From contig JABXHM010000003.1 in assembly GCA_013373625.1 (NCBI GenBank), forward strand, positions 310,001-374,000: DNA of 64,000 nt, written 5' to 3'. How positions within the stretch are numbered: position 1 is the stretch's first letter; each line of letters starts with the position of its first letter. The position numbers and the translations under genes were made by a program. Shown in pieces: positions 1 through 64,000 of the stretch. The notes beneath the pieces were generated by a model that worked only from the letters and a program-made list of their open reading frames with translations, did no database searches and was not told the origin of the DNA. Source of the stretch: Alteromonadaceae bacterium. Its GTDB lineage: Bacteria > Pseudomonadota > Gammaproteobacteria > Enterobacterales > Alteromonadaceae.

Positions 1-499
1 CTTCATGGGAAATACCTTCCATCAAACAGCCATCGCCTAAGAAGCAATAGGTAAAGTGATCAACGATATCAAAGTTATCACGGTTAAATTGCGCAGCCAG
101 GGTCTTCTCGGCAATCGCCATACCTACCGCATTAGCGATACCGGCACCTAAAGGACCAGTCGTCGTTTCAACGCCCGGCGTATAACCGTACTCCGGGTGA
201 CCCGGCGTTTTGGAATGCAACTGACGGAACTGCTTAAGTTCTTCAATCGGCAGGTCATAACCACTTAGGTGCAAAAGTGCATACTGCAACATAGACCCGT
301 GTCCGTTAGACAGCACGAAACGGTCGCGGTTAGCCCAGTCGGGGTTTGCCGGATTATGTTGCAGGAATTGTTGCCACAGTACAGTAGCAATATCTGCCAT
401 ACCCATAGGCGCACCAGGATGGCCTGACTTAGCTTTTTGTACAGCTTCTACCGCTAACATACGGATAGCGTTGGCTGAGACTTGTGTTGTTGCTGACAT
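1..499 (-). CDS. tkt: Transketolase, N-terminal part (runs off the window)
   Basis: Thiamine-diphosphate enzyme of the non-oxidative pentose phosphate pathway, moving two-carbon ketol units between sugar phosphates in the cytoplasm. The visible 166 residues start with ATG at 499 and contain the family's N-terminal blocks: [39 protein letters not shown], and [20 protein letters not shown], followed by the start of the ThDP-binding GDGCLMEG block. The gene continues leftwards out of the window. A purine-rich AAAGGG lies about 11 nt upstream of the ATG. No partner gene (epd, pgk, metK) is visible on this side. Confidence 0.96.
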
Positions 500-1069
500 G
501 AGTGTTAAGACCCTTTGTTACTATTATAATATAAATGATACGGTGAAGCGGTGGTGAAACACAACCGGAAAGTTAAAAAAAACCAATTTTGTACACCAAT
601 ATTTAACAACCGTTTCATTCGGCAGAACTTATCTGCCACTTACAATAGTTATTGGGACATAAATACTGGTTACAACCGTTGGTATCTGCCGCCGTCATTG
701 ATGCCTTCGAATATGGTCTTTTTTGGCCATGGTAAACGCTACGCTATGCATCTACTTTAAAGCTCAATATTCCCGCGAGGTGTGTTTTCCGAGACACTTC
801 GAATACAAAGCACGAATAGTATAGGAGTATTGGTTAAAGAATATGACGACGCAATTACTTTTTTTCCTGACAAGCTAAATTTTGACCTTATTACAAACTA
901 AGGTCAACCCAATGGCCAGCAGTGAAGACGTTTCGGCCGCAGAGAGCATTCGGTAGTGGAATTATGCTATTCCTGGCTGACACAGTTGAGGCTATCGGCA
1001 GATAGTTAAACATGCCTACAAGAGCTTGAAATCACCTGTCAAAATAACTTACGTACCCAGATTTTTGTT
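500..1069. other. Intergenic region upstream of tkt
   Basis: About 570 bases without a convincing gene between the transketolase start and the end of the hybrid kinase. It should hold the leftward tkt promoter; an AT-rich stretch at about 521-540 is a candidate. A small open frame at 551-760 on the plus strand starts with GTG, lacks a ribosome site and has no recognisable features. A 9-bp perfect inverted repeat (882-907) is listed separately. Confidence 0.5.
882..907. repeat. 9-bp perfect inverted repeat
   Basis: TTGACCTTA (882-890) and TAAGGTCAA (899-907) flank an 8-nt spacer. There is no T-run on either side, so it is a poor intrinsic terminator. It lies about 380 bp upstream of tkt and 160 bp beyond the end of the kinase gene. 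It could be a regulator site or a weak hairpin; no assignment is made. Confidence 0.4.
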
Positions 1070-3358
1070 TCATGGATGCTTTGAATTTGTGAAATACAAT
1101 TCAAGTGTATCCATAAGCTCTTCTTTTATAAGTGGCTTGCCGAGAAATGCATCCATTCCTGACTCAAAGCATTTTTGCTTGTCCTCCTGCATTACATTTG
1201 CAGATAAACCAACGATGTACAGGTGTTGCAAGGCATCATTTTCTCTGATTGCTTTTGTTGCGCTGATACCGTCCATAATCGGCATCTGGACGTCCATAAA
1301 AACCAAATTAAATACGTCTCTTTGCAATATTTCCAAAGCTTCAACGCCATTGGCAGCGGTCTGAATGTCTTCCTGACCGAGAATGTTAAGCATGTTCTCC
1401 AATACGATCTGATTAATATCATTATCATCAACGATCAGTATTTTCAGTTGTTTTAGATGAGTAGTCGATAGCACTTGATCTTGCTGAATAGTTTCATCAT
1501 CTTTTTTTGCACGCAGCAATTTCAATGTAAAATAAAAGGTCGCACCTTCATCAAGCTGGCTATCAATTTCAATTTTACTGTCTAATAAACTCAAAATATT
1601 ACTGGAAATGGCAAGACCCAGGCCAGTTCCCCCGAAATTTCTGGTTATAGAAGTATCAGCCTGAGTAAATGCATCGGTCAGGGTATGGATTGCGCTTTCG
1701 GGGATACCTACGCCGGTATCTTCAACTTTAATTCGGTAGGTAATAAAGTCTTCTTCCAGCTTTAATTCTTCAATTATTAAACTTACGCTCCCTTTTTCGG
1801 TAAATTTAATGGCGTTGCTTAGTAAATTAATAAGTACCTGCTTTATTCGTAGTGAGTCGCTATTAATTTTCGTACGCAGGTTATCGTCGTCGGGTATGTT
1901 AAGTTCAATACCCTTTTGTTCTGCCAGCGAGCAAAACATGTTTTTGAGCTCGTAACAGATATCAGCAAATGAAAATACTGAATAATCCAACTCAACCTTA
2001 TTCGCTTCAAGTTTACTTAAATCGAGGATATCGTTGAGTATAGAGAGAAGACTCTTACCCGAAGAGTCAATCAGAGCCAACATTTCTTTTTGCTCATCAT
2101 TTAACGGACTGTGCTTTAACGTCTGCGCCATGCCCAGTATACCGTTCATCGGTGTTCTTATTTCATGACTCATGTTCGCCAAAAACTCAGACTTAATGCG
2201 GGTTGTATGCTCCGCTTCGGTTTTTGCGCTAATCAAATTTAAGCTTACCGCTTTGAATTCAGCAGCGGCCTGAGCTAGTAAACCAATTTCATCCTGACGA
2301 TCCTGAAGCGAAACATCGACAGAAAAATCACCACGAATAAACGCGTCGAACGTTCTTACCAGGCTTTTAATTGCACGGATTACGTACACATGGAATAAAA
2401 TTGCAAGCAGCAAACAAAGAGCAACAAAAAGTATGATGGCAATCAACATGTGCTTTCTGTTTTCTGACGAGGCAAGTGTTATGCTCTCTTGCATCGCGGC
2501 GTATTTTTCAGATGTATAACGCGTTAAACTATCCGCCAATGCAGCAAACTCAGCCGCATCGCCGCCCATAACCACATTCACCAAAGAAAAATAATTCCGA
2601 TTTGCCTGAGTCGCCTTATCAAAGTTATCGAGGTAGGCCAGTACACCGTTGTTAACGAGTTTATTCAGTGATCCGTTTTCAACTGACAGTTCACTAGTCA
2701 TCGCATTAATTAAAAGCAAGAGTTGCTGGGTATAGCTAGCGACACGTTGTCGTTGACTGTACTCTTTGCGCGTAAGAAACAGTAATGCAGAATGATTAGC
2801 TTTTGCCCACAATACACGGGCTTGTAATAACGTCGATTTGTCAGAAGGGCCAATGATGCCGGAAAGTACATCATCAAATACGTCATCTAATGATTGATAA
2901 AGCGAGGGCAAGACATTATTAGTAATATTTGCCTTCATTCGATATCGCATGGGAAGCACTTTAAGGTTTTCCTGATATCGGAGCGAAAGTATCAGCAGGT
3001 CATCAATCATCTGCCGCATTTGTGTGTCTGCAACCTGCTCTTGCAGCGATATTAATCCTGCATGTATATGCTCATTATTACTGATAAGTTTATCGAAAAC
3101 TGCTTTGCTGCCGGACACCCCGTAAAGCGTTACATTCCGCTGCATTGATTCAACGGTCTTGGTAAGCTCTAGTACTTTCCCGTTTATATCTGAAATATTT
3201 TCGACCCTTGCGACCTCATCAAACAGCGCTTGCGTGTCGTGATTGATGACAAACAAAAAGCTGCAAACACCCAGTAACAGCGTTCCCAACGCTAAATTAA
3301 TCTTTGCCTGTAAAGATCGTCCTATCGCTGACATTATGAAATCAAAAATTCGTGCCAA
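1070..3358 (-). CDS. Hybrid sensor histidine kinase (HAMP-HisKA-HATPase-REC)
   Basis: Membrane sensor of 762 residues. One membrane segment lies at about 20-38, then a largely helical periplasmic region of about 260 residues, a second membrane segment at about 304-328, HAMP to about 375, and the HisKA box with His398 in NMSHEIRTPMNGILGM. The HATPase N, G1 and G2 boxes follow (NLLSNAIKFTEKG, VEDTGVGIP, GGTGLGLAIS), then a receiver with acceptor Asp689 in FMDVQMPIMDG. There is no HPt domain, so onward transfer needs a separate HPt protein. The start overlaps the end of the upstream binding-protein gene by 25 bp, which suggests the two act together, as TorT and TorS do. No DNA-binding response regulator is adjacent. 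Confidence 0.93.
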   Translation of the reverse strand: MARIFDFIMSAIGRSLQAKINLALGTLLLGVCSFLFVINHDTQALFDEVARVENISDINGKVLELTKTVESMQRNVTLYGVSGSKAVFDKLISNNEHIHAGLISLQEQVADTQMRQMIDDLLILSLRYQENLKVLPMRYRMKANITNNVLPSLYQSLDDVFDDVLSGIIGPSDKSTLLQARVLWAKANHSALLFLTRKEYSQRQRVASYTQQLLLLINAMTSELSVENGSLNKLVNNGVLAYLDNFDKATQANRNYFSLVNVVMGGDAAEFAALADSLTRYTSEKYAAMQESITLASSENRKHMLIAIILFVALCLLLAILFHVYVIRAIKSLVRTFDAFIRGDFSVDVSLQDRQDEIGLLAQAAAEFKAVSLNLISAKTEAEHTTRIKSEFLANMSHEIRTPMNGILGMAQTLKHSPLNDEQKEMLALIDSSGKSLLSILNDILDLSKLEANKVELDYSVFSFADICYELKNMFCSLAEQKGIELNIPDDDNLRTKINSDSLRIKQVLINLLSNAIKFTEKGSVSLIIEELKLEEDFITYRIKVEDTGVGIPESAIHTLTDAFTQADTSITRNFGGTGLGLAISSNILSLLDSKIEIDSQLDEGATFYFTLKLLRAKKDDETIQQDQVLSTTHLKQLKILIVDDNDINQIVLENMLNILGQEDIQTAANGVEALEILQRDVFNLVFMDVQMPIMDGISATKAIRENDALQHLYIVGLSANVMQEDKQKCFESGMDAFLGKPLIKEELMDTLELYFTNSKHP

Positions 3359-4605
3359 CGGTCGAGGCTATAGTCGTAGTTCGGCATAACAGTATTCCAC
3401 ACGGCTATATTCGACATTCTTGTGATGTAACTGCCACCATGCCGATATTCTCCAGCCGCTACGGCATACTTGCCATCTGTTCCCTTCAGTTGTTGCATAG
3501 CTGGCTGACCTTCATACCAATAAGACCACTCGTCACTGGTCATCAATTCCCGGCTTCGCTGCGGATTAGAGATATAATATCCTTGCCGGGCAATAAACGC
3601 GCCCGGGTACCCCGACAACCACCAATTCATATATTCGTAAGCTGCATCTTTGACATGACCTTGCGTTCTAGCAGACAAGCACATAACCCCATGCCAGGCC
3701 CGGTAACCCTCTTTGGGCGCTGCGTAAACAACGGGTATACCTTTACCTTTGCAGGCTGAAACGCCTGGCGAAAACATACTTTGCAGATAAACACGTTGTC
3801 GTTCCATAAAATCAACGCTTTGAGGCACAGAAGTCCAGAAACCAGCAAAATGTCCTTGCTGTTTCTTTGCGATCAAAATATCAAACAACTGATCGATTTC
3901 CGCAATTGTCAGATTGCCGATATCATTGAATGTCATTAATCCACTGGCCTGAGCAGCCAACGCCGCATCAAAGATGCCAATAGTTGGCGCATTGACCAAG
4001 CCAACTTTGCCCTTAAACTCTTCTGCCAGTAACCATGACCATGATTCAGACTGATAGGGAACACCTTCCGGAATAAACTTAGTGTTATAGCCATACGAAT
4101 CAACATTATGAACATATGGCATAAAACTGATCTTATTTGTTGGGTTTTCGCCAAGCTTGCCATCCGTCTGTACGAAGAGGATTTTGTTGGGTGAGTCACC
4201 GGGAGCCACCTTCACTTCAGGCGTGATTTTGCCCTGTTTAGACAAACTGTTAATTTCACTCCAGTAGGTTAACCTTTCAGTGTCTATTGGCTGAATGGCC
4301 CCCGCTTGCCACAATATATTTATGGAATCGGACCATTGCTCGTATAGGTCAAATGAGTCAGGTTCTGCGGCAGCTTTCTGAAGCACGGTCGCACTGCCAC
4401 CAGGGTAAAATTCCAGGTTGATGCCGAGATCCTTCATGGCCATCTGCCTAAGCTCCTCTTGAAGTGTGACATGCGTACCCATAACCCGCACCGTTGCTTG
4501 CTTTTTTGCAAACACATAGGGCGCTTTGCTGAGCAACACACCTGTTGCTGCCGCCTTTACAGACCGGTCAAGAAAGCGACGTCTGGACTTACTCTCAATT
4601 GCCAT
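3334..4605 (-). CDS. Tat-exported PotD-like periplasmic solute-binding protein
   Basis: A 423-residue extracellular solute-binding protein of the polyamine/Fe type (SBP family 1/8 style). The N-terminus carries a twin-arginine motif (SRRRFLDR, residues 7-14), a short hydrophobic stretch and an AKK junction, so export through Tat is likely. The mature part has family-like blocks such as VRVMGTHVTLQEEL and YGYNTKFIPEG. No permease or ATPase gene is nearby; instead the 3' end overlaps a hybrid histidine kinase gene. Inference: it delivers a ligand signal to that kinase rather than feeding a transporter. The ligand cannot be read from sequence; polyamines are only a guess from family resemblance. 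Confidence 0.88.
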   Translation of the reverse strand: MAIESKSRRRFLDRSVKAAATGVLLSKAPYVFAKKQATVRVMGTHVTLQEELRQMAMKDLGINLEFYPGGSATVLQKAAAEPDSFDLYEQWSDSINILWQAGAIQPIDTERLTYWSEINSLSKQGKITPEVKVAPGDSPNKILFVQTDGKLGENPTNKISFMPYVHNVDSYGYNTKFIPEGVPYQSESWSWLLAEEFKGKVGLVNAPTIGIFDAALAAQASGLMTFNDIGNLTIAEIDQLFDILIAKKQQGHFAGFWTSVPQSVDFMERQRVYLQSMFSPGVSACKGKGIPVVYAAPKEGYRAWHGVMCLSARTQGHVKDAAYEYMNWWLSGYPGAFIARQGYYISNPQRSRELMTSDEWSYWYEGQPAMQQLKGTDGKYAVAAGEYRHGGSYITRMSNIAVWNTVMPNYDYSLDRWHEFLIS

Positions 4606-4966
4606 AGAAGTAACTTATTGTTTGGTTTGTTACCAGTATAGTGCTTAATCAGAAAATTTCTGGATTGCCACGTAATTATAGAATGCTGAACGATTTTGGT
4701 GATTTTCGTTGCTGCCTCTAACGCATATAATCGAGTCAGAGCTATTGGTCAAAAAAGTGAAAAATCGAAGAACACTCAATCAGTACTGAGCCACTCAACT
4801 CATGGTGTCACAAACCTTAATTACATCAGCACATCACGCGACTAAGAACTCGCATCTGAGCTGAAAGCGTTCTAAAAATGATTCCTTTCCTGTCATTCAG
4901 CGTTATACTTTTGCGGCGGTGATTGATTACGTTGGTACACCGCCACAACCTAAGAGGGCATATGCC
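4606..4966. other. Divergent promoter region
   Basis: About 360 bases between the leftward binding-protein/kinase pair and the rightward qmcA/nfeD pair. It must hold promoters for both. I see no hairpin with a T-run, no recognisable operator and no small gene with a credible ribosome site. Confidence 0.5.
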
Positions 4967-5902
4967 ATGGAAGTATTACTCGATTATATTCTCACGCCAC
5001 AGTTATTTATTTTAATTCTGGTCGTCATCCTGATTAAATCCTCTATTAAATTTGTACCGCAGAATCGCGCGTACCTGATAGAGCGGTTTGGTAAATTCCA
5101 ATCAACCAAAGAAGCTGGCCTTAATTTTATTGTGCCTTTTATTGATCGTGTTGCCGCCGATCGCTCCTTAAAAGAACAGGCAGTGGATGTGCCTGAACAA
5201 AGCGCCATTACCAAAGACAACATTTCATTGCATGTTGATGGCGTGTTGTATTTTCGGGTTTTAGATCCCTACAAAGCAACGTATGGCGTCGACAATTACG
5301 TGTTTGCTGTCACGCAGCTGGCGCAAACAACGATGCGTTCTGAACTCGGTAAAATGGAGCTGGACAAAACCTTTGAAGAGCGTGATCAGTTAAATACTAA
5401 TATCGTCACCTCGATTAACGATGCCAGTGGCCCCTGGGGCATCCAGGTATTACGCTACGAGATAAAAGATATTGTGCCGCCAAACTCTGTAATGGAAGCC
5501 ATGGAAGCGCAAATGAAAGCGGAACGGGTCAAGCGCGCGCAAATTCTTGAGTCCGAAGGCGACCGACAAGCAGCGATTAACCGCGCTGAAGGCGCTAAGC
5601 AGTCGGTGGTGCTGGCTGCACAGGCAGACAAGGAAGAACAAGTACTGCGTGCAGAAGGTGAAGCTAAAGCCATTCTAGCCGTTGCCGAAGCGCAGGCTGA
5701 GGCGCTACGCAAAGTAGGTGAGGCAGCAGACACCGAACAGGGTCAAAAAGCCATTCAGTTAGATTTGGCCACCAAAGCCATCGAGGCCAAACAGGCCATT
5801 GCTAAAGAGTCGTCAATTGTATTGTTACCTGATAGCGCCACCGATGCCGCCAGCCTGGTCACTCAGGCCATGGCAATTATTAATAAAATGAATAAAGAGT
5901 AA
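4967..5902 (+). CDS. qmcA: SPFH-domain membrane protease subunit (stomatin/QmcA family)
   Basis: A 311-residue band-7 protein anchored by one N-terminal membrane segment (about residues 7-24), followed by the SPFH domain (QNRAYLIERFGKFQSTKEAG, DGVLYFRVLDPYKATYGV) and a long charged, Ala-rich coiled coil (about 180-280) that mediates oligomer formation in the family. These proteins form large membrane cages linked to FtsH or NfeD proteases and to lipid domains. An in-frame GTG lies 48 nt upstream, but ATG 4967 has AGAGG at a good distance and begins right before the membrane segment. nfeD follows 5 bp later, the usual pairing. Confidence 0.93.
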   Translation: MEVLLDYILTPQLFILILVVILIKSSIKFVPQNRAYLIERFGKFQSTKEAGLNFIVPFIDRVAADRSLKEQAVDVPEQSAITKDNISLHVDGVLYFRVLDPYKATYGVDNYVFAVTQLAQTTMRSELGKMELDKTFEERDQLNTNIVTSINDASGPWGIQVLRYEIKDIVPPNSVMEAMEAQMKAERVKRAQILESEGDRQAAINRAEGAKQSVVLAAQADKEEQVLRAEGEAKAILAVAEAQAEALRKVGEAADTEQGQKAIQLDLATKAIEAKQAIAKESSIVLLPDSATDAASLVTQAMAIINKMNKE

Positions 5903-5907
5903 TTGGT

Positions 5908-6360
5908 ATGGAATGGATTAACGACAATATTACCACTGCATTAGTGGTGGCCGGGTTGCTGTTATTAACCATTGAAGTCGCCGTGCTGGGCTTTGCCACA
6001 TTTGTTTTATTTTTTGTCGGAATCGCTGCGCTGGTTACCGCGTTAGTGTTTTACCTGGGGTTCATGGAGCCCACTTACCTGAATGCGTTTTTCAGCTGTG
6101 CGTTTTTTACCGCTATTGCCGCGGTAGCGCTGTACAAACCGCTAAAAACAATGCAACAAAAAGTGGACAAGAAGTCAGTTACCGGCGACTTTACCGGCCT
6201 GCGTTTTCGCTTGACTGAAAACATCGGGCCTACCGCACCGGGGAAGCATACTTATTCAGGGATTACCTGGAAAGTGCAAAGCAATCAGTCCATCCAGGCA
6301 GGCACCGAGGTTGAAGTGGTGAATGCTGACGTGGGCACCTTTTATGTTGAGCCTGTATAA
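5908..6360 (+). CDS. NfeD family membrane protein
   Basis: A 150-residue NfeD protein (short, NfeD1b/YbbJ type) without the ClpP-like protease domain. Two or three membrane segments fill residues 8-80 (TALVVAGLLLLTIEVAVLGF, VLFFVGIAALVTALVFYLGF), followed by a small soluble OB-fold domain (KSVTGDFTGLRFRLTENIGP onward, ending VVNADVGTFYVEPV). It lies 5 bp behind the SPFH gene, the standard operon with which NfeD proteins pair to organise membrane microdomains. Only a hairpin terminator separates it from the convergent MFS gene. Confidence 0.92.
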   Translation: MEWINDNITTALVVAGLLLLTIEVAVLGFATFVLFFVGIAALVTALVFYLGFMEPTYLNAFFSCAFFTAIAAVALYKPLKTMQQKVDKKSVTGDFTGLRFRLTENIGPTAPGKHTYSGITWKVQSNQSIQAGTEVEVVNADVGTFYVEPV

Positions 6361-6374
6361 GACAGTTAAGTCAT

Positions 6375-6407
6375 AACGTTCGCACATAGCCTTTTCGTGC
6401 GAACGTT
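6375..6407. terminator. Bidirectional terminator between nfeD and the MFS gene
   Basis: An 11-bp perfect inverted repeat (AACGTTCGCAC at 6375-6385, GTGCGAACGTT at 6397-6407) with an 11-nt loop, between two convergent genes 66 bp apart. The T-run after it is short (TTTT), so termination may be partial. Confidence 0.75.
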
Positions 6408-6426
6408 TTAATGCTGGTATTCAGTG

Positions 6427-7767
6427 CTACCAGCGCTTTATCAGAGCGCGAACCTGAAGCTCGTCAAACTCATTGTTAACTTTTAGATAAAGCTGCCCTT
6501 GCTGCGCATCATATGCAAAGTCCACCACGCCTTTTTGCTGGGCCACCTGATGCAGGTGCGCAATATCGGGACCGTCTGCTTCTGCTACGTTAAGCACCAC
6601 CCGCTTTAACTTATCACCCGAGCGTATTCCTGCCACTATGGCGCACCATATAATCGCTATCGCAACACCACTATAGTACGCCGCACCTGATCCCATTTGG
6701 GTCGTTACAGCACCGGCAAGCACGCCACCAAGAAAGGCACCAAAAAACTGGAAACTGGCATAAATGCCCATCGCCGTTCCCTTTTGGCCGGCAGGCGCAA
6801 TACTCGACAACAGCGCGGGGAAATTCGCTTCAAGATAGTTAAACCCAGTAAAGAAAATTAGCAGGCCGGCGGCCAGCAACCAACTATTATTTGCCGCAAC
6901 AGGGAATACGGCAAAGGCGCTTCCAAGCATCAGTACAGCAGCCAATAACATGGCCCGGGGCGTACGTCCACGGCTACTGCGCATCATCAGTGCGAGCAAT
7001 ACTATCGATATGAGCAGTACCGGCAGATAGAGTGTCCAGTGGCTTTCCAACGGTATATCGAGCGCCACCAGGGTAACAGGCACCTGCACAAATAATAGCG
7101 TGATCATCATATGCAACAGCATTACGCTGACATTTAAACGCCATAAATCTCGCGAAGTAAACAGCTGCCACACCTGCTCCATTCGCGGCAGGGTATCGGC
7201 ATTAATGCGCTGTGGGCTATCAGGCACGGCCCACTTCACCAGTGGCAGGCAGGTTATTGCCAAAATACCGGTGACCCAGAAAATACCGGCCAGTCCCCAG
7301 GCATTGGCAATCAATGGGCCAATCACCACCGCAATATAAAAAGAAAATCCAATAGCGATGCCAATAATCGCCATCACTTTAGCCCGCTGTTGTTCGCGGC
7401 TTACGTCGGTGGCGAGCGCCATAATCGCACCCGCAATGGCACCAGCGCCTTGCAGAATTCGACCGGCAACCAGCCACCACATTGAATCGGCCAGTGCCGC
7501 CACGATGCTGCCCAGGGCAAAAACTGAAAGGCCGAGCAAGATAACCGGTTTGCGCCCCCATTTATCTGACAACATCCCCATGGGTATTTGCAACGCCGCC
7601 TGGGTTAAACCATAGCCACCAATTGCCACGCCGACCAATAGCACTGAATAGTCATCAAACTCCGTTGCTGCCACAGCCAGCACCGGCATAACCATAAACA
7701 ACCCCAGCATTCTCAAAACGTATACAATGGCTAACGTTAACGCGGCACGGACTTCTGTGGCATTCAA
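6427..7767 (-). CDS. yajR: YajR-type MFS exporter with C-terminal ferredoxin-like (YAM) domain
   Basis: A 446-residue major facilitator with about 12 membrane helices. The loop motif between TM2 and TM3 (GMLSDKWGRKPVIL, near residue 65) and motif C-like GAGAIAGAIMA are typical of proton-driven drug/H+ antiporters. After the last helix, about 60 residues (ending VNNEFDELQVRALIKRW) match the small alpha/beta YAM domain that marks E. coli YajR. Substrate unknown; these are inner-membrane efflux pumps. The start ATG at 7767 faces uvrA, so the 191 bp between them carries divergent promoters. Confidence 0.88.
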   Translation of the reverse strand: MNATEVRAALTLAIVYVLRMLGLFMVMPVLAVAATEFDDYSVLLVGVAIGGYGLTQAALQIPMGMLSDKWGRKPVILLGLSVFALGSIVAALADSMWWLVAGRILQGAGAIAGAIMALATDVSREQQRAKVMAIIGIAIGFSFYIAVVIGPLIANAWGLAGIFWVTGILAITCLPLVKWAVPDSPQRINADTLPRMEQVWQLFTSRDLWRLNVSVMLLHMMITLLFVQVPVTLVALDIPLESHWTLYLPVLLISIVLLALMMRSSRGRTPRAMLLAAVLMLGSAFAVFPVAANNSWLLAAGLLIFFTGFNYLEANFPALLSSIAPAGQKGTAMGIYASFQFFGAFLGGVLAGAVTTQMGSGAAYYSGVAIAIIWCAIVAGIRSGDKLKRVVLNVAEADGPDIAHLHQVAQQKGVVDFAYDAQQGQLYLKVNNEFDELQVRALIKRW

Positions 7768-7958
7768 GGTGCTATCTTCTCTGTTATGGGGTTAAAACGG
7801 GCGCAAAGTGTAGCATATTTTGATTTTCGTACCTACCATCACATACGCACTTTAACGCACACTGAGCAAACCCGACTGATCCATTATTAGTCGCTCACCA
7901 TATTCAACTAGCCACCGACTATGGCATACTGTTTCTTTTGTCTTCTGAACTGGATCGA

Positions 7959-10784
7959 ATGGAAAATATAGAAGTTCGTGGTGCGCGTACGCACAACCTG
8001 AAAAATATTGATATCACCATTCCCCGCGACAAACTGGTGGTGATCACCGGCTTATCGGGTTCGGGGAAATCGTCTCTGGCATTCGATACACTCTATGCTG
8101 AAGGTCAGCGCCGCTATGTCGAGTCGCTGTCAGCCTATGCCCGCCAGTTTTTATCGATGATGGAAAAGCCCGATGTGGACCATATCGAAGGTTTATCACC
8201 GGCGATTTCCATTGAGCAAAAATCGACCTCGCATAATCCGCGTTCAACTGTAGGCACTATAACCGAGATATATGACTACCTGCGCCTGATGTTTGCCCGA
8301 GTTGGTACTCCGCGCTGTCCGGATCATGATGTGCCTCTGGATGCGCAAACAGTCTCGCAAATGGTAGACCGCGTGCTGGCTATGCCGGAAGGCACCAAGT
8401 TAATGCTGCTCGCCCCTATTGTGCAAGACCGCAAAGGCGAGCATGTTAAAACCCTTCAGGGTCTTGCAGCCCAAGGCTACATTCGGGCCCGCATCGACGG
8501 CGAAGTGTGTGACTTGTCGGATCCTCCGGAACTGGATCTGCATAAAAAGCATACCATTGAGGTGGTTATCGACCGCTTCAAGGTGCGCGATGACCTGCAA
8601 CTGCGTTTAGCCGAATCATTCGAAACGGCCTTACAACTGGCATCTGGCAATGCCAAAGTCGCTTACATGGACAACCCCGAAGAGCCGGAAATTGTTTTTT
8701 CTGCCAACTTCGCCTGCCCCCACTGTGGTTACAGCATTAGCGAACTTGAACCCCGTATGTTCTCGTTCAACAATCCTGCTGGTGCCTGCGGCACCTGTGA
8801 TGGTTTGGGTACCAGACAGTTCTTTGACCCGTTTAAAGTGGTGGTTAATGATGAGCTGAGCCTCTCCGGCGGAGCTATTCGTGGTTGGGACAAGCGCAGC
8901 TACTACTATTTTCAAATGCTACAGGCCGTTGCCGATCACTACGAGTTCAGCCTTACCGGCCCTTTTGGTGAGTTAGACGAAAAACATCGCGACATTGTGC
9001 TGTATGGCTCAAAAGGTAAATCGATTAACTTTCGTTATATCAATGATCGCGGCGATATCATGGAGCGCAAGCACCCGTTTGAGGGGATCATTCCGAATAT
9101 GGAACGCCGCTACCGCGAAACTGAATCCAATACCGTTCGCGAAGAGCTCTCAAAGTTTTTAAGTCAACAACCCTGTAATAGCTGCGGTGGCACGCGCCTG
9201 CGTACAGAAGCTCGTCATGTGTTTATTGGCCAGACTAACCTGCCCTCTGTGGCAGATATGTCAATTGCCGGCGCGTTCGACTTTTTCGAAAATCTTGAAC
9301 TCTCTGGTCAGCGCGCGCAAATTGCCGACAAGATCTTAAAAGAAATCCTCGACCGACTGCGCTTTTTGGTTAATGTCGGCCTTAACTACCTGTCGCTCTC
9401 GCGCAGTGCCGATACACTCTCCGGCGGTGAAGCGCAGCGTATTCGCCTTGCCAGTCAAATTGGCGCAGGTTTAGTTGGCGTGATGTACGTGCTGGATGAG
9501 CCCTCGATTGGTTTACATCAGCGCGACAACGAACGCCTGCTTAAAACCCTGACGCACTTACGTGACTTAGGTAACACCGTACTGGTGGTTGAGCATGATG
9601 AAGACGCTATTCGCGAAGCCGACTACGTCATAGATATTGGCCCTGGTGCAGGTGTGCACGGCGGTGAAATCATTGCTCAGGGATCGTTGCAGGATATTAT
9701 AGATAGCGAGCACTCACTCACTGGGAAGTACCTTTCTGGTGTAGAGAAAATCGATATACCGGCAGTCAGAAATCCGGCCAAAGACGGTCAGTGGCTAACG
9801 CTTAGTGGCGCTACAGGCAATAACCTGCAGGATGTAACGCTGCGCGTCCCGGTAGGCGTAATGACCTGCATAACAGGGGTGTCAGGATCGGGTAAATCGA
9901 CGCTCATCAACGATACGTTTTATCGCATTGCCCACCGCGAGTTAAATGGTGCTACCACCGGCGAACCGGCACCCTACAAGTCTATGCAAGGGCTTGAGTT
10001 ACTCGATAAGGTGGTCGATATTGATCAGAGTCCAATTGGCCGCACACCGCGTTCAAACCCGGCTACCTATGCTGGCATTTTTACGCCCATACGCGAAATA
10101 TTTTCTGGCACGCAGGAAGCCCGCTCTCGTGGTTACAAACCAGGTCGCTTTAGCTTTAACGTAAAGGGTGGACGTTGCGAGGCATGCCAGGGTGATGGTG
10201 TAATTAAAGTAGAAATGCACTTTTTACCCGACGTTTATGTGCCATGTGATGTATGTAAGGGTAAACGCTATAACCGCGAAACACTGGAAATAAAATACAA
10301 AGACAAAAACATTCACGAAGTGCTGGAAATGACGATTGAGGATGCACGTGGCTTCTTTGATGCCATTCCGGCCATTGCCAGAAAACTGCAAACGCTAATG
10401 GATGTCGGCTTGTCGTATGTGCGTCTGGGCCAATCTGCGACCACGCTCTCTGGTGGTGAGGCTCAGCGCGTTAAGTTGGCAAAGGAATTGTCTAAACGGG
10501 ATACTGGCCAGACCTTGTACATTCTGGATGAACCGACCACAGGTTTGCATTTCCACGATATTAAGCAGCTTTTAGCAGTGCTGCACAGACTGCGGGATCA
10601 CGGTAATACAGTGGTGGTCATTGAGCACAATTTAGATGTGATCAAGACCGCTGATTACATAGTGGATCTTGGCCCCGAAGGCGGTTCCGGCGGCGGCCAG
10701 ATTATTGCCGAAGGCACGCCAGAGGAGATTGCACAGAGTACAGTGTCACATACCGGACATTTCCTGAAACCCATGTTGAAGTAG
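7959..10784 (+). CDS. uvrA: Excinuclease ABC subunit A
   Basis: DNA damage recognition ATPase of nucleotide excision repair; works with UvrB and UvrC. Features in order: Walker [15 protein letters not shown], the UvrB-binding region, a zinc finger (CPHC...CGTC), ABC signature [15 protein letters not shown], second Walker [14 protein letters not shown], second zinc finger (CEAC...CDVC), second signature [15 protein letters not shown] and Walker [14 protein letters not shown] chose ATG 7959 (MENIEVRG, matching MDKIEVRG in E. coli) over an in-frame TTG at 7938. No CTG-N10-CAG LexA site is visible upstream. A CGACT/AGTCG inverted repeat lies at about 7870-7892. Confidence 0.98.
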
Positions 10785-10791
10785 GTTTAGT

Positions 10792-11205
10792 ATGTTTGAA
10801 ATGGAGTTATCCGTTCGCTTTAGCGAAACCGATGGTGCCGGCCATGTCGGCAATACCGTTATGGTGGTGTGGTTTGAGGAAGCTCGCGGTCCATTGTTTA
10901 AGGTCTTTGCGCCCACTATGGACATCGAAAGCTGGCCGCTTATTCTGGCCAGTTATCACGTAGACTTTCGCGCACAGATTTTTTACGGCCCGCCCGTTAC
11001 CATTAAAACCTGGGTTAAGCGCATTGGTAACAGCTCTTTTGAGACCTACCAGGAAGCGTGGCAAAATGATAATTGCTGCGCGTCGGGCACCACGACCATG
11101 GTGTACTTTGATTACAAAGCACAAAAAACCGGACCTATTCCAGCGCATATCAAGGAAGAACTGGCCGCGCATCTGTTGCCGCCTGAAGCAGACAAGCAGG
11201 CCTGA
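10792..11205 (+). CDS. Hotdog-fold acyl-CoA thioesterase (4HBT/YbgC type)
   Basis: A 137-residue single hotdog domain. The N-terminal FSETDGAGHVGNTVMVVWFEEAR block corresponds to the 4HBT active-site region, where the usual D-x-x-G-H-V-N/Y Asp is present. Then come the FRAQIFYGPPVTIKTWVKRIGNSS strands. It should hydrolyse an acyl-CoA thioester, substrate unknown. It starts 7 bp after the uvrA stop, so it is probably co-transcribed with uvrA, with no obvious functional link. A second ATG three codons in (10801) is an alternative start. Confidence 0.85.
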   Translation: MFEMELSVRFSETDGAGHVGNTVMVVWFEEARGPLFKVFAPTMDIESWPLILASYHVDFRAQIFYGPPVTIKTWVKRIGNSSFETYQEAWQNDNCCASGTTTMVYFDYKAQKTGPIPAHIKEELAAHLLPPEADKQA

Positions 11206-11592
11206 GTTGCGTACTGGCAGAATAAGTTTCTGTAGCGATACAGGTATTAAAATAATAGGTGAGTGGCGACAGCATACGCTGGATCGCCAACTCGTTTAAA
11301 TCGCCAGTCCCTGGTATCGCCAAAGTTCTTGGGCAGTAATGGCCTTTTATTCAACGGTAAAGAACAGCAACTGCTCAATTTGTAAACAATATGTGACATT
11401 CGTCGCGTTTTTTGTTTACTTCGTATTAACATACGCTGACATCCAACACGTTTCCCGCTATAGTTTCCGTAAGCAAAATGGACTTGCTTTAGTAAGTGCC
11501 ATACGCATTAGACACGCCTGCTGATGTACAAAAATAAACATAATGCGATGGCCACTATCGCTAACGGATTATTTTTTTGTTGGAGGTTCAAT
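11206..11592. other. Intergenic region before the DUF3718 gene
   Basis: About 390 bases with no convincing gene on either strand. An open frame runs into the DUF3718 gene from 11524, but a better start is 11593. The stretch should contain that gene's promoter; I see no clear operator or hairpin. Confidence 0.4.
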
Positions 11593-11979
11593 ATGAAATA
11601 TTTAAAACTTGCTGGTGCGGCACTCGCCTTATCATTCACCAGCCAAATCAGTGCACAAGAATTTCAATTTACAGCGGAAGATAAATCTCCCGAAACTCAG
11701 TTTTGTGTCAGTGTTGGCAACAATAATGTTGAAAGCATGAAAGGACAGCTGTTTAGAATGGGATTAGGTGATGCCCTGCGACGTAACATCAATACCCTAA
11801 CCTGTAACGGCCTGCCACTGGCTCAGTTTGCATTCAAGTACCAGGCTGAAGACACGTTTAGATACTTAAACAATCGCAGCAGCCCGCTAAACAGAGTTAA
11901 ATCCTCTGTTACCATTAACGATATCGCGATGACAGGCACTAACGCAGAGCCTAAGGTGATTCGTGTTTCTGCCGGGTAG
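11593..11979 (+). CDS. DUF3718 family small periplasmic protein
   Basis: A 128-residue exported protein: signal peptide of about 22 residues (MKYLKLAGAALALSF... SAQ), then a small domain with two cysteines (QFCVSVGNN, NTLTCNGLPL) likely to form a disulfide. The pattern resembles DUF3718, a domain common in Alteromonadales, Shewanella and Vibrio; function unknown. ATG 11593 has GGAGG-like TTGGAGG 7 nt upstream and begins the signal peptide. It is monocistronic, with its own terminator at 12018-12042. Confidence 0.8.
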   Translation: MKYLKLAGAALALSFTSQISAQEFQFTAEDKSPETQFCVSVGNNNVESMKGQLFRMGLGDALRRNINTLTCNGLPLAQFAFKYQAEDTFRYLNNRSSPLNRVKSSVTINDIAMTGTNAEPKVIRVSAG

Positions 11980-12017
11980 TTTAACCGCTGCGTAGCAATA
12001 CTGATATCAACCTAAAG

Positions 12018-12042
12018 GAAAGGAGCGAGGCTCCTTTCTTTT
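12018..12042 (+). terminator. Intrinsic terminator of the DUF3718 gene
   Basis: GAAAGGAGC (12018-12026), loop GAG, GCTCCTTTC (12030-12038), then TTTT. A perfect 9-bp stem about 40 bp after the stop codon. Confidence 0.85.
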
Positions 12043-12094
12043 GGTTTACTCATAACAAAAATACAGTTAGCAAAGTGAATACGCCACCGCTTGT

Positions 12095-12472
12095 TCAGGC
12101 CAATGAATGCAGTCCAAACATATTGCCTTCTGTATCCAGCGCAAGTGTTATAAAACCATAGTCACCAATCGAAAACTTAGAACGCTGAACTTTACCGCCA
12201 GCCGCTTCAATTCGCGCCTCTTCGACAGCCGTATCATCACAGGCGAAATACACCAGTACGCTGTTATTACCGGCTTCAACGCCAGCAATATGGACGAGTG
12301 CACCAGATGCACCGTGTTTTTCCATATTTGCCGGAAACGCTTTCATTTGCACGCTGCCATTGGCAGGATCGGTTAAATCGCTCAGCTTAATTGCTAAGAT
12401 GGTTTCGTAAAACGCTTTTGCTCTCGCCATATCATTTACATAAATTTCAAACCAACTAATGGGGTTATTCAT
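12095..12472 (-). CDS. VOC family (glyoxalase/dioxygenase fold) protein
   Basis: A 125-residue single vicinal-oxygen-chelate domain of the YdhR/lactoylglutathione-lyase-like class. It opens with NPISWFEIYVNDMARAKAFYE, and a later strand, GDYGFITLALDTEGNMFGLHS, supplies the usual terminal Glu/His-type ligands. The reaction is unknown; many such proteins are small metal enzymes or binders. ATG 12472 has GGAG 9 nt upstream and is preferred over an ATG five codons earlier. It stands alone between two unrelated genes. Confidence 0.82.
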   Translation of the reverse strand: MNNPISWFEIYVNDMARAKAFYETILAIKLSDLTDPANGSVQMKAFPANMEKHGASGALVHIAGVEAGNNSVLVYFACDDTAVEEARIEAAGGKVQRSKFSIGDYGFITLALDTEGNMFGLHSLA

Positions 12473-12705
12473 TACTGTTCGCTCCATGTCAGGATACCCT
12501 GTCGAATATTAGTGCATTTTTTATACAATATGACAACAAATAATCATCAAAGCAGACGTCGCTGCTCTGGAAAGGTGACGACTTCATCTTGTAATATCTG
12601 TAGCGCCTTTGAAATAACCCATGGTAATTAGCGGTCTCATCAGACAAACCTGCAATACGTAAACAAGATAAAAATCACAAACACAAAAGCAACCTGACAA
12701 GTATA

Positions 12706-13296
12706 ATGAGTGAATCAATGAACGAACTAATCACCAATAAATTTCAGCATATATGGCACCAGGCAAAAGAATCTTCGCCGCTACAACAACAAAGCGCGGT
12801 GTGCATCTCCACCATTAATCAATCAGGCTACCCCGAATCACGTTTTGTTGATCTTAAGGCGGTCAGCGCGACGGGATTTACTTTTTGTACCGCCTACGAT
12901 TCGGCGAAAGGCCAGCAGATAGAGCTTAACCCTAATGTATCTCTGGTTGCCTGGTGGGATCATATTGGTTATCAGGTCAGGGTAGTTGGCACTGCTGAAC
13001 GCATCTCCGACGAACTCGCCGATGAATACTGGGCCACCCGTTCCTGGGAGGCGCAAATGGCGACTACCACGTTTTCTCAAAGCCGCGAATGGACCGCAGA
13101 CTCAGCGCCGTCAACGCATTTCGAGCAAGCACTGGCCAGTGCAGCGCCGACTGTGCAGCGGCCAGCGTCCTGGGGTGGATATACCATCAAACCCCATGTC
13201 GTTGAATTTCTGACATTTATGTCTAACCGTGTTCACCACCGGGAGCACTTTAGTTGGGACGGAGCAACCTGGCGAAAACGCTTGTTACAACCCTGA
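12706..13296 (+). CDS. pdxH: Pyridoxamine 5'-phosphate oxidase (PdxH family)
   Basis: FMN enzyme that oxidises pyridoxine or pyridoxamine 5'-phosphate to PLP. At 196 residues it is shorter than E. coli PdxH (218). Recognisable blocks: GYPESRFVDLKAV, FTFCTAYDSAKGQQI, SLVAWWDHIGYQVRVVGTAE, and the C-terminal NRVHHREHF ... W-x-x-x-RLLQP, which matches the R-L-H-D-R and RL-x-P ends of PdxH. Differences in the FMN and substrate loops leave open a PdxH-like paralogue rather than the main enzyme. No strong ribosome site precedes ATG 12706; ATG 12718 is an alternative. Confidence 0.75.
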   Translation: MSESMNELITNKFQHIWHQAKESSPLQQQSAVCISTINQSGYPESRFVDLKAVSATGFTFCTAYDSAKGQQIELNPNVSLVAWWDHIGYQVRVVGTAERISDELADEYWATRSWEAQMATTTFSQSREWTADSAPSTHFEQALASAAPTVQRPASWGGYTIKPHVVEFLTFMSNRVHHREHFSWDGATWRKRLLQP

Positions 13297-13307
13297 TACC
13301 AAAAGAG

Positions 13308-13787
13308 CTAGTAGGCGGAAACCGCCTCTCCCTGCATGGTGTAACCGGCAGATGCAATATCATTGCTGAACTGGGTGGTTGAAAACAGGCCTTCAACCCA
13401 GACAGCATCATAAAGGTTTTCTACCGGCACGCCCTCGTTCATTTTAACGTAAACAATTTGGTTCGACGGTGGGGGCGGCACGTGTATGCACGCGCCAAAA
13501 AAAGGCACCAGCAGAAATTCAGTGGTGAGTTCAGCAGTGCCTTCAAGTGGCACTATAAAACCCGGTATTTTTACCCGTTTACCATTGTAAATATCCACCA
13601 CAGGGGCATCAGGCTGGAGCTGAGCCATTTTGTTATCGTGGCTGGTCGATTGCGGGGCAAGTTCATTAAAGTCAGGCGGCACCAAATCTTCCCAGTATAT
13701 TTCCTGGGCATCCTGCGACCACGCCAATCCGGCTGTCATTAATAGTAAAGCGGCTGTTAAGCGACTCAACCAGTTTATCTTAAGCAC
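13308..13787 (-). CDS. DUF3299 family exported protein
   Basis: A 159-residue protein with a signal peptide (about residues 1-24, ending AWSQ) and a DUF3299 domain: EIYWEDLVPPDF near the mature N-terminus, KRVKIPGFIVPLEG, FLLVPFFGACIHVPPPPSNQ and VWVEGLF. The Cys-x-His-Val-Pro-Pro-Pro-Pro segment is the family hallmark and suggests a metal or cofactor site. In other genomes DUF3299 genes often sit beside MacB/FtsX-like transporters; here it stands alone, convergent with the PdxH gene 11 bp away. Confidence 0.82.
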   Translation of the reverse strand: MLKINWLSRLTAALLLMTAGLAWSQDAQEIYWEDLVPPDFNELAPQSTSHDNKMAQLQPDAPVVDIYNGKRVKIPGFIVPLEGTAELTTEFLLVPFFGACIHVPPPPSNQIVYVKMNEGVPVENLYDAVWVEGLFSTTQFSNDIASAGYTMQGEAVSAY

Positions 13788-13831
13788 TGTAGTACCTCCC
13801 GCACCATGCTAATAAAAGAGCCCGTCCAATT

Positions 13832-13855
13832 AAAAAAGGCCCGACGAGTCGAGCC
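13832..13855 (-). terminator. Intrinsic terminator of ppa
   Basis: Read leftwards: GGCTCGA, loop CTCG, TCGGGCC (one G-U pair), then six T. It lies about 20 bp beyond the ppa stop codon. Confidence 0.88.
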
Positions 13856-13875
13856 TTGTTATCACAAAGGGGAAA

Positions 13876-14409
13876 TTACTTTTCCGCGTTAAAACGCTCA
13901 ACGCTGGCAACGATTTCAGCTTTGGCGGCGGCAGCATCGGCCCATCCGTCAATCTTAACCCATTTACCTTCCTCAAGATCTTTATAATGCTCAAAGAAGT
14001 GCTCAATTTGTTTAAGCAACAAAGGTTGAACATCAGACGTTTCAAACACTTCACGGTAAAGTGTCGACAGCTTATCAATAGGTACTGCCAGTACTTTCGC
14101 ATCCTTACCAGACTCATCAGTCATGTTAAGTACGCCGATTGGACGACACTTGATCACAGAACCTGCCAGCAATGGGAATGGCGAGATCACTAACACATCA
14201 ACCGGGTCACCATCTTCCGACAACGTGTTATTTACATAACCGTAGTTAGTTGGGTAATGCATACAGGTCGCCATGAAGCGATCGACAAATAATGCGCCGG
14301 TATCTTTGTCTACTTCGTATTTTACCGGATCGGCGTGGGCAGGGATCTCGATAATTACATTCACTTCGTCAGGCAGCTTCTTGCCTGCAGGTACGGCGTT
14401 TAAGCTCAT
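13876..14409 (-). CDS. ppa: Inorganic pyrophosphatase (family I)
   Basis: Cytoplasmic Mg-dependent enzyme that hydrolyses pyrophosphate to two phosphates. 177 residues, close to the 176 of E. coli. Conserved blocks: [19 protein letters not shown], the active-site [14 protein letters not shown] (aspartates of the D-x-D-P-x-D motif), [23 protein letters not shown] and the C-terminal [20 protein letters not shown]. The ribosome site AAGGACA precedes ATG 14409. Monocistronic, with a terminator just downstream. Confidence 0.97.
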
Positions 14410-14474
14410 ACTGGGTTGTCCTTTCGTTAATTATTAAAATTGCACTGGGGCATAAGTATAAGGCTATCGACGTA

Positions 14475-14509
14475 AAATAAAAACCTGTAGCCAGCGGTAT
14501 CAGGCTACA
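14475..14509 (-). terminator. Intrinsic terminator of fbp
   Basis: Read leftwards: TGTAGCC, 10-nt loop, GGCTACA (14486-14509), then GG and a run of five T. It lies about 25 bp past the fbp stop. Confidence 0.85.
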
Positions 14510-14532
14510 AAGTGATTATTTTACTTAACCAA

Positions 14533-15501
14533 TTAGTCGTAATAGCTCAGGCACGCCTCTACCTCGTCTTTAGAGCCAAGAATAACCGGTACGCGCTGAT
14601 GAATTTCTTCCGGCATAACTTCCATAATGCGGCCGGCACCGGTCGACGCCAGGCCGCCCGCCTGCTCGATTAAAAATGCCATGGGGTTAGCTTCGTACAG
14701 TAAACGCAGTTTACCGGGCTTGTCTGGTTCGCGCTTGTCGTAGGGGTACATGAATATACCACCACGGCATAGCAAGCGATGCACATCACCAACCATGGCG
14801 GCGACCCAGCGCATATTATAATTTTTGCCGCGCGGGCCCTCCTCGCCAGCCAGTAAATCACTGATATACTGTTTTACGGGTGGTTCCCAGTGCCGCTGAT
14901 TCGATGCATTAATCGAAAACTCTGCCGTTAGCTCAGGCACCTGCACATTCGGGTGTGTAAGCAGGAAGCCACCATGGGTTTTATCCAGCGTATAGATATG
15001 CGTTCCCTTCCCCGTGGTCATTGCCAGCATCGTAGAGGGCCCGTAGAGTACATAACCTGCTGCAACCATTTGTGAGCCAGGTTGTAAAAAAGCCGCCGGA
15101 TCGTTTGGCTCCATCCACTGTGGCGCATGAGCAATCGAAAATATGGTTCCAATCAGGCTGTTAATTTCGGTGTTTGACGAACCGTCCAGTGGGTCAAAGC
15201 TCACCAGGTATTTACCTTCCGGATCACAGGGCACCACATCGTCTTCTTCTTCTGAAGAGATGGCTTTTACATAGCCGGATTCTTTTAAAATATCTTTTAG
15301 AATTTGATTTGATATCACGTCCAGCTTTTTCTGCGTTTCACCCTGTACGTTTTCACTCAGGGTCGATCCCAGCACACCCGCTAATGCGCCCTGGCTGACG
15401 CGAAAGGATATTTCCTTACAGCCGGCCAGTAACGTTCGTATAAGCAAGATGAGCTCAAGCGGCGCACCATCCTGTTGCATTTGAGAATTGAGTCTTTTCA
15501 T
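14533..15501 (-). CDS. fbp: Fructose-1,6-bisphosphatase class I
   Basis: Gluconeogenic phosphatase converting fructose 1,6-bisphosphate to fructose 6-phosphate; cytoplasmic, Mg-dependent. 322 residues. The metal-binding block [15 protein letters not shown] (near residue 105), SSEEEDDVV before it, and the substrate motif [32 protein letters not shown] are all present. It is divergent from mpl across a 180-bp promoter region and followed by its own terminator. Confidence 0.97.
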
Positions 15502-15680
15502 GGTTTTTATAAGCCTTTTTTATATGTAGGGTAGTAAAAGGCTGCTTCCTTTGCCGCATAGCAGCAATTGAGCCTGTTCAGATTGTAAACTGACACAGGG
15601 CGGAAAGGAAATCAGATGTTTAGGCATCATTGCGCGCATCTGGTAAAGTATCCGAATATGAAATTAATGCAGGAAAGTTA

Positions 15681-17036
15681 ATGCACGTTCACATTTTGGG
15701 AATCTGTGGCAGTTTTATGGGCGGCATTGCAGCAATTGCTAAATCCCTGGGTCACACCGTTACAGGTTCTGATCGCAATGTTTATCCCCCAATGAGTACC
15801 CAACTTGAATCGCTGGGTATAGCGCTTACCGAAGGTTATGATCCAGCCCAGTTTGAACCCGTCCCGGACATGGTGATCATTGGCAACGCCATGTCCCGTG
15901 GCAACCCGGCGGTAGAATATGTTCTTGATCGCAATCTTCCTTATACCAGCGGGCCGCAATGGCTACTGGATAACCTGCTCACAGACCGCTGGGTAATTGG
16001 TGTTGCCGGTACGCATGGCAAAACCACCACGTCGTCAATGGTGGCCTGGATTCTGGAATATGCCGGACTGACGCCGGGTTTTTTAATTGGCGGCATTCCA
16101 CAAAACTTTGGCATCTCAGCCCGGGTCGGCGACAGTCCGTTTTTTGTTATAGAAGCCGACGAGTACGACAGTGCCTTTTTCGACAAGCGCTCTAAGTTTG
16201 TCCATTATCGACCGCGTACGCTGGTTATGAATAACTTAGAGTTTGATCACGCCGATATTTTTGCCGATTTAGCCGCTATACAAACCCAGTTTCATCATTT
16301 GGTGCGCACGGTACCGGCAACCGGGTTGGTGTTGTCACCTGATACCGACGACAACCTCGACGCCGTGTTAGACAGAGGTTGCTGGAGCGAGCAACAATTT
16401 CTTGGTCGTCACTGGCACGCCGAGCTGATAAATGCCGACGGTTCAGCCTTTAAGGTGTTGTATAAGAATGAAGTAGTAGGCCAGGTAAACTGGCAATTAC
16501 TCGGCCAGCACAATGTCGATAACGCACTAATGGCCATCGCGGCAGCACACCACGCCGGCGTCACCTTGCCCGATACGCTGGCAGCACTCAATGAATTTGA
16601 GAACGTAAAACGACGCATGGAAATACGCGGTTGTATAAAAGGCATTACAGTGTACGATGACTTCGCCCATCACCCTACCGCCATTAAAACCACGCTGAAT
16701 GGCTTGCGCAATAAGGTTGGCGATGCGCGTATTATTGCTGTACTGGAACCACGCTCCAACACTATGAAAATGGGTATTCACAAAGATGTCCTTGTCGATT
16801 CCTGGCAAGAGGCAGATGAGCTGCTGCTGTTTGAACCCGATAATCTGGGCTGGTCGATGGCCAAGCTGGCTAAACATAGTCATACCCCTACTCAGGTATT
16901 TCGCAGTGTCGATGCCATCATCCATCAGCTATCAACCATGCTACACCCCGGCGACCACGTATTAATAATGAGTAATGGTGGATTTGGCGGGATCCATAAT
17001 AAGCTGCTTGATGTATTAGCCGGTAAAGCATCATGA
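15681..17036 (+). CDS. mpl: UDP-N-acetylmuramate:L-Ala-gamma-D-Glu-meso-DAP ligase
   Basis: Peptidoglycan recycling ligase that attaches the recycled murein tripeptide to UDP-MurNAc using ATP. 451 residues of the Mur ligase family: Rossmann N-terminus [18 protein letters not shown] loop [11 protein letters not shown] (near residue 108), [25 protein letters not shown], and C-terminal [19 protein letters not shown] 15681 (AGGA 7 nt upstream) fits the family start; the in-frame extension to 15630 is not needed. Its stop overlaps the ubiX start (ATGA), indicating translational coupling. Confidence 0.96.
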
Positions 17037-17656
17037 GAACAACAATGAATAAAACCATCACTTTAGGCATAACCGGTGCGTCAGGAGCGCCTTATGCACT
17101 GCGATTGTTACAGCAATTAGTCGCGGCTGACTACCATGTATTCGTGCTGATATCGTCTGCGGCCCGCGTAGTATTTGCCACTGAAGAAGATCTAAAAATA
17201 CCCGCTCAGCCCGAGGCTGCAAGTGAGTTTTTTACCCAGCGATTCAATGCCGCACCGGGGCAAATCCGCGTATGCGGTAAAGAAGAGTGGTTTTCCCCCG
17301 TGGCATCAGGCTCAGCGGCGCCTAAACAAATGGTCGTTTGTCCCTGCTCTACCGGCACCTTGTCATCAATCGCTGTGGGGGCGTGTGACAACCTGATTGA
17401 ACGCGCCGCCGATGTTGTCCTCAAAGAGCGAGGGCAACTGATACTGGTTACCCGGGAAATGCCGCTGTCGAGTATTCATCTGGAAAATATGCTAAAACTG
17501 TCACAAACTGGCGCTACCATTATGCCTGCCTCACCGGGATTTTATCATCAGCCTCAAAACATCGATGACTTAGTCGACTTTGTGGTGGCACGCGTACTCG
17601 ATCACCTCGGTGTCGACCAAACACTGATGGCCCGCTGGGGATATCAAAATAAATAA
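17033..17656 (+). CDS. ubiX: Flavin prenyltransferase UbiX
   Basis: Makes prenylated FMN, the cofactor of the UbiD decarboxylase in ubiquinone synthesis, from FMN and dimethylallyl phosphate. 207 residues with the family signatures [58 protein letters not shown] and [31 protein letters not shown]. It overlaps mpl by 4 bp (ATGA); an internal ATG four codons in is an alternative start. Mpl-UbiX pairing is common in this order of bacteria. Confidence 0.97.
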
Positions 17657-17718
17657 TCTGAGGATACTGAGCGTTGCCCGCTAGCAAGCACCTCATCATT
17701 ATCGCCAAGGAACAATAC

Positions 17719-18525
17719 ATGCTAAAACGTGTTACCACCGCACCTGTTGCGCTGCTTTTACTTGCTTCATCATTGGTCAGCCTGCCTGCATTAGGCTGGG
17801 GTCAAAATGGCCACCGTATTACCGGCGCTATCGCCGAGCAGTACTTAAGTCCGGCAGCACAACGTCAAATAGAGGTGTTGTTACCTCTTGAGTCATTAGC
17901 AGAAGCGGCGACATACGCCGACGACATGCGTTCAGACCCGGCTGAATTCTGGCAGCATACGGCATCGCCATGGCACTACGTAACGGTGCCAAAGGGCAAA
18001 CATTATCATGAGGTGGGCGCACCTGAAGAAGGCGATGCCTACACAGCAATTCAACGCTTCACCGCCACGCTGAAAGATCAGAATGCCTCCCTGGCAGACA
18101 AACAACTGGCTTTGCGTTTTTTGGTGCATCTGATTGGTGATTTACATCAGCCACTACATGCCGGTAATGGTACCGACCGCGGCGGCAACGATGTAAAGGT
18201 TCGTTTTTTCTGGCAGGATTCTAACCTGCACCGGGTGTGGGACACACAAATGCTGGAACAAAAAGAACTGTCGTATTCAGAATGGAGTAACTGGCTGAAC
18301 AAAAAAATCACGCCACAGAATGTCAAAGACTGGGACAGCACTGATCCAGCAATATGGATTACCGAGAGCACACAAATTCGCGATACCATCTACCCGGAAG
18401 ATGCTAACCGGATGTCTTATGAATACCTGTATAATCATATACCCACGCTAAAACGCCGCTTACAAATGGCAGGTGTTCGTATTGCTTTGTACTTAAATGA
18501 CGTGTTTGCAGATAATGCCAGATAG
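17719..18525 (+). CDS. Secreted S1/P1-type nuclease
   Basis: Zinc-dependent phospholipase-C/P1-nuclease fold enzyme that cleaves single-stranded nucleic acids, probably periplasmic or secreted for scavenging nucleotides and phosphate. About 268 residues. The signal peptide ends near LPALG; the mature protein begins W-G-Q-N-G-H, where the N-terminal Trp and His are trinuclear zinc ligands. Other ligands: YADDMRSD, HYV, HLIGDLHQPLHAGN and DRGGNDV. ATG 17719 follows AAGGAA and starts the signal peptide; an in-frame start at 17674 is less likely. Terminator at 18553-18586. Confidence 0.93.
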   Translation: MLKRVTTAPVALLLLASSLVSLPALGWGQNGHRITGAIAEQYLSPAAQRQIEVLLPLESLAEAATYADDMRSDPAEFWQHTASPWHYVTVPKGKHYHEVGAPEEGDAYTAIQRFTATLKDQNASLADKQLALRFLVHLIGDLHQPLHAGNGTDRGGNDVKVRFFWQDSNLHRVWDTQMLEQKELSYSEWSNWLNKKITPQNVKDWDSTDPAIWITESTQIRDTIYPEDANRMSYEYLYNHIPTLKRRLQMAGVRIALYLNDVFADNAR

Positions 18526-18552
18526 CCAGCATGAGCCAATAGCCAACCAATC

Positions 18553-18586
18553 CCATGCAGGCGGCTTTCACCGTCTGCATGGTTTT
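18553..18586 (+). terminator. Intrinsic terminator of the S1/P1 nuclease gene
   Basis: A 12-bp stem (arms around CATGCAGGCGG and CCGTCTGCATG, one G-U pair) with a 6-nt loop, followed by TTTT, 28 bp after the stop codon. Confidence 0.85.
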
Positions 18587-18649
18587 ACTGTGCATGCGCA
18601 AGACTACGCGGTAATAACGCTAATGTTCTGACAGACCAAACAGAAACAC

Positions 18650-19051
18650 TTAACTACCCGGTTGATCAACGGCAACAACGCATTCAACATCACTCAGCTC
18701 AACCTGCTCACCCGAATTATCGTTTCTGAGTAAACACACCTCACCTTGTTTCAATAAAGTAAAAACAAAAGCAGGATTGTCATGCCGCCCCTCTATGGGT
18801 AAGCCTCTGTTGTCAGTGTGTGAGCGGCGCTCAATAGTGACTGTCGAGGCCTGGGAGAAAACGCTATCCGCTAAGGTCACCGGTGTACCGCCAAACCATT
18901 GGCTGATTTGCGCTTCCACTTGTGCTTTTTGTGGTTCGCTTAAAGATACGAACCGAGCCTCCTGGGCAGACTGTACCGACATTGACGCACAACCGCTTGC
19001 ACACGCAAACGGCACCGCTAACAGTGACATAAACCGTTGGCGTTTTATCAC
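18650..19051 (-). CDS. Small exported protein encoded behind the S41 protease
   Basis: A 133-residue protein of unknown function. It has a basic N-terminus and a hydrophobic stretch ending FACASGCASM, so it is exported; the A-S-G-C could be a weak lipobox, with Ala rather than Leu at -3. The rest is soluble with two further cysteines near the C-terminus (EVCLLRND, DVECVVAVD) that may pair. Its ATG overlaps the stop of the S41 peptidase gene (ATGA), so the two are translationally coupled and may act together, for example as cofactor or inhibitor; this is inference. Confidence 0.75.
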   Translation of the reverse strand: MIKRQRFMSLLAVPFACASGCASMSVQSAQEARFVSLSEPQKAQVEAQISQWFGGTPVTLADSVFSQASTVTIERRSHTDNRGLPIEGRHDNPAFVFTLLKQGEVCLLRNDNSGEQVELSDVECVVAVDQPGS

Positions 19052-20706
19052 TGTTGAGGTTCCCGGATAACAGGAGCGTTAATTTTGTTATGCAGGATCA
19101 GCGCATTTTTAAGTTCATCGGGGCGCTTAATGGATAACGTCGATTCAGCCTGTTTACTTGCCGCGAACGCGTTGGTTGAGGCCACAATTTGCGATGCGGT
19201 AACCGGGCAAGCACCTGTTTCAGCGTATTCAAGTGCCGCCGCCAGCATCCCTTCGCTTGGATCACCGAGCGCTGCACTAAAATCATCCTCAACAACACAG
19301 CCAGGTAATTCAAAATCAAAATTTGGACTGGAAGTCGGCATAAAACCATCAGCGTAATCGCCAAAGCCTTTATTATTTACACCCTGAAACTGAATAGTGA
19401 AATAAGTAGTGCCGCAGTTATCCGTGGGATAAAAACCATAGGGTTTACCACAGGTGGGAGCGCCGATCTGTACAACCTCTATATCTATACCGCGCAGTGA
19501 GTTCATCACCGCTTCGCTGGCCGAACAGGTTGATCCGGTTGTCAGCACATAAATACGCGTTAACGATAAACTCGGCAATATCTCGTTAGTCAGTACCCCG
19601 GCATTGTAGTCGATAACATTACTGTAGAATGGCGTTGGCTGAATTGCACGCCCGGTAACCGGATCGGTGTTTGGGTTTTTATCATTAAATTGCAGGGTTT
19701 CAAAGATAGCATTGTTGGTCTGGCTTGGGCCCGCCACCATATAGGAAAGCTGAGAAGCAAGCGCCAGCAACCCGCCGCCGTTGTACCGCAAGTCAATCAC
19801 TAGCTCAGTGACATTTTCGTTTACAAACTGTTCCACCGTGTCAATTAAACCGCCCTGGGCTGTTCTGATGAAGGTATTGAACTGGAAATAGCCGGTTTTG
19901 CCCGCAGGTGTATCAAACACCCGTACATTCTGCACCGGCACAACCTCAACATCGGCTGAGGTCAGATCCACCGAAAGCTCGGTACCATCTGCCTGCTCAA
20001 ATACAAAACTGGTGACGGTGCCATTGTCCGCCGGGAACAGCCCATCGTTGAGGACGTCTACGTCTGCCTGAGAGCCGCCATTCACAAAGTTGACACCATT
20101 TACCTCTAATACCCTGGCACCTCGTGGGATAGCCGCCTCTCTGGCCGGTGAATCTGGCTCAGTAAAACGCACAATAAGTTCACGCGGTGGCGCAGAGCGC
20201 ACAAACTCCCACTCAATTCCGTACCCCGACGTTACGCCGGTTTGAGTCAGTTCGTTGTACTCATCGGTAGCTTGCGAAAAGTGAAAATTATCTTTGGGCG
20301 TACCACTGGGCGTTAACTCATCGGTTTTAAGTTGGTCAAAATACCCAAGCACCGAAAAGTTGGCAGGGTCGTTATCGTCTACTTCGTCATACCAAAGGTA
20401 GGTATCATTCGTCCAGGAACGCAGCCACAGTTTTTCGTCCATTGCAGTGCCCTCCTCATCGGGGTAGGGCTCACCTGAAAACGGATCAGTGCCGGTTCGT
20501 GGTACTTCACACTTAGCGATAAACTCGCTCTGAGGTTCATAGACTCCAGCCACCCAGGTAGGCGTGACGGGTCCGCTCGGAGGAGGGGGAGGAGGCGTTG
20601 AGGGTACATATGTTTGTGAACTACCACCGCCACTGCCACCACAAGCTGTTAAAAAAGAAACGGCTAACGCGATGCTTAACCTGGAAGACCATTTAGACAC
20701 TTGCAT
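19048..20706 (-). CDS. S41 family (tail-specific) protease lipoprotein
   Basis: A 552-residue predicted lipoprotein: signal peptide with lipobox LTAC (Cys22), then a Gly/Ser and Pro-rich linker. A PDZ-like segment follows (FTEPDSPAREAAIPRGARVLEVNGV), then the S41 catalytic domain with VIDLRYNGGGLLALASQLSY and the nucleophile block TTGSTCSASEAVMNSLRG. The family cleaves periplasmic proteins from the C-terminus. The domain between linker and PDZ holds paired acidic residues and a Trp-rich stretch typical of Alteromonadales homologues. Upstream, 290 bp separate it from cydB. Downstream it is coupled to a small exported protein. Confidence 0.9.
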   Translation of the reverse strand: MQVSKWSSRLSIALAVSFLTACGGSGGGSSQTYVPSTPPPPPPSGPVTPTWVAGVYEPQSEFIAKCEVPRTGTDPFSGEPYPDEEGTAMDEKLWLRSWTNDTYLWYDEVDDNDPANFSVLGYFDQLKTDELTPSGTPKDNFHFSQATDEYNELTQTGVTSGYGIEWEFVRSAPPRELIVRFTEPDSPAREAAIPRGARVLEVNGVNFVNGGSQADVDVLNDGLFPADNGTVTSFVFEQADGTELSVDLTSADVEVVPVQNVRVFDTPAGKTGYFQFNTFIRTAQGGLIDTVEQFVNENVTELVIDLRYNGGGLLALASQLSYMVAGPSQTNNAIFETLQFNDKNPNTDPVTGRAIQPTPFYSNVIDYNAGVLTNEILPSLSLTRIYVLTTGSTCSASEAVMNSLRGIDIEVVQIGAPTCGKPYGFYPTDNCGTTYFTIQFQGVNNKGFGDYADGFMPTSSPNFDFELPGCVVEDDFSAALGDPSEGMLAAALEYAETGACPVTASQIVASTNAFAASKQAESTLSIKRPDELKNALILHNKINAPVIREPQQ

Positions 20707-20997
20707 TTTGAAAGTCCTTTATCAAATAAATCTACAAACTCAGCACATTCTTCTGCACTATTATTCCTAACAAATACTGCCATACCTTGTTCAGTTACAC
20801 CACAAAAAGCCGTGAGCAACCAGCTCAAAATGATGTAAACAAGCGGGTACAGCGCTACTGTGGTTATAAACGGATAATGATTCAATGCGCTAACGCCAGA
20901 GTAGAGGCGCTAGCTACGCATGTTTGAAGGTTACAGTGACGTAAAGACAAAACAGCAATGAAATCACTCTGTTCAGATCTGATAGTGGCTCTGAAAC

Positions 20998-22008
20998 TCA
21001 GTAATACGAGAGTTTCTCTGACTTGCCTGCAAAAATACGATACACCAATACCGTATAAGCCAGAATACAGGGTACCACTACAACAGCGCCCACCAATAAA
21101 AATCGCAGGGAATTCGCATCGCTGACAGCATCCATAATGGTCAGTTTGCCGGGCACCACATAGGGGTAATAACTCACACCAAATGCGCCAAAACATAAAA
21201 CAAACACCAGCAGGGCAATAGCAAAGGGCAGCCATTCGCCTTTGCCTTCAGCTTCAGGCAGTTTTTTGAGTACCAGGCCACATAATATCAGTAAACCAAA
21301 ACAGGCAACGGGAATCGTCATTAACACCAGGCCAAGCGGACTATCGAGCCACAGCGCGCGAACTTCACTGTGGAGTAACAAATTCAGCGCGCTAACTGCT
21401 CCGATGCCGCCAGCAAGCACATACAGACAACGTTTGGCCCAGGTGAATGCCTTAGCCTGCAGCTCACCCTCGGTTTTTAAAATAAGCCAGCACGCACCAA
21501 TAAACGCATAGGCTGCGGTGACACCAAACGCTGCAAGTAAGGCGAAGCCCTGAGCACAAATATCGGTGCGTAGCCCGGTAACCCAAATACCCAGCATGTA
21601 ACCCTGTGATAATGTGGTCAGCAGTGAGCCGTATTTAAAACAGGTATCCCACTTAGGCTTGCTGGTTTGTGCCACCTTAGCGCGAAAATCGAAAGATACG
21701 CCTCGCAAGATAAGCCCTAATAACATGAAAGTTGCGGGTAAATACAAGGTTTGCAATATCTCACTATGCGCCTCAGGAAATGCAATCAGCAGGATACCTA
21801 CCGCCAACACTAACCAGGTTTCATTGGCATCCCAGTAGGGGCCAATTGATGCAATCATGTCATCTTTAAATTGTTCGTTGTGGGGAGGGAATAACACCCC
21901 GACCCCTAAATCGTAGCCGTCAAGGACAGCATATAACAGTACGGCAAGGCCTAATAACCCGATATAAATATTGCCCAGAGTGACGGCAGATAATGATTCA
22001 AATGGCAT
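20998..22008 (-). CDS. cydB: Cytochrome bd-type (CIO) quinol oxidase subunit II
   Basis: Subunit II of the inner-membrane terminal oxidase that oxidises quinol and reduces oxygen to water without pumping protons. 336 residues with about eight helices; hallmarks LDGYDLGVGVLFPP and GPYWDANETWLVLAVGILL. ATG 22008 has AGGAG 7 nt upstream; the longer frame to 22089 would overlap cydA and is rejected. It lies 13 bp after cydA. No cydX-type small subunit gene is visible in the 110 bp downstream. Confidence 0.95.
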   Translation of the reverse strand: MPFESLSAVTLGNIYIGLLGLAVLLYAVLDGYDLGVGVLFPPHNEQFKDDMIASIGPYWDANETWLVLAVGILLIAFPEAHSEILQTLYLPATFMLLGLILRGVSFDFRAKVAQTSKPKWDTCFKYGSLLTTLSQGYMLGIWVTGLRTDICAQGFALLAAFGVTAAYAFIGACWLILKTEGELQAKAFTWAKRCLYVLAGGIGAVSALNLLLHSEVRALWLDSPLGLVLMTIPVACFGLLILCGLVLKKLPEAEGKGEWLPFAIALLVFVLCFGAFGVSYYPYVVPGKLTIMDAVSDANSLRFLLVGAVVVVPCILAYTVLVYRIFAGKSEKLSYY

Positions 22009-22021
22009 AAAGATCTCCTGG

Positions 22022-23383
22022 TTACTTGGTTGCAACGTCCATCTTGTTGCGGCTAGGGGTCTCCGGATCATCCCGGGCGATTTCTTCAATCCCCACTGAT
22101 TTACGGCACATCAATCTGAGCGTATGCACATAGGCCACCAGCAGCACGGCATAAATCACCAAATACAAGCTAAAAGACAACGCAATATTAGCTGGCGGTA
22201 AGCTCGTTACAGCATCTTTAGTTGCCAGCACACCGCTCACCAGGTAGGGCTGACGTCCTACTTCGGTAACGTACCAACCCGCGAGCGTTGCCACCCAGCC
22301 ACTAAAACTCATGCCAATGAAAACTTTGCTTAACCAGTCAGGCAAAGCACCTTGCCGGTACAGATAAAATGCCCCCAGCCAGGCAGAGAAAAGCATTAAC
22401 ATTCCCATTCCTACCATTACCCGAAATGAGTAAAAGACTGGCGCTACCGGCGGATGCTCACCCGCAAACTCATTCAATCCTTTAATTTCACCTGCCGTGT
22501 CATGGGTCAGAATAAAACTGGCCAGATTAGGAATACCAATTTCAAAATGATTGTCTCTGCTCGCTTCGTCGGGTATCGCAAACAACAGCAGCGGCGCACC
22601 TTTTTCGGTTTCCCAAACGCCTTCCATCGCAGCCACTTTTTGTGGCTGATGCTCAAGCGTATTTAACCCGTGTAAGTCACCAGCAAAAATCTGCAAAGGA
22701 ATTAATACCGCAGCCGTGTAGGTAGCGGTCTTCAATGCCAGTTTAGGGGCTATCTTGTCGTCACCGATAGATAAACGGTAAGCTGATAAACCGGCGATCA
22801 GAAAACTGGCGGTTAACCCAGATGCCAGCATCATGTGGGTAAAACGATAGGGAAATGACGGATTAAAGATAATTGCTGACCAGTCTTTGGCATAGATAAT
22901 ACCGTCGACCACTTCATGGCCCTGTGGCGTTTGCATCCAACTGTTGAGCGATAAAATCCAGAACGCCGATAACGTTGTTCCCACAGCCACCACCAGCGTA
23001 GCCAGTGTATGCAACCAGTTTGGTACACGCCGCATGCCGAACAACATAATGCCTAAAAAAGTGGCTTCTAAAAAGAATGCAGTGAGAACTTCATAACCTA
23101 ATAGCGGGCCAGCCACATTGCCGGCTTTTTCCATAAAACCCGGCCAGTTTGTGCCAAACTGAAATGACATAGTGACACCCGACACCACACCTAACGCAAA
23201 GGTCAACGCAAAAACCCGTACCCAGAATCTGTATATACGCATCCAAACCGGATGCCCCGACAGATTAGAACGAAATTTGAAATAGAATAAGAACCACCCC
23301 AGTGCCATCGTGATGGTAGGGAATAATATATGAAAACTAATATTCAGTGCGAACTGAAGTCTGGATAATAAAAATACATCCAC
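22022..23383 (-). CDS. cydA: Cytochrome bd-type (CIO) quinol oxidase subunit I
   Basis: Haem-bearing subunit I. 453 residues, well below E. coli CydA (522), because the Q-loop is short; this size fits the cyanide-insensitive CioA type. N-terminus LLSRLQFALNISFHILFPT carries the axial His, GDLHGLNTLEHQPQKVAAMEG is the quinol-site block, and VFYSFRVMVGMGML contains the haem b558 Met. It sits 13 bp behind a GbsR-family regulator gene and 13 bp before cydB, so the three form one operon whose control region is at 23950-24015. Confidence 0.96.
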   Translation of the reverse strand: MDVFLLSRLQFALNISFHILFPTITMALGWFLFYFKFRSNLSGHPVWMRIYRFWVRVFALTFALGVVSGVTMSFQFGTNWPGFMEKAGNVAGPLLGYEVLTAFFLEATFLGIMLFGMRRVPNWLHTLATLVVAVGTTLSAFWILSLNSWMQTPQGHEVVDGIIYAKDWSAIIFNPSFPYRFTHMMLASGLTASFLIAGLSAYRLSIGDDKIAPKLALKTATYTAAVLIPLQIFAGDLHGLNTLEHQPQKVAAMEGVWETEKGAPLLLFAIPDEASRDNHFEIGIPNLASFILTHDTAGEIKGLNEFAGEHPPVAPVFYSFRVMVGMGMLMLFSAWLGAFYLYRQGALPDWLSKVFIGMSFSGWVATLAGWYVTEVGRQPYLVSGVLATKDAVTSLPPANIALSFSLYLVIYAVLLVAYVHTLRLMCRKSVGIEEIARDDPETPSRNKMDVATK

Positions 23384-23396
23384 GATAAGCTCCTGA

Positions 23397-23948
23397 TTAC
23401 TTGGATTTAGCAGGAAGAAGTTTGTCTTTGAACTCTAAAATGCGCCCCACACCGGCGCCGAGTTTCATAAGCGTGTCGAGCTTTTCAGGCCCAAGGTTTT
23501 GCAATTCCTGAGACCAGGCTGTTACTGACTCCAGTAAGTCATGAATTTCATTCAAACGCGCCTGCACATTCACGTCTTGCTCACTGTTCGGCGTGTCCAT
23601 CATAAGATCCCGCAGTAAAGACATAGTCGGATCAATCTCGCGCTTACGGCGCTCTTCAAATACCCGGTTAGCCAGCACCCAAATAGACCCTGCTGGCACA
23701 AAAAACTCTTTTCGCTCGCCTGGAATGTGATGTTGCTTAACCAGCTGCCAGGCTTGTAATTCCTTTAATCCCATGCTGGTATTGCCTCTTGAAATACTCA
23801 GCGCATCGGCAATCTCTTGTGCCGACAACGGCTCCTCATGCAAAACGACTAATGCAAGCATTTGGCCAACCGTGCGATTAAACCCCCAACGACTGCCCAT
23901 TTCTCCAAAATGAATAACAGCAGACATAACGAGCGGTGACATTTTCAT
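23397..23948 (-). CDS. GbsR/MarR-family transcriptional regulator heading the cyd operon
   Basis: A 183-residue winged-helix regulator of the GbsR type: FGEMGSRWGFNRTVGQMLALVVL, then the helix-turn-helix LSAQEIADALSISRGNTSMGLKEL and a wing with PGERKEFFVP, followed by a helical C-terminal part (about residues 90-175) for dimerisation. It is the first gene of an operon with cydA and cydB. A 13-bp perfect inverted repeat centred 27 bp before its ATG is a natural autoregulatory operator. Inference: it represses its own operon in response to a ligand or redox signal not visible here. Confidence 0.88.
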   Translation of the reverse strand: MKMSPLVMSAVIHFGEMGSRWGFNRTVGQMLALVVLHEEPLSAQEIADALSISRGNTSMGLKELQAWQLVKQHHIPGERKEFFVPAGSIWVLANRVFEERRKREIDPTMSLLRDLMMDTPNSEQDVNVQARLNEIHDLLESVTAWSQELQNLGPEKLDTLMKLGAGVGRILEFKDKLLPAKSK

Positions 23949-23958
23949 TGCGTCATTT

Positions 23959-23990
23959 TCTAAACTTTCAGTAATTTCTGAAAGTTTAGA
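23959..23990. promoter_or_regulatory. 13-bp perfect palindromic operator upstream of the cyd operon
   Basis: Arms TCTAAACTTTCAG (23959-23971) and CTGAAAGTTTAGA (23978-23990) with a 6-nt spacer, ending 10 bp from the regulator's start codon. Symmetry, length and position fit the binding site of a dimeric winged-helix protein; the GbsR-like product encoded just downstream is the obvious candidate. Confidence 0.7.
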
Positions 23991-23997
23991 CGTTTAA

Positions 23998-24011
23998 TTG
24001 ACAGAGATCAA
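23998..24011. promoter_or_regulatory. FNR/CRP-type site upstream of the cyd operon
   Basis: TTGACAGAGATCAA matches the FNR consensus TTGAT-N4-ATCAA with one mismatch. It is centred about 56 bp before the start codon of the regulator gene, on the far side of the palindromic operator. Oxygen-linked control of bd oxidases by FNR-family proteins is well established. Confidence 0.6.
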
Positions 24012-24208
24012 TAAATATTCGCACAACTTGTGGCATTTCATTAAGGTTATAAACCGTCTAAGGTTTACTCTGGTACTTTTTCCGAGTGTAAAAAGAAGCG
24101 GTAGCAGATAGGATGCAAACACCAGACGACACATTGATACAAACCAGCCCGAACTAACCTCGCTCAAGCAGATGATGTGAACAGAACGTTTAAGCGTAAA
24201 TTAGAGAG

Positions 24209-24670
24209 TCAAACCGGTACTGCGGTACTTTTTCTTGGCGACTTGAGTACAAAGGAAGAGTGAACACCACTCACCCCTTCGACCCGCGTTAGCTTGTTGA
24301 GTAAGAACTGCTGAAAATCATCCATGTCTTTAACAATAACCTTTAGCAAATAATCCGCTGACTGACCGGTGATCAGGTGGCTTTCCAGCACTTCGGGAAA
24401 CGTCGCAATAGCGTTGTCGAAGTTTTCAAAACGCTCCGGGGTGTGTTTGTCCATCACAATCTGAATAAACGACACTAAGGTCAGCCCCATTTTTCGTGCA
24501 TTGACCAGTGCCACGTAGCCATCGATAACGCCGCTGTCTTCCAGTTGCTTAACGCGCCTCAGGCACGGAGAGGGAGACAGATTAACCGCTTCGGCCAGTT
24601 CCTGATTGGAGATACGGCCATCCTTTTGCAAGGTCTCCAGAATTTTCTTGTCTATCTTATCCAATTCCAC
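24209..24670 (-). CDS. lrp: Lrp/AsnC family transcriptional regulator
   Basis: A 153-residue feast/famine regulator: an N-terminal helix-turn-helix (LDKIDKKILETLQKDGRISNQELAEAVNLSPSPCLRRVKQLEDSGVI) and a C-terminal RAM ligand domain (LITGQSADYLLKVIVKDMDDFQQF). Such proteins bind amino acids, often leucine, and control amino-acid metabolism. It is divergent from leuA across 156 bp, which suggests local control of leucine synthesis. Whether it is the global Lrp or a paralogue cannot be told; the global protein is usually about 164 residues with a longer N-terminus. Confidence 0.93.
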   Translation of the reverse strand: MELDKIDKKILETLQKDGRISNQELAEAVNLSPSPCLRRVKQLEDSGVIDGYVALVNARKMGLTLVSFIQIVMDKHTPERFENFDNAIATFPEVLESHLITGQSADYLLKVIVKDMDDFQQFLLNKLTRVEGVSGVHSSFVLKSPRKSTAVPV

Positions 24671-24826
24671 TTAACGCCCCATACATAGCAGAATAAATCA
24701 ATATTTATAGAATATAAGCCATATTATTGCCATCAAAAAGAATGCTGAGCAAGAGTTAGCAATCCTCTGCTAATCGAATAAGCGTACACTAGTTGCAACG
24801 TTAATCCGCTGTGGAGCCTTATTGTT

Positions 24827-26482
24827 ATGCTGCCTCATCCAGAAACCAAATATCAAAAATTCGTTGGGGTGTCGCTACCTGATCGCCAATGGCCAAATAA
24901 CGCCATAACCCAGGCCCCTATCTGGATGAGCACCGATCTCCGCGATGGCAATCAGGCGCTAATAGATCCCATGTCTATTGAAACTAAGTTGCGCTTTTTT
25001 AAAAAACTGGTTGCCATTGGCTTTAAGCAAATTGAGGTGGGATTTCCCTCGGCTTCAGAGATTGATTTTCAGTTTGTCAGGCAGTTAATTGAAGGCGGCC
25101 ATGTGCCTGAGGATGTCACCATTGAAGTACTGACGCAGGCCCGTTTTGATTTAATCGAACGCACGGTGGAGAGTTTACGGGGCGCAAAAAACGCCATTTT
25201 ACATATGTACAATCCACTGGCGCCGGATTTTCGCGAGATTGTGTACAACACCGACAAAGCCGGCGTGAAGGACATTGCACTGAATGGCACTCGCTGGGTA
25301 AAAGCATTAACGGCCAAAGCTTCTGAAGTTAACTGGACCTACCAATATTCGCCGGAAGTGTTCTCCAGTACCGAAATCGATTTTGTAAAGGAAGTGGTCG
25401 ATGACGTTGTTGCTATCTGGCAGCCTGACCCTGATAACAAAATAATCATTAACCTGCCCGCCACGGTGGAAATGAACACGCCAAACACCTATGCCGATCA
25501 GATTGAATGGATGCACCGTAATCTGAACAACAGAGACAGCATAGTGCTTAGCGTACATCCACACAACGACCGAGGCACAGCAGTGGCGGCGGCTGAACTG
25601 GCATTAATGGCCGGTGCTGATCGCATCGAAGGTTGTCTATTTGGTAACGGGGAGCGCACCGGTAATGTAGATTTGGTGACACTGGCCATGAACATGTATT
25701 CCCAGGGGGTTTCTCCGCAACTGGATTTCTCGGATATTGATCAGGTGCGCAGGTTGGTAGAAGAGTGCAATCAATTGCCTGTGCATCCTCGCCACCCCTA
25801 TGCGGGTGAGCTGGTATACACCGCATTTTCCGGCTCTCATCAGGATGCCATTAAAAAAGGCATGGCTGTACAAAGCAAAGACCATCGCTGGCGCGTACCG
25901 TATCTGCCCATCGATCCAGCTGATGTAGGACGAGGCTTTGAAGCCGTAGTGCGGGTAAACAGCCAATCGGGTAAAGGCGGTGTTGCGTTCTTGTTGGAGC
26001 AGGAAGCAAACTTGCAGTTGCCCAGAAAGCTACAAATCGAATTTAGCCGCACGATACAACGCGAAAACGACCGTTCGGGCAAAGAAATGTCGGCCAAACA
26101 GATTATAAAACACTTTGAGCAAGCGTATTTTGACGCCACCTCACCCTTTACCTATACCGACAGTACCATTCGTTCGGTGGGCGGTAACCAGCAAGCCGTT
26201 ACTATTTGCTTTGCGTTAAACCAGCAAGTTTATGCTATTGAAGGTACCGGCAACGGGCCGTTAGAAGCGGCCGCCAACGCACTGAGTATTTTTCTGAACA
26301 AACAAGTGGACGTGGTAGATTACCATGAGCATGCCATTGGCGAAGGAGCCGGAGTAAAAGCGGTTTGCTATATCGAAGTAAAACTGCAAGGGGCTGGTTC
26401 CACATTTGGTTGTGCCAGTGACAGCAATATCATTACGGCGGCTATAAAAGCGCTGCTTTCTGGTGTAAATCGACTGATGTAA
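24827..26482 (+). CDS. leuA: 2-Isopropylmalate synthase
   Basis: First enzyme of leucine synthesis: condenses acetyl-CoA with 2-oxoisovalerate. 551 residues, the form that begins with a PETKYQKF extension as in actinobacterial and some proteobacterial LeuA. Metal and active-site blocks: [70 protein letters not shown]. The regulatory C-terminal domain is present ([22 protein letters not shown]). GGAG precedes ATG at 10 nt. No leuBCD follows; the gene is single with a terminator, beside a divergent lrp. Confidence 0.95.
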
Positions 26483-26489
26483 AACCTTA

Positions 26490-26528
26490 GCCCCCAACTC
26501 AATGAATCACGGGGGCATTTAAATTTTG
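26490..26528 (+). terminator. Terminator of leuA
   Basis: GCCCCC (26490-26495), 15-nt loop, GGGGGC (26511-26516), then an A/T-rich tail ending TTTT. It lies between convergent leuA and the MATE gene. Confidence 0.75.
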
Positions 26529-26549
26529 AGCAGAGCTGGCCTGTACTTA

Positions 26550-27965
26550 TCATATTTCCAGTTGAGAGCCCTGTTTAACGGCTGTATTGTTGGGATACAG
26601 CAAACCAAAATGGTATTTCCCCCCAATAGCGCGCTGGTACAATACCGCGCAGGTCAATAGCAGCGCCATAAACTCAGCAACAGGGCCAGCGTACCAGATG
26701 CCCCACTCTCCCCAACCGAGCGGTAACAAAAATATTAACGGCAGTCCAAATAAGTAAGTTTTAGCAATGCTTAGGATACCTGCTCGCTTAGCATCACCGA
26801 TACTCTGAAAATAAAAGCTCACCATCATTAACGGCCCAAGTAAAAAAAGCGTCAGACTGACTATAGGCAATAATTGCGCGACCTCGTCGACCACACGCTG
26901 GTCGTTCACAAACATTGAGCCAATACCCGCTCTTAACCACCATAAAACAGCTTCCGTGACCACCCCGTACGTGAGAGCAACCCTCAAAGCGATACAGATA
27001 CATCGGTTTGAACGGCTAAACTCACCCGCCCCAACATTATTGCCAATAATACTTTGCATCGCTAAACCAAGGCCGAGTAACGGCAAAAAGGCGAACGTCA
27101 TAATTCTGGTAATAACACCGTATGCACTCACGGTTACCTCGTAACGGTCAGGTAACCACTGTTGCAAACTATATAAGATGGCCGTTGCGGTCAGTGCTAC
27201 GCCAATATAGGTTAAACTAGCGGGTGCGCCCAGCTTAAGAAAAGAGCGCCAGCGACTGCGATTTGTGCTCAACGCAAAAAATGGAATGGCCATTTTGTTT
27301 CGCTGACTGCGCCTGAATAGCCAAATCGCAAATAACGCAAACAGTTGCGCTGCGACCGTACCATATGCCGAACCTGCTACTCCTAATTGCAACATTGCAA
27401 TAAAGATATAGTTCATGATGCCGTTTGTGACAGTTGTGATCAGTGACACACTAGCCATAAAACCAACGTGTCCTTCACTGCGCAAACTGTCTCCTCCGAC
27501 ACCCAGCCATAAAAAAAACGGCGATCCCAGCATAATGACGCTCATGTATGCAAAGCTCATGGCCGCAAGTGCCTCATTGCCATTATTGCTCATTAATGCC
27601 AGTGACTGGCCAGTAACCATAAACAAAGCCATTAAAGTAAAGCTCACCAGTAATGTCAGCGAAACAGCCTGTGCATAGGCGTTGCGCGCTGCATCGAAAT
27701 CTCCGGCACCACTTAGGCGGGCCATGACACTGGCAAAACCGCTGGCAATCCATGTCGATAAGGCAATAAGTAACATAAATAACGGAAACATAGCGGTGAC
27801 CGCAGCCAACGCGTCTGCCCCAACAAATACGCCAATAAAGTAGGCATCAACCAGATTCAGTGAGCCACTCACTAGCATCATCAAAATGATAGGCGCGGCC
27901 GTTTTTATAAATACCTGACCAAGTGGAGAGTTAACATAGGGATTATCTGTTTTGATCTGACTCAC
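26550..27965 (-). CDS. MATE family efflux transporter
   Basis: A 471-residue, 12-helix multidrug and toxin extrusion protein using an ion gradient across the inner membrane. Typical features: N-terminal PLGQVFIKTAAPIILMMLVSGSLNLVDAYFIG, paired six-helix halves, and MARLSGAGDFDAARNAYAQA in the first half mirrored by IGNNVGAGEFSRSNRC in the second. It starts with GTG, whose first G is the last base of the TAG stop of the DUF2239 gene, so translation is coupled. Substrate unknown. Its promoter region lies upstream of the DUF2239 gene and carries two operator copies. Confidence 0.93.
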   Translation of the reverse strand: MSQIKTDNPYVNSPLGQVFIKTAAPIILMMLVSGSLNLVDAYFIGVFVGADALAAVTAMFPLFMLLIALSTWIASGFASVMARLSGAGDFDAARNAYAQAVSLTLLVSFTLMALFMVTGQSLALMSNNGNEALAAMSFAYMSVIMLGSPFFLWLGVGGDSLRSEGHVGFMASVSLITTVTNGIMNYIFIAMLQLGVAGSAYGTVAAQLFALFAIWLFRRSQRNKMAIPFFALSTNRSRWRSFLKLGAPASLTYIGVALTATAILYSLQQWLPDRYEVTVSAYGVITRIMTFAFLPLLGLGLAMQSIIGNNVGAGEFSRSNRCICIALRVALTYGVVTEAVLWWLRAGIGSMFVNDQRVVDEVAQLLPIVSLTLFLLGPLMMVSFYFQSIGDAKRAGILSIAKTYLFGLPLIFLLPLGWGEWGIWYAGPVAEFMALLLTCAVLYQRAIGGKYHFGLLYPNNTAVKQGSQLEI

Positions 27966-28522
27966 TAGCCTTCTCCTACAGATACAATCGCATTAAATTT
28001 CTGTAGGAAAATCGCCGCTAAGTCGGTATTCCAGTTTGCAATCGCCGCCTTAAATGAGGTGCCGTCCAAGCGATACATGGCCCGACTGGCCGCCTCGAAC
28101 CCTTCATCATCTTCAAAAACTCGCATCATGCGGTATAACTGGTCTTGTTTAATACGCTGCTGTTGCGCCGTGGTCATCGTATTCATCGCTGCATCAATAA
28201 GCCGTCGTAATGTAATTGATGCACCTCCTCGTTGTACTGCTAACCAATCCCAATGTTCAGGCAACAACGTCACCTCCTTGGAGACGACCCCAAGTTTCGG
28301 ACGGCCTCGTTTTTTGGCGGGTGGTACCAGTGCAGCGGGCAAGTTCTTAATAACCTGATCAGCATCGCCAGACCAGTCAATATCAATCCGATTACCGTTA
28401 TCCATTTCAAACAGATAAGGCTCGCTGTCGGGAAACTGCGACTTGACGATCTGCACAACTGTCGCCAGCTCGCCTTGCGCCACCAGCCTTTTATCATATA
28501 TGGCTATATATTGTTTATTCAT
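27965..28522 (-). CDS. DUF2239 family protein, putative DNA-binding repressor
   Basis: A 185-residue protein with the DUF2239 pattern. The N-terminal part (1-65) is alpha/beta. KKRGRPKLG at about 70-78 contains an AT-hook core (RGRP). Residues 80-113 (KEVTLLPEHWDWLAVQRGGASITLRRLIDAAM) read like a ribbon-helix-helix: a short strand, helix, Gly turn, helix. The C-terminal part is helical. The family has no established function that I know of. It is coupled to the MATE gene (stop and start overlap by one base) and preceded by two near-identical palindromic sites, so I infer an autoregulated repressor of the exporter. That role is inference; the family call is firmer. Confidence 0.8.
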   Translation of the reverse strand: MNKQYIAIYDKRLVAQGELATVVQIVKSQFPDSEPYLFEMDNGNRIDIDWSGDADQVIKNLPAALVPPAKKRGRPKLGVVSKEVTLLPEHWDWLAVQRGGASITLRRLIDAAMNTMTTAQQQRIKQDQLYRMMRVFEDDEGFEAASRAMYRLDGTSFKAAIANWNTDLAAIFLQKFNAIVSVGEG

Positions 28523-28543
28523 AGTGAAGCTTTACCTTAATAA

Positions 28544-28600
28544 TTTTACCCGGGTAATATAGATCAAAAAATCAGCCTTCACAATATTACCAGGGTAAAA
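28544..28600. promoter_or_regulatory. Two copies of a palindromic operator upstream of DUF2239-MATE
   Basis: TTTTACCCGGGTAATAT (28544-28560) and, on the opposite strand, TTTTACCCTGGTAATAT (28584-28600): 16 of 17 bases shared. Cores TTACCCGGGTAA and TTACCAGGGTAA are palindromic. Centres are 41 bp apart, close to four helical turns, so two dimers could sit on one face of the DNA. The first centre is 29 bp before the ATG of the DUF2239 gene. Confidence 0.75.
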
Positions 28601-28906
28601 ATATACTTAGTCCGTTGCTTCAACAATATTTCACTCAGAAACAGCCTGGGCAATAGTGCTACGCAAAAAATAACATGTTGAAAATAAGAAGGTTATAAAA
28701 AGAGAGTACATACCGGATGTTCACGCGAGCTGAGTAGCGCCGTTTCGTATATCAGCACTGCGAACCCGCCACGGTGTCATCATGCAATAGGTTGTTGCTG
28801 TATTACAGCCCTTCACCAACTCGTTACATGAATGAACCGTGACGTTCATGCTGTAGAGAGAGCCTGGGCAGAGACTGCTTTAACTCTCGTTCTAATCGAT
28901 ACTTTT
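28601..28906. other. Intergenic region behind the ABC importer operon
   Basis: About 300 bases between the operators and the end of the ABC ATPase gene. A 6-bp inverted repeat, CATGAA ... TTCATG (about 28828-28851), may help end transcription of the ABC operon but lacks a T-run. No gene is recognised. Confidence 0.4.
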
Positions 28907-30310
28907 TTAACGTTTTGCACACTGCTCAAGAGTAATCACCCGATCACACACTTTACTAAGCTGGATGTGATCATGACTAATAAACAATAATGTGCATTGC
29001 ATGGCCCGGCACTGGTCTACCAGAAGTCGAGTGATTTTTTCACTGGTGATCAAATCGAGCCTGGAGGTTGGCTCATCGGCAACTAAAAACGACGGCTTCA
29101 GCAGCAGTGCACGCAACAGTGCCACCCGCTGCAATTCACCTCCGCTGACTTCAGTGGCAGTTCGTTCAAGTAACGAGGCGTCAAGACCGAGTGTGTCGCA
29201 CAGCGATGCAAGCGGCGCTCCTGCTATTTTATGTTGCTTTACCACATCGGCAAGCAAACGTTTTAACGGCACGTCCGCAGCAAACGCGTTGGGCGGTTCC
29301 TGATACAACTTGAGTTTTTGGTGACGCTTGAGGGAGTGGTGAAAATCAATATTGCCCTGATAAGACAGCACGCCTAGCAGAGCGTCCGCTAATGAAGTTT
29401 TTCCACATCCGCTGGGACCGCACAAGCCGACAATTTCGCCTTTAGCTAATGTCAGGTTGAAATTACTGAACAATATGTTGTTGCCACGTTTCACCGCCAC
29501 ATTGGTGGCAGTGACCAGTGGCGACTGAGCAGTTGTGCTGGTCGGCAACTTTGTCCAGTTGTGCGCATCGGCGTTAATAAGTGCTCTGGCGTAAGTTGAT
29601 TTGGGCGAAGACAGCAGATCTTCCGCTTTGGCGGTTTCAACCACACGGCCTTGCTGCATTACAATAACGGTACCACCCAGTTGCCGCGCGACGTCGATAT
29701 TGTGGGTGATGGTCAGTAAGCTGCCCTGTTTAGCAAAGCTTTGAAGCTGACTAATTACCTCATCGCGCAGCATGCTATCCAGTCCTTTAGTCGGTTCATC
29801 GGCAAGTAACACCTGACAGCCGGTTTCCCATACACAGGCAAATGCAGCACGCTGGGCCATGCCGCCAGAGAGCTGAGACGGTACCTTATCTTTATCTTGC
29901 GCAAGCCCCATAGATGCGAGTATTTGACTGGCACTTTGTTCAGCATCAGTCTTAGGCTTTGCGCGCACATAGCGACCCACTTCAGCAATCTGCCGGCTAA
30001 TCTTCATTAGTGGGCTTAATGCACGTCGGGGCTCTTGCGGCAACATCCCTAGCGTTTTACCCCAGATAGATTCACGCTGCACAGTACCGGCCGACAACAT
30101 ATTTACACCGCCAACATAGACCGCTCCGGACACACTGAGTCCATCAGGAAGATCGCCCAGAATGGCGTGTGCAAGCAGACTCTTACCTGCTCCGGTTTCA
30201 CCTAAGATAGTGAGTGTCTCGCCGCCTCGAAGGGTAAGACTCAGATGATCAACAAGTATTTGCGACTCTGATTTGATAACCAGATTTTTTATAACTAAAT
30301 CAACGATCAT
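28907..30310 (-). CDS. Fused double ABC ATPase of a peptide/nickel-type importer
   Basis: A 467-residue protein with two ABC ATPase cassettes in one chain (a DppD-DppF-like fusion as in GsiA/YejF). Cassette 1: Walker A GETGAGKSLLAHA, signature LSGGMAQRAAF, Walker B VLLADEPTKGLD. Cassette 2: Walker A GPSGCGKTSLADA, signature VSGGELQRVALLRALLL, Walker B FLVADEPTSRLD. It powers import by the two permeases encoded just upstream and overlaps the DppC-like gene by 4 bp. The cassettes are shorter than usual, and the second lacks the Fe-S-type C-terminal extension seen in OppD/F. Confidence 0.93.
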   Translation of the reverse strand: MIVDLVIKNLVIKSESQILVDHLSLTLRGGETLTILGETGAGKSLLAHAILGDLPDGLSVSGAVYVGGVNMLSAGTVQRESIWGKTLGMLPQEPRRALSPLMKISRQIAEVGRYVRAKPKTDAEQSASQILASMGLAQDKDKVPSQLSGGMAQRAAFACVWETGCQVLLADEPTKGLDSMLRDEVISQLQSFAKQGSLLTITHNIDVARQLGGTVIVMQQGRVVETAKAEDLLSSPKSTYARALINADAHNWTKLPTSTTAQSPLVTATNVAVKRGNNILFSNFNLTLAKGEIVGLCGPSGCGKTSLADALLGVLSYQGNIDFHHSLKRHQKLKLYQEPPNAFAADVPLKRLLADVVKQHKIAGAPLASLCDTLGLDASLLERTATEVSGGELQRVALLRALLLKPSFLVADEPTSRLDLITSEKITRLLVDQCRAMQCTLLFISHDHIQLSKVCDRVITLEQCAKR

Positions 30311-31101
30311 TGTGGTTTATCAGCCAGTAAATGAAAGCCTAATACCAGCATGAACAGCACCGTAATCGGTTCGGCCAGCAACCATGGTGCTTCATGGTAG
30401 TAAGGAAACAGCTCAACGATCATCAGGCCCAATTCGGGTGTCGGTGGCTTGAGCCCGACGTAAACAAACCCGACTGATGACATCGCAATTATTGAGGTCG
30501 CAGCGCCAAACGCTGCCAGTGAAAATACATCATGACGAATAGCAGGCCAGATGTGTCGTCTAAACAAATAAACGGGTCCAAAACCTAAAATTTGCGACGA
30601 CTGTAATTGAGGGCCACTGATGACCGGCAGCGTCAGCGCCCGCACCACGCGAAAAAACTCGACCCACAGCACCAACGATATTGCCAGATACAACATCGCG
30701 AAAGAGCCAGGAATTAATGCCGCAAAGATTAAAATAAGCACCAGTCCGGGCAGGGCGAGAATCGTATTGGCAATAAAATTCAATGTTATATCAATCCAGC
30801 CTCGCTGCCAGGCAGCTAACACCCCGGCCAGCACGCCCGACACAGCCGCAGTGCCAACGCAGAATAACGCCAGCAAAAAAGAAATTCGTAAGCCACCGGC
30901 AATACGGGCTAGCATATTCCGGCCATATTGGTCGGTGCCCAGCCAATACTGCACGTTGGGTGAAATTAGTCCTGCGGACAGATTTTGCTTATTTGGGTCG
31001 CCATTCAACAATAGTGGTTCGCCAACGGCCAGTACTAACAGTAGCCCCAGCAAGACCAGCCCCACCCAGCGCTTGATTGAAAGTCGCGATAACCCGCTCA
31101 T
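30307..31101 (-). CDS. ABC permease, DppC/NikC type
   Basis: A 264-residue inner-membrane permease with an N-terminal membrane anchor (VGLVLLGLLLVLAVGEPLLL), the PNVQYWLGTDQYGRNMLARIAGG motif typical of DppC-type subunits, and five more helices. An EAA-like loop is seen around PQLQSSQILGFGPVYLFRRHIWPAI. It pairs with the DppB-like permease encoded upstream. Gene ends overlap by 4 bp on both sides, so the operon is tightly coupled. Confidence 0.92.
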   Translation of the reverse strand: MSGLSRLSIKRWVGLVLLGLLLVLAVGEPLLLNGDPNKQNLSAGLISPNVQYWLGTDQYGRNMLARIAGGLRISFLLALFCVGTAAVSGVLAGVLAAWQRGWIDITLNFIANTILALPGLVLILIFAALIPGSFAMLYLAISLVLWVEFFRVVRALTLPVISGPQLQSSQILGFGPVYLFRRHIWPAIRHDVFSLAAFGAATSIIAMSSVGFVYVGLKPPTPELGLMIVELFPYYHEAPWLLAEPITVLFMLVLGFHLLADKPQ

Positions 31102-32039
31102 TGCTCTTGGTCTCGTGTTCGCGGATCCAGTACATACTGACTAATATCCACCAGTGCATTGACCAACACAAACAATGTGCCCATCAACAGCGCGGTGCCT
31201 TGCAACATAGGAATGTCGCGTGCAAAAACAGCGTGAGACAGGCCGTGTCCAATACCGGGCCAGGCAAACAGGCTCTCCACCATAATGACTCCCTCAATCA
31301 GGCCGATGAGCTGAATCCCCATAAACGCCAGCGTCGGTATCAGAATATTAGGTAACGCATGACGCACAAATGCTCGTCGCTGACTTAGCCCTTTCACTCT
31401 GGCAAAATGAAAATAGCCAGACGTGACAGCACGGCGGGTATTATTGGTAATAAGCCTGTTCGATACAGCAGCCAGACTTAATGCCAGTGTCAGCACCGGT
31501 AATACGGTGTAACTCGGGCCGCCAAACCCTGCCACCGGTAACCAGTTAAGCTCCATGGCAAAACAGAAAATAAGCAATAAACCTAAGCAGAAAACAGGCT
31601 GCGAACGAATGAAAGTAGAACTGACGAGGGCCGTTTTATTCACCACTGACTCTTTTTTAAGCCCGCTAAGAATACCCACCGGAAAGGCAATCATTGCTGC
31701 AATCACTATTGCCAGTGCAGCCAGTGTTAACGTATAGCCGAGCTGGATTCTTATTTCTTCGATAACGGGCGCACCGGTCACCAGACTGTTGCCCAAATCT
31801 AATGACAGCAGATTCCACATCCAATCTGTATACTGCGCCAGCGCAGAGCGGTTTAACCCTAATTCTTGGGCAACGGCGTTAGCAGCCTCAATAGTCACAG
31901 CGTCTTCACCATAGCGCCCCGCCGCTATTTTATAGGCCATATCACCCGGCAATGAGCGCACCAGCACAAAGGTTAACGTGCCTACGCTCCAGGCCATCAA
32001 AACCGCCTGCAGCAACCGACTTACAATAATACTGATCAC
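31098..32039 (-). CDS. ABC permease, DppB/NikB type
   Basis: A 313-residue permease with six predicted helices. It opens with SRLLQAVLMAWSVGTLTFVLVRSLPGD, the usual DppB start, and has the EAA loop FHFARVKGLSQRRAFVRHALPNILIP. It overlaps the binding-protein gene upstream and the DppC-like gene downstream by 4 bp each. Substrate undetermined; peptide, nickel-chelate or opine uptake are all compatible with the family. Confidence 0.92.
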   Translation of the reverse strand: MISIIVSRLLQAVLMAWSVGTLTFVLVRSLPGDMAYKIAAGRYGEDAVTIEAANAVAQELGLNRSALAQYTDWMWNLLSLDLGNSLVTGAPVIEEIRIQLGYTLTLAALAIVIAAMIAFPVGILSGLKKESVVNKTALVSSTFIRSQPVFCLGLLLIFCFAMELNWLPVAGFGGPSYTVLPVLTLALSLAAVSNRLITNNTRRAVTSGYFHFARVKGLSQRRAFVRHALPNILIPTLAFMGIQLIGLIEGVIMVESLFAWPGIGHGLSHAVFARDIPMLQGTALLMGTLFVLVNALVDISQYVLDPRTRDQEQ

Positions 32040-33583
32040 GAGCCGTGTTCCAAACGCATGGCAGATAACCGGAAAGATCGTTCAAATGGATCAAAACTAA
32101 AGTTTTTCACCCGTGCAGAAGTGGCTGTTTGCTGAATATAAAAGGTGACTGGGATCAGCGGTAAATCCTGATGGATTTGCTTCAATATATTCGCTATTTG
32201 CACGCTGGCTTGTTCGGTTTCGGTCTGTTGACTTAACGTTCTTACGCCGCTGAATACCGCCGGGTTAGACCAGTTCATCGGCCCCCACTCACCACCAGCT
32301 TTTGAAGTAAAATCAGCCAGCATAATACCCAGCGGATTAGGGATATTAGCAAAATTACGCGCCATCAGCGCCGTTTGCAGCGAGCCATCGGCATGCCCGG
32401 AAGGAATAGCACTGACATTTTCCATTTGCACATTCAGCTCAACACCTATACGTGCCCATTGCTCCTGAATAGCAGTGGCGATAATAATCAGCTCCGGCCG
32501 GTTGGCATAAGTGATCATATTCAGCGTTAAACGCTGATTGTCGCGATAGCGCCAGCCATCGTCACGCTTTTGCCAGCCAGCCTCATTCAAAAGTTGATTT
32601 GCACGTTGAGTGTGAGTTGCAGGGGGAGGCAGGTTATGCAAATGCCAATCCCCCATCATCGGCCCGAAGATCTGATTCGCCTCGACCCCTGGCACACGTA
32701 AAATACCCTCGGCAATACCCGTGCGATCAATTGCCAGACTTAGCGCCTCCCGCACACTACGATCGCTTAATATTTCATTCCCGATATTCAATTTAATGAG
32801 TGTCGTTCGCGGGATCGCATTACTGTGCACCGTCACGTTTGACTCGTTCCCAAGCATGTTAACGGCAGCCGGATCGAGGTTATACACAATATCGGCCTGG
32901 CCGGTTCGCACCATTAAAGCGCGGGTTTCAGCTCGGTGGCCGGTAATATACTCCGCATACCGGATGTGCGCGGGCTCCCCCCAGTATTGTTCAAAACGCT
33001 CTGTAGTAATATTGTGTGGCGGTTCAAAATGCACAATTTGATAAGGACCGGTAGCAACCAGATTTTTAATGCGATTAAAGGTGCCAAACGACGAGGGCGC
33101 TATTATGGCCATCGAATAGTTACTCATTAACGAGGGGAAGGGCCGGTAGCTCTGATTAAGCGTAAAACGTATTTGGGAAGGAGAAACAATCTCTAAATTA
33201 GTTAAAATATTTTTAGCAAACGGGGTGGGTTTACCCAGGGCTACAGCAAGGCTTTTGTATACTGCTTCCACGGTCATTGGCTGACCATCATGAAAATAGA
33301 CATTCTGACGCAACGTAAATGTCCATTGGGTAAAATCGTCGTTGCTCAGCCACGAAGTTGCCAGTCCCGGCAGTAACTCCCCGTTATTACCTACGTCCAC
33401 AAGGGTTTCGAGCACCTGCATGCGGCTAAAAATGTAGCCGGTACTGGCCGGATCCAAATTAATGGGTTCAAACGGCCCGCTCACTATGATTTTATTAGGG
33501 TCCTGTTGTGGCGTACATGCTGTCATAAACGCGACCAACACTACCATAAATACTGTCAAAACCAGCTGCTTTTGATTGCGCAA
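32036..33583 (-). CDS. SBP family 5 periplasmic binding lipoprotein
   Basis: Peptide/nickel-type binding protein, about 515 residues. The signal peptide ends at a lipobox MTAC, so it is probably membrane anchored. Family blocks: VSGPFEPINLDPASTGYIFS, FTLRQNVYFHDGQPMTVEAVYKSL, and VREALSLAIDRTGIAEGIL. I place the start at TTG 33583, which has AGGAG 8 nt upstream and leaves a normal-length signal peptide; the frame stays open to 33634. First gene of the four-gene ABC operon. No TonB receptor or peptidase is adjacent to hint at the ligand. Confidence 0.9.
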   Translation of the reverse strand: MRNQKQLVLTVFMVVLVAFMTACTPQQDPNKIIVSGPFEPINLDPASTGYIFSRMQVLETLVDVGNNGELLPGLATSWLSNDDFTQWTFTLRQNVYFHDGQPMTVEAVYKSLAVALGKPTPFAKNILTNLEIVSPSQIRFTLNQSYRPFPSLMSNYSMAIIAPSSFGTFNRIKNLVATGPYQIVHFEPPHNITTERFEQYWGEPAHIRYAEYITGHRAETRALMVRTGQADIVYNLDPAAVNMLGNESNVTVHSNAIPRTTLIKLNIGNEILSDRSVREALSLAIDRTGIAEGILRVPGVEANQIFGPMMGDWHLHNLPPPATHTQRANQLLNEAGWQKRDDGWRYRDNQRLTLNMITYANRPELIIIATAIQEQWARIGVELNVQMENVSAIPSGHADGSLQTALMARNFANIPNPLGIMLADFTSKAGGEWGPMNWSNPAVFSGVRTLSQQTETEQASVQIANILKQIHQDLPLIPVTFYIQQTATSARVKNFSFDPFERSFRLSAMRLEHGS

Positions 33584-33759
33584 CGTGAGTACTCCTGACA
33601 CTTTAACCAAAGCGAAAATAGTACCCTGAATCACTCAAAAATTAGCGATTTTGCGATAAAACACCTAAGAATAAGTCAGACAATTAATATGTGGCGAATC
33701 GCTGTGTCACGTTAACTTCTTTAATGACCCAACACGCCATAATCGATAGCAGCTTGCGA

Positions 33760-35229
33760 TCAACGTGATTTATTCCAAAGGTTTTGATTTTTCTTAAATG
33801 AAAAAAAGTCAGCGGGCTCCCAGTGACTGGGGATCAAATCGTCAATGGCATCCGGGGTGAAGCTTCCGGACAACAACCGCATAATTTCCATGAGGCGCTC
33901 CCGGCCAATGCGCATCAGCTTTTTGCGATTAGCAGGAAAGAAAAGGTTGCTGGTTTTTCTGACAACTTCGTCATTTCCAGAACTAATATAAGTGAGGTTT
34001 CTGGTGACAGGCCGACACACAGGTTCAGCCGGATGAGGCGGGTTTAAACGCGTCACAATGGCGCATTCATAGCGGTCCCGGTCAACCCCACGCTCATCGC
34101 GAGGAATATATGTCACACCAAAACCAAGTGGAAAATAGCCGACAATTTGCACAAAGGATTTGGCTAACTCGGCATTCAGAGCACCTTTTTTAGCCAACTG
34201 CTCAATAAGGACATAACCCTTCGGCAGGTTCTTTTTAGAAAAATCAGACTTGGTTGACAAAATAATTGACGTGTAAATTTGCGGAATTTTAAGCAGTTCA
34301 CCTACGCCTACTTTCGACAAATAAGCGTCTTTCATTAGCGTCTGCATAAACTCGTTGATGGTAGTGTGCCGTTTTATATACAGGGCCCTTTCGGCTTTGT
34401 CATTGCCAATGTATTTCGGCATACCCAGTCCACTTTTAAGATAATCCATGGTGCCGTTAAAATTAATTTTTACCAACTGCGTTCGGGTGGCATCATCAAG
34501 TACCCGAAATTCATCCAGTTCATTATCCGGGCCAACTAAAATAGACGCCGCTTCTGGTGATTGCAGACCAATATCCTGCATTAAGGCGCAGCAGATCAAA
34601 GGGATCGCCACTTCCACCTTCCACTTTTCCTGCCACTCTTCATCGCCTTTAAAGCGCAAAAGAGAATCTTTAACATTACGCAAATAAGCATGCTCAGACA
34701 AATCATTAGCAAAGACTTTGTCGGCCAGCCGTAACACAAGTACCGCTTTGTACAGCGGCTTTAAGCGCTGGTGAAGTTTGGCAAAGTTCCGCTCTGGCCC
34801 TCGGGTAATGAGCATTAAGGTACCAAGAAATTTAGAACTAAGTAACTGAGTTTCATCGTAACTGTCACCTTCGCACAAACTCAGTATTTTGTGAGCGGTC
34901 CCAATCAAACGGTCGATTCGCGCCTGACGTTCCTCATCGTATTCGGCTTTGGCGGCTTTTAATTTTCTTTTTAGCGCATCTACACCGGTAGATTTTTTCT
35001 TTTTATGGTTAGCAGCGTTGTCCAGTTGCTGTTCCAATTCGGCAATGTGAGCACGCTGAGCGGCTATTGACGAGAAGTAGTTTCGGGCATCACCGTACAC
35101 CGATGCCATTTGCGCATTTTTAGGGTATACATCTTCAATGAGTTGTTTAACTTGTACTGTATAGTTATTGTCGGGAAGCTCTATCTTACTCACTGTATAC
35201 CTTTGTTTTGTGTTCGTGGTTTGTAGCAA
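33760..35229 (-). CDS. Hypothetical protein with a degenerate HD-GYP-like C-terminal half
   Basis: A 489-residue cytoplasmic protein. Residues 52-105 form a Lys-rich coiled coil. From about 205 the sequence resembles HD hydrolases in spacing: VAIPLICCALMQDIGLQ stands where HD-GYP proteins have LLHDIGK, with the His-Asp metal pair replaced by Gln-Asp. At 360-373, QIVGYFPLGFGVTYI resembles the post-domain GxYPxGxxVxL segment of HD-GYP phosphodiesterases. The GYP loop itself is not evident. I infer a non-catalytic relative, possibly a c-di-GMP-binding or scaffold protein. The gene stands alone. Confidence 0.65.
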   Translation of the reverse strand: MLQTTNTKQRYTVSKIELPDNNYTVQVKQLIEDVYPKNAQMASVYGDARNYFSSIAAQRAHIAELEQQLDNAANHKKKKSTGVDALKRKLKAAKAEYDEERQARIDRLIGTAHKILSLCEGDSYDETQLLSSKFLGTLMLITRGPERNFAKLHQRLKPLYKAVLVLRLADKVFANDLSEHAYLRNVKDSLLRFKGDEEWQEKWKVEVAIPLICCALMQDIGLQSPEAASILVGPDNELDEFRVLDDATRTQLVKINFNGTMDYLKSGLGMPKYIGNDKAERALYIKRHTTINEFMQTLMKDAYLSKVGVGELLKIPQIYTSIILSTKSDFSKKNLPKGYVLIEQLAKKGALNAELAKSFVQIVGYFPLGFGVTYIPRDERGVDRDRYECAIVTRLNPPHPAEPVCRPVTRNLTYISSGNDEVVRKTSNLFFPANRKKLMRIGRERLMEIMRLLSGSFTPDAIDDLIPSHWEPADFFSFKKNQNLWNKSR

Positions 35230-35532
35230 ATGTAGTCATCGATTTCGACGCACACTATACCATTGTGCGTTGTAACATAATTATCGGTTAAGTTGAGTAT
35301 TTCTTTTTATACCAACAACTTGCCCAAGTTGCGTAGCGGCAGTTTAAATGCCGTACATTACGTTTAAATTAGTAGCAATAACGCCAGCTTCAATGCACTA
35401 AGTTGTATAGTGTAGCAGATAGAAATTATGTGACGCTTTGCCTGAATGGACTTTGACAAGACCGCCTGAAACCAGCCAACCTGACCCGGTTATTGGTTAA
35501 ATTGCACTTCGGATATTACCGTAAGTGAGGCA
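35230..35532. other. Intergenic region upstream of the HD-GYP-like gene
   Basis: About 300 bases with no gene seen. It should hold the promoter for the leftward gene ending at 33760. AT-rich, with no repeat of note before the rraA terminator. Confidence 0.4.
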
Positions 35533-35570
35533 ACAAAAAAGCCAGATTACTTACAACCTGGCTTTTTTGT
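35533..35570 (-). terminator. Terminator of rraA (symmetrical)
   Basis: A 13-bp perfect stem, ACAAAAAAGCCAG and CTGGCTTTTTTGT, with a 12-nt loop. It has a T-run when read in either direction and lies 32 bp past the rraA stop. Confidence 0.9.
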
Positions 35571-35601
35571 ATAGATTCAATGCATTGCAAATGCCGCTGG
35601 T

Positions 35602-36087
35602 TTAATCGATATCTAGTGGCTCAGCCGACAGAATTACGCCGGTACTGTCGGCATAAAGATGGTCTTCAGGTAAAAAGGTTACGCCGCCAAAGTTAACCGG
35701 TACATCAATATCGCCAATACCTTTGCTGTCAGCATTTACCGGTATGGCATTCACCGCCAAAATACCCAGATCAAAATCTGACAAGCTATCGACCTCGCGC
35801 ACGCAGCCATAACACACAATGCCTTCCCAGTTATTTTCCACTGCCAGCTGTGCCGACTCTACGTCGAATAAAGCCCGGCGTAGTGAACCACCGCCATCGA
35901 TCAACAACACTTTGCCTTCGCCAGGCTCGGTTAACACGCGGTCAATTAATTCGCGATCCTCAAAACACTTCACGGTGGTGACTTCACCACCAAACGAATA
36001 ACGGCCGCCATAACTGGTGAAGATGGGTTCGACCACATCCACGTTATCGGCAAATAAATCACATAACTCAGAAGTGTTATAGTCCAT
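35602..36087 (-). CDS. rraA: Ribonuclease E activity regulator RraA
   Basis: A 161-residue trimeric inhibitor that binds RNase E and the degradosome helicase, slowing mRNA decay. The length equals E. coli RraA. Conserved blocks: [80 protein letters not shown]. The family fold is that of a former aldolase/methyltransferase-like protein. Monocistronic with a strong symmetrical terminator; divergent from the PAP2 gene. Confidence 0.96.
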
Positions 36088-36308
36088 GATGGTAGTACCT
36101 TACTGGTCAACAAGCTTATCGCGCATAAGCATAGCACCCTACCGCTAATAACACCTAGGGCTAGTTGGAATTATCACTGATTAATCGATGTATAACCAGT
36201 CTTAGCAAAATTACTGGTAAAATTGTCACAAACCTGTCGCAAAACTGTCACTTTGGATTCATACGCCTTTTTTAATCTGTGAGCGTCGATTTAACGGAGT
36301 CGCGCCGG

Positions 36309-36827
36309 ATGAGCCTGAAAAGCGTAACGAAATACGATACTGCCATTTTTCACTGGCTGTACGATTTAACCAAGCACCGTGATTGCCGCGCTATTGTCTG
36401 GCTGTCGAAAACCGGCGATGGCTACCTGTATTTTGCTATCGGCCTGCTGCTCATGGCTTTTGAGCCTGAGCACGGCGAAATATTTTTATATACTGCCCTT
36501 ATGGCGTATGGCCTGGAGCTACCCATTTATGTGGTACTCAAAAAGGCCTTTAAACGTACCCGGCCGTGTGACTTTTTCAGCAACTTCCAGGCCCATGTCA
36601 CGCCCTCTGATAAATTCAGTCTGCCGTCAGGTCATACCGCTGCAGCTTGGCTGATGGCGACCATCATAGCGTTTTACTATCCGTCGTTTGCACTCATTGC
36701 ATACACCTGGGCCTCACTCATTGGCTTGTCGCGGATATTGCTCGGCGTGCACTACCCTACTGACGTGATTGCCGGCTTATTGCTCGGCATCACCATCGCA
36801 CAATTAAGTCTGACTATTTTGGTTTAA
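36309..36827 (+). CDS. PAP2 family membrane phosphatase
   Basis: A 172-residue membrane phosphatase of the type-2 phosphatidic acid phosphatase family with about five helices. The three motifs are visible: K-x6-RP as KKAFKRTRP, PSGH as SLPSGHTAA, and SR-x5-H-x3-D as SRILLGVHYPTDV. Likely substrates are lipid phosphates such as undecaprenyl pyrophosphate or phosphatidyl glycerophosphate. ATG 36309 has GGAG 9 nt upstream; an in-frame GTG at 36279 lacks one. The next gene begins 1 bp after the stop, so it works in an operon with a glycosyltransferase. Confidence 0.92.
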   Translation: MSLKSVTKYDTAIFHWLYDLTKHRDCRAIVWLSKTGDGYLYFAIGLLLMAFEPEHGEIFLYTALMAYGLELPIYVVLKKAFKRTRPCDFFSNFQAHVTPSDKFSLPSGHTAAAWLMATIIAFYYPSFALIAYTWASLIGLSRILLGVHYPTDVIAGLLLGITIAQLSLTILV

Positions 36828-36828
36828 T

Positions 36829-37896
36829 ATGAAAATACTGTATGGCGTACAGGGTACCGGTAACGGACACATTGCCAGAGCCCGCATTATGGCCGCCGCT
36901 ATGGCCAGACGCAGTGATATTGACGTGGATTTTGTATTTTCCGGACGCGCTTCGGATGCGTACTTCGATATGCAATGCTTTGGCAACTACCGCACATTCA
37001 CCGGCCTGACCTTTCAGACTCATCGCGGGCAGGTCAGCCAGTGGCATACCTTAAAGCAAGCCAAGCCGCTGCAGCTTATTAGTGATATACGTCAGTTAGA
37101 CGTTTCAGGCTATGACTTATTACTCAACGATTTTGAGCCCGTTACTGCCTGGGCAGCTCGCCGCCATGGATTGCCCTCTATTTCGGTAAGTCATCAGGCC
37201 GCGTTTACGTTTAATGTACCACGTCAGGGCGAACAACTTAGCGATAAACTAATTATGCGTTGTTTTGCACCCACAGACGTGCAGCTCGGTGTACACTGGT
37301 TTCACTTTGATCAACCCATTGTGCCGCCGTTTATCAACGATAAACCTGTAACGGCCCCCACGAACAGCCATATTCTGGTCTATTTACCTTTTGAAGACAT
37401 CGACGAAATCAGGCTCATGCTTGAGCCCCTGACGGAACAAAAGTTTGTTTGTTTTCATCCCGGCGTAACCCACGAACACAAGCAAGGACATATCCACTGG
37501 TTCCGTCCGTCAAAACCGGGATTTCGCAGCGCCTTGCAACATTGTGCAGGGGTGATCAGCAACGGTGGTTTCGAACTGGCCAGCGAATCACTGCAGTTAA
37601 AGAAAAAACTGCTGGTTAAACCGCTGCGTGGGCAATTTGAACAAATGTCCAACTTAAAGACCCTGATGACCCTGGGGTTATGCCAACCACTTTATCAGCT
37701 TGATACCGATACCGTAGAAGACTGGCTCTGCGAGCCCGACAGCGAGGGGCTGGAATTTCCGGACGATCCGACGCCCATGCTTGACTGGATACTAACCGGT
37801 AATTGGAACAACACCCAACCACTGTGCGATGCGCTATGGAAACAAGTTAAATTTGGCCCAAAAACCCGCGAACGTTTGATGTCACTTGCATTTTAA
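36829..37896 (+). CDS. MJ1255/VC2487-family glycosyltransferase
   Basis: A 355-residue GT-B-like protein resembling the MJ1255/VC2487 group, related to MurG and UDP-glucuronosyltransferases. The N-terminal nucleotide-fold loop is YGVQGTGNGHIARARIMAAA, and the C-terminal donor-binding segment contains CAGVISNGGFELASESLQLKKKLLVKPLRGQFEQ. Substrate unknown; a cell envelope glycolipid is plausible because it is in an operon with a lipid phosphatase. No membrane segment is seen. Confidence 0.85.
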   Translation: MKILYGVQGTGNGHIARARIMAAAMARRSDIDVDFVFSGRASDAYFDMQCFGNYRTFTGLTFQTHRGQVSQWHTLKQAKPLQLISDIRQLDVSGYDLLLNDFEPVTAWAARRHGLPSISVSHQAAFTFNVPRQGEQLSDKLIMRCFAPTDVQLGVHWFHFDQPIVPPFINDKPVTAPTNSHILVYLPFEDIDEIRLMLEPLTEQKFVCFHPGVTHEHKQGHIHWFRPSKPGFRSALQHCAGVISNGGFELASESLQLKKKLLVKPLRGQFEQMSNLKTLMTLGLCQPLYQLDTDTVEDWLCEPDSEGLEFPDDPTPMLDWILTGNWNNTQPLCDALWKQVKFGPKTRERLMSLAF

Positions 37897-37943
37897 TTTC
37901 GCTCTGCGATGATAACGGCACTTTTTGTATTAGGAGAGGGTGC

Positions 37944-38096
37944 GTGGTTAAGCGTATTGCATTAGTGCTGTTGTTATTATCAAGTGTGTCAGCCTGTGGC
38001 TACCGGGGAGCGTTATACGTGCCGGAGACACCACCAGCAAGCGATAGCAAGCCAGGCGAAAACCCGTCTCCCGACTCATCCGGAGATTCTCGCTAG
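37944..38096 (+). CDS. lptM: LptM (YifL) small lipoprotein
   Basis: A 50-residue lipoprotein with signal peptide VKRIALVLLLLSSVSAC, then CGYRGALYVP, matching the L-x-A-C-G-x-[KR]-G-x-L-Y-x-P signature of LptM. In E. coli LptM binds LptDE at the outer membrane and helps LPS translocon assembly. It starts with GTG 37944 preceded by AGGAGAGGG, a strong ribosome site. Its TAG stop shares one base with the GTG start of lysA, so it heads the lysA-dapF operon as in other gammaproteobacteria. Confidence 0.93.
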   Translation: MVKRIALVLLLLSSVSACGYRGALYVPETPPASDSKPGENPSPDSSGDSR

Positions 38097-39346
38097 TGGA
38101 TTACTTCAGTTACAAACACAACACGCTGCATGCTGAAGATGTTAATGTAAAAGATCTTGCCAATCAGTTCGGCACCCCGCTTTATGTGTATTCACGCGCT
38201 ACGTTAGAACGCCACTGGCATGCTTTTAACGATGCCCTGGCCGACCACCCACACCTGATCTGTTATGCCGTAAAAGCCAATTCCAATATTGGTGTATTGA
38301 GTGTGCTGGCCAAATTAGGTTCAGGCTTTGACATTGTTTCCGGTGGGGAACTGGCCAGGGTAATCGAAGCTGGTGGCGATATGAGCAAGGTTGTTTTCTC
38401 TGGCGTAGGTAAAACGCCTGAGGAAATCGAATTCGCGCTTAATCAGAATATTCATTGCTTTAACGTTGAATCTGAACCAGAGCTGGAGCGTATTAACGAT
38501 GTGGCCAGCAAACTGGGCAAAGTAGCACCTATTTCGCTGCGCATTAACCCTGATGTGGATGCCAAAACACACCCGTATATTTCCACCGGTTTAAAAGCCA
38601 ACAAATTCGGTATTGCCCGCGAGCGTGCCATTGAAGTATATACCCTGGCGCATAACCTGCCTAACCTCAAAGTTATTGGTATGGATTGCCATATTGGTTC
38701 ACAGTTAACCGAAACCGGACCTTTTGTTGATGCGCTGGAGCGTTTATTAGCCCTGGTCGATGAACTGGCCAGTAAAGGCATAGAAATCAGCCACCTTGAT
38801 GTGGGCGGCGGCCTTGGCGTAACCTATAAAGACGAAACGCCACCTCACCCGCATGAATATGCCCAGGCCATTGCCGCTAAAATGAAAGGCCGCGAGCACC
38901 TGACATTAATTATGGAGCCGGGCCGGGCAATAGCCGCCAATGCAGGTATCATGCTAACCAAGGTTGAGTTTGTAAAATCAGGCGAAGAGAAAAACTTTGC
39001 CATTGTTGATGCGGCCATGAACGACATGATCCGCCCCTCACTGTATTCAGCCTGGCAGGCCATTATCCCGGTAGAAGAGGATCTTGAGCGCGAAACCCAT
39101 ACCTATGACGTGGTAGGACCAATTTGCGAGACGGGTGATTTTATTGGTAAAGATCGCGATTTAGCCATTGCCAGCGGTGACCTGTTAGCCGTGCGTAGCG
39201 CCGGTGCCTATGGCTTTGTGATGGCGTCTAACTACAATACCCGCTGCCGCCCGGCAGAGATTATGGTCGATAAAAATGACGTGCATGTAGTACGAGAACG
39301 AGAAATTCTAAAAGATCTCTGGAAAGGAGAGCATAAACTTACGTAA
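38096..39346 (+). CDS. lysA: Diaminopimelate decarboxylase
   Basis: Last step of lysine synthesis: PLP-dependent decarboxylation of meso-diaminopimelate. 416 residues, fold-III type. The PLP lysine is in CYAVKANSNIGVL (near residue 61); VSGGELARVIEAGGD, HIGSQ, LDVGGGLGVTY and CETGDF are family blocks. It starts with GTG overlapping the lptM stop. dapF follows 35 bp later; LysA uses the product of DapF. Confidence 0.97.
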   Translation: MDYFSYKHNTLHAEDVNVKDLANQFGTPLYVYSRATLERHWHAFNDALADHPHLICYAVKANSNIGVLSVLAKLGSGFDIVSGGELARVIEAGGDMSKVVFSGVGKTPEEIEFALNQNIHCFNVESEPELERINDVASKLGKVAPISLRINPDVDAKTHPYISTGLKANKFGIARERAIEVYTLAHNLPNLKVIGMDCHIGSQLTETGPFVDALERLLALVDELASKGIEISHLDVGGGLGVTYKDETPPHPHEYAQAIAAKMKGREHLTLIMEPGRAIAANAGIMLTKVEFVKSGEEKNFAIVDAAMNDMIRPSLYSAWQAIIPVEEDLERETHTYDVVGPICETGDFIGKDRDLAIASGDLLAVRSAGAYGFVMASNYNTRCRPAEIMVDKNDVHVVREREILKDLWKGEHKLT

Positions 39347-39381
39347 ACTAGAGGCATTCTAATAAATATTGTTGCGCATAA

Positions 39382-40212
39382 ATGCAGGTAAACTTTTCTA
39401 AAATGCAGGGTCTCGGCAATGACTTTATGGTTGTTGATAACGTGACCCAAAATGTTTTTTTCTCGCCGGAGAAAATTCAAAAGCTTGCCGACCGCAACTT
39501 TGGTATTGGGTTCGATCAACTGTTAATGGTCGAACCGCCTTACGATCCTGATCAGGATTTTCATTATCGTATATTCAATGCCGATGGTTCCGAAGTGGCT
39601 CAGTGCGGTAATGGTGCGCGGTGCTTCGCCCGTTTTGTAAAGTTAAAAGGGCTAATTAACCGCCACAAAATTTTAGTCAGCACCAAAGCCGGCAAAATGA
39701 TTCTGTATCTTGAAAAAGATGGCATGGTAACGGTAAACATGGGTGTACCCAACTTTACGCCGGCAGAAATACCGCTACGTGCCAACAAAGAAGAAAAAAC
39801 TTACCTGGTACGTGCTGATGACAACACATTTTTTTGTGGCGCGGTGTCAATGGGTAACCCCCACTGTGTGCTGGAAGTCGATGATGTGGATACGGCTGAC
39901 GTAGCTACCATTGGCCCGTTATTAGAAGGTCATGAACGCTTTCCTGAAGGGGCTAACGTAGGTTTTATGCAAATCCTCTCCAGTGAGCATATTCGACTGC
40001 GGGTTTTTGAACGCGGCGCTGGTGAAACACTGGCTTGTGGCAGCGGCGCATGCGCAGCGGTTGCAATAGGTCAAATACAAGGTAAATTAGGTAAAGACGT
40101 TCGGGTTGATTTGCCCGGGGGTCGATTACGGATCCGCTGGCAAGGGCAAGGTAGCCCTTTAAAAATGACCGGATCGGCAGAGCATGTATACGACGGAACC
40201 ATAAATATATGA
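39382..40212 (+). CDS. dapF: Diaminopimelate epimerase
   Basis: Cofactor-independent epimerase that makes meso-diaminopimelate from the LL form for lysine and peptidoglycan. 276 residues. The catalytic cysteines are in [13 protein letters not shown] and [14 protein letters not shown]; the N-terminus [15 protein letters not shown] is standard. Its TGA stop overlaps the ATG of the DUF484 gene (ATGA). Confidence 0.98.
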
Positions 40213-40907
40213 ATGATGTATCAGGTCACGGCAACACCTCACTGCAGTTTAGTACCGACTTTCCCGAGGTTGGTGATGTTACCGCTGAGCAAGTAGGCCA
40301 GTTTTTGGTAGCAAACCCTGACTTTTTCATTCAACACCCAAGTATACTCGAAGGCCTGCAAATTCCTCACGTCCAAAAGGGCAGTGTGTCACTGGTAGAG
40401 TTGCAAAGTGAGCAGATGCGTAAGAAAGTCCGCCTGCTTAACTACAAACTCAGTCAACTCATTAGCATTGCCAAGCAAAATGAAAAAATCTACCGCGCCT
40501 ATGCCGATCTCAACCTGAGGATTCTTACCTGTAAGGATATCAGTGAAATACTACTGAGACTGCAGGAAACACTTCAGGAGGAACTGAGCCTGGCGTCGGT
40601 AGAATTAAAAATGTTTAAAGGTGCTAATGCCCTGCCCGAACTACAAAAACGGTTGTTTATGGAAAAGCGCTTTAAGCAAACCCCCTATTTTTTCGGGCGC
40701 TTAAGTCAACATGAAAAACAGTTAATGTTTGGTGACCAAACGGCAGAATCAACCGCTCTTATATTACTCGGCGATAACAATGAGTTGGGTATACTTGCCG
40801 TGGGCAGCCACAGCGCCGACCACTTTACACCTGACATGGACACCCTGCTGCTAAATCAGTTACGCGAAGTATTAAATGTGGTGTTGCCAGAGAAAATGCG
40901 CTACTGA
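40209..40907 (+). CDS. DUF484 family protein
   Basis: A 232-residue GAF-like protein of unknown function, conserved between dapF and xerC in gammaproteobacteria and pseudomonads. The N-terminal [23 protein letters not shown] is the DUF484 hallmark, followed by a coiled coil ([19 protein letters not shown]) and a GAF-like domain to the end. It is coupled to both neighbours (4-bp overlap with dapF, 1-bp with xerC). Confidence 0.93.
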
Positions 40908-41827
40908 TGAGCGTCAGCGACGCCGCGGAATTACCACCACTGGCTCCCGCCTGCGAGCACTGGCTGAACAAGTTTTGCGACCACCTCCGTTATGAACGCG
41001 GGTTATCAGATCATACCGTTAAGAATTATCAGCGTCAGCTTACCCGGATTGCCGTCAACCTTGAATTGCACCACTGGAAAGACCTCAATCAGGCCGACGT
41101 AAAACGCGCCATGGCCATTGCCCGAAAACAACACATGAAACCCCGCAGTATTGCCCTGCGCTTGTCAGCCTTACGGACTTTCTGCCAGTTCCTTATCACA
41201 AACCGGGTACTGAGCGCAGATCCGGTAGAAGGTATTCAGGCCCCAAAAGCAGATAAGCCGCTCCCTAAGCAAATGTCAGTAGACGATATGTCAGCGCTGC
41301 TGAATGAATCCGACGACGAAGAAATCACCATCCGTGATCAAGCCATGTTTGAGTTAATGTACGGCTGTGGTTTGCGATTAAGTGAACTCACCAGCCTCAA
41401 CGTGTTTAATATCACCAGCGATCGCCAGTTAAGGGTAACCGGTAAAGGTAACAAACAGCGCCTGTTACCGATTGGCCGAAAGGCACAAGCCGCATTGCAG
41501 CGCTGGTTAACTGTGCGCAGTAGTTGGGGCGCCACCACTGAATCGGCGCTATTTATCAGTAAGCGAAAAAGGCGTATCTCGAACCGTCAGGTCGCCAATC
41601 GGCTCGAGGCCATGGCGCAACGTCAAAGCCTGGGGCAGCGCGTGAATCCGCACAAGCTCCGCCACTCCTTTGCCACTCATGTACTTGAATCGAGTAGCGA
41701 TTTGCGCGCCGTACAGGAATTGCTTGGCCACGCAAATTTGTCTACTACACAGGTCTATACCCATTTGGATTTTCAACATTTAGCCAAGGTATATGATACT
41801 GCTCACCCTCGCGCGCGTAAGAAGTAA
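40907..41827 (+). CDS. xerC: Tyrosine recombinase XerC
   Basis: Site-specific recombinase that, with XerD, resolves chromosome dimers at dif at the division septum. 306 residues: N-terminal SAM-like core-binding domain (FCDHLRYERGLSDHTVKNYQ), catalytic domain with Arg in YGCGLRLSELTSL, Lys in GKGNKQRLLPIG, H-x-x-R in HKLRHSFATHVLE, and His and Tyr in LGHANLSTTQVYTHL. Its ATG overlaps the DUF484 stop (TGATG). It is the host dif recombinase in its usual place, not a mobile-element integrase. Confidence 0.96.
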   Translation: MSVSDAAELPPLAPACEHWLNKFCDHLRYERGLSDHTVKNYQRQLTRIAVNLELHHWKDLNQADVKRAMAIARKQHMKPRSIALRLSALRTFCQFLITNRVLSADPVEGIQAPKADKPLPKQMSVDDMSALLNESDDEEITIRDQAMFELMYGCGLRLSELTSLNVFNITSDRQLRVTGKGNKQRLLPIGRKAQAALQRWLTVRSSWGATTESALFISKRKRRISNRQVANRLEAMAQRQSLGQRVNPHKLRHSFATHVLESSSDLRAVQELLGHANLSTTQVYTHLDFQHLAKVYDTAHPRARKK

Positions 41828-41856
41828 CAGTAAACTAAACAGCAGGAATTTATATC

Positions 41857-42573
41857 ATGCAGTGCTACCGCCCGGTCCAGCCGGTAAAAGCGATGACCTT
41901 CGACCTGGATGACACCCTTTACGACAACGGGCCGGTTATCAAACACGCAACTGGGGCACTCAATCAGCGTATCGCAGCAGAGTTTCCGCAGGCTGCGGCA
42001 TTATCACCCACGCAGTGGGCACACATAAAACAGTCCCTGATCTTGCGCACACCCGGTCTCGCTTTTGACATGGGTAAGCTGCGGTACGAGAGCCTGTTTA
42101 TTGCCCTGGCAGATGACGAGCCCGACGACACTGCACGACACCAGGCAGCACAGCAATTATTTGACTGCTTTTACGCCGCCAGAAGTGACTTTGAAATCGC
42201 CAGGGACGTGCGGGAAGTGTTAAAAGTGCTCAGTCAGCATATTCCATTAATTGCCATCACGAACGGTAATGTGGATACCATTAAAACCGGTATAGACGCC
42301 TATTTTACTGCCACGCTACACGCCAGCATTACCCGCCCGAGCAAACCGCATCGCGCCATGTTTGATGAGGCAGTGGCACTGCTAAACCTGACACCTGAGA
42401 ATGTGCTTCATGTGGGCGATAACCTCGAAAAAGACGTGCTCGGCGCCCATCGTGCAGGTTTGCAAAGCGCCTGGTTTGCCGCCGATCGCGCCATGAATTT
42501 ACAACATGAACCAGTTAGCGTGTTACCCAGTGTGCAACTTGCAAGCCTGCACGAACTTACCTGGTTTATTTAG
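41857..42573 (+). CDS. yigB: HAD-superfamily hydrolase, YigB type
   Basis: A 238-residue HAD phosphatase. Motif I is FDLDDTLYDNGPV, motif II IAITNGN, and motif III/IV is the segment KPHRAMFDEA ... VLHVGDNLEKDVLGAHRAG. YigB in E. coli dephosphorylates FMN to riboflavin; this is likely shared. Ribosome site CAGGAA precedes the ATG. In E. coli uvrD follows at once, but here 11.7 kb of other genes intervene. Confidence 0.92.
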   Translation: MQCYRPVQPVKAMTFDLDDTLYDNGPVIKHATGALNQRIAAEFPQAAALSPTQWAHIKQSLILRTPGLAFDMGKLRYESLFIALADDEPDDTARHQAAQQLFDCFYAARSDFEIARDVREVLKVLSQHIPLIAITNGNVDTIKTGIDAYFTATLHASITRPSKPHRAMFDEAVALLNLTPENVLHVGDNLEKDVLGAHRAGLQSAWFAADRAMNLQHEPVSVLPSVQLASLHELTWFI

Positions 42574-42804
42574 CGTACTAGCGCCGATAACACGCTTACT
42601 CGTTAAAATCTGATTAATGCACTTAAGTAAATCACGTCGCGACATCAGTATGCTTAGAGTGGGCTAATTTCGCAGACAACGTCTTGATTCAATTTACATA
42701 TCAGATATTTATAAACATAACGCCATTTTCATTTTTGAGTATTGCATCTGACACCTGGCAATGACAGATTAAGATTTTTACAGTTTGTTAACAAGGTGAT
42801 AACG

Positions 42805-45018
42805 ATGTATAAGTCCGGCAGACGACTGACAATAGTTTCTGTAATTGCGCTTTTAAGCGCCTGCGGTGGTGGTGGCGGAGGCGGAGGCGGAAGCTCTACA
42901 ACGCCGCCACCAGTGGATAACACGCCACCGCCAAATGTCGCGCCTGTTGCCGATGCGGGGGCAGATCAAAGCGTTGATGAACTTACCCTCGTTACCCTGT
43001 CAGGTTCAGGCACAGACAGTGACGGCAGTATCAGCAGTTACGCCTGGTCACAAACGGCTGGCACAGCTGTTACCTTAAACGATGCCGGCATGCAGTCAGC
43101 CAGCTTTAATGCACCAGACTTATCAGCAGATGAAGTCCTGACTTTTCAACTCACCGTTACCGATGACGATGGCGATACCGGCACCGATGTCGTGGACATT
43201 ACGGTCAGAGATATCACGCCTCCAACAAACCCACCGGAAACTATGCAAGTGCCCGAGGGTGGCATACTGATCATTCCGTCTGATGCAGAAAGCTCAGCCG
43301 CTTTTTGGGCGGGCAACGGCAGTGAACCCGTTGGTACCATGACTGTGGTAGATGTTGAACATGAGCATTTCAGTAAAGCGTTAGAACTTGATATTACCAA
43401 TCCAAGCGGTACCAGTTGGAACGGACAAGCACAAATTTTTACCAACGCGGGCCTGCAAAGTGGCGATGTCGTGTTATTGCACTTTTACTTCCGTTCACTC
43501 TCCAGCCAGTATGAAACAGGTACCGGATTTACCTCTGCCGTACTGGAAGGCCCTTCTCCTGATTTTGTCCAGTTTATTAACCGCCGTGTTGATAGCGCCA
43601 GTGAATGGGTTGAGTATTTTATTCCGGCTGAAATCACTCAGGACTTTGATGTGGGTGAACTGGCCATTAAATTTGGCCTGGGTGCAGGAGACCGTCCACA
43701 GTCTTATCAGATTGGTGGCATTGAGCTGTATAACTATCAAACGAATAAATCGCTGGAAGAGCTACCGGTAACTTCCCCTACCTACGCGGGTCGCGACCCA
43801 GATGCTGCCTGGCGTGCAGACGCTGCACAACGTATTGAAACCCATCGCAAAGGTGACTTTACGCTGACACTGCAAGATGCCGATGGCAATGAAATCCCTG
43901 CCACAGACATTCACGTTACCCTGACCAAACATGCTTATCACTTTGGTTCTGCTATCGTTTCCAACCGACTTATAGGCACCGATGAAGATAGCCTGACGTA
44001 CCAACAGAAAGTGTTAGAACTGTTTAATCAGGCAGGGCCTGAAAACGATTTAAAATGGGCACCCTGGATTGGTGAGTGGGGAGAGGACTTCTCACAACAA
44101 ACTACGTTGGCCGGCTTACAATGGCTGAAGGATCACGACATTTATGCCCGCGGGCATGTGCTGGTATGGCCATCTAAACGTAATTTACCCGACATGATGC
44201 AGCAATACTTACCAGACAACACGGACGATGCCGATCCCCAGGCGCTGGTAGAAGTTGAGCAGCATATTGACGATATTACACTGGCAACCGCTGATTTACT
44301 GTCTGAGTGGGATGTCCTGAACGAGCCTTTTGATAATCACTACCTGATGGATGCCTTTGGCGATGAAATTATGGTTGATTGGTTTGAGCAAACACGCGAG
44401 AACTTACCCGACCACAAGCTCTATATTAATGACTACAGCATACTGTCGTCTGCCGGTCAGGATGTGGCGCATCAACAGCATTACCAGGATACCATTGCGT
44501 ACCTGCTTGAGCAGGGTGCACCGCTGGACGGCATTGGTTTTCAAAGTCATTTCAGCGATATTTTAACGGACATCCCCACCGTGTACGCTATTTTAGAACG
44601 TTTCCATCAGGCGTTCCCTGATTCGGTATTCCGTTCTACTGAATTTGATATCAGAACCAACGACGAACAATTACAAGCTGATTACACCCGTGACTTTATG
44701 ACCCTTTTCTTTAGTCACCCTGCTACCGTGGGGATCCAGCTATGGGGTTTCTGGGCACAGCAACACTGGTATCCGGAAGCGGCGATGTACGATGAAGACT
44801 GGCGTGAAAAACCCAACGCAGTAGTTTGGAAAGATTTGATTTTTAATCAATGGCACAGTGAATTTAACGGCCAGACCGATGCCAACGGCCAATTCAGCGA
44901 ACGTGGTTTTTACGGAGAGTACACTGCTAGCTTCACTCATGAAGGCAGTGAACACACACTCAACTTTGTACTTGAGCAAAGTGGGGATAATCAGATTGTG
45001 TTAAAACTGCCAGAATAA
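42805..45018 (+). CDS. GH10 endo-1,4-beta-xylanase lipoprotein with PKD-like and CBM-like domains
   Basis: A 737-residue surface xylanase. Signal peptide with lipobox LLSAC (Cys20), then nine Gly and a Pro-rich linker; a PKD/cadherin-like domain at about 45-137 (VADAGADQSVDEL, TVTDDDGDTGTDVVDITV); a beta-sandwich carbohydrate-binding-like domain at about 145-312; then GH10 from about 335. The acid/base is Glu507 in DVLNEPFD and the nucleophile Glu613 in RSTEFDIR. ATG 42805 has AAGGTG upstream. A 27-bp GGT/GGC/GGA tract encodes the poly-Gly. No other xylan genes are near. Confidence 0.93.
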   Translation: MYKSGRRLTIVSVIALLSACGGGGGGGGGSSTTPPPVDNTPPPNVAPVADAGADQSVDELTLVTLSGSGTDSDGSISSYAWSQTAGTAVTLNDAGMQSASFNAPDLSADEVLTFQLTVTDDDGDTGTDVVDITVRDITPPTNPPETMQVPEGGILIIPSDAESSAAFWAGNGSEPVGTMTVVDVEHEHFSKALELDITNPSGTSWNGQAQIFTNAGLQSGDVVLLHFYFRSLSSQYETGTGFTSAVLEGPSPDFVQFINRRVDSASEWVEYFIPAEITQDFDVGELAIKFGLGAGDRPQSYQIGGIELYNYQTNKSLEELPVTSPTYAGRDPDAAWRADAAQRIETHRKGDFTLTLQDADGNEIPATDIHVTLTKHAYHFGSAIVSNRLIGTDEDSLTYQQKVLELFNQAGPENDLKWAPWIGEWGEDFSQQTTLAGLQWLKDHDIYARGHVLVWPSKRNLPDMMQQYLPDNTDDADPQALVEVEQHIDDITLATADLLSEWDVLNEPFDNHYLMDAFGDEIMVDWFEQTRENLPDHKLYINDYSILSSAGQDVAHQQHYQDTIAYLLEQGAPLDGIGFQSHFSDILTDIPTVYAILERFHQAFPDSVFRSTEFDIRTNDEQLQADYTRDFMTLFFSHPATVGIQLWGFWAQQHWYPEAAMYDEDWREKPNAVVWKDLIFNQWHSEFNGQTDANGQFSERGFYGEYTASFTHEGSEHTLNFVLEQSGDNQIVLKLPE

Positions 45019-45501
45019 AAATGGCTGTGGTTATTTAACAGGTTTAGCACGACCGGAGCCCTTGGTTTAACGCTCCATAGCGCTCAGCCTGTTTAACCAC
45101 GCGGACAAGATAAACCCTCTGTACTAAAACCCGTTCAGGTTGCGTATGTTTATAGCGGCACAATCAGCAAAATGAATATCCCAAAAAAGAACCTTAAATA
45201 AGCTAATCCCGACCTCGCCTTTAATACGGGACGTCTGCTTTTAGCCAGCTTCTACGTAGCCCTTGCAGTGGAAAGGTCAGGGCTAGCCGGTCACCGACGT
45301 CCCGTCACGATAGGGTGTCTTCCATTCATAGTGCACTTTTCCATAGTCGGTCATGCTTAATGATATCTTTAATATTAGATTGGTTTGCTCGGTCATCTTG
45401 TATTTATTTTAATTTGTATATAAATTAAACAATCAGTTAAGTATGGTAGGTATTGGAATTGACTTTGATGCTCATGTTGAGCGCACTGAATCCAGGAGGG
45501 A
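45019..45501. other. Intergenic region with structured repeats
   Basis: About 480 bases between the xylanase and the PEP-CTERM gene. An imperfect inverted repeat (GTGGTTATTTAACAGG near 45027-45042, CCTGTTTAACCAC near 45088-45100) may end xylanase transcription. A second, nested inverted repeat at 45226-45305 is listed separately. No coding frame is convincing. Confidence 0.5.
45226..45305. repeat. Nested inverted repeat (possible structured RNA or element remnant)
   Basis: Outer arms ACGGGACGTC (45226-45235) and GACGTCCCGT (45296-45305) are perfect over 10 bp. Inside them, TAGCCCT (45257-45263) and AGGGCTA (45279-45285) form a perfect 7-bp stem with a 15-nt loop. Together they make an 80-nt two-tier hairpin in a non-coding stretch. 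There is no T-run, so a terminator is unlikely. Confidence 0.55.
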
Positions 45502-45666
45502 TTGATGTCAAAAACACACCTGCAACCTCGTTTCACCTCTGTTTTTAATCACTTACGCAACTGGGATTTATCTTCCTGCTCGGCAATCACTAGTCTGGGG
45601 AAGTTTTTACGTAGCGCTGCGTGTATTTCTGCGAAAGCAGATTACTCAATATATAAAGGATTAACT

Positions 45667-46476
45667 ATGACACGTTTGTTTATTAAAGCACTGGTACCCA
45701 TATCTCTGATTTTATCGTTTAACTTAAAGGCGGACATTATTACCGTCAATTTGTCTGGAACTTTGAACTTTAATTCCGATTCAAGCTCCGGAACAGATGT
45801 AATTGGTCTGGATGGAGTAAATATTTATACTACGAGTATCTTCAAAGCAGCCGATACTCCTGATAGGACTGATATCTTGACCTACCCCATAGATAAAACA
45901 ATAACTAATGTAACCTGGTATAGTAAATTGCACTCGTATTACACAGACTCTTTTCTCGATGGCCTTGGCAATCCAATAACATTAGGCAACAGCTATGATG
46001 TAGATAATCGGCGTACCCTTGACCTTAGCTATTCTAGGTTTTTTGCGCAAAACAGAGCCAACTACGATAACAATAGCGATGCTGTCATTTTTTACTCCGG
46101 TTTAGATCGTGATTTGTATCATATAAGCCAAAATGCACCGGGAACATCATACCGATTTTATCTACCGAGTTTACACTTTGATGTCGGCCCTCTCTATTTC
46201 GGCTATCAAGATATAACACTAGACAGTTTCGACTTTAATGACCTGTCACTTGCCAATCTGCGAGTTGATGACGCTCGACTCTCCTACAATGATGGCTCTA
46301 CTCAGCATGCATATTATAGTCTCGACAATGTTTCGTTCGAAATATCGGCATTAGATGATAACGAAGAGACTATATTACCAGAGCCGGCGTCATTAGCACT
46401 TACTGGCATGGCGTTATTAGCTACCTTTTCGTTGAGAAGACGTAAAAAATTCGACAAGTTTTGTAGCATTGCCTAG
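45667..46476 (+). CDS. PEP-CTERM sorting-domain protein
   Basis: An exported protein of 269 residues: signal peptide (TRLFIKALVPISLILSFNLKA), a Ser/Asp/Tyr-rich beta domain of unknown function, and a C-terminal PEP-CTERM sorting signal (LPEPASLALTGMALLATF followed by SLRRRKK). Exosortase would cleave at the PEP motif and anchor or release it, usually together with exopolysaccharide. No exosortase gene is in the window. ATG 45667 has AAAGGA upstream. An in-frame ATG at 45505 has an even better AGGAGG, but would add 54 residues before the signal peptide; see findings. Confidence 0.85.
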   Translation: MTRLFIKALVPISLILSFNLKADIITVNLSGTLNFNSDSSSGTDVIGLDGVNIYTTSIFKAADTPDRTDILTYPIDKTITNVTWYSKLHSYYTDSFLDGLGNPITLGNSYDVDNRRTLDLSYSRFFAQNRANYDNNSDAVIFYSGLDRDLYHISQNAPGTSYRFYLPSLHFDVGPLYFGYQDITLDSFDFNDLSLANLRVDDARLSYNDGSTQHAYYSLDNVSFEISALDDNEETILPEPASLALTGMALLATFSLRRRKKFDKFCSIA

Positions 46477-46498
46477 AGCAAAAAAAAATATTTTTAGT

Positions 46499-46519
46499 GC
46501 CTTCAGAATATCTGAAGGC
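46499..46519 (+). terminator. Hairpin after the PEP-CTERM gene
   Basis: GCCTTCAG (46499-46506), 5-nt loop, CTGAAGGC (46512-46519), 23 bp after the stop. The tail is T-rich but interrupted (CTACTTTATG), so efficiency is uncertain. Confidence 0.6.
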
Positions 46520-46880
46520 CTACTTTATGTCGCTTCCGTATGCAATTTGAAACCATTTATCTCTGAATAAATGGTAATCCAAGCCCGGTTATGGCCAAAT
46601 ACGTGCCTATGAAATGGGTAAACAAACACTTCAGTAACCTTACCGGGTACGCTGACATCATTTTTAACTCGAAAGGTGAAGAGCTGCTGTGTGGCCTTTA
46701 CGCCGACCTGTATTGCTATTCGAAACAAACCCATGAGTCTTAAAACCCTCTGGCTTATATGACGTGCACCAGGAACCTGGCCGAATACCTGCTTCACCCG
46801 GGTACCGAAACCTATCTGGGGAATCATCACGCTGAGCTGTAAAGCTTATGCAATACACTTGTTGCTCGCTCTGCTGAGAT
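46520..46880. other. Region with only short, unassigned open frames
   Basis: About 360 bases. A 50-codon frame on the plus strand (46591-46743, starting MAKYVPMKWVNKHF) and a 101-codon frame on the minus strand (46525-46830) overlap; neither has a clear ribosome site nor a family I recognise. This may be gene debris inside the accessory block. Confidence 0.3.
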
Positions 46881-47105
46881 GTGTGCTCACTTGCCCCCGT
46901 TTACTCAGACAGTTCGTTTGATTTGGTGGTCATCAGCACTGACCCAATAGTTACAGAAGTGGGTGAGCTGGTTCACCAAGCGCTGTCTACGGCGCCTGAG
47001 TCATCGAAAGGGCGGATACAGCATATTGCTTACGCGTTAATCGAAGCATCATCACCACAAGCGCGTATATGCACTATGATGGATGAGATTAGGCGAAACG
47101 ATTAA
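46881..47105 (+). CDS. Short hypothetical frame, possibly a gene remnant
   Basis: A 74-codon frame starting with GTG. The translation from DLVVISTDPIVTEVGELVHQ onward looks like real soluble protein (balanced charge, amphipathic helices). However, there is no ribosome site at the start, and the first 12 codons look like read-through of non-coding DNA. It could be the 3' end of a decayed gene. No family recognised. Confidence 0.25.
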   Translation: MCSLAPVYSDSSFDLVVISTDPIVTEVGELVHQALSTAPESSKGRIQHIAYALIEASSPQARICTMMDEIRRND

Positions 47106-47145
47106 CTAGGTGTGCAAATACTGGTTTTAACCAGGTTTGTCTCTT

Positions 47146-48855
47146 TCACAGTCTAAATTGATTCCTTAGCCCAAGACCAATTAAAAAGATGAGTATCAGG
47201 GATACAATGCTCTGTACGGTAATAAACCCATAGACCCAATCTACCGAGCCGCTGAAATATAAAGCTTCTGCTTTAGTGCGTATAGATCGTCCTATTGGGA
47301 TAAAGGGCAGGCTATTGACGACCGCAAACCCCAGCATATGCAACAGATTAGGCAATTTCCCCGCTGCGATAAACGCAATAAGCGTGTAAGACATCGCAAA
47401 ATACAACCATGACAATGCCAACCCAATCATTGGCCGCACGTATGAACGTCCATAGTCCGAGACAAAGGAGTACAGCATGTCCATGACATTTTTTATGAAA
47501 GAGGGTTCGTTGACCCAGCGTTTCGCCTGATTCTCCAAAGCGTTAAACTTTAGCGCTTCATGGTGATGTTTAAACTGCTCCGCGATTTCCTTCATCCGCC
47601 CGAGCTTTGATTGAGCGGTCTTGTCCTTTACATACCGATGCCAGCATGTTTTCCAACTGCCTTTTTCCCGAACCAGATTAACTTTCAGCCCGTCCATATC
47701 CACATGGTGAGTCAGTTTTGTGCTTCGTAGGTCAGGAATGCAATTAAATTCCATGTTATTCATTATCAGCGGACCATCAATAGCTGCCCCTCTCAAAGTA
47801 AAAGTTGTTAAATCAATTGCGGGCGATGGTGTATCAGATTTTTGCATCGGTAATTCGAAGGAGATGTATTTGCAATTGATTCTCTCTAACTTTAATTTCC
47901 CCTTCCCAAAATGTGTTACTCTAAAGTCCGTATAACCATCTCCGAAATCAGCACGATCAAACGAGACAAAAGTGCCGCCAAAGGTGGCCTTATTAAATGT
48001 GACATTCCCAGTTCCAAAGGCGGCTTTATCAAAAGAAATACTTCCAACACCGAAAGTGGCACCAAAAAACGAAACATTTCCTTCACCGAAATTGACGTTA
48101 TTAAACCTGAAATTCCCATTACCAAATTTTGCTCTATAGAATGAGACGTTTCCAAATCCAAACATGGCCTTATCGAAAGTAACATTTCCACTTTCAAATA
48201 TGGCCTTATAGAACGTGACATTCCCAGTTCCAAAGGTTGCCGTATCAAACGATTTCATCCCTTTACCGAAAGATGCACCATTAAATGAAACACTCCCACC
48301 GCCAAAGGTGGCTCCACTAAACGAAACATCCCCATCTCCAAAGGTGACATCATCAAACGAAACATCCCCGTCGCCGAAGCAGGCGCTATTAAACGAAACA
48401 TATCCATCGCCAAAACAGGCGCTATTAAACGAAACATATCCATCGCCAAAAGTGGCGCCAATAAATGATATATCCCCATCGCCAAAGTTAGCACCATTAA
48501 ATAAAACATCACCAACACCAAAGATAGCACCAACAAACCAAACATAGCCATCGCCAAAAGTGGCGCCTTTAAACGAAACGCATCCTTCGCCAAAAGTGGC
48601 GCCTTTAAACGAAACACATCCTTCGCCAAAAATAGCATTAACGAACGAAACTCCTCCGTTTGGGAATTTATATCGTTCAAATGATATTAAATGCTTGCCT
48701 GTACCACGACATTTCGAAAAATCAATACATCCGAAGTCTACATTTGCGTCTGGATTTTTCTTAACCCACCGATTCCAAGCATCCCGGCCTTCTAACCAAA
48801 GGTTGACGACATCTTTGCCTTCCAGAGTTACTTCTGGTTTGTTTGGTGTATCCAT
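47146..48855 (-). CDS. Membrane protein with 21 tandem 12-residue repeats (pentapeptide-like solenoid)
   Basis: About 569 residues. An N-terminal segment of about 69 residues is followed by exactly 21 uninterrupted 12-residue units of the form [ST]-F-x-x-A-x-F-G-x-G-x-V. A further segment of about 140 residues carries a Trp/His-rich helix (CWHRYVKDKTAQSKLG), and three or four membrane helices close the protein. The Phe spacing (5 then 7) differs from the strict five-residue register of pentapeptide repeats but resembles the Pentapeptide_3 group, so a right-handed beta-solenoid is likely. Function unknown. Start is uncertain: ATG 48855, ATG 48867 and TTG 48885 are all in frame without a strong ribosome site. 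Confidence 0.8.
   Translation of the reverse strand: MDTPNKPEVTLEGKDVVNLWLEGRDAWNRWVKKNPDANVDFGCIDFSKCRGTGKHLISFERYKFPNGGVSFVNAIFGEGCVSFKGATFGEGCVSFKGATFGDGYVWFVGAIFGVGDVLFNGANFGDGDISFIGATFGDGYVSFNSACFGDGYVSFNSACFGDGDVSFDDVTFGDGDVSFSGATFGGGSVSFNGASFGKGMKSFDTATFGTGNVTFYKAIFESGNVTFDKAMFGFGNVSFYRAKFGNGNFRFNNVNFGEGNVSFFGATFGVGSISFDKAAFGTGNVTFNKATFGGTFVSFDRADFGDGYTDFRVTHFGKGKLKLERINCKYISFELPMQKSDTPSPAIDLTTFTLRGAAIDGPLIMNNMEFNCIPDLRSTKLTHHVDMDGLKVNLVREKGSWKTCWHRYVKDKTAQSKLGRMKEIAEQFKHHHEALKFNALENQAKRWVNEPSFIKNVMDMLYSFVSDYGRSYVRPMIGLALSWLYFAMSYTLIAFIAAGKLPNLLHMLGFAVVNSLPFIPIGRSIRTKAEALYFSGSVDWVYGFITVQSIVSLILIFLIGLGLRNQFRL
47893..48648 (-). repeat. 36-bp coding tandem repeat, 21 units
   Basis: 756 bp made of 21 units of 36 bp, in phase throughout and encoding the 12-residue repeats. 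Some neighbours are almost identical: units beginning at 48551 and 48587 share a 29-bp stretch, and units at 48371 and 48407 likewise. This points to recent duplication or slippage inside the array. Confidence 0.85.
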
Positions 48856-48976
48856 ACTTAATCTCATTAAAGGTTTAACAAACAACCGTTGAGGCTTGTG
48901 ACTTTGACAAAGTTATTGATTGAATACGCATCTCTGAGTAAGTGGCTCTGATTTCCTCTTTTATGCTGTGAATTTG

Positions 48977-49612
48977 CTATAAAACAAAATCCTCGCAATC
49001 CTTGTATTCACTGCATTCAGCTTTCCAACGAATAGGTTTCGTACTTTTTAGAGAATAGATAATCTGAGTGGGAGTCGCATCAGGAGTGAGCAGCTTTTCA
49101 TATGTCACAATTACCTTAGCATTAATGGCCTTGATGGTGACATTGTTCTCACTCGGGTATTTCGGTACGCCATTAACTCCTGAAGCGCATTGCTCAGGAC
49201 TATTGGGATTCATATAAACACAAATTTCTACTGCAGATTTGATGCCTCCAAGCCCAAACTCAGCATCTTTTAACAGCCTTGACGTGTCCGATAAAAGAAA
49301 CGTTTTATACTTGTCGCTCTCATTTCTTTTGATGACTTCTAGGTTTTCAGTAAGCGCCCAGGATGACTCTAAAATCGTGAAATCAGCAACGGCTTCAGCA
49401 GAGGTATATTTAGCGCTTTCAAATGTGTAGGTAAACGCGCAATTTTTGATATTTTTTCCAGGAACATCGACACACTTGCTCCAGGTGACACCAGTAACTA
49501 TATCGCTTACTTCTTGAAGAGCGGCTAGGATAGCCTTATTTTCGCTATTGTCAGCTTGTGTTTCGCAGCCGCTTATAAGCAAAACGGCTGATATAATCGT
49601 CACTAGCTTCAT
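48977..49612 (-). CDS. Hypothetical lipoprotein
   Basis: A 211-residue predicted lipoprotein with signal peptide KLVTIISAVLLISGC (Cys16). The mature part has four further Cys pairs-worth of spacing (WSKCVDVPGKNIKNCAF, VEICVYMNPNSPEQCASG, KAECSEYKDCEDF), suggesting disulfides in the periplasm. No family recognised. ATG 49612 has AAGGATG 7 nt upstream; the open frame extends to 49690 without need. It lies between the repeat protein and the OmpA-like pair, all on the same strand. Confidence 0.78.
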   Translation of the reverse strand: MKLVTIISAVLLISGCETQADNSENKAILAALQEVSDIVTGVTWSKCVDVPGKNIKNCAFTYTFESAKYTSAEAVADFTILESSWALTENLEVIKRNESDKYKTFLLSDTSRLLKDAEFGLGGIKSAVEICVYMNPNSPEQCASGVNGVPKYPSENNVTIKAINAKVIVTYEKLLTPDATPTQIIYSLKSTKPIRWKAECSEYKDCEDFVL

Positions 49613-49737
49613 ATCAAGACATCCTTTTCCCGTGTTCCAGCGTGTAGGTACATGACATAGTGCCACTTCGCTGGTGTATTTTCCATACACCGCGCAGGTA
49701 ATGTCTGAAAGGATTTGAAGGCTGGGGTTTATCGGGC

Positions 49738-50022
49738 CTATATTTGTTTCAATACTGCCACAGGCATTGTAGTTACCTGCTTAAAGTAGCTCTCATCACT
49801 ATTGATGTATTTGCCAAGTCGAGTTTTCAGCACATCATCGGTTACATCCTCAAGCAGCGCTATTAACGATTTCTGGTCGCTCAGCGCATTGATGACCCGC
49901 TCTTTAGTGGCGTCCTGACCTAATGACAACACCACGGCACTAACAACGTATGCGCCAATCCGATCAATGATACTGATTGATTGCCGGCTGAATTTTTCGT
50001 TAAATCTTTGAAGTAAGTCCAT
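49738..50022 (-). CDS. Small hypothetical protein behind the OmpA-C domain gene
   Basis: A 94-residue soluble protein without signal peptide. A central moderately hydrophobic helix (IGAYVVSAVVLSLG) is followed by charged helices (DATKERVINALSDQKSLIALLEDV). GGAGAG precedes the ATG, a good ribosome site. It starts 13 bp after the OmpA-C gene and is probably co-transcribed. No family recognised. Confidence 0.65.
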   Translation of the reverse strand: MDLLQRFNEKFSRQSISIIDRIGAYVVSAVVLSLGQDATKERVINALSDQKSLIALLEDVTDDVLKTRLGKYINSDESYFKQVTTMPVAVLKQI

Positions 50023-50035
50023 TTGGCTCTCCAGA

Positions 50036-50335
50036 TTAATATGTCAGTACAACCGAGCGGTTTGGTGTCGTTTTAGAGCGGATTTCGCCCACTGATAGCG
50101 TGACCAGTTGAGATTCGTCGACGCCAAGCTCAAGAAATAGTTTCTTAACGGCGTTTGCGCGGTCCATGGCCAGCTTGTAATTGTACTGCTCGGTACCCGG
50201 CTCGCTGGCATTGCCTTGAATACTAACACGGATGTCAGGGTTAGCGATTAAGAGCCTGGCATTTGGCTCTACGACCTCAGCGGCGTTGAAGGGAAGTTCT
50301 GCAGAGTCATTGACGAACTCTACATTATGAGACAC
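50036..50335 (-). CDS. Stand-alone OmpA C-terminal-like domain, no signal peptide
   Basis: 99 residues that read as one OmpA-C (peptidoglycan-binding) domain: NPDIRVSIQGNASEPGTEQYNYKLAMDRANAVKKLFLELGVDESQL matches the family core, though the usual G-H-T-D is G-N-A-S. There is no signal peptide and no membrane anchor. The start is GTG without a ribosome site, and a stop codon in frame lies about 55 bp upstream. It is either the 3' remnant of a longer gene or a cytoplasmic domain of unusual role. The terminator of the next gene upstream is only 75 bp away. Confidence 0.6.
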   Translation of the reverse strand: MSHNVEFVNDSAELPFNAAEVVEPNARLLIANPDIRVSIQGNASEPGTEQYNYKLAMDRANAVKKLFLELGVDESQLVTLSVGEIRSKTTPNRSVVLTY

Positions 50336-50409
50336 ACGGGTGGCACTTCTTTGCGTGTCTTCATAGAGCTCAATAATCAGAGCCTTAACGAGTTAATATA
50401 CACTGAAAC

Positions 50410-50440
50410 AAAAACAGACGAGCCAGGCTCGTCTGTTTTT
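50410..50440 (-). terminator. Strong symmetrical terminator behind the polytopic membrane protein
   Basis: AAAAACAGACGAG, loop CCAGG, CTCGTCTGTTTTT: a 13-bp perfect stem with A- and T-runs on the two sides, about 25 bp past the stop of the gene at 50465. Confidence 0.92.
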
Positions 50441-50464
50441 GTGATTGTTTGATGCGCAACTTCG

Positions 50465-51466
50465 CTAAATTTTAACCACGGGCAGCTTCATTTGAATAGG
50501 CTGTGGAATTAATTGCAGCACCCGCTTGCGGCAACCATGCCAAAAAGCTGACAACAGCAACAGCGATGAACCAATACATAAGCCCGTCACAGCGAAACCA
50601 TAGGTCACCATGCCATAATTTTCCATCAGTGACGAAAAGGTATAAATCACATACACCAGCGCCGACACCATAATTGCACGGCGGTCTACAGCAAGCGAAA
50701 TTAGCGCCAATAAGATATACAGCCCCAGCACAACCAACGAAATCAGCAAACCACCGTTGCCTTCCAGCACCCCCAGGTTATTAAATACCGGGTGTACGAT
50801 CATGGGGGCCGCAATCAAATGTAACCAGAAGGCCACGTCAGACGCACGGGTTTGCCTGACCGTATCTTTACTGTCCCAATACATTGCCAGACCGAAAATC
50901 AACAAGCCGAATAGTAATACCAGGTTATCAATGATGCTTAAGACCGGTGGAAACAGGTAAACAATACAGGCCCCGATGCCGGCACTTAAGGTCACCGCAC
51001 CGGCCGCAACGGTAATCGGCACCCGAAAACGCGCCCAGTGGCCTATCGCACCCAGTGTCGTTAGGAGTCCGGCGCCAATGAATGCATTTTCATTCAAAGC
51101 AGGTTGCATAAACAGAAATGGCGTAGCGAATAACCCGCCCAGGAATGACAGCAGTAGTGCAATAGCCGGTAGCGCCATTCTGCGTCGATTAACGAAATAC
51201 TCTGCCAACCCCCACGACCCTGCAGCCACGGCAAGACCGGCAACGGGAGGTGCAACCGAGTACCCCAGCCAAGCGAGTGAAGTTAATAGTAAAGCACTTG
51301 CGATCACGACAAAAATGTCGTTGAACCCATTGATCAAACGGAAGTTCTCTTCATCAACTGACTGACTATTGCGAACCTGATTAATATGCTGGCGAAATTC
51401 ATGGACCGACGCCTGGGTAAATATATTATGCTGAACCGCTTTGGCTAGATCTTCGTCTGTGTACAT
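50465..51466 (-). CDS. Polytopic inner-membrane protein of unknown function
   Basis: A 333-residue protein with a soluble N-terminal segment of about 45 residues (YTDEDLAKAVQHNIFTQASV) and around ten membrane helices; the arrangement recalls DUF4401/DUF2157-type membrane proteins. A basic C-terminal tail follows. ATG 51466 has AAGGAA 7 nt upstream and is preferred over the longer frame to 51544. Monocistronic with a strong terminator. No function assigned. Confidence 0.8.
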   Translation of the reverse strand: MYTDEDLAKAVQHNIFTQASVHEFRQHINQVRNSQSVDEENFRLINGFNDIFVVIASALLLTSLAWLGYSVAPPVAGLAVAAGSWGLAEYFVNRRRMALPAIALLLSFLGGLFATPFLFMQPALNENAFIGAGLLTTLGAIGHWARFRVPITVAAGAVTLSAGIGACIVYLFPPVLSIIDNLVLLFGLLIFGLAMYWDSKDTVRQTRASDVAFWLHLIAAPMIVHPVFNNLGVLEGNGGLLISLVVLGLYILLALISLAVDRRAIMVSALVYVIYTFSSLMENYGMVTYGFAVTGLCIGSSLLLLSAFWHGCRKRVLQLIPQPIQMKLPVVKI

Positions 51467-51865
51467 GACTGATTCCTTTATGCTGATGTCACGGTTTGTA
51501 TTTAGATACATTCTGTAATGCAACTGCAAATTAGAGGCCAACAAAAAAACTACTATTTTCCAATATGTTAAGTTTTACGTATTATTTAGTTAGCGATTTT
51601 GACTAATAAAAATAAGCAATTTGCTTATAAGTTGGCGGTTTAATGAGTGCCACTTTCTCATGATTTGCGTCACCCGCTTTAGGTTGAAGACCCTGTTGGT
51701 TACTACGTTCTGCTCAGTAGATTTACACCGCTGACTCATAACGTGCGTTATTTAACAATACAGGCAAATAGGCACGCGCCACCTGCTTGCTGGCAAATCA
51801 CTGGCGGTTGGGTTGCGCCGGGATTTATTGATAAGATAAAGCGATATAGTTAACTGAGAACGCCT
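51467..51865. other. Divergent intergenic region
   Basis: About 400 bases between the leftward membrane protein and the rightward metallo-hydrolase gene. An AT-rich stretch at about 51540-51635 suits promoters. No operator, hairpin terminator or gene is recognised. Confidence 0.4.
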
Positions 51866-52510
51866 GTGAAGATTATTGTTATTCCGGTTACCCCCTTTGC
51901 GCAAAATTGTTCGCTTATTTGGGATCCCGCCACCATGAAAGGTGCACTGGTAGATCCGGGCGGCGATGCCGACAAGATATATAAAGCGGTACAGGCAAAC
52001 GGCGTAGATATCGATAAGATCATTTTAACCCATGGCCATCTTGACCATGTGGGTGCCACCACAGAAGTGGCAGCGCATTATAAGGTGCCTGTTATCGGCC
52101 CTCATATTGGCGACAAATTCTGGCTTGATGGATTAATGCAGCAAAGTCAGATGTTCGGGTTTCCTCCGGCGCAACCTTTTACCCCCAACCAATGGCTTAC
52201 CGAACAAGACACCATCACGCTGGGCAATTTAACCCTTGAAATACTGCACTGCCCTGGACACACGCCCGGCCATATTGCACTCGTAGAGCGCACAAGTGAC
52301 ACGGTCATCGTTGGTGATATTATTTTTGCCGGTTCCATAGGCCGTACAGACTTTCCGCAGGGTAACCACCCGCAACTTATAAACTCAATACGCGAAAAAT
52401 TATTTACCTTGCCGACGTCGATGACCGTCTATCCTGGTCACGGTCCTACCACCAGTATTGGTCAGGAGCGGCAATCGAACCCCTTTGTGGCTGATACCAA
52501 ATTCGGCTGA
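51866..52510 (+). CDS. MBL-fold metallo-hydrolase (YcbL/type II glyoxalase-like)
   Basis: A 214-residue metallo-beta-lactamase-fold hydrolase. Metal ligands: THGHLDHVGA (H-x-H-x-D-H), HCPGHTPGH, VGDIIFAGSIGRTDFPQG and YPGHGPTT. The size and sequence fit YcbL, a single-domain enzyme with glyoxalase II-like thioesterase activity. It starts with GTG 51866 after TGAGAA. A GC-rich hairpin follows. Not obviously linked to its neighbours. Confidence 0.93.
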   Translation: MKIIVIPVTPFAQNCSLIWDPATMKGALVDPGGDADKIYKAVQANGVDIDKIILTHGHLDHVGATTEVAAHYKVPVIGPHIGDKFWLDGLMQQSQMFGFPPAQPFTPNQWLTEQDTITLGNLTLEILHCPGHTPGHIALVERTSDTVIVGDIIFAGSIGRTDFPQGNHPQLINSIREKLFTLPTSMTVYPGHGPTTSIGQERQSNPFVADTKFG

Positions 52511-52532
52511 CCCCTTCTAATTCGAGAAAAAA

Positions 52533-52551
52533 CGGCCGCACTGCGCGGCCG
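52533..52551 (+). terminator. GC-rich hairpin after the MBL gene
   Basis: CGGCCGC (52533-52539), loop ACTGC, GCGGCCG (52545-52551), then GTTT. It lies 22 bp after the stop; the T-run is short. Confidence 0.7.
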
Positions 52552-52968
52552 GTTTAACAACGCATTAGCCGAGGGCATACGGATTATGCGTGTTCGGATG
52601 GTGGGTCGCCATCCGCTCATGGAAACGCTGTTCTCTACCTCCTGCGAGGTTGTGTAATGCGCACAGCAACCGCCAAAGAACAATATGGACAAACCGTCAA
52701 AACAGCGAGAGTGAGTCTGGATGGCAAAGACAATGGCATTACAACAAGATGCCGAAGATACTACACAGCGGCTAAACTGTAGCGCCTGTTTACCAATGGC
52801 TCTATTACCTTAATAAAAGGTAGCATTATTTTTTAACCATTTTACAACAAACCCATTACAAAAACGGACTAATGAGGGTGGATGCCGAAAAGGCCTTTGA
52901 TAAAGAGAAATGCAAAAATGCAGGAGTGCGGTGGCAAACTCATTACCACCACAAAAGTACAGCAACCG
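52552..52968. other. Intergenic region between the MBL gene and cysE
   Basis: About 420 bases. Only short frames are present (for example one of 23 codons from about 52585), with no family match and no ribosome site. It may contain the decayed remains of a gene or simply untranslated DNA behind two convergent genes. Confidence 0.35.
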
Positions 52969-53781
52969 CTATGATTGCTCGTAAGGATTATCTTCTAATA
53001 CATTCTGGTTCATGGAGTCGCAGGGTCTTGCGCAACAAGGACGGCCTACAACTTTTGCAGGTACACCTACTACCGTGACATGAGGGGGCACGTCATTAAG
53101 TACCACACTACCAGCGCCCACTTTGGAGCCTTCGCCAATTTCAATGTTGCCAAGTATCTTAGCCCCGGAGCCGAGCATTACGCCCTGACGAATTTTGGGG
53201 TGGCGGTCGCCGCTTTCACTGCCGGTGCCACCTAAGGTGACATTTTGTAAAATAGATACGTTGTCTTCGATAACCGTGGTTTCCCCCACCACAATGCCGG
53301 TGGCATGGTCAAACATGACCCCTTTACCAATTTGCGCAGCAGGATGAATATCAACGGCAAAGGTTTCTGAATTTCGACTTTGTAAAAACAAGGCCAACTG
53401 ATGACGCCCTTGCTGCCAGAGATAATGCGCCATTCGATGCACCTGTACCGACTGGAACCCTTTAAAATGGATGAGTACGGTGAGGTATTTTGTTACAGCG
53501 GGATCGCGACTATAAATGGCGCGGATGTCTTCAATCGCCGCTTCAACGATAGACGGCTCAAGCAAATACGCTTCATCGAGTACTTCACGTATAGCCAGCG
53601 CAGGCATAACGTCATCGGCCATTTTGTTCGACAATATAAAACTCAGCGACGACTCAAAGTTGTGATGCGTGAGTATGCAGGCGTGTATGAAGCTTGCCAG
53701 AAGAGGCTCTTCGTCAGCGATTTGCTTCGCTTCCTGCTTGAGACGAAGCCAAAAATCCGCCGTATCAATAAGTGCGTGCAT
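52969..53781 (-). CDS. cysE: Serine O-acetyltransferase
   Basis: First committed enzyme of cysteine synthesis: acetyl-CoA plus L-serine to O-acetylserine. 270 residues with the N-terminal helical domain (SFIHACILTHHNFESSLSFIL) and the left-handed beta-helix hexapeptide domain (IHPAAQIGKGVMFDHATGIV, TLGGTGSESGDRHPKI, GAKILGNIEIGEGSKVGAGSVVL). The length is close to E. coli CysE (273). It ends with a Cys-containing tail. Monocistronic. Confidence 0.96.
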   Translation of the reverse strand: MHALIDTADFWLRLKQEAKQIADEEPLLASFIHACILTHHNFESSLSFILSNKMADDVMPALAIREVLDEAYLLEPSIVEAAIEDIRAIYSRDPAVTKYLTVLIHFKGFQSVQVHRMAHYLWQQGRHQLALFLQSRNSETFAVDIHPAAQIGKGVMFDHATGIVVGETTVIEDNVSILQNVTLGGTGSESGDRHPKIRQGVMLGSGAKILGNIEIGEGSKVGAGSVVLNDVPPHVTVVGVPAKVVGRPCCARPCDSMNQNVLEDNPYEQS

Positions 53782-54240
53782 ACAATATTCCTTAATAACT
53801 CAAAGCCAGGGGCTGTTTGCTCCCAACGCGTTGAAATTCACTTTGGTGCCAAAACTTCGGGTACGTTGGCAATGTCAGCAAGATTACCAGGGGGCTGTAT
53901 AAATACCCGACAGCCGTCAATGCTGCATAAAGTAATGATTTAAACTGTTAATTCAAGGGCTATCAGCTCAATTACATAGAAAAACTATCATCGACCAGCT
54001 GCCGCCAATCGCCATTCATTTCGATTTCGTCACCGGCGTAACTTACACAGGGCCTGCTGAACGTCGCTGTGCGGTTTTAAAGCGCAAACTATACTATTAA
54101 TAACAGACCCGTGTAAGGGCAGAGTACTTTCAGGCAAGAATCCCGCTTTATTATACAAGCGTGGTTTAACGTAAATGGCTTTAATGGCATACTTTGATTT
54201 TTGTTAGCCTGAATAAAAATACAGGTGTTTTTGTATTATT
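53782..54240. other. Intergenic region upstream of uvrD
   Basis: About 460 bases between divergent cysE and uvrD. The right end carries the LexA box of uvrD. A 180-codon frame on the plus strand running in from cysE is antisense to it and not a gene. Nothing else is recognised. Confidence 0.5.
54207..54226 (+). promoter_or_regulatory. LexA (SOS) box of uvrD
   Basis: CTGAATAAAAATACAG (54209-54224) fits CTG-N10-CAG with an A/T-only spacer. It is centred about 24 bp before the uvrD ATG and overlaps the likely -10 region, as in E. coli uvrD, a known SOS gene. Confidence 0.85.
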
Positions 54241-56412
54241 ATGGATGTTTCTGAGTTACTCGACGAATTAAACGACAATCAGCGCGAAGCCGTTGCTGCG
54301 CCCTTATCCAACATGCTCGTGCTGGCCGGTGCCGGCAGCGGTAAAACCCGCGTGCTCGTACATCGCATCGCCTGGCTAATGCAGGTAGAGAATATCGCGC
54401 CGTACAGCATTCTGGCAGTAACCTTTACCAATAAAGCCGCGCGTGAAATGCGCGGGCGTATTGAAAGCTTAATGGAAAGGCCGTTAAACACCATGTGGAT
54501 CGGCACTTTCCATGGCCTTGCGCATCGTTTACTGCGGGCTCATTATGCCGAGGCAAATTTACCGGAGAACTTTCAAATCCTCGACTCAGACGATCAGTAT
54601 CGTTTGATCAAGCGCATTCTCAAAGCCATGAACCTCGATGAAAAACACTGGGCGCCGCGCCCTATTCAGTGGTACATCAATGGCAACAAGGATGAAGGCT
54701 TACGCCCCGAGCATATCGAGACTCACGGCGATCATACCCAGCAAAAAATGCGCGAGATTTATGCCGCCTATCAGGAGGCCTGCGACCGCTCAGGGCTGGT
54801 CGATTTTGCCGAAATACTGTTACGTGCGCACGAACTGTGGGTGAAAAATCCCGATGTACTGGCGCATTACCAGCGCCGCTTCAGAGCCGTTCTGGTCGAC
54901 GAATTCCAGGACACCAACAATATACAGTACGCGTGGTTACGTTTACTTTGTGGCCACGAAAACAGCAATATGATGATTGTCGGTGACGACGATCAGTCGA
55001 TATACGGTTGGCGTGGCGCGAATGTCGATAATATTCAGCACTTCTTACGAGACTTTAACGACGCATCAACGATTCGTTTGGAACAAAACTATCGTTCAAC
55101 AGCCACCATACTTAAAGCCGCTAATAAGGTGATTGACAATAACCAGGGACGTTTGGGTAAAGAGCTATGGACCGACGGCGACGACGGTGAGCCCATTTCC
55201 ATCTACGCAGGTTTTAACGATCTCGATGAAGCCCGCTTTATTGTGGCGCAGATATCCAGTTGGCATAACCAGGGCAATCTGCTCAAAGAGTCGGCCATTT
55301 TGTACCGTAACAATGCCCAGTCCCGGGTCCTTGAAGAAGCGCTGTTACATCAGGGCATTGCATACCGTATATACGGTGGCCTGCGGTTCTTTGAACGCCA
55401 GGAAATCAAAGATGCCCTCGGCTATATGCGATTGGTCAATCATGCCCACGACGATGCCGCCTTTGAGCGAGTGGTCAATACACCCAGTCGCGGTTTGGGT
55501 GAACGCACGCTGGCCACAATTCGCGAACAAACCAGAGCGCAAAACTGCTCAATGTGGCAAGCCAGTCTGCAATTGTTACAAGACGGGGGCCTCAAAGGCC
55601 GTGCTGCAAATGCGTTAAATCAGTTCATTACACTGATTACAGATATGGCCAGAGAATGTGATGATCTTGCCCTCGAAGAGCAAGCCAACAAGGCCATTAA
55701 GCAGTCTGGCTTATATGCCATGTACCAGGCCGAAAAAGGTGAAAAAGCACAGGCCAGACTGGAAAACTTAGAAGAGCTGGTGACTGCCTGTAAGCAATTT
55801 GTTGTGCCGGAAGAGGCCGACGAAATGACCCCGCTATCGGCATTTCTGGCTCATGCATCGCTGGAAGCAGGTGAAACACAGGCCAGTGGCGATCAGGACG
55901 CTGTGCAGCTCATGACCATTCACACCGCCAAAGGACTTGAGTTTCCGCTGGTCTTTATGGCTGGCGTCGAAGAAGGCATGTTCCCGAGTCAAATGACCAA
56001 CGATGAACCAGGTCGCATGGAAGAGGAACGCCGCTTATGTTACGTGGGAATGACCCGCGCCATGAAAAAACTTTACATGACCTATGCCGAAATGCGGCGT
56101 GTTTACGGCCAGGAAAAATACCACACTGCGTCACGTTTTTTACGCGAAATTCCCTCAGAATGTGTGGAAGAAATTCGCCTGACGTCTACAGTATCAAGAC
56201 CAGTACCCAGTCGGTTTAGCAAAGCAGCGTCCCATGAACGAATGGAGCAAAGTGGCTTTACTCTGGGTCAACGGGTCAGTCATCGTAAATTTGGCGAAGG
56301 CGTCGTTCTTAATTACGAAGGCAGCGGTGATCATGCCCGGGTGCAGGTAAATTTTGACGACTTTGGCAGTAAATGGCTGGTGCTGAGTTTTGCCAAGTTA
56401 GAGGCCGTATGA
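54241..56412 (+). CDS. uvrD: DNA helicase II
   Basis: SF1A 3'-5' helicase that removes UvrC and the excised oligomer in nucleotide excision repair and unwinds DNA in mismatch repair. 723 residues. Motif I LAGAGSGKTRVLVHRI, motif Ia VTFTNKAAREM, motif II VDEFQDTNNIQY, motif III GDDDQSIYGWRGA, motif IV LEQNYRS, motif V MTIHTAKGLEFPLVF, motif VI EERRLCYVGMTRA; the C-terminal Tudor-like RNA polymerase contact domain is present (FTLGQRVSHRKFGEGVVLNYEGSGDHARVQVNF). A LexA box lies just upstream. Confidence 0.98.
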   Translation: MDVSELLDELNDNQREAVAAPLSNMLVLAGAGSGKTRVLVHRIAWLMQVENIAPYSILAVTFTNKAAREMRGRIESLMERPLNTMWIGTFHGLAHRLLRAHYAEANLPENFQILDSDDQYRLIKRILKAMNLDEKHWAPRPIQWYINGNKDEGLRPEHIETHGDHTQQKMREIYAAYQEACDRSGLVDFAEILLRAHELWVKNPDVLAHYQRRFRAVLVDEFQDTNNIQYAWLRLLCGHENSNMMIVGDDDQSIYGWRGANVDNIQHFLRDFNDASTIRLEQNYRSTATILKAANKVIDNNQGRLGKELWTDGDDGEPISIYAGFNDLDEARFIVAQISSWHNQGNLLKESAILYRNNAQSRVLEEALLHQGIAYRIYGGLRFFERQEIKDALGYMRLVNHAHDDAAFERVVNTPSRGLGERTLATIREQTRAQNCSMWQASLQLLQDGGLKGRAANALNQFITLITDMARECDDLALEEQANKAIKQSGLYAMYQAEKGEKAQARLENLEELVTACKQFVVPEEADEMTPLSAFLAHASLEAGETQASGDQDAVQLMTIHTAKGLEFPLVFMAGVEEGMFPSQMTNDEPGRMEEERRLCYVGMTRAMKKLYMTYAEMRRVYGQEKYHTASRFLREIPSECVEEIRLTSTVSRPVPSRFSKAASHERMEQSGFTLGQRVSHRKFGEGVVLNYEGSGDHARVQVNFDDFGSKWLVLSFAKLEAV

Positions 56413-56425
56413 GGGCAAAATATCC

Positions 56426-57670
56426 ATGCCTATGAAAGTGCTGATAATTGAAGACAGTTCGACAAATATTGGCCTGCTAAAAAAGCTGGTCGAAATGGCC
56501 GGGCTAGAGCCCGTACTGACGACCAGTCTTACCGCCGCTCGCCATGTTTTTATGCATACCGAGCCGGAAGATTATCTGTGCGCCATTGTCGATTACGATC
56601 TGCCCGATGCGCCCCATGGTGAAGCCATTGACTATACCATAAACAGCTATATTCCAACTATCGTCACAACCGGGCAACTCGACGAAGACATTCGCCACGG
56701 TGTGTTATCGCGGGATGTTGTCGATTACATTCCCAAAGAAAACGCGCAAATGTATGACTATCTCATGCGCTTGCTCGCCCGACTGCAAAAAAACAAAAAA
56801 ATCAGCGTTATTGTGGTTGGACCCAAACGAAAAGAGCGTAACGCCACCGCGGCTTTGCTCAGACGCCATAACTTTATGACCTTTGAGTGTGCCACTGCCC
56901 GCGAAGCAGAAAGCCTGCTGGCTGAACACACTAACGTAAAGCTGCTTTTTATTAACAGTGCCATTCAGGATCAATCAGCCACCCAGTTTGTTGCAAATTT
57001 GCGAAAACGCTACAACAAAGAAGAGCTTGCCATCGTTGGCATCACCGATGATCCGAATAGTTTACTGGCCGCCAGGTTTATAAAAAGTGGGGCTAATGAC
57101 TTTATTCGCAGGCCTTATTGTCACGAAGAGTTTTTGTGTCGGGTTAATCAAAATATTGAGTTAATCGAGAACGTTGAGATCATTCGACGCACCGCTAACA
57201 CCGACTACCTGACCGGCCTGCCAAACCGACGTCACTTTTTTTATACCGTTAATAAGTATCAGCGCAACCAACCGGCACATCAGGCCCTGGCGTTGGTCGA
57301 CCTGGACTTTTTTAAATCGATCAACGATACCCACGGCCATGATGCGGGGGATGCTGTTCTGCAGGCCGTTGCAAAACGTATTGCACTGCATTGCGCAGAG
57401 TTTATTGTGGCGCGCTTTGGCGGCGAAGAATTTTGTATATATATGCCCGATGTCAATGCCGCAGAAGCGGTGGAGGCAATGCAGAGCTTGTGTAGCCATA
57501 TAAGCAGTGCACCTGTGCCTTTTCAGAATATCGAACTTGAGGTCACCACCAGCATCGGTCTTACAACCATTCCCGGCCACAACATAGAACTCATGCTGAC
57601 AAACGCCGACAAATTACTTTACGAGGCAAAACAAAGCGGTCGCAACCGCGTTGTGCATGATAATAACTGA
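56426..57670 (+). CDS. Diguanylate cyclase with two receiver domains (REC-REC-GGDEF)
   Basis: A 414-residue response regulator that should make cyclic di-GMP. REC1 (about 1-120) has the acceptor Asp56 in AIVDYDLP. REC2 (about 128-245) has LLFINSAIQ at the equivalent site, so its acceptor Asp is replaced and it is probably not phosphorylated. The GGDEF domain (about 255-410) has the active motif RFGGEEF; the RxxD inhibitory site before it is not conserved. It starts 13 bp after uvrD and may be co-transcribed with it. No cognate kinase is adjacent. Confidence 0.93.
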   Translation: MPMKVLIIEDSSTNIGLLKKLVEMAGLEPVLTTSLTAARHVFMHTEPEDYLCAIVDYDLPDAPHGEAIDYTINSYIPTIVTTGQLDEDIRHGVLSRDVVDYIPKENAQMYDYLMRLLARLQKNKKISVIVVGPKRKERNATAALLRRHNFMTFECATAREAESLLAEHTNVKLLFINSAIQDQSATQFVANLRKRYNKEELAIVGITDDPNSLLAARFIKSGANDFIRRPYCHEEFLCRVNQNIELIENVEIIRRTANTDYLTGLPNRRHFFYTVNKYQRNQPAHQALALVDLDFFKSINDTHGHDAGDAVLQAVAKRIALHCAEFIVARFGGEEFCIYMPDVNAAEAVEAMQSLCSHISSAPVPFQNIELEVTTSIGLTTIPGHNIELMLTNADKLLYEAKQSGRNRVVHDNN

Positions 57671-57673
57671 AAA

Positions 57674-58612
57674 CTACTCAGCAACCTGTTCAGCAACCTG
57701 CATAGCTTTACGCGCTTTGCGTTGCTGGCGGTAAAGCTTCAGCGAGTCAGCACTAAACAACATTAATCCACACCACACAAAAGCAAAGGTAACGAGTCGC
57801 GCAGGTTCCAATGGTTCGTTGTACAACGCCACGGCAAAAATAAACATTAGCGTCGGCCCGATATACTGGATCAGTCCCAGGGTGGTAAACATAATTCGCT
57901 TTGCCGCAGCGTTAAAGGCCAGTAGCGGCAACGTCGTCACAACACCTGCGGCCATTAACCACACATTAAGCGATATCTCATTGCCGATCATACGCCCCAC
58001 ATCAGTGGCAAAAAACACCCAGTAAAGCGCCGCAAAAGGCAATAGCACCAGGGTTTCCATAAATAAGCCTGGTAACGGCTCTACCGGGATCTGCCGACGC
58101 AGTAAACCGTATATTGCAAAACTGCCAGCCAGACTCAATGCCACCCACGGCAAGGTGCCATGGGCAATAATAATATTCGCCACACCAATCAATGCCAGAA
58201 CAACCGCAAGTTGCTGCATACGGCGCAGACGCTCGTTGAGGAACAACCGGGCCAAAAAGACATTTAACAAGGGGTTAATGTAGTAACCCAGACTAGCCTC
58301 AAGCATTAATCCGGAATTTACCGCCCATATAAATAACAGCCAGTTGCCGGCCAGCAGGACACTGGCCAGAATCAATAAGCCCACCAAACGCCGGGACTTA
58401 AAAATAATCCGCACTTTGGCAACCTGGCCCAGGCCAATGAGTAACAACGCCAGCAAAGCTGCCGACCACACCACCCGGTGCATCAGAATATCCGGCGCTG
58501 GCACGGCCATAATTTGCTTAAAGTACAGGGGCGCAATACCCCACATTGTATAGGCTGCTACCGCGTAGAGGATACCGGAAAATGCCTGGCGTTGAACAAC
58601 ATCAGAGGCCAC
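57674..58612 (-). CDS. rarD: EamA-family transporter RarD
   Basis: A 312-residue inner-membrane protein with ten helices in two EamA repeats. The N-terminus FSGILYAVAAYTMWGIAPLYFKQI and the segment LMLEASLGYYINPLLNVFLARLFLNERL are RarD signatures. RarD is associated with chloramphenicol resistance in Pseudomonas, but its transport substrate is unproven. It lies 17 bp behind mgtE on the same strand and is convergent with the GGDEF gene, 3 bp away. Confidence 0.93.
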   Translation of the reverse strand: MASDVVQRQAFSGILYAVAAYTMWGIAPLYFKQIMAVPAPDILMHRVVWSAALLALLLIGLGQVAKVRIIFKSRRLVGLLILASVLLAGNWLLFIWAVNSGLMLEASLGYYINPLLNVFLARLFLNERLRRMQQLAVVLALIGVANIIIAHGTLPWVALSLAGSFAIYGLLRRQIPVEPLPGLFMETLVLLPFAALYWVFFATDVGRMIGNEISLNVWLMAAGVVTTLPLLAFNAAAKRIMFTTLGLIQYIGPTLMFIFAVALYNEPLEPARLVTFAFVWCGLMLFSADSLKLYRQQRKARKAMQVAEQVAE

Positions 58613-58629
58613 ACTACATCCTTTTCATA

Positions 58630-59979
58630 TTACAATAAAAACAGACTTCCGAGCCCCAAAAAGGCCACAAAGCCGACGATGTCGGTGACGGTAGTAAGTA
58701 TGACCGAGCCTGATAAAGCCGGATCAATTTTCAGCTTTTCCAGAATAACCGGCAACATGACACCCGCCAGTGCAGCCGCCAGAATATTCAGGAAAATCGC
58801 CAGACATATCACCAGACCAAGGAGCGGATCGTTAAACCACATAAAGGCCACCACCCCAATCACCAGCGCCCAGATAACCCCATTGACACCGCCCACTTTT
58901 AACTCTTTGGTCATCAGCGCCTTTAAGTTAGCACTGGTTACCTGCCCCAGTGCCAAACCACGTACAATAAGAGTCAGCGTCTGACTGCCGGCAATGCCAC
59001 CCATACTGGCCACAACCGGCATTAATACCGCCAGAGCCACCACCTGTTGCAGGGTCGCTTCAAATAAACCAATAAACCAGGAGGCCAGAAAGGCCGTTAA
59101 TAAATTAAGCCCGAGCCACAACGCGCGATTGCGTGCACTTTTTGCCACCGGTGCGAACAAATCCTCGTCTTCATCCATACCCGCCGTAGCCATCACCTGA
59201 CGTTCGTAGTATTCATTAACCAGCTCACTGGCACTTAACACATCTAAACGCCCGAGCAGCTTATTGCTGTCATCGACTACCGGTAATGCAGCGTAGCCAC
59301 TACGTTGCACCTGAAATGATGCATTGGTGGCGTCGTCAGCGCCTTTAATCACCGGTAACGATTCTTCCGTAAGCTCAACCATCGGCAAGTGCTCTGGCGC
59401 GCCGAATACACGGGTTAATTTAACCGCTGCTGAGAAATGCCCGGAACGATTCACCAAAAACACCGTATCGCAGTGGTCCGGTACATTACGTCGAATCAGG
59501 CGCAAGCCATCCCGGACTTTGGCATTGAGCGGTAATACCAACATTTCATGAGAAATCCAGTGTCCTACCTGCTCATCGGGAAACTGTGTGGCATCACGAA
59601 AATATGCCTGTTGCTGTTTATCCAGGGCCTGATAGGCCAAATCAATAAGCCGGGCCGGCAAAGAGTCCATCAGCTCGAGCAGTTCTTCTGCATCAATATC
59701 CGCAAGGATGGCAGACCATTGCTCATCGGCCATTGCAGCAATCAGCACTTCCCGTGGGTCACTACGCATTTCCACCAACACATCGACTTTTCGTGTGTCG
59801 GGTAATACTTCCCACAATGATATCCGCTCTTCTACTGGTAAGGATTCCAGTAACGTGGCGATTTCCACATCTTCGGCAGGCAGCAGTAATTCGGCAACAG
59901 CCTGAATATCATCGGGGCCTTTATCGGTTACGATCTCTTCAATTAAATCAGGTAATGCTTCAGCCATCATCTTCACCAT
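58630..59979 (-). CDS. mgtE: Magnesium transporter MgtE
   Basis: A 449-residue Mg2+ channel. The N-terminal Mg-sensing superhelical domain (LLPAEDVEIATLLESLPVEERISLW), a CBS pair (about 135-255) and a five-helix membrane domain starting near 285 (NRALWLGLNLLTAFLASWFIG) are present. The pore block PVVASMGGIAGSQTLTLIVRGLALG is clear, and the acidic last helix region ends the protein. Gating by cytoplasmic Mg is intrinsic to the protein. Upstream is recQ, divergent. Confidence 0.95.
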   Translation of the reverse strand: MVKMMAEALPDLIEEIVTDKGPDDIQAVAELLLPAEDVEIATLLESLPVEERISLWEVLPDTRKVDVLVEMRSDPREVLIAAMADEQWSAILADIDAEELLELMDSLPARLIDLAYQALDKQQQAYFRDATQFPDEQVGHWISHEMLVLPLNAKVRDGLRLIRRNVPDHCDTVFLVNRSGHFSAAVKLTRVFGAPEHLPMVELTEESLPVIKGADDATNASFQVQRSGYAALPVVDDSNKLLGRLDVLSASELVNEYYERQVMATAGMDEDEDLFAPVAKSARNRALWLGLNLLTAFLASWFIGLFEATLQQVVALAVLMPVVASMGGIAGSQTLTLIVRGLALGQVTSANLKALMTKELKVGGVNGVIWALVIGVVAFMWFNDPLLGLVICLAIFLNILAAALAGVMLPVILEKLKIDPALSGSVILTTVTDIVGFVAFLGLGSLFLL

Positions 59980-60126
59980 ACAGCGAAATTTTCTTTATCA
60001 TATCACCGAACCCAACCGCACTGGTATTACTCTGTTTTGTCACCTTGGCGACCCGTTGAAACGGATCGAAAACTGGTCGTAAAAAGCCGTGAATCCGAGC
60101 TCAAAAACGCGTACACTTTGCACCTC

Positions 60127-62037
60127 ATGACAGTACTACCCGATACCGCCCCAAAGCAAAATAAGTTCGATAGCCCGAGTGCTATTGCGACACCTGCTGG
60201 CCAGAGTGATTTACCTGCACAGAGCACCAACGCTGAAACGCCTGACGCGCAGCAAGTTCTGAAAGATATTTTTGGTTACAGCGCATTCAGAGAGGGTCAG
60301 GCAGAAGTCATCGAACATACCATTACGGGGAAAGACGTACTGGTGCTGTTGCCAACCGGTGGCGGCAAGTCGTTGTGCTATCAAATTCCTGCCATCGTGC
60401 GCCCGGGAACCGGCATTGTGGTATCACCATTAATTTCGTTAATGCAGGATCAGGTTGAGCAGTTGCATGAAGCGGGGGTCAAAGCGGCTTACTTAAATTC
60501 GTCTCTGGCACCGGAAGATTATCAGGCAACGGTGCAAAAACTGCAGGCGGGTTTTTACGATATTATTTATGTTTCACCCGAAAGGCTGTTACAACGCTCT
60601 TTTTTGAACATGCTGTCGCAAACCAAAATTGCCTTATTTGCTGTTGATGAAGCCCACTGCGTATCACACTGGGGTCATGATTTTCGCCAGGACTACCGCG
60701 AGCTTGGTCTGCTCAAGCAACGCTTTACTGACATCCCGGTAATAGGGTTAACCGCCACCGCTGATATCACCACCCAACAGGATATCCAGGTTCAACTGGG
60801 CCTTGATGCGCCGCTGGTGTATAAGGGCTCGTTTGACCGACCCAATATTCGCTACCGGGTTATTGCCAAGTACAAGCCTTTCGACCAAATCGTGACGTAT
60901 ATTCGCCAACAGGATGGCGGCAGCGGCATTATTTATTGTAATTCCCGCGCCAAAGTGGATGACTTAAGTGCCAAATTACACCGCCAGGGCTTTCGCAGTG
61001 CGGCTTATCATGCCGGCATGGATGCCGACGAACGCGCCTATGTGCAACGCCAGTTTATTACCGATAAAATCGATGTCGTAGTGGCCACAGTAGCCTTTGG
61101 CATGGGTATCAACAAATCCAACGTGCGTTTTGTGGTGCATCATGACGTGCCGCGCAGTATTGAAAGTTACTATCAGGAAACCGGCCGCGCCGGTCGTGAC
61201 GGGCTGCCTGCCGAGGCATTGCTGTTGTTTGATGAGAAAGACAGCGCGCGGGTAAAACAATGGATAGAACAAGGCAACCAGGCCGACCGTAACGCCATTG
61301 AATTACAAAAATTTGCGGCCATGGAAGCCTTTGCCGAAGCGCAAACCTGCCGTCGTCAGGTGCTGTTAAATTACTTTTCAGAATTTAGCGATAAAGCCTG
61401 TGGTAACTGTGATATATGCCTTGACCCACCCCGGCCTTTCGATGGCTTGCTGGTGGCCCAGAAAGTCCTGAGCTGCATTTTGCGTTTACATCAACAATAT
61501 GCCACCCAGTATGTTATTGACGTATTGCGCGGTAAAAATCTCAAGCGCTTGCAGGAAGCCGGACACGATAAGCTGTCAACCTGGGGCATAGGCAAAGATC
61601 ACAATGATCAGTACTGGCATAATATTATTAATCAGTTAATTCATCGTGGATTAATTCGGGTTGATATTGCCAGCCATGCGGTGTTGCGGTTAACCGAAGC
61701 CGCCCGGCCGGTATTGAAAGGTGAGATTGCGGTAGAGCTGGCAACGCCGCGCTTAGAAATTAAAGCCGAGAAGCCCGTTAAGCCCGCCCTTAAAAACTAC
61801 GATAAGGTTCTGTTTGCTCGCCTTAAGCATCTGCGAAAAGTGCTTGCGCAGGAACACGATGTACCACCGTTTGTTATCTTCAGCGATGCCACGCTGGCCG
61901 AAATGGCGGCCAGCAAACCCACTGACAAAAATGGATTTTTAACAGTCAGCGGCGTTGGCCTGACCAAACTGGAACGCTACGGCACGCCATTCCTGCAACT
62001 CATTAACGACTACCTCGAACGGGATATTGATGCCTGA
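60127..62037 (+). CDS. recQ: ATP-dependent DNA helicase RecQ
   Basis: SF2 3'-5' helicase acting in recombination and replication-fork repair. About 636 residues: Walker A PTGGGKSLCYQIPA, DEAHCVSHWGHDFR, IIYCNSRAKVDDLSAKL, GRAGRDGLP motif VI, a zinc-binding ACGNCDICLDPP segment, winged helix, and a C-terminal HRDC domain (LFARLKHLRKVLAQEHDVPPFVIFSDATLAEMA). Start ambiguous: the frame is open from 60037, but ATG 60127 fits better with the about 45-residue pre-domain segment. No clear ribosome site at either. Confidence 0.95.
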   Translation: MTVLPDTAPKQNKFDSPSAIATPAGQSDLPAQSTNAETPDAQQVLKDIFGYSAFREGQAEVIEHTITGKDVLVLLPTGGGKSLCYQIPAIVRPGTGIVVSPLISLMQDQVEQLHEAGVKAAYLNSSLAPEDYQATVQKLQAGFYDIIYVSPERLLQRSFLNMLSQTKIALFAVDEAHCVSHWGHDFRQDYRELGLLKQRFTDIPVIGLTATADITTQQDIQVQLGLDAPLVYKGSFDRPNIRYRVIAKYKPFDQIVTYIRQQDGGSGIIYCNSRAKVDDLSAKLHRQGFRSAAYHAGMDADERAYVQRQFITDKIDVVVATVAFGMGINKSNVRFVVHHDVPRSIESYYQETGRAGRDGLPAEALLLFDEKDSARVKQWIEQGNQADRNAIELQKFAAMEAFAEAQTCRRQVLLNYFSEFSDKACGNCDICLDPPRPFDGLLVAQKVLSCILRLHQQYATQYVIDVLRGKNLKRLQEAGHDKLSTWGIGKDHNDQYWHNIINQLIHRGLIRVDIASHAVLRLTEAARPVLKGEIAVELATPRLEIKAEKPVKPALKNYDKVLFARLKHLRKVLAQEHDVPPFVIFSDATLAEMAASKPTDKNGFLTVSGVGLTKLERYGTPFLQLINDYLERDIDA

Positions 62038-62077
62038 TTGGTGATGTGCAAATCAGCACGTGCGATCTGGCAAGCGG

Positions 62078-62758
62078 TTACGCATAGGCGTACTCACCGC
62101 CTTTTTTAAGCCCACGCTGATAGGCTTCACGGGCGTGTATCTTTTTAACCCAATCATCAATGGCAGGGTACAAACCACCACCAATACGCCCACGCATCGC
62201 CTCAAGCGGAAAACTCATTTGAAAATCAGCGCCGCTTAAGGTGTCACCAGCAAACCATTCATGCTTTGCTAGGTGCGCATTGACGTATTCGAGACTGCGC
62301 TTAAGGTTGGGCCCGTAGTAGGCCTGATTAATAGCGTCTACCACTTTGCCCACCACCGGCTTCATAAAAAATGGCTTAGCTTTATCCCTGGCCTTCCCCA
62401 TTACCAGAGTGGCCACCAGCGGCGGCATTAAACTTCCCTCGGCAAAGTGCATCCAAAACTGGTATGCATTCAATGCTGCAGGATTATCGCTACCGGGCTT
62501 TAGGTGTGTGCCATACTCACCAATGATATATTCAATAATGGCGCCTGACTCAGCCAGGGTATGGCCATTGTGTGTAATAACAGGCGAGCGGCCCAATGAG
62601 TGCACCGCTTTGAGTGACTCTGGCGCCAGATTGGTTTTGCTATCACGTTGGTAATGTTCGATTGTGTAATTAACGTTTAACTCTTCTAAGAGCCAAAGTA
62701 CGCGCTGAGATCGTGAGTTGTTGAGGTGATGTACAACTAACGCTGCTTCAGAAGTCAT
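62078..62758 (-). CDS. Glutathione S-transferase family protein
   Basis: A 226-residue GST: thioredoxin-like N-terminal domain (VHHLNNSRSQRVLWLLEELNVNY, with ESGAIIEYI as the glutathione gamma-Glu site) and an all-helical C-terminal domain (YQFWMHFAEGSLMPPLVATLV). Convergent with recQ. Substrate unknown; roles in detoxification or stress are typical. Confidence 0.92.
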   Translation of the reverse strand: MTSEAALVVHHLNNSRSQRVLWLLEELNVNYTIEHYQRDSKTNLAPESLKAVHSLGRSPVITHNGHTLAESGAIIEYIIGEYGTHLKPGSDNPAALNAYQFWMHFAEGSLMPPLVATLVMGKARDKAKPFFMKPVVGKVVDAINQAYYGPNLKRSLEYVNAHLAKHEWFAGDTLSGADFQMSFPLEAMRGRIGGGLYPAIDDWVKKIHAREAYQRGLKKGGEYAYA

Positions 62759-63027
62759 AGTAAATCCTGTTATTCGCCGTTTCCAGACACAGAAAACATC
62801 AATGCGATGTATTCAGTACGTAAAAGTATCTAATTGGATTAACCTTAAATGACATACATGCTTTTTATCAACCATTTCGACGATATTTTGCGCGTTTTAC
62901 CTACAAGATAGCCAGCTTCCTTTGGCGCCCGCCACCGGGGTAGTAGATGAATATCAGCCACATAATGCTACACTGGCGGCGTACCACAAAAGAACAGCTA
63001 ACATGCTGCCCATAAAGCGAGGTATTA

Positions 63028-64000
63028 ATGCGATTAAGCCATCATTATGCCACTGCACTGCCAGAAACAGTCAGTAAAGTAATACCACAAACACTTGATG
63101 GTATTGCGTTGCAATGGCATAACAGCGAACTGTCGGCGCAGTTCAACCTGCCCACTGGCGATGATCTGATGGCTGCCATTTTTACATCCGGGGGTAAGCT
63201 GGCCGTCAACGCCGTAGCGCAAAAATACGGCGGCCACCAGTTTGGCCAGTGGAATCCCCGGCTGGGTGATGGGCGCGGTCTGCTGCTTGGTGAAGTCACC
63301 GATAGCCATGGCCAGCGTTTTGACCTGCATTTAAAAGGCGCCGGACAAACACCGTATTCCCGCCAGGCAGACGGCCGCGCCGTGCTGCGCTCCACATTAC
63401 GCGAATACATTGCCTCTGAGGCCCTGCATCATTTGCACATTCCTACCTCCCGCGCGTTATGCCTGATGACCAGCGTACATTCGATTCGCCGTGAGCATGA
63501 GGAGCCGGGTGCCATGATGATCCGCATGGCACCAAGCCACATTCGCTTTGGTCACTTCGAATATTATTTTCGTAGCCGCCAGGCCGACACGCTCGACAAA
63601 CTAATGAACTACACGCTGGAGAATTACTTTACAGAATGTCAGCGCCACGCGAAGCCGCATAAGGCGTTACTCACCGCTATAAGCCTGCGTACGGCCCGCA
63701 TGATAGCGTTATGGCAGACCTTTGGCTTTGTGCATGGCGTGATGAACACTGACAACATGTCGATTCATGGCATTACTTTTGATTACGGGCCTTACGCATT
63801 TGTTGAACACTTTAAGTCCGATGCGGTGTTTAACCACTCCGATTATGAAGGCCGGTATGCCTTTGACCGGCAGCCTGGCATTGCATTATGGAACTTAAAT
63901 GCACTGGCACATGCGTTTACCGATTACCTGAGTACCGATGAAATCCGCGAGTGCCTGGCGCTGTTTGAACCGACCTTTTTAAGTCAGTACCGCTATCAGA
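63028..64000 (+). CDS. selO: Protein adenylyltransferase SelO (YdiU), N-terminal part
   Basis: Pseudokinase-fold enzyme that transfers AMP to protein Ser, Thr or Tyr residues and responds to oxidative stress in E. coli and mammals. The 324 visible residues include SGGKLAVNAVAQKYGGHQFG, LHLKGAGQTPYSRQADGRAVLRSTLREYI, and HGVMNTDNMSIHGITFDYGPYAF with the active-site Asn and Asp. ATG 63028 has GAGG upstream. The gene runs off the window; the conserved C-terminal redox Cys would lie beyond. Confidence 0.96.
   Translation, partial: MRLSHHYATALPETVSKVIPQTLDGIALQWHNSELSAQFNLPTGDDLMAAIFTSGGKLAVNAVAQKYGGHQFGQWNPRLGDGRGLLLGEVTDSHGQRFDLHLKGAGQTPYSRQADGRAVLRSTLREYIASEALHHLHIPTSRALCLMTSVHSIRREHEEPGAMMIRMAPSHIRFGHFEYYFRSRQADTLDKLMNYTLENYFTECQRHAKPHKALLTAISLRTARMIALWQTFGFVHGVMNTDNMSIHGITFDYGPYAFVEHFKSDAVFNHSDYEGRYAFDRQPGIALWNLNALAHAFTDYLSTDEIRECLALFEPTFLSQYRYQ

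Follow-up and report, generated by a model that had tools for sequence, protein, structure and literature searches.

A minus-strand gene in the window (the whole 64,000-nucleotide stretch of an Alteromonadaceae genome that we analyzed) encodes a long, strictly periodic pentapeptide-repeat solenoid joined to a predicted two-transmembrane (two-TM) pore-loop module. We read its product as a HalA-like channel that is gated by the solenoid, does without the HalB partner enzyme, and serves as an accessory anti-phage or superinfection effector, and we put the probability of this reading at about one half.

A 12-residue pentapeptide solenoid fused to a membrane module

The open frame runs from a TTG at 48885 to a stop at 47146 (47146..48885, minus strand; 579 aa); in our judgement the ATG at 48855 (residue 11) is the likelier start, giving a protein of 569 aa. 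Residues 80-331 (47893..48648, minus) consist of 21 perfect 12-residue units, as a first-pass annotation made from the sequence alone had claimed: Phe occupies unit positions 2 and 7 in 21/21 units, Gly occupies positions 8 and 10 in 20/21 each, and Ala occupies position 5 in 18/21. Lag-12 identity was 0.571, against 0.108 ± 0.019 (maximum 0.175) when the same residues were shuffled 2,000 times, and since it lies above every one of them, the periodicity is far beyond chance. One weaker unit precedes the array (residues 68-79), degenerate units follow residue 331, and the repeats are partly visible in the DNA itself with a period of 36. Each unit can be read as two pentapeptides, V-S-F-x-x and then A-x-F-G-x, plus an insertion of two extra residues; the alternating spacing of 5 and 7, which had been set apart from that of ordinary pentapeptide repeats, is indeed present, and the two repeat types are related but not identical. 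We infer a four-pentapeptide coil of 24 residues with two-residue bulges on opposite sides.

The copy of the gene in the nearest relative (genome G051) is broken into two frames, and nonetheless the C-terminal modules of the two copies show a dN/dS of 0.12 over 218 codons. Together with the existence of relatives across Proteobacteria, this value indicates that the frame is a real gene.

The sole Pfam match is to PF13576 (Pentapeptide_3; E 1.2e-14, 54.6 bits against a gathering cut-off of 27), in seven stretches, the best of which places 43 protein residues on 39 model positions. That alignment suggests that the PF13576 model has an 11-residue period; set beside PF13576 proteins, the window protein has a regular two-residue insertion, which gives it a period of 12. 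In PHROGs, the protein matches phrog_25690 (E 3.9e-96, four stretches), as do all 36 relatives aligned with it. The units therefore do fall into existing families, contrary to the initial view that none could be assigned, but the searches turned up no characterized family with the same membrane module: PHROGs gives no function for phrog_25690, and the channel reading is an addition of the present analysis.

Other searches were largely silent. NCBIfam had no match to the window protein, and Pfam had no meaningful match to the C-terminal part in 56 members (among the best 25 of 32 families). Against PDB sequences, phmmer with the whole window protein found no match at E up to 1, and a profile of the C-terminal module (C-module) at E up to 10 gave six chance-like rows, none of them HalA or a pore-loop channel. 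INPHARED phages yielded only two weak matches to the window protein and none to its relative on viral contig L095. Among the open-licence papers listed on pentapeptide repeats in phage defence, superinfection exclusion, and ion or potassium channels, none describes the family. PADLOC (2023 library) had no match for the gene; this library predates the publication of Hailong in 2025, so its silence is uninformative.

A predicted pore-loop channel resembling HalA

Ahead of the array lies an N-cap (residues 11-67; 48685..48855, minus) with the consensus GxxAxxLWLxGxxxWNxWV, in which W27 and N28 (AlphaFold2 numbering) are invariant in a 37-row alignment that includes the window protein. The AlphaFold2 model places helices at residues 14-21 and 24-33 of this part, which probably caps the beta-helix. 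For the full protein, the model (37 sequences) had a mean pLDDT of 90, rising to 94-98 over most of the repeat, where a beta-solenoid is predicted with confidence and a strand recurs every six residues or so. Beyond it, a helical linker (residues 424-476; 47458..47616, minus), helical in the model and conserved in a 67-row alignment (the window protein and 66 loci, of which L092 is a fragment), bears the family motif RLKEIAExNKxHxxALRFHADEMRAKRW in that alignment. The two-TM pore-loop channel-like module follows (47152..47439, minus), comprising, in TTG numbering, TM1 at 483-508, a short helix at 514-525, the loop LPFIP at 526-530, a helix at 531-543, and TM2 at 549-578. The protein ends in FLIGLGLRNQFRL (47149..47187, minus), at a position where the family alignment mostly has FLIGLGLRNRFRI.

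Foldseek with the full model returned pentapeptide repeat proteins among its matches, and HalA at rank 28 (E 0.024, prob 1.00) amid generic beta-helices. VIA on the same model was unhelpful, all of its rows being generic beta-helices (tailspikes, EtpA, lyases).

Modelled alone from 56 sequences, the C-module reached a mean pLDDT of 90 and was predicted to run in the order of three soluble helices, TM1, short helix, loop, further helix, and TM2, so that TM1, pore helix, loop, and TM2 are all present in the monomer model. Its best solved match in Foldseek was 9nyi_A (HalA with oligodeoxyadenylate; prob 0.98, E 0.013), followed by K+ channels at E > 1, with no E-value below 0.001. VIA-align also put HalA on top (Z 11.2, rmsd 3.9, 192/223 residues, model residues 1-223, 8% identity); of the other 49 of the best 50 rows, 48 were pore-loop cation channels (Kir, GsuK, NaK, MthK, Nav, TRPV1; Z 9.5-10.8) and one was titled only 'transmembrane protein', with the caveat that for helical parts a Z under about 13 may reflect merely a common arrangement. 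Entry 6baa_A aligned over 90 residues (Z 10.6, rmsd 2.1); rmsd was 1.6-2.8 in the better Kir, GsuK, and MthK rows and 10-13 in the NaK rows. Judged by the model, HalA stands just slightly above the channels by Z, yet of these 50 rows it is the only one that spans the whole C-module. BFVD gave no convincing match, its top entry being a marseillevirus inward rectifier (E 2.1).

The window protein thus resembles the tetrameric pore-loop cation channels (Kir, GsuK, NaK, MthK) in its predicted TM1, short helix, loop, and TM2, and the better rows of the monomer comparison give an rmsd of 1.6-2.2 across some 80-90 residues. It differs from them in lacking a TVGYGD-type selectivity filter: its loop reads LPFIP, and the P and the F of the loop are each found in 49/67 aligned rows. 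On the strength of these models, we consider it very likely that the C-module has a channel fold. The first-pass annotation was right that the solenoid is fused to a C-terminal membrane module, but the module that it treated as an anchor is predicted to be more than that, having a two-TM pore-loop channel fold whose nearest solved protein is HalA.

The Hailong anti-phage system was reportedly described by Tan et al. in 2025, and PDB 9nyi is the structure of its HalA. As described in two papers, PMC12265719 among them, HalA is the DNA-gated channel of Hailong, which binds oligo-dA and opens on removal of the DNA. HalA and the window protein's family share the order of their parts, namely a W-containing N-cap, a pentapeptide beta-helix, a helical linker, a (Y/W)G...R motif at TM1, a two-TM pore-loop module, and a short basic C-end, and both are carried by phages. 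They differ in that HalA has a short crown where the family has a far longer, strictly periodic (12 or 11 residues) solenoid, and GYT at the loop where the family mostly has PF.

A full-length family profile searched against all PDB sequences ranked HalA first (E 0.0048), over the N-cap and solenoid only; HalA itself also matches PF13576. Starting from the HalA fragment in this match, we retrieved complete HalA genes (L115 and L114, then L116 and L125-L127); L115, on a viral contig, is 100% identical to the fragment, and L114 lies on a Sulfitobacter plasmid. The six homologues that we counted have the channel part at their C-terminus (L125 is truncated at a contig edge); the weaker pentapeptide matches to HalA, namely L111 and L117, in which no channel part was seen, and L110, L112, L113, and L119-L123, stand outside this count. 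Aligning the full-length family with these six by hhalign gave Prob 93.7 (E 2e-7), and the C-module alone gave Prob 12.0 (E 0.0024); both alignments paired the family's NYGQSIxRP with HalA's NxWGxxxxR at TM1. Against two or three HalA sequences, Prob was 57.8 or 92.3 for the full length and 1.1 or 3.8 for the C-module (overall range 1-15). In a scripted re-run with the six, the full-length comparison (Prob 89.9) scored 56.5, a value that 25 block-shuffled controls did not reach (36.7 at most), and the C-module alone scored 30.3, with its controls at 24.0 or below; forced global alignment in the same run gave Prob 36 for the full length and 1.9 for the C-module. PHROGs assigns HalA to phrog_24530 and HalB to phrog_24076; HalA had no match to phrog_25690 at E 0.001, and none between the window protein and phrog_24530 was listed at E 0.01. 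The sequence evidence for common descent with the HalA family is weak but suggestive, and the structural likeness is the stronger part.

The clearest departure from Hailong concerns the partner gene. An NTase frame lies immediately adjacent in 6/6 HalA homologues (recognized by Pfam in L115 and by motif or eye in the rest), as the HalB NTase gene adjoins HalA in Hailong, whereas none adjoins the window gene, and the block that surrounds it contains no HalB-like gene. A motif screen of up to eight neighbours on each side at 73 loci (the 71 relatives described below, the window, and L005) left one plausible but doubtful minimal NTase, at position +5 of L050, the other regular-expression matches being judged chance by eye. 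As an adjacent HalB is a defining feature of Hailong, we do not file the gene as a Hailong member; the window protein may still work like HalA despite the missing HalB.

Elsewhere in the same genome, a contig (G000:C48, locus L001) carries a pentapeptide protein of 324 aa whose C-terminal part is hydrophobic (865-1836, minus) beside a 220-aa NTase (202-861, minus; PF01909, E 2.6e-6). In pairwise comparison, the former resembles HalA (E 4e-5, pentapeptide part only) and the latter HalB (E 2e-5). Against the PDB, the pentapeptide protein found AlbG and MfpA and not HalA, the NTase found the Mnt antitoxin (E 0.089) and HalB (E 0.94), and a HalB query had no match in the genome at E up to 0.01 in a search run without a positive control. 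These two genes are possibly a HalAB-like pair, on a thin likeness in sequence.

An accessory gene of phages, plasmids, and a movable block

A C-module scan of species genomes found at least 67 loci, which their record titles place in Alpha- and Gammaproteobacteria, many of them in marine genera; a Pseudoalteromonas donghaensis plasmid carries one copy, and viral contigs added four further loci. The C-end is intact in 66 of these 71 loci (near-duplicates included); L061, L077, L084, L086, and L093 lack it and were dropped, and L039, L048, and L070 share their records with loci of genomes G086, G175, and G143, respectively. Among related genomes, 7/196 have the gene (its own genome included), and a 12 kb query of 59 genomes of the same genus (own included; E 1e-10, with up to five candidates scored in each) found the gene region only in its own genome and in G051.

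In the window, the gene sits in an accessory block of about 5.3 kb (45084..50405) with a G+C content of 42.7%, against 48-49% in the flanks. The matching chromosomal site of G051 is without window positions 45084-50405, with 23 bases separating the flank matches, and pieces of the block lie together on another G051 contig; the block has changed place. Direct or inverted repeats at its ends were limited to a 10-base direct match (45092 and 50471) that is likely due to chance. Just upstream of the gene is a 237-aa ORF, lipoprotein-like by eye and with no Pfam match (48977..49690, minus), which adjoins the gene in G051 too, and further upstream is a 99-aa OmpA-family domain protein (50036..50335, minus; PF00691, E 2.5e-13). 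On the plus strand, the block also holds a 324-aa ORF (45502-46476) with a C-terminal PEP-CTERM signal just under the Pfam cut-off, and a GH10 xylanase-like protein with a PKD domain (42742-45018) lies at its edge.

On viral contig L095, an unknown phage ORF lies upstream of the gene and a DNA methylase, endolysin, terminase, and portal lie downstream, and L030 (the same record as L094) and L036 have much of this order in common. Viral contig L096 has a terminase nearby, and on L097 the gene points the other way, with a head maturation protease on one side and a minor head protein on the other, in a gene order that we take to be that of a Mu-like phage. Copies are thus found in phage contexts of three kinds, on a plasmid and, here, in a movable block. 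The IMG/VR contig L115 has a HalA (4938-6697) identical to the solved HalA over the 155 residues tested, together with HalB, immediately ahead of a tail terminator gene and a minor tail gene. Hailong can therefore travel on phages as well, and these serve as carriers of both families.

We also considered 96 immediate neighbours of 80-700 aa, drawn from all loci except thirteen (the window and L005 among them). The best 25 of 66 Pfam families included LysR (10), pentapeptide (6), and HEPN (2), the best 25 of 126 PADLOC families included scattered methylases and one PD-Lambda-2, and these best families contained no constant partner or clear defence-island signal. Pentapeptide-like neighbour ORFs formed one single-linkage cluster over eleven loci. 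In L043 and L050, the gene at -1 is a same-strand ORF that extends 1-4 bases into the beginning of the channel frame; these two are probably the HEPN_RiboL-PSP matches.

The same data bear on what such a channel would be for. It could be HalA-like and yet serve housekeeping or stress (ion balance, osmotic or nucleotide stress), prophages having picked up the gene. Many copies without recognized phage genes, LysR regulators at 10/96 neighbours, the absence of a constant defence partner, and purifying selection on the C-module would all suit such a role, but its patchy presence in related genomes, the relocation of a block of lower G+C, and its repeated carriage by phages and a plasmid would not, and we regard it as unlikely, if the most serious of the alternatives. 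The protein could also act for the prophage in lysis or superinfection exclusion, as a pore that times lysis or as a block to incoming phage DNA; its solenoid would then be a rod that binds proteins. In L095, L030, and L036 the gene does lie two or three ORFs ahead of a lysozyme gene, and the family does belong to phrog_25690; against this, the L097 copy is on the opposite strand amid head genes, a recurring lysis cluster is absent beside most loci, and the predicted fold is that of a pore-loop channel. To our knowledge, that fold matches no known holin type. We consider this role improbable.

The solenoid itself varies greatly. Among 63 proteins (the window protein included, four short ones left out, and the near-duplicates L059/L080, L054/L056, L030/L094, and L037/L038 retained), the period is mostly 12 residues in 42 and mostly 11 in 21, and the longest regular chain of F-steps, which is 47 in the window protein, varies between 9 and 81. 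The 81 chained steps belong to a 1207-aa relative (L039 4167-7787, on the contig of G086:C65). A protein at L014 (1501-2978; G086:C153) has the same N-cap and 12-residue solenoid with a different C-terminal part that lacks a meaningful Pfam match, which suggests module exchange between effectors. Streptomyces accounts for 73/87 plasmid records matched; its plasmid pentapeptide proteins (e.g. NZ_CP109263.1) share F..A.F 12-mers with the window protein at 41% identity over query residues 6-334, but the one at L006 (1446-3008) differs in having a hydrophobic N-terminal part and no C-module.

A rod so regular, with a unit number that varies so widely between relatives, might be a scaffold, ruler, or adhesin whose C-terminus is a mere anchor, and the first-pass annotation had raised the adhesin and the ruler. 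However, we saw no signal peptide in the window protein by eye, so the solenoid is probably cytoplasmic, which speaks against an adhesin or surface ruler; moreover, the specific predicted channel fold and the conserved motifs at either end of the membrane part exceed the needs of an anchor, and we hold such a role to be very improbable. A membrane-tethered DNA mimic of the Qnr/MfpA type that shields a DNA enzyme would fit the pentapeptide fold and the weaker full-model Foldseek matches (EfsQnr, AlbG, AhQnr, MfpA), but is set aside as barely plausible because the solenoid has just a mild net negative charge (in 58 proteins, of which 81% are negative, the median is -3.25 per 100 aa; the window protein has -1.7).

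Discussion

We favour a solenoid-gated, HalA-like channel that acts without HalB. In this protein, a capped cytoplasmic pentapeptide beta-helix, presumably right-handed and built of some ten coils of 24 residues with two 12-mers each, would stand on a helical linker above the two-TM pore-loop module, and four such modules would assemble as a tetramer. The solenoid would act as the sensor, keeping the pore shut at rest, either by itself or together with a ligand that it binds. A molecule that the phage makes or alters would then shift the state of the solenoid and open the pore, and the resulting ion leak would stop growth or kill the cell ahead of phage release. Prophages, the plasmid, and the chromosomal block would be carriers of the gene as accessory cargo. 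Of the components of this model, we think a working gated channel probable, and for a role against phages we would grant somewhat less than an even chance, or at most an even one. The suggestion that the protein is toxin-like survives only in the sense of such a self-acting channel effector.

More broadly, and more doubtfully, the family may represent a large and undescribed class of solenoid-gated channels that need no HalB and are carried, mostly in marine bacteria, by prophages, plasmids, and movable blocks. In such channels, the solenoid would gain and lose whole 12- or 11-residue units and so be an evolvable sensor, which would sense phage molecules directly and open the pore without a nucleotide-signal enzyme. 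This raises the question of whether a variable-length repeat solenoid can be both the gate of an ion channel and a sensor of phage. If the channel reading is true, HalA would be one branch of a wider set of pentapeptide-gated channels, of which many lack a partner enzyme, and an uncharacterized phage protein family would gain a function.
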